A DNA stretch of 12,454 nucleotides. Source: Chloroflexota bacterium (lineage in GTDB: Bacteria; Chloroflexota; Dehalococcoidia; Lucifugimonadales; UBA826). Shown one piece after another: positions 1 through 12,454 of the stretch; positions within the stretch are counted from its first letter, which is position 1, and every line of letters begins with the position of its first letter. The notes beneath the pieces were generated by a model. That model searched no databases. It worked only from the letters and a program-made list of their open reading frames with translations, and was not told the origin of the DNA. The position numbers and the translations under genes were made by a program. The stretch is taken from assembly GCA_002718095.1 (NCBI GenBank), contig PBDP01000009.1, forward strand, positions 24,138 to 36,591, read 5' to 3'.

Positions 1-224
1 TTGACTCCACCTTGTGCAACAGAATCTTTCATGTCTTCCCCTGCACAGAATCCCTTTCCTGTACCAGTAAGTATGCCAACTTCTAAATTGTTATCTTCGT
101 GAAGTCTTGTAAATGCATCCGCCATACCTTCTCTTATTACGAGGCTTAATGCATTTAATCGTTCGGGACGATTGAGTCTTATTATCATTATTTGATCTTG
201 AATATCAGTTTCTACGTATGCCAT
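1..224 (-). CDS. Enoyl-CoA hydratase/isomerase (crotonase superfamily), N-terminal part
   Basis: This is the first 74 codons of a gene that continues past the left edge. The family hydrates, isomerises or otherwise processes acyl-CoA thioesters in the cytosol. The sequence shows the usual beginning: an N-terminal beta strand, the NRPERLNAL motif at residues 18-26 and the oxyanion-hole motif FCAGEDM at 59-65, where A61 would supply one of the two backbone NH groups that hold the thioester carbonyl. The second oxyanion-hole glycine and the catalytic acidic residues lie outside the window, so hydratase, isomerase, dehalogenase and hydrolase members cannot be told apart. GGAGG lies 6 nt before the ATG at 224. 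The gene starts 16 nt after the DNA glycosylase stop on the same strand, so it is probably the third gene of that operon. The superfamily call is firm; the substrate is unknown. Confidence 0.9.
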   Translation of the reverse strand, partial: MAYVETDIQDQIMIIRLNRPERLNALSLVIREGMADAFTRLHEDNNLEVGILTGTGKGFCAGEDMKDSVAQGGV

Positions 225-240
225 GTTAACCTCCAGTTGT

Positions 241-888
241 TTAATTAAACAATGGTTTCATTCCGTTATCTACCCATCTCCAAAAATAAAGAGCAAGTAT
301 TCCTCTGTATGGTCTAGCCCACTCTATTTCTTTAAGTGTTTCACTTAGTTCGGAACCATAAATATTTAGATAAGCTTTTCGTAATGTTACGTCTCCATAT
401 GGAAATATATCACCTCTTCCCATAAATGAAAGAAGAATTATATTTGCTGACCAAGGTCCGAAGCCTTTCATTTTTTGGATTTCATTTTTTGCCCTATCAT
501 CATCTAAAGTGTTCCACTTATTTACTAAGTTTGGATTGTCAATAAATTCAGTTGCAAGAGATTTGATGTAATTAACTTTTCCTTTAGATAACCCAATACT
601 TTTTAACTTTTCTGAATCAGCAGTATGGATTTCAGAAGGAGATATGCTATTTGTATTAGGGAAAATATTTTCTAATCGTTCGAATATGACTTTTGCTACA
701 GTATTTGATAACTGTTGATTGATAATGATTCGTATTAAAGATTCAAATGTAACATCTCTTTTTTTAAATTCTATTTCTCCGATTTGATCTACTACTGCAT
801 TAAAATTTGAGTTTATATTTCTCAAGTGATAAATACCTTCAGCAATACTATCTTCTAAATTTTTTTTGTTATCGTTTTGTTGACTCAT
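241..888 (-). CDS. alkA: DNA-3-methyladenine glycosylase II (AlkA-type, HhH-GPD superfamily)
   Basis: This is a base-excision repair enzyme expected to cleave alkylated purines such as 3-methyladenine from DNA. The 215-residue protein has the family signature IINQQLS (residues 55-61), a helix-hairpin-helix around KMKGFGPWSAN (139-149) and the downstream catalytic aspartate at D166 in YGDVTLRKA. The C-terminal WARPYRGILALYFWRW segment (190-205) matches the end of AlkA-type enzymes. No cysteine cluster for an iron-sulfur centre is present, which argues against EndoIII/MutY. It lacks the extra N-terminal domain of E. coli AlkA, as many compact bacterial homologues do. It begins 25 bp after the halohydrin dehalogenase-like gene and is followed 16 bp later by the crotonase gene, so the three look like an operon. 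No clear Shine-Dalgarno precedes the ATG, which suggests coupled translation. The link to epoxide or haloalkane damage is inference. Confidence 0.93.
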   Translation of the reverse strand: MSQQNDNKKNLEDSIAEGIYHLRNINSNFNAVVDQIGEIEFKKRDVTFESLIRIIINQQLSNTVAKVIFERLENIFPNTNSISPSEIHTADSEKLKSIGLSKGKVNYIKSLATEFIDNPNLVNKWNTLDDDRAKNEIQKMKGFGPWSANIILLSFMGRGDIFPYGDVTLRKAYLNIYGSELSETLKEIEWARPYRGILALYFWRWVDNGMKPLFN

Positions 889-913
889 AATTACACTGTT
901 CAGATTAATCTAG

Positions 914-1588
914 TTAAACGACCCAACCAGCGGCAAAAGGAAATGCTTGTCCTACAAAAGAGTTGCTTTCTTCACTAGCTAAAAATATTGCTAGCATTGC
1001 ATCTTCCCTTGCAGTAGATAGTCTTTTAAGAGGGACGTCTTTAAACTTTTCTTTAAACCCATCAGTTTGTTGATATTCTTTGGAAAAGTATCGTTCGTTT
1101 TCTACAAATGTTTGAGCAATAACATTAATTTGAACGTTATAACTTGCTACTTCAAAGCCAGCTGTTTTAACGTATGCAAGTTGAGCTCCTCTTGCGCTAG
1201 CATATGGTGAAGTATCATTCTGGCCTCTCAAGGGACTTGCACTTCCCATTACAACGATTTTACCGCTTCTCCTTGCCTTCATTTGTGGAATAGTAGCTCT
1301 AACTAATCTATGTAGAGGATGAACCATTTTGTCAAACATTTCACTCCAAATCTCATCCGTTGTATTTTCAACAGACGTCCTAGGATGTACCGCAGCAAGA
1401 TTTGCAACTAAAACATCAATATGACCTGTTTCGGCTATGAGATCTTTAGCAGCAGATGGAATAGTTAAATCTCTAGTATCGGCAATTACTATTGCTCCTT
1501 CCTCTTCAAATATAGGTATGAAGTCGGGGCCCATATAGTCATCAGCTTGGGTAATTAAGACTCTTTTTCCCTTTAATCTATCGGCCAT
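914..1588 (-). CDS. Halohydrin dehalogenase (SDR-derived), predicted
   Basis: The 224-residue protein has a short-chain dehydrogenase/reductase fold but not the SDR cofactor and catalytic motifs. The NAD-binding TGxxxGxG loop is replaced by T13-QADD-Y18-M-G20, the T-X4-F/Y-X-G halide-pocket motif of halohydrin dehalogenases. The catalytic Tyr-Lys pair is replaced by S116-X12-Y129-X3-R133, exactly their Ser-Tyr-Arg triad. Such enzymes convert vicinal halohydrins to epoxides plus halide without a cofactor, and can open epoxides with small anions. From memory, the N-terminus (GKRVLIT, FEEEGA, GHIDVLVAN) and short C-terminus resemble HheB-like rather than the longer HheC enzymes. I chose ATG 1588 because GGAG lies 9 nt upstream. 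The TTG at 1603 would add five residues but lies one base before that GGAG, so the ribosome site would fall inside the gene. It is probably first gene of an operon with the AlkA glycosylase. Family call strong; substrate unknown. Confidence 0.88.
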   Translation of the reverse strand: MADRLKGKRVLITQADDYMGPDFIPIFEEEGAIVIADTRDLTIPSAAKDLIAETGHIDVLVANLAAVHPRTSVENTTDEIWSEMFDKMVHPLHRLVRATIPQMKARRSGKIVVMGSASPLRGQNDTSPYASARGAQLAYVKTAGFEVASYNVQINVIAQTFVENERYFSKEYQQTDGFKEKFKDVPLKRLSTAREDAMLAIFLASEESNSFVGQAFPFAAGWVV

Positions 1589-1596
1589 AATTTTAA

Positions 1597-1600
1597 TCTC
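1597..1600 (-). promoter_or_regulatory. Ribosome binding site deciding the dehalogenase start
   Basis: GGAG on the minus strand is separated by 9 nt from ATG 1588. It lies inside the reading frame if the upstream TTG at 1603 is taken as the start, so it supports ATG 1588. Confidence 0.7.
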
Positions 1601-1673
1601 CAATTAATTTAGTTATTATATGCATGAGTAGTATAAGGTATAACTAAATATTAGTGTGTTGTTATTAAAATGA

Positions 1674-1678
1674 GGGAG
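1674..1678 (+). promoter_or_regulatory. Ribosome binding site deciding the dehydratase start
   Basis: GGGAG is followed by a 6-nt spacer and ATG at 1685. The earlier in-frame ATG at 1670 has no purine-rich site before it and would place this motif inside the gene, so 1685 is the better start. Confidence 0.75.
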
Positions 1679-1684
1679 TTTTTG

Positions 1685-3466
1685 ATGAGTGAAAAAGATT
1701 TCAATCCTAAATATAGAAGTGAGAATTGGTTTAACAATCCTCATAATCCAGGTATGACAGCGCTTTATATAGAAAGGATATTAAACTACGGTTATACCAT
1801 GGAAGAGCTGATGTCTGGTAAACCTATAATTGGAATAGCTCAGACTGGTTCAGATATATCCCCATGCAACAGAATTCATACTAAACTAGCAGATAGGGTG
1901 AGAGAGGGTATTAGAAGTGCAGGTGGAATCGCATTTGAATTTCCAGTTCATCCAATTCAAGAAACGTTAAAGAGGCCAACTGCATCACTTGATAGAAATT
2001 TAGCCTATTTAGGGTTAGTTGAAATATTACATGGGTATCCCTTGGATGGTGTTGTGCTTACAACTGGATGTGATAAGACAACCCCAGCTTGTTTGATGGC
2101 TGCTGCGACAGTTGATATGCCAGCAATAGTGTTATCGGGTGGCCCTATGTTGGATGGGTGGTATCAAGGTAAATTAGCTGGTGCAGGAACCGCTATATGG
2201 GATGCGAGAATTGAACTTGCTGCAGGAAGAATAGACTATAAAGAATTTATAGACATAGCCTCATCTTCTGCTCCATCGGATGGGCATTGCAATACTATGG
2301 GGACGGCTTCAACAATGAACTCTATTGCCGAAGCTTTGGGGATGAGTATTACTGGGTGTGCCAATATACCTGCTCCTTACAGGGAACGAGGTCAAATGGC
2401 TTATGACACGGGAGAGAGAATCGTCAAAATGGTAGAAGAAGGCCTAACTCCTTCTAAAATAATGACAAGGAAGGCTTTTGAAAATGCAATTGTTTTAAAT
2501 TCTGCGATTGGTGGTTCTACAAATGCCCAACCTCACTTAACTGCGATTGCTAGACATATGGGAATTGAATTAGAAACAGATGCTTGGCAAAATTTCGGAT
2601 ACGATATTCCCCTTATGGCTAATATTCAGCCTGCTGGCGAATACCTTTGTGAGAGTTACCATAGAGCAGGCGGTACCCCAGCAGTAATGTCCGAATTGTT
2701 AAGTAATGGTAAATTGCATGGAGATGTCTTGACCGTTACGGGTAAAACATTGGCTGAAAATCTTGAAGGAGTCGTTATAAAGGATACAGATGTTATAACT
2801 CCTTTTGATAAGCCATTGATGGATCAGGCAGGATTCATGGTTCTGAAAGGTAATCTTTTTGATGCTGCAATCATGAAAACATCTGTTATATCGGATACGT
2901 TTAAAGAGAAATTTTTATCTAGACCTGGTAGCGAAGGCATACTTGAGGGGAGGGTAATTGTTTTTGAAGGTTCAGAGGATTATCACGACAGGGTTAACGA
3001 CAAAAGTTTAGAAATGGATGAAAATTCTATTCTTGTAATTAGAAATGCAGGAACTGTAGGTTGGCCTGGTTCTGCAGAGGTTGTTAATATGCAACCTTCG
3101 GATGATTTGATTAAACAAGGTGTTTTGGAATTGCCATGTATAGGTGATGGTAGGCAATCTGGAACATCGGGTAGCCCCTCAATATTAAATGCTTCACCTG
3201 AGAGTGCGGTTGGAGGTGGGTTAGCGTGGCTAAGAACAGGAGATATAGTAAGGATTGATCTAAATAATCAAACAGCTGACATGTTAGTAGATAATGAAGA
3301 ATTGGATAGGAGAAAAACAGAAGGACTCCCTGATATCCCAGCTAGTCAGACTCCTTGGGAAGAAATATATAGAGATCATGTTGGTCAATTAGATAAAGGG
3401 GGAGTTCTAGAAAACGCTGTAAAGTACCAAAAGGTTGTAAAAGATTTGCCTCGTCACAATCATTAA
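1685..3466 (+). CDS. IlvD/EDD family sugar-acid dehydratase (pentonate dehydratase-like)
   Basis: This 593-residue cytosolic enzyme belongs to the iron-sulfur dehydratases that remove water from sugar acids to give 2-keto-3-deoxy acids; the same family includes dihydroxyacid dehydratase. The three cluster cysteines are C61 (SDISPCN), C129 ([11 protein letters not shown]) and C202 (DGHCNTMG). K131 after the second cysteine is in the place of the carbamylated magnesium-binding lysine. This spacing matches Rhizobium L-arabinonate dehydratase with an offset of two residues. The C-terminal [10 protein letters not shown] segment carries the serine proposed as catalytic base. Overall pattern and length favour an arabinonate/xylonate-type enzyme over branched-chain IlvD, but the exact sugar acid is not determined. 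The start at 1685 follows GGGAG. The amidase gene begins 19 bp after the stop, so they form an operon. No aldolase or dehydrogenase for the rest of a pentonate pathway is visible. Confidence 0.9.
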
Positions 3467-3485
3467 TTGATGAGAAGAAGGAAAT

Positions 3486-4877
3486 ATGGATGATCTGATT
3501 TATGAATCTGCTGCGAAAATAGCAGATAGTATAAAGAAAAAAGAAGTATCTTCACTTGAAGTCGTTAGTGCGTATCTCGATAGAATTGATTCAATTAATT
3601 CTTCCCTTAATAGTGTGGTACAAATTTGCTCAGAGCGTGCTATCAATGAAGCCAAATTGGCTGATAAAGCTATAGAGGAAGGAAACACTATCGGACCATT
3701 GCATGGTGTGCCGTTTACTTTAAAAGATTCCCTGGACGCAGAAGGCATTATATCTTCTGCTGGAACTCAAGGACGTTCAAGTTTTATTCCTGAAAAAGAT
3801 GCAACTGTTACATCACGATTAAGAAAAGCAGGAGGTATTTTATTAGGTAAGACTAATACTCCAGAATTTACTCTTGCTGCAGAAACAGATAATTTGGTTT
3901 ACGGTCGTAGCAACAATCCTTACAATACAAAAAAAATGCCCGGAGGATCAAGTGGTGGCTCAGCAGCAACTGTTGCAGCTGGTGGATCTCCTTTGGATAT
4001 AGGAAGTGATACACGCGGCAGTATAAGATTGCCAGCGCATTTTTGTGGTATTGCGGGAATTAAACCAAATTCAGGCCGAATTCCACGTACAGGACATATT
4101 GTTGATTACAGCATGGGAGCCCTCGAATCTTTAACACAGAATGGTCCAATGGCTAGATATGTTGAAGACTTAGTTTTGACTTTACCTATCATCTCAGGTC
4201 CAGATTGGATAGATCCAGCAATAGTGGATATGCCACTAAGAGACCCGAAACAAATTGATATTAAAGATTTAAAGATTGCTTTCTATGCAGATAATAAAAT
4301 TCATACCCCGTCTGATGACATAAAAGAAGCTGTCTATAAATCAGTCAAGATACTAGAAGATTCTGGAGCGTTTGTAGAAGAAGCTTTACCTAGAGCTCTA
4401 GCTTTGATTCCAGAACTTGATAGTAAATTGTTAGGAGGAGACGGGAAAGGATGGCTTAAAAGATTGATAACTTCTTCTGGGACAGAAGATATATCGCCTT
4501 TTATTCAAAATAGATTGAAACAAATTGATCCTATAGCGACATCAGAGTTCACGCAAATTCTTGAGGATGTAGATCGATTCCGAAGTGAAATGATTTCGTT
4601 TATGAAAAATTATGACGCCATTATTACTCCTACAGCACCATTTGTTGCGTGTGATCATGGACAGACATGGGCAGAAGAAAATAAGCTGTTTTTTGTTTAT
4701 ACGAGTGCATATAACATGACAGGATGGCCAGGTGCTGTAGTAAGAGCATCTGATTCAGAAGACGGATTGCCTATCGGGATACAGATTATATCAAGACCTT
4801 GGAGAGAAGATGTTGCATTGGCTATTGCATTGCATATAGAAAATATAACTGGTGGTTGGAAAAAACCAAATATATAA
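3486..4877 (+). CDS. Amidase-signature family hydrolase (first of two)
   Basis: This 463-residue enzyme belongs to the GatA/fatty-acid-amide-hydrolase superfamily, which cleaves carboxamide bonds with a Ser-cisSer-Lys triad. All three residues are present: K80 in FTLKDSLD, S155 in PGGSSGGSA and the nucleophile S179 in DTRGSIRLP, with the usual 24-residue gap between the serines. One oddity is arginine at 177, where most members have the second glycine of DTGGS, two residues before the nucleophile. There is no signal peptide. It is not likely to be the tRNA amidotransferase subunit because no gatB or gatC lies nearby, so it is probably a catabolic amidase of unknown substrate. AGGA shortly before the ATG serves as ribosome site. 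It is 19 bp behind the dehydratase and its TAA stop directly abuts the next gene's ATG, so the three are co-transcribed. Confidence 0.9.
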   Translation: MDDLIYESAAKIADSIKKKEVSSLEVVSAYLDRIDSINSSLNSVVQICSERAINEAKLADKAIEEGNTIGPLHGVPFTLKDSLDAEGIISSAGTQGRSSFIPEKDATVTSRLRKAGGILLGKTNTPEFTLAAETDNLVYGRSNNPYNTKKMPGGSSGGSAATVAAGGSPLDIGSDTRGSIRLPAHFCGIAGIKPNSGRIPRTGHIVDYSMGALESLTQNGPMARYVEDLVLTLPIISGPDWIDPAIVDMPLRDPKQIDIKDLKIAFYADNKIHTPSDDIKEAVYKSVKILEDSGAFVEEALPRALALIPELDSKLLGGDGKGWLKRLITSSGTEDISPFIQNRLKQIDPIATSEFTQILEDVDRFRSEMISFMKNYDAIITPTAPFVACDHGQTWAEENKLFFVYTSAYNMTGWPGAVVRASDSEDGLPIGIQIISRPWREDVALAIALHIENITGGWKKPNI

Positions 4878-5564
4878 ATGTATGATTTTGATTTCCCAAT
4901 TGAAGTTATTAGAACAAATCGTAAAAAAACTGTGTCTATCCATATACATGGTGAAAAAGTAAAAGTTAGAGCTCCAAAATTCACATCAGATGAATTTATT
5001 GAAAAATTTGTTACAGCACGTACTAATTGGATTATAAAAAAACTTGAAGAAATATCTTTAAGAACTGAGATTAAATCTAGAAAATATATTAATGGAGAGA
5101 ATTTTCCATATCTTGGAAGAGATTATTCTTTAAATATTGTTGTAGGTTGCAACCCGTCATTAAAACTAAAAAATGGCTTATTTGAAGCTAATGTTTTAGA
5201 TTCTGATGAAACTCCCCAAGTTACAGTGAAAGATATGCTTATATCTTGGTACAAAGAGCATTCTGAAAAATTATTGCCTGAAAGAACAAAAAAAATGTCA
5301 AAAATAGTTGGAGTTTCACCTGTATCTATAAAAATAAAAGATTATAAATCACGCTGGGGTTCCTGTTCAGTTAAGGGTGAAATTTCATATAATTGGCGTA
5401 TTGTTCTTGCGCCATATAAAGTCATTGACTACGTTATATTTCATGAGTTATGTCATATGTTAGAACACAATCACTCGTATAAATATTGGGATAAAGTCTC
5501 ACAATTTGTACCTGACTGGCGAGATTGTAGAGACTGGCTAAGAAATAGCAATATGCCTTTTTAG
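4878..5564 (+). CDS. YgjP-type zinc metalloprotein (DUF45, M48-like metal-dependent hydrolase)
   Basis: This 228-residue protein matches the YgjP/DUF45 family throughout. The N-terminus has the characteristic beta-rich, basic start (KTVSIHIHGEKVKVRAP). The C-terminus has KSRWGSC (157-163), the zinc site HELCH (189-193) and the third-ligand motif NHSYKYW (198-204), where H199 completes the site. Members are cytosolic metal-dependent hydrolases; peptidase and nucleotide-pyrophosphatase activities have been proposed, so the substrate stays open. Its ATG follows the amidase TAA without a spare base (taaATG) and no strong Shine-Dalgarno precedes it, which suggests termination-reinitiation. It ends one base from the stop codon of the convergent membrane-protein gene. 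The functional link to dehydratase and amidase is unknown, and it may simply be a housekeeping gene at the end of the operon. Confidence 0.9.
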   Translation: MYDFDFPIEVIRTNRKKTVSIHIHGEKVKVRAPKFTSDEFIEKFVTARTNWIIKKLEEISLRTEIKSRKYINGENFPYLGRDYSLNIVVGCNPSLKLKNGLFEANVLDSDETPQVTVKDMLISWYKEHSEKLLPERTKKMSKIVGVSPVSIKIKDYKSRWGSCSVKGEISYNWRIVLAPYKVIDYVIFHELCHMLEHNHSYKYWDKVSQFVPDWRDCRDWLRNSNMPF

Positions 5565-5565
5565 T

Positions 5566-6234
5566 TTAAGGTTTTGGAAATATTTTTTCGACTACAATTA
5601 ATCCAATGGCTATAGATGGTCCTATTCCAAAAACGAATAGTACTGTACCTAATCCCACTATACCTCCTAATATCCATCCTGATGTTACAGCAGTGATTTC
5701 TAAAATTGTTCTCACAATTGCAATAGGCATGTTTGTTTTTTTCTGTAAGCCTACCATCAATCCGTCTCGTGGACCTGCTCCTAAGTTCGCGATTAAATAA
5801 GTACCACTTCCTAGCCCAGTCACTAGAATTCCTATGATAGCTTGAAATACTTGAATTGGATATGATGAAGGATGTGAGAGATAAGGTAGAGTTAAATCTA
5901 TTGCTGCAGCAATAATGATGGCATTCAATATTGTTCCTATTCCAGGTTGTTGTTTTAAGGGAATCCATAATATTAATATTGCAATACTTATGATGAAAGT
6001 AGATGTGCCAATTGATAAATTCGTAATGTTAGAGATACCTTGAGCAAGGACAGTCCAAGGGCTAACTCCGATACTACTACTTATTAGAATAGCGTCACCT
6101 AAACCAAATAAGAAAACTCCTAAACTTAAAAAAAATAAAGTATTAAATCTAGGTTTATAGTTAAGAGGATGGGTTGAACTCCATTTAACTGTGGGCACAT
6201 TTTTAATGGAAAATATTAATCGGATTAATTTCAT
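5566..6234 (-). CDS. YczE/YyaS-type integral membrane protein
   Basis: This 222-residue protein is strongly hydrophobic, with about five or six membrane segments near residues 31-51, 73-92, 100-118, 127-148, 172-192 and 193-214. The loop LGAGPRDGLMVGL (151-163) and the following helix starting PIAIVRTILE are hallmarks of the YczE/YyaS family (COG2364). The biochemical role of that family is not established, though a Bacillus member has been linked to secondary-metabolite production. The first 25 residues are polar and basic, without a cleavable signal. The gene starts 6 nt after the epoxide hydrolase stop on the same strand and has no clear ribosome site, so it is probably translationally coupled. 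The stop overlaps nothing but lies one base from the convergent YgjP-type stop. The family call is good; a transport role is only possible, not shown. Confidence 0.85.
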   Translation of the reverse strand: MKLIRLIFSIKNVPTVKWSSTHPLNYKPRFNTLFFLSLGVFLFGLGDAILISSSIGVSPWTVLAQGISNITNLSIGTSTFIISIAILILWIPLKQQPGIGTILNAIIIAAAIDLTLPYLSHPSSYPIQVFQAIIGILVTGLGSGTYLIANLGAGPRDGLMVGLQKKTNMPIAIVRTILEITAVTSGWILGGIVGLGTVLFVFGIGPSIAIGLIVVEKIFPKP

Positions 6235-6240
6235 TGTGAA

Positions 6241-7197
6241 TTATTTCATTGTATTTAAAAATTCGATTAATGCACTGTTAACTTCTTTAGGGTTTTCCTG
6301 CTGTACCCAGTGCCCAGACCCTTCGACTATTTTAAAAATACGCATATCATCACATAGCTCATCCACACCTTCGTAAACATCTTTTCCTGGCACAAATGAA
6401 CGTACAACATCTTTAGATCCGGCGATAAAACAACTTGGCTGTTTTATTCTGGCTACACCCATTAAAGGCAAATCATAGAAATCTTTTTCGGAATTTCTGT
6501 ACCTATTTAAAGGTCCTCGAAAACCGCTAGCGGTAAAATTTTCAACAAAATAATCTAAGTCATCTTCTGTAAGCCAATTTGGAAAATTTATAGGATCAAT
6601 AAATTCTTCTAACATTCTTGTGGTAGAAGATCTGTTAATCCAACTATCAAGCGATGGGGCATCTCCACTAATTGAAAAATATATTTTGCGCAAAGATAAT
6701 CTGATATCTTGTTCAAATTCCTCTTCTGCAACGCCTTCTTTTTGGAAATATACCTGATAAAAGAATTTATCTTCGTATATTTTATCCCATGCTTCAATTA
6801 AAGGTACATCAAGCCTAGATCGATATGGAACACTAAGACCTGCTACAGCAGAAATTCTAGAATCATTCAAAGCTGCTGTATTCCATACAATAGGTGCACC
6901 CCAATCATGTCCTATAAGAATAGCTTTTTCTTCATTGCAAGCATCTATTATTCCAATAATGTCATCCATCATTTCTTGCATGGAATAGGATTCTACTGGG
7001 TGTGGTTTATCACTCCCTCCGTATCCTCTAACATCTATGGCTATTACTTTGTATCCTGCACTAGCAATCGGCTCAATTTGGTGCCGCCAGGAATACCAAA
7101 GCTCAGGCCAACCATGTACCAAAATGACCAAAGGCCCTGATCCCATTATTGCGGCTCGGATCGATATGTTATTGGTTTTAAAAGTTTTAAATTCCAT
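6241..7197 (-). CDS. Soluble epoxide hydrolase (alpha/beta hydrolase fold)
   Basis: The 318-residue protein should hydrolyse epoxides to vicinal diols in the cytosol. All residues of the epoxide hydrolase mechanism can be placed: the oxyanion motif HGWP (28-31), nucleophile D98 in GHDWG, the cap-domain tyrosines Y147 (FFYQVYFQ) and Y233 (LNRYRNSE), acid D263 in AGSKDVV and base H296 in GSGHWVQQ. The YFQKEGVAEEE segment closely recalls mammalian soluble epoxide hydrolase. An aspartate nucleophile rules out esterases; haloalkane dehalogenase is less likely because both ring-opening tyrosines are present. I chose ATG 7197 over ATG 7248: it has AAAAGGTG at 5-nt spacing, the family normally begins near this point, and a TATAAT lies inside the 17-codon extension. 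It is followed 6 nt later by the membrane-protein gene. It could act on the epoxide product of the dehalogenase, which is inference. Confidence 0.92.
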   Translation of the reverse strand: MEFKTFKTNNISIRAAIMGSGPLVILVHGWPELWYSWRHQIEPIASAGYKVIAIDVRGYGGSDKPHPVESYSMQEMMDDIIGIIDACNEEKAILIGHDWGAPIVWNTAALNDSRISAVAGLSVPYRSRLDVPLIEAWDKIYEDKFFYQVYFQKEGVAEEEFEQDIRLSLRKIYFSISGDAPSLDSWINRSSTTRMLEEFIDPINFPNWLTEDDLDYFVENFTASGFRGPLNRYRNSEKDFYDLPLMGVARIKQPSCFIAGSKDVVRSFVPGKDVYEGVDELCDDMRIFKIVEGSGHWVQQENPKEVNSALIEFLNTMK

Positions 7198-7315
7198 ATT
7201 TGCACCTTTTGTCGTAGTCTCGTGAACAGAATTATAACTTAGGGACATTTTTTCACTTATTCAAATAAATTTACTGAAAAAATGATAATATCCTAATCAT
7301 ATAGGAGACTGTGTT
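7198..7315. promoter_or_regulatory. Divergent promoter region between epoxide hydrolase and second amidase
   Basis: This 118-bp gap holds a perfect minus-strand TATAAT (plus-strand 7231-7236), 33 nt before ATG 7197, suited to drive the epoxide hydrolase pair. On the plus strand GATAAT at 7284-7289 is a possible -10 for the amidase, with no good -35. AGGAG at 7303-7307 is the amidase ribosome site, 8 nt before its ATG. No operator palindrome stands out. Confidence 0.4.
7203..7210 (-). promoter_or_regulatory. Ribosome binding site deciding the epoxide hydrolase start
   Basis: AAAAGGTG on the minus strand lies 5 nt before ATG 7197. The longer alternative starting at 7248 has only a weak AAGTG-like stretch before it. 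Confidence 0.65.
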
Positions 7316-8716
7316 ATGGATTTTAGAAAATATTCATTAAAAGAATTAGTAAATAACGTAAAGACAAAAAAGGTATCAGCTAAAGAAATGACCGAAGCTG
7401 CTATTAATAACATTGGTAAATATGACAAAACGTTAAATGCTTTTTGCGCGGTAAACTTTGACGACGCTCTTAAACAAGCTGAGAATGTCGACTCATTAAT
7501 CAATAAAGGTGAAGATCCCGGTATGCTTGCCGGATTACCAATTGGCGTAAAAGATTTAGAAGATGCCAAAGGATTTGTAACCTCATATGGTTCTGAACTT
7601 CACATAAATGATGAACCTGCTCAAGAAGACTCCATTTTAGTAAAAAGAATGAAAGATCAAGGTTGTATTGTAATTGGAAAAACCAATACACCTGAATTTG
7701 GTTATAAAGGAAAGACAGATAATGTTCCTTTTGGAACTACAAAAAACCCATGGAATTTAGATTATTCTCCCGGGGGTTCATCTGGAGGAACTGCAGCTGC
7801 TATTGCTTCTGGGATGATACCACTTGGTACTGCATCTGATGGAGGAGGTTCTATAAGAATACCTGCTGCTCTGTCGGGTCTTGCGGGTATAAAAACATCT
7901 CAAGGAAGGATTCCTATTGAGTCAAATAAGCCTCCTGGGTCAGGAGTTTTAACTGTAAAAGGATTGCTAGCAAATTCTACCGAAGATAACGCTATGGCTT
8001 TAGATGCAACTGTTGGACCAGACCCAACTGACATTTTCTCTCTTGAATCTGAAAATTTAAATTGGGCAAAACAATTAAATGATGAATTACCCAAAACTGT
8101 TATATGGTCACCAACTATGGGGTTTTCAACCGTAGATAAAGAAATACTTTCAATATGTGAAAAAGCAATAAATACGTTAGCTGATGCAGGCGTTGAAATT
8201 ATTGAAAAAGAAGTTGTTTGGAATGAAAATCCTATGAATGCATGGATGGTTTTTTGGGCTTCATCTTGTGCAAGAAGACATCAACATCTAATTGGTACAG
8301 ATGATTATGAAAAAATTGACCCTCAACTTAGATGGTTTATAGAAAAAGGTACTAGGATTGACGGGGCATCTTACGCTTCTGCTATGGATGCTTGTTATAG
8401 GCTTGGCTTCCAATTGCATGAGCTTTTTGAAGAATCACCATTAATTATTACACCTGCTACATGTGGACATCCACCTAAACTTGAAGGAGATGGGTTTGTA
8501 AATGGTAAAGAAAATCCTTTGTGGGTAGATTTCACAATGGGAATTAATATGACTAGGAATCCTGCGGGAGTAATCCCAACATCTCTTCTTAAGTCAGGTT
8601 TACCAGGATCAATACAAATAATTGGTGCCCAGAGGCAAGATATTGATGTTCTTCAAGCTATGCATTCTTTTGAAAAAGTATTTCAATTTTCAGAAAAGGC
8701 TTCAGCGCATGAATAA
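7316..8716 (+). CDS. Amidase-signature family hydrolase (second of two)
   Basis: This 466-residue member of the amidase-signature superfamily has the complete triad: K79 in IGVKDLE, cis-serine S155 in PGGSSGGTA and nucleophile S179 in DGGGSIRIP. Unlike the first amidase, it has the usual glycines before the nucleophile. The two proteins have similar length and triad positions but are clearly diverged, so they are old paralogues rather than a recent duplication. The C-terminal part, with TPATCGHPP and GLPGSIQIIG, matches standalone catabolic amidases; no gatB/gatC neighbour supports a role in tRNA charging. No signal peptide or membrane segment is visible. A good AGGAG precedes the ATG by 8 nt. 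It is transcribed divergently from the epoxide hydrolase and appears monocistronic, ending two bases from the convergent stop of the Sel1-repeat gene. The substrate is unknown. Confidence 0.9.
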   Translation: MDFRKYSLKELVNNVKTKKVSAKEMTEAAINNIGKYDKTLNAFCAVNFDDALKQAENVDSLINKGEDPGMLAGLPIGVKDLEDAKGFVTSYGSELHINDEPAQEDSILVKRMKDQGCIVIGKTNTPEFGYKGKTDNVPFGTTKNPWNLDYSPGGSSGGTAAAIASGMIPLGTASDGGGSIRIPAALSGLAGIKTSQGRIPIESNKPPGSGVLTVKGLLANSTEDNAMALDATVGPDPTDIFSLESENLNWAKQLNDELPKTVIWSPTMGFSTVDKEILSICEKAINTLADAGVEIIEKEVVWNENPMNAWMVFWASSCARRHQHLIGTDDYEKIDPQLRWFIEKGTRIDGASYASAMDACYRLGFQLHELFEESPLIITPATCGHPPKLEGDGFVNGKENPLWVDFTMGINMTRNPAGVIPTSLLKSGLPGSIQIIGAQRQDIDVLQAMHSFEKVFQFSEKASAHE

Positions 8717-8718
8717 TG

Positions 8719-10437
8719 TTATTCAAAATTGGATTTAATATATTCTGTCATTTCAGAACCCTCTAGAGGAATTGTTTGTCCGTGCAGTCGTATATAAAAA
8801 ATTTTAGAGGGCTTGTCATGCTTAGTAACAAATATAGGTGTAGATGATTTACGACATTTAATTTTTACATACTTACGAATCTTTGTGCTTTTGCTAACAG
8901 GATCATCATAGTCACAATACTGTATTGAAATGTATCCGTTTACCAAAGAATACTTTTCAAAACGTGAGTTAAAAATATGTATCATCTTATTGTTGAAATC
9001 ATCTATATTGTTATTGTGGAATTTTAGTAATTCTTCATTAATTCCAATAAGTCTTGGGTCGTCACTTATACCTATGTATAGACATCCTCCTTCCGTGTTT
9101 AGGAACCCAGCGATAGTTTTTATTACAGCATGTTCCAGTTTAGAGTCTTTATTTTTTGTGTAGGTATTTAGATGAAAGGTTTCTTTGAATTCTACAGTTT
9201 TGGATTCACCATTTTTTATGACTGAAGCAAGATCAGTTTTTTGACTAATTTTAGATCGGATTTCAGGTACTTTGGAGGTTCGTATATTGGGCTTTAATTG
9301 CTTTTGGATATTTGGTGACTGGATAGATCTATCTGAGGTTGCTTGTCTATTTTTCGTTATTCCTGGCCTTCCCATTTTGCTCCATTCGGATAAACTCTTG
9401 CCGTATTGTGTGATCATTTCGTCAAGGTCTTTTTGCATTGAAGAATATGTAACAGGTTTATCGACCATGAAGTTTTCAGGTGTCTTTTCTTCTACAAAAT
9501 ATTTAACTCTATTTCCTTCTATTGACGGTTTGTAATATTTAAAAACTAAAGAATCTTTAAATTTTTTTGTGTTTATTATTTCGGATATCTTTTTATTTGA
9601 GGTTAAGATTTCATGGTTCCAAGGATGTTCAAATTTATTTGTTTCACTAATTCCGTAAGCAAGAATTAACAAATTTTCTTTCTTATAGTAAAGGTAATTA
9701 ATGAAAAATCCATTGCTAGTAGTCATTTCTAGTCCTAAGAAAGATATCCATGGAACGTGAGCTAGGTTGCCTTGGCCAAAAGAAACTTTGATATCATAGG
9801 GACCAAATTTTGATGGATATAAGTTTGACGTTTTTCGGTTTTCTGTACGTGATTGTTTTATGAAATCATTTACAGAAAGTATGAAAAAGAACTCCTTAGA
9901 AAGATCAAACCATTTTTTTGCTTGAACTTCATCTTTCCCTAAGTCGTATAGTAAAGATAGGTTGTTTTGAGAATCTTCATGTCCCTGTTCGGCTGCGTGG
10001 TGAAACCATTTTACTGCTTCTATTATATCCTGAGTAACACCCTTGCCATTGAAGTAATTTAACGCAACGGCAAATTGTGCATCTACGAGCCCTTTCTCTG
10101 CAGAACGTTGAGCCCATTTTGCTGCTTCTTCATCATCTTGCTTAAACCAATAACCTTCTTTATACATGTCTGAAAGGTTATATTCAGCAGTTAGATTTCC
10201 TCGTTCTGCAGCAATTTGATTCCATTTTGCTGCTTTTTCATAATCTTTTTTTATAAGATACAAGTGACCAAGATTTGCTTGAGCATTTAGATTTCCTCGT
10301 TCTGCAGCAATTTGAAGCCATTTTGCTGCTTTTTCATAATCTTTTCTTATAAGATACTCGTAACCAAGATTTGCTTGAGCAGTTAGATCTCCTCGTTCTG
10401 CATCTTTACAAAGCTTTTCGAAATTTTGATTATCCAT
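8719..10437 (-). CDS. Sel1-repeat / McrB-N-like / Schlafen AlbA_2 fusion protein, candidate defence protein
   Basis: This 572-residue protein has three parts. Residues 8-180 hold about five Sel1-like (TPR-class) repeats with AERGNLxAQANLG and DYEKAAKW motifs, a protein-interaction scaffold. Residues 205-345 resemble the McrB N-terminal domain: VSFGQGN (218-224), VPWISFL (228-234), INYLYY (246-251) and LAYGISETN (259-267); in McrB this domain recognises modified cytosine. After a polar linker (350-400), residues 401-572 match the AlbA_2 domain of Schlafen-like proteins: ESKTVEFKET (411-420), FLNTEGGCLYIGISDD (445-460) and a terminal barrel. No McrB GTPase or obvious nuclease motif is present. 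There is no signal peptide. The start lacks a Shine-Dalgarno, so 10437 is the least certain part. It lies 68 bp after the 85-residue gene in a run with an HNH endonuclease. AlbA_2 is the firmest call; the modified-DNA role is inferred. Confidence 0.82.
   Translation of the reverse strand: MDNQNFEKLCKDAERGDLTAQANLGYEYLIRKDYEKAAKWLQIAAERGNLNAQANLGHLYLIKKDYEKAAKWNQIAAERGNLTAEYNLSDMYKEGYWFKQDDEEAAKWAQRSAEKGLVDAQFAVALNYFNGKGVTQDIIEAVKWFHHAAEQGHEDSQNNLSLLYDLGKDEVQAKKWFDLSKEFFFILSVNDFIKQSRTENRKTSNLYPSKFGPYDIKVSFGQGNLAHVPWISFLGLEMTTSNGFFINYLYYKKENLLILAYGISETNKFEHPWNHEILTSNKKISEIINTKKFKDSLVFKYYKPSIEGNRVKYFVEEKTPENFMVDKPVTYSSMQKDLDEMITQYGKSLSEWSKMGRPGITKNRQATSDRSIQSPNIQKQLKPNIRTSKVPEIRSKISQKTDLASVIKNGESKTVEFKETFHLNTYTKNKDSKLEHAVIKTIAGFLNTEGGCLYIGISDDPRLIGINEELLKFHNNNIDDFNNKMIHIFNSRFEKYSLVNGYISIQYCDYDDPVSKSTKIRKYVKIKCRKSSTPIFVTKHDKPSKIFYIRLHGQTIPLEGSEMTEYIKSNFE
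10191..10382 (-). repeat. Two tandem 96-bp copies encoding Sel1 repeats
   Basis: Units 10191-10286 and 10287-10382 differ at about 7 of 96 positions by my count. Each encodes one 32-residue Sel1-like repeat, shorter than the usual 36-44. The similarity carries on for about 20 nt into a third unit starting at 10383, then fades; the unit before 10191 is only distantly similar. The DNA-level identity points to recent duplication or gene conversion inside the coding frame. Confidence 0.85.
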
Positions 10438-10505
10438 AGCAAAATATTTTAATACCCATAATTAGTTTCCATCTTTTCAAAACAACTCAAGATTTTTGGT
10501 CTTCA

Positions 10506-10763
10506 TTAACTCATTATTTCTAAAGAATATATTTTGTCGACACAATTAAATTTTGTATCCCATGCTTGCATTTCTTCAGACATCATTATTTCCTGAAATT
10601 TTTCCATATCAGTTATATTAATCATCAAAGCAATTTTTCCTTCTCGTATAACGCCTATATCGTAATCAGTGAAAAAACCTGCGCCCTTTTCTTTTGTAGT
10701 ATTAAACATTTCCATATAATCGTCAGTGGTACCGTCAAAAGTTGAGACAACACATATATTCAT
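10506..10763 (-). CDS. Small protein of unknown function (85 aa), possible ferredoxin-like fold
   Basis: I do not recognise this protein. Its pattern alternates predicted strand and helix: a strand at 2-9 (NICVVSTF), a helix at about 12-26, strands at about 33-50 (YDIGVIREGKIALMINIT), a helix at about 52-70 and a last strand at 74-83. That order resembles small dimeric alpha/beta-barrel (ferredoxin-like) proteins, so this is a fold guess and not a function. There is no membrane segment, cysteine cluster or signal peptide. It is almost certainly a real gene because a strong AAGGAG (plus-strand 10770-10775) sits 6 nt before the ATG. It follows the HNH endonuclease and the possible 34-codon ORF closely and is 68 bp ahead of the Sel1/AlbA_2 gene on the same strand, so it may be co-transcribed with both. 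It could be an accessory to them or an unrelated passenger. Confidence 0.75.
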   Translation of the reverse strand: MNICVVSTFDGTTDDYMEMFNTTKEKGAGFFTDYDIGVIREGKIALMINITDMEKFQEIMMSEEMQAWDTKFNCVDKIYSLEIMS

Positions 10764-10773
10764 AAATTTCTCC

Positions 10774-10878
10774 TTATTTTATTTTTATTCCACCGTCATT
10801 GAGTGTTTTCGCGTGACTAATTAACTTTTCCCACCTTTTGTTAAACTTTCTATAAAATCTGATGTGACTTTCTCCCAT
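10774..10878 (-). CDS. Possible 34-codon small ORF between HNH and 85-aa genes
   Basis: An ATG at 10878 directly follows the HNH gene's TAA (taaATG), and the frame stays open for 34 codons. Its stop (10774-10776) overlaps the AAGGAG ribosome site of the next gene. The product would be short and basic with an aromatic-rich centre (RFYRKFNKRWEKLI, residues 7-20). The precise junctions at both ends favour translation by coupling, but there is no independent ribosome site and 34 codons can arise by chance. An 18-nt repeat related to the nucleosidase tail lies inside it in another frame, so the stretch may instead be a gene remnant. Confidence 0.35.
   Translation of the reverse strand: MGESHIRFYRKFNKRWEKLISHAKTLNDGGIKIK
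10785..10802 (-). repeat. 18-nt repeat, copy downstream of the HNH gene
   Basis: This copy matches the nucleosidase 3' end (11833-11850) at 15 of 18 positions and the window-end copy (12437-12454) at 14 of 18. Read in one frame it gives Ser-Met-Thr-Val-Glu-stop, close to the nucleosidase tail, but there is no matching open gene upstream in that frame. It may be the remnant of a third nucleosidase tail or an insertion footprint. Confidence 0.5.
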
Positions 10879-11814
10879 TTAACTAACTCTATTTTTGTGC
10901 TCAATCAAAAAACTTTTTGAGGGTCTATTTTCTTTTATTTTGGGTAAGTTAATTTTAACACCGTCATATTTTGAAATTTCATCATATAAAGCAGGGTCAT
11001 TTTTTGCCTTGTCCGAAACTCTTACTTTGTAATCACTATCTATTGTTATAAATCCCTTTTCAAAGCAAGCATCTGCTAAAGCTGATAAACAAATTCCATT
11101 TTGCGGGTTTAGCCTTTCTTTTTGGTTATCTGCCCACCTAACAATATGTGCTGCCCTTAACAAAGAAAGAGTTTTGATTCCAGTGACTGCACATTGATAA
11201 TCGTAATTTGGCAGGACTATATCTTCCCGAAATATTATTTGATATTTTCCTCTTGTTTTTACTGTTGCCTCTGTATTGCTTACCTCGTGATTTCTTTGAA
11301 GAACCTTTTTGTGGACAGTTAACCTTAAACTATTTGTTTCAATGTCAACCTTTTGTTTATTATTAAGTCCTTTATCGAGCAGGAAAGAGAAAACCTCTAA
11401 ATCTATTTTGTTCATCCCATAATTGTTAAAAAAACCGGTCCATGAATCATCCTTCTCTTTTCTGTGATCATTTAAGTCTGTTGGATGAATCTGGTCTTGA
11501 TAAATAAAGTTGTCAAATAATACCGGACTAGAAATTGTTGCTTGAAGATCACCTGATTTTTTAAAGTTTATTGCATCAGGTGGGACTTCAGAAATATTCT
11601 CAATTTTTCCAGCACCGAAAAAATAAAATTTATCGTTTTCTGAAACCTTTTGTGGTTTTCTGTAAATGAAAAGATCTCCTGGTTCAACCAAGTCATATCT
11701 ATGCTTGTTCCAAGAATACATTTCGAAATCGATGTCTCTGTGTTCGATTCTTCCTGTATCTAGAATAAAAAGTTTTGTATTTGGATTTTGTAATTCTAAG
11801 TTAAATAATGTCAT
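10879..11814 (-). CDS. HNH endonuclease with PUA/EVE-like N-terminal domain, candidate modification-dependent restriction enzyme
   Basis: The C-terminal part (about 188-270) is an HNH_2-type restriction nuclease domain: FREDIVLPNYDYQCAVTG (195-212), H223 in RAAHIVRW as the first catalytic histidine, RLNPQNGICLSAL (234-246) with N239, and FITIDSDYKV (255-264). The N-terminal 130 residues contain EPGDLFIYRKP (44-54) and FYFFGAGKIENISEV (63-77), a pattern like PUA/EVE-type domains that read modified bases; such fusions are known as type IV modification-dependent enzymes. That N-terminal assignment is by eye and uncertain. The position where related enzymes often have the last histidine (LHD) is A247, which may lower or alter activity. 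The ATG at 11814 has only a weak GAG 11 nt upstream. It begins 18 bp after the nucleosidase stop and shares direction with the McrB-N/AlbA_2 gene. No partner methyltransferase is visible. Confidence 0.82.
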   Translation of the reverse strand: MTLFNLELQNPNTKLFILDTGRIEHRDIDFEMYSWNKHRYDLVEPGDLFIYRKPQKVSENDKFYFFGAGKIENISEVPPDAINFKKSGDLQATISSPVLFDNFIYQDQIHPTDLNDHRKEKDDSWTGFFNNYGMNKIDLEVFSFLLDKGLNNKQKVDIETNSLRLTVHKKVLQRNHEVSNTEATVKTRGKYQIIFREDIVLPNYDYQCAVTGIKTLSLLRAAHIVRWADNQKERLNPQNGICLSALADACFEKGFITIDSDYKVRVSDKAKNDPALYDEISKYDGVKINLPKIKENRPSKSFLIEHKNRVS

Positions 11815-11832
11815 TTAATTCGTCACTCAAAA

Positions 11833-11850
11833 CTATTCCACCGTTACTGA
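11833..11850 (-). repeat. 18-nt repeat, copy at the nucleosidase 3' end
   Basis: This stretch encodes the nucleosidase C-terminus and stop. It shares 15 of 18 bases with both the copy at 10785-10802 and the copy at 12437-12454. The HNH gene lies exactly between this copy and the one at 10785. Confidence 0.55.
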
Positions 11851-12387
11851 TTTTGCTAAATTTCTCATTTGTTTAACGAATAGCTCTTTACCTAAGGAAA
11901 CATTTTCAAGCCAGTCCTCATTCGCATTAGCATCTGCATTGTCAGATATATATTTAAAACATTTAAACTTAATATTTTCAATATAACAAATTTTTGCGAT
12001 GGCGTATGCCTCCATGTCAACTAGATCTGTTTTTAACTTTGGAGTCTGTGTCACAAAGGAATCTCCTGTCCCACAACTGTATCCACCACTTCCGAAATTT
12101 ATTTCTCCAATATCATCATACGGAGTTTGACCAATTTTAAATCCTCGTGCGGTAGCGTCCATATCTCTTTGGAAAAATCGAGTTACTTCTACTAACCCTT
12201 TCAATTCTTTGTTTAAGCTACCAGCAGTTCCGTAATTAATTATTAAAGATGGAGAATAATCTTTAATGATTTTTAATGTTTTGATTGCAGCATTTATCTT
12301 ACCAACACCGGTGTAATGAATCTGGAAATCTTCTGGTAAGTCTTTTTCACTAAGTTCTTCTTTTACAGCAACAAGTATAGGATTCAT
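11833..12387 (-). CDS. Methylthioadenosine/S-adenosylhomocysteine nucleosidase-like protein (PNP_UDP_1 family)
   Basis: The 184-residue protein belongs to the nucleoside phosphorylase/nucleosidase family that splits the glycosidic bond of methylthioadenosine or related nucleosides. Visible landmarks are the early acid pair E10/E11 (AVKEELS), GVGKINAA (27-34), INYGTAGSLN (50-59), the ribose-binding VDMEAYAIA (123-131) and the catalytic aspartate D149 in ISDNADAN. The QRDMDATARGF stretch (73-83) places it in the shorter bacterial subgroup rather than with the 232-residue E. coli enzyme. AAAAGGAAA lies before the ATG. Usual role: salvage of spent S-adenosylmethionine products. In this neighbourhood it could also serve defence, since PNP_UDP_1 domains occur as nucleotide-depleting effectors, but nothing in the sequence shows that. 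The gene 49 bp upstream ends with the same five residues, suggesting a tandem paralogue. Confidence 0.88.
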   Translation of the reverse strand: MNPILVAVKEELSEKDLPEDFQIHYTGVGKINAAIKTLKIIKDYSPSLIINYGTAGSLNKELKGLVEVTRFFQRDMDATARGFKIGQTPYDDIGEINFGSGGYSCGTGDSFVTQTPKLKTDLVDMEAYAIAKICYIENIKFKCFKYISDNADANANEDWLENVSLGKELFVKQMRNLAKSVTVE

Positions 12388-12436
12388 ATTATTTTTCCTT
12401 TTATAGTTCTGCTGTGGGAAATAAATACTCTTCGAA

Positions 12437-12454
12437 CTACTCCACAGTCACTGA
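12437..12454 (-). CDS. Last five codons of an upstream gene, probably a second nucleosidase
   Basis: Read on the minus strand, the last 18 bases give Ser-Val-Thr-Val-Glu and TAG, the same C-terminus as the nucleosidase that follows. The three base differences between the two are all synonymous third-position changes. This supports a paralogous gene in tandem whose body lies outside the window; with only five codons visible, the call is tentative. Confidence 0.4.
   Translation of the reverse strand, partial: SVTVE

Follow-up and report, generated by a model that had tools for sequence, protein, structure and literature searches.

The window (the whole stretch of 12,454 nucleotides that was analysed) encodes, on the minus strand at positions 8719–10437, a 572-aa protein in which Sel1-like repeats, a McrB N-terminal (McrB-N) domain and a Schlafen AlbA_2 domain are joined in one chain. 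The chances appear about even that this fusion is a single-chain, NTP-independent sensor of modified DNA that is coupled to a Schlafen RNase. In such a mechanism, a modified cytosine in incoming DNA would be flipped out and bound by McrB-N, and engagement of the DNA, probably together with Sel1-mediated oligomerisation or gathering of partners, would activate the C-terminal AlbA_2 domain. The latter would cut RNA, most likely tRNA, and translation would stop in the infected cell (abortive infection), with the phage DNA left uncut. We infer the binding of modified bases, the RNase activity and its substrate, the coupling between them and the antiviral role. The narrower version, in which phage DNA carrying 5mC or 5hmC is recognised and translation is shut off by the Schlafen tRNase in cis, with neither an NTPase nor DNA cutting, is more tentative and has somewhat less than an even chance of being correct.

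Pointing to the sensor-and-RNase arrangement are the McrB-N homology, the retained counterparts of McrB W49 and L68, the AlbA_2 catalytic triad, the swapping of partners among relatives, the lack of McrC, the HNH neighbour and the variable region in which the gene lies. Against it stand the change of McrB Y41 to Q, a middle domain whose fold rests on sequence, the annotation of AlbA_2 domains also as plain binders of DNA or RNA, the tRNA binding without cleavage reported for SLFN5, a single lobe in place of the Schlafen pseudodimer, the restriction of the architecture to a single genome and the mostly metabolic character of the nearest genes. Textbooks know McrB-N as a reader of methylated DNA within a DNA-cutting machine; the fusion, in a genome without McrC, offers a compact, testable case in which modified DNA, once sensed, would provoke an attack on RNA. 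If true, type IV immunity in bacteria would thereby be connected with the antiviral Schlafen/SAMD9 RNases of animals.

Domain organization of the fusion protein

The fusion is encoded by a single unbroken frame of 572 codons, and the remaining two frames of the same strand contain 42 and 62 stops. All three Pfam domain matches exceed their gathering scores. The three-part composition proposed in the preliminary description, Sel1 repeats followed by an McrB-N-like domain and AlbA_2, was borne out for all three by Pfam, with independent support from phmmer and NCBIfam for the middle domain and from profile search and Foldseek for the C-terminal one. The motifs FGQGN (residues 220–224) and VPWIS (residues 228–232) lie in the middle domain, and GESKTVEFK (residues 410–418) and FLNTEGG (residues 445–451) lie in the C-terminal one. 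There was no sign of an assembly chimera as the origin of the fusion in the one draft assembly, because the GC content of all its segments is low (0.30–0.38; GC3 0.21–0.31) and comparable to that of the neighbouring genes, and the window contains no ambiguous base. The contig sequence that flanks the window does have ambiguous bases, which are translated as X.

The Sel1-like repeats occupy residues 8–180 (positions 9898–10416, minus strand; Pfam Sel1 E = 3.8e-29, four repeats). In the AlphaFold2 (AF2) model, residues 1–168 form a Sel1 solenoid with pLDDT values mostly of 75–94 up to residue 160, and its comparison with solved Sel1 repeat proteins gave VIA Z scores of 18–22, with a maximum of 21.6. 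This part would serve as a platform for partner binding or oligomerisation.

The middle domain (residues about 188–345; positions 9403–9876, minus strand) corresponds to the methylcytosine-recognition domain known as MrcB_N, DUF3578 or ADAM. Pfam places MrcB_N at residues 205–345 (E = 1e-9), the NCBIfam McrB model matches residues 189–289 (E = 1.8e-17), and the identity to the N-terminus of E. coli McrB is 31% overall and 39% over the core. A match to a known McrB-N structure, on which the preliminary description had made its reading of this segment depend, was found by sequence with the solved E. coli domain 3SSC (phmmer against the PDB, E = 2.5e-17). Of the segment that it had delimited as residues 205–345, the domain identity stands and the boundary does not, as the similarity to McrB-N begins near residue 188. 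The AF2 model, built from a five-row alignment, reached a pLDDT under 50 for McrB-N, with Sel1 modelled well and AlbA_2 moderately. Since the modelling failed on the middle domain, its McrB-N fold rests on sequence. The linker that follows (residues about 350–401; positions 9235–9390, minus strand) has no Pfam match and is probably flexible, as its low AF2 confidence would suggest, a value that is likewise low for the adjoining McrB-N domain in the same model.

The AlbA_2 domain and its predicted active site

The C-terminal AlbA_2 domain (residues about 405–572; positions 8722–9225, minus strand), also named in the preliminary description, is confirmed by Pfam (SLFN_AlbA_2, residues 411–558, E = 1.1e-13) and by a profile of 12 AlbA_2 domains, which matched SLFN11, SLFN14, SLFN12 and SLFN13 in the PDB at about 4e-10 to 5e-9. 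In the Foldseek search with the modelled domain, ranks 1–29 were taken exclusively by Schlafen or SAMD9 structures. The model superimposes on the catalytic C-lobe of SLFN5/11/12/13/14 (VIA; Z about 6–7 over 106–125 residues), that is about residues 184–350 of those proteins, where the SLFN active site is located, and it also matches the SAMD9 tRNase 9O0D. When the domain was folded alone, the pLDDT was lower (mean 56.5), yet the Schlafen matches were clean. A tree of AlbA_2 domains was too poorly supported for firm placement of the copy in the window.

The E/E/D triad is intact in the alignment. Residues E411 and E416 (positions 9190–9207, minus strand), the predicted equivalents of the catalytic glutamates E205 and E210 of SLFN13, are invariant in the 12 aligned AlbA_2 domains, and D459 (positions 9061–9063, minus strand), the predicted third carboxylate corresponding to SLFN13 D248, is an aspartate in 10 and an asparagine in 2 of them. 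In SLFN13, mutation at any of the three positions diminishes tRNA cleavage (PMC5862951). The AlbA domain of SAMD9 is a tRNase (PMC12331169), and the antiviral function of SAMD9L needs the same acidic site (PMC11221667). SLFN5, in contrast, reportedly binds tRNA but leaves it intact (PMC11221667). We predict that the AlbA_2 domain of the fusion acts as an RNase of the Schlafen type that requires Mg2+. Eukaryotic Schlafens form a two-lobe pseudodimer; with its single lobe, the fusion would have to pair with itself as a homodimer.

Genomic neighborhood

The fusion gene has upstream neighbours on its own strand, namely an 85-aa ORF (positions 10506–10763, minus strand; no match in Pfam, NCBIfam or PADLOC), a gene for an endonuclease (positions 10879–11814, minus strand; Pfam HNH_2) and a nucleosidase gene. 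The HNH protein is probably a modification-dependent restriction nuclease, because it matches VcaM4I (6YEX; phmmer 3.1e-9, in the HNH part only), the NCBIfam family of phosphorothioated-DNA restriction endonucleases (4e-16, under the family cut-off) and the PADLOC HNH model (7e-35). Its N-terminal part of about 180 residues is possibly a modified-base reader of the PUA/EVE type.

This neighbour gives rise to an alternative in which AlbA_2 merely binds nucleic acid or oligomerises, and the fusion is a specificity subunit that recruits the HNH nuclease through Sel1. We regard such an arrangement as unlikely. It would be in keeping with the relatedness of the HNH protein to modification-dependent endonucleases, the position of its gene 440 bp upstream on the same strand, the general role of Sel1 repeats as protein-binding scaffolds and the annotation of AlbA_2 domains elsewhere as plain DNA or RNA binders, including DNA-binding ones in pAgo proteins; AlbA_2 tails also occur on proteins that already bear restriction modules. 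However, the conserved catalytic triad argues for more than a binding role, and HNH enzymes of this kind bring their own sensor. The separation of about 0.4 kb, with the small ORF inside it, speaks against tight translational coupling. Moreover, HNH relatives are present in 36 of 294 genomes of the class and vastly outnumber the fusion, so these proteins are independent of it.

The locus lies in a lineage-specific variable chromosomal region, as seen from the interval between GlmS and the conserved hydrolase–PNPase–dapB–asd–dapA block, which, by gene coordinates, spans 2 to 7 kb with other genes in six genomes of the family and about 14 kb, containing the genes of the window, in the genome studied here. 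Most of the cargo is metabolic, and the region is therefore not a classical defence island. Judged by its gene content, the host is probably a SAR202-like member of the Chloroflexota, seemingly marine.

Relatives and modularity of the predicted sensor and effector domains

The preliminary description had proposed a search for the same domain order in other genomes. Across about 1,030 related genomes, the architecture was found once, in the one draft genome, and none of the seven further McrB-N proteins detected in them carried AlbA_2. Nor did the samples from family, order, class and phylum, the phages or the plasmids contain a second protein that combines McrB-N with AlbA_2. McrB-N itself is rare, occurring in 6 of the 393 genomes sampled from the class and in 2 of the 400 from the phylum, with the genome of the window counted both times. 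Viral contigs contained no relatives when queried with the C-terminal 385 aa, the McrB-N alignment, E. coli McrB-N or the HNH protein, and the AlbA_2 alignment retrieved from them solely N-terminal AlbA_2 proteins of the RecG-like regulator kind. Phage records yielded matches to Sel1 alone and none to the C-terminal 385 aa, no plasmid record was matched by both McrB-N and AlbA_2, and the single match in the genome-contig collection was an AlbA_2 protein from Lokiarchaeota that bears the domain N-terminally.

The partners of McrB-N in relatives are diverse. They comprise an AAA GTPase (L033 and L039, assigned from reading the sequences), a NO VEIN C-terminal domain (L034), an extension with no Pfam match (L035) and NucS_C/YhcG_C (L037). 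In a further protein (L036), McrB-N is joined to a GIY-YIG-like MUG113/T5orf172 domain. The two closest relatives of the sensor in the order, with 55% and 49% identity, are both McrB-N–NucS_C proteins (L006/L037 and L078, respectively) and are candidates for two-domain, NTP-independent methyl-dependent nucleases. These proteins, from genomes G406 (L006/L037) and G785 (L078), are about 310–320 aa long, with McrB-N followed by a C-terminal PD-(D/E)XK nuclease of the NucS/YhcG type.

AlbA_2 of the same type is found as a C-terminal tail on GmrSD/DUF262(-HNH), HsdR (type I R), Eco57I methylase and DUF2779 proteins (L007–L020 and L079–L083), on S1-repeat proteins and, in plasmids, on DUF262 and N-6 methylase proteins. 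Such tails are a common add-on of restriction proteins in the class and may act as a backup effector. For prokaryotic Schlafen RNases, among them ones linked to BREX, a backup or abortive role has been described (PMC12839542). Both modules of the fusion are thus recombined on restriction proteins inside one bacterial class, and domain swapping on restriction-type proteins would be the simplest origin for it. The predicted sensor-plus-effector logic is strengthened because McrB-N pairs with other, mostly nuclease-type partners in relatives, the AlbA_2 triad is preserved, and the gene adjoins one for another putative nuclease of the modification-dependent kind.

The pairing of the closest McrB-N relatives with NucS-like PD-(D/E)XK nucleases would also suit a reading of the fusion as a compact, ATPase-free type IV restriction enzyme in which AlbA_2 cuts DNA, as would the binding of dsDNA by SAMD9 AlbA (PMC11221667). 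We consider this distinctly improbable, since RNA is the target of SLFN13 and SAMD9, the characterised proteins that have this triad.

The putative modified-base pocket

On the similarity of the sequences, the middle segment is a true homologue of the methylcytosine-binding domain of E. coli McrB, and by homology it would bind modified cytosine (5mC, 5hmC or 4mC) by base flipping. Alignment with the McrB N-terminus (residues 1–161) of the E. coli MG1655 gene maps the pocket as Y41→Q222, W49→W230, Y64→F245 and L68→L249, so that two positions are identical, one is conservatively replaced (Y64→F) and one is changed. Functions were assigned to these positions from the study of E. coli McrB (PMC3874153), in which Y64 contacts the methyl group; in the fusion, its equivalent F245 lies at positions 9703–9705, L249 at positions 9691–9693 and Q222, at the position of Y41, at positions 9772–9774 (all minus strand). 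The Y41Q substitution in E. coli McrB compromises binding (PMC3874153), and residue 41 is described as non-conserved. In VcaM4I, an unrelated EVE reader, a glutamine touches the estranged base and serves as a wedge (PMC7897488). Because that glutamine fills the same role as McrB residue 41, a working, perhaps altered, pocket is plausible in the fusion.

The host genome contains no C5-cytosine methyltransferase (PF00145), in a search to which 10 of 14 control genomes respond; a methylcytosine sensor therefore need not attack self. That McrB-N has drifted (Q222, F245) to read another mark or plain DNA, with the fusion acting as a defence or stress regulator under an unrelated trigger, is very unlikely, for it would agree with the glutamine at position 41 and the weakened binding of Y41Q McrB, but not with the retained W49 and L68, the overall and core identity to the E. 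coli domain or the lack of a C5 methyltransferase in the host.

Comparison with known systems

The fusion, read as a modification sensor with an RNase effector, consists of known modules in a new order, and the combination, a single instance, is unreported as far as our searches reach. No paper with a Sel1–McrB-N–AlbA_2 fusion was found in the open literature, the coverage of which is incomplete, and the main text of the ADAM/DUF3578 census (PMC11090510) mentions neither Schlafen nor Sel1. In PADLOC-DB (2023), the fusion had no full-length match to a defence model and just a weak match to PtuA in the Sel1 region (2.4e-4, 40 residues).

With the type IV system McrBC of E. coli, the fusion shares a domain homologous to the base-flipping recognition domain of McrB. 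However, it departs from McrBC in two defining features, as its ORF contains no AAA GTPase and McrC (PF10117) is absent from the host genome, which is about 95% complete; AlbA_2 and Sel1 are present instead. The MrcB_N–NucS_C proteins of the same order have the closest sensor, but their effector is a nuclease and their chain lacks Sel1. The GmrSD/DUF262, HsdR and Eco57I-type proteins end in the same AlbA_2 subtype, and they carry their own restriction modules where the fusion has Sel1 and McrB-N. The antiviral proteins SLFN11/13/14 and SAMD9/SAMD9L have the AlbA/SLFN fold with the E/E/D site in common with the fusion, which, in contrast, is bacterial, has a single lobe and is joined to a predicted sensor of DNA modification. 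Enzymes of the VcaM4I type (EVE–HNH) also combine a modification sensor and an effector in a single chain with no NTPase, but both the sensor and the effector belong to families other than those in the fusion, the effector of which is expected to act on RNA.
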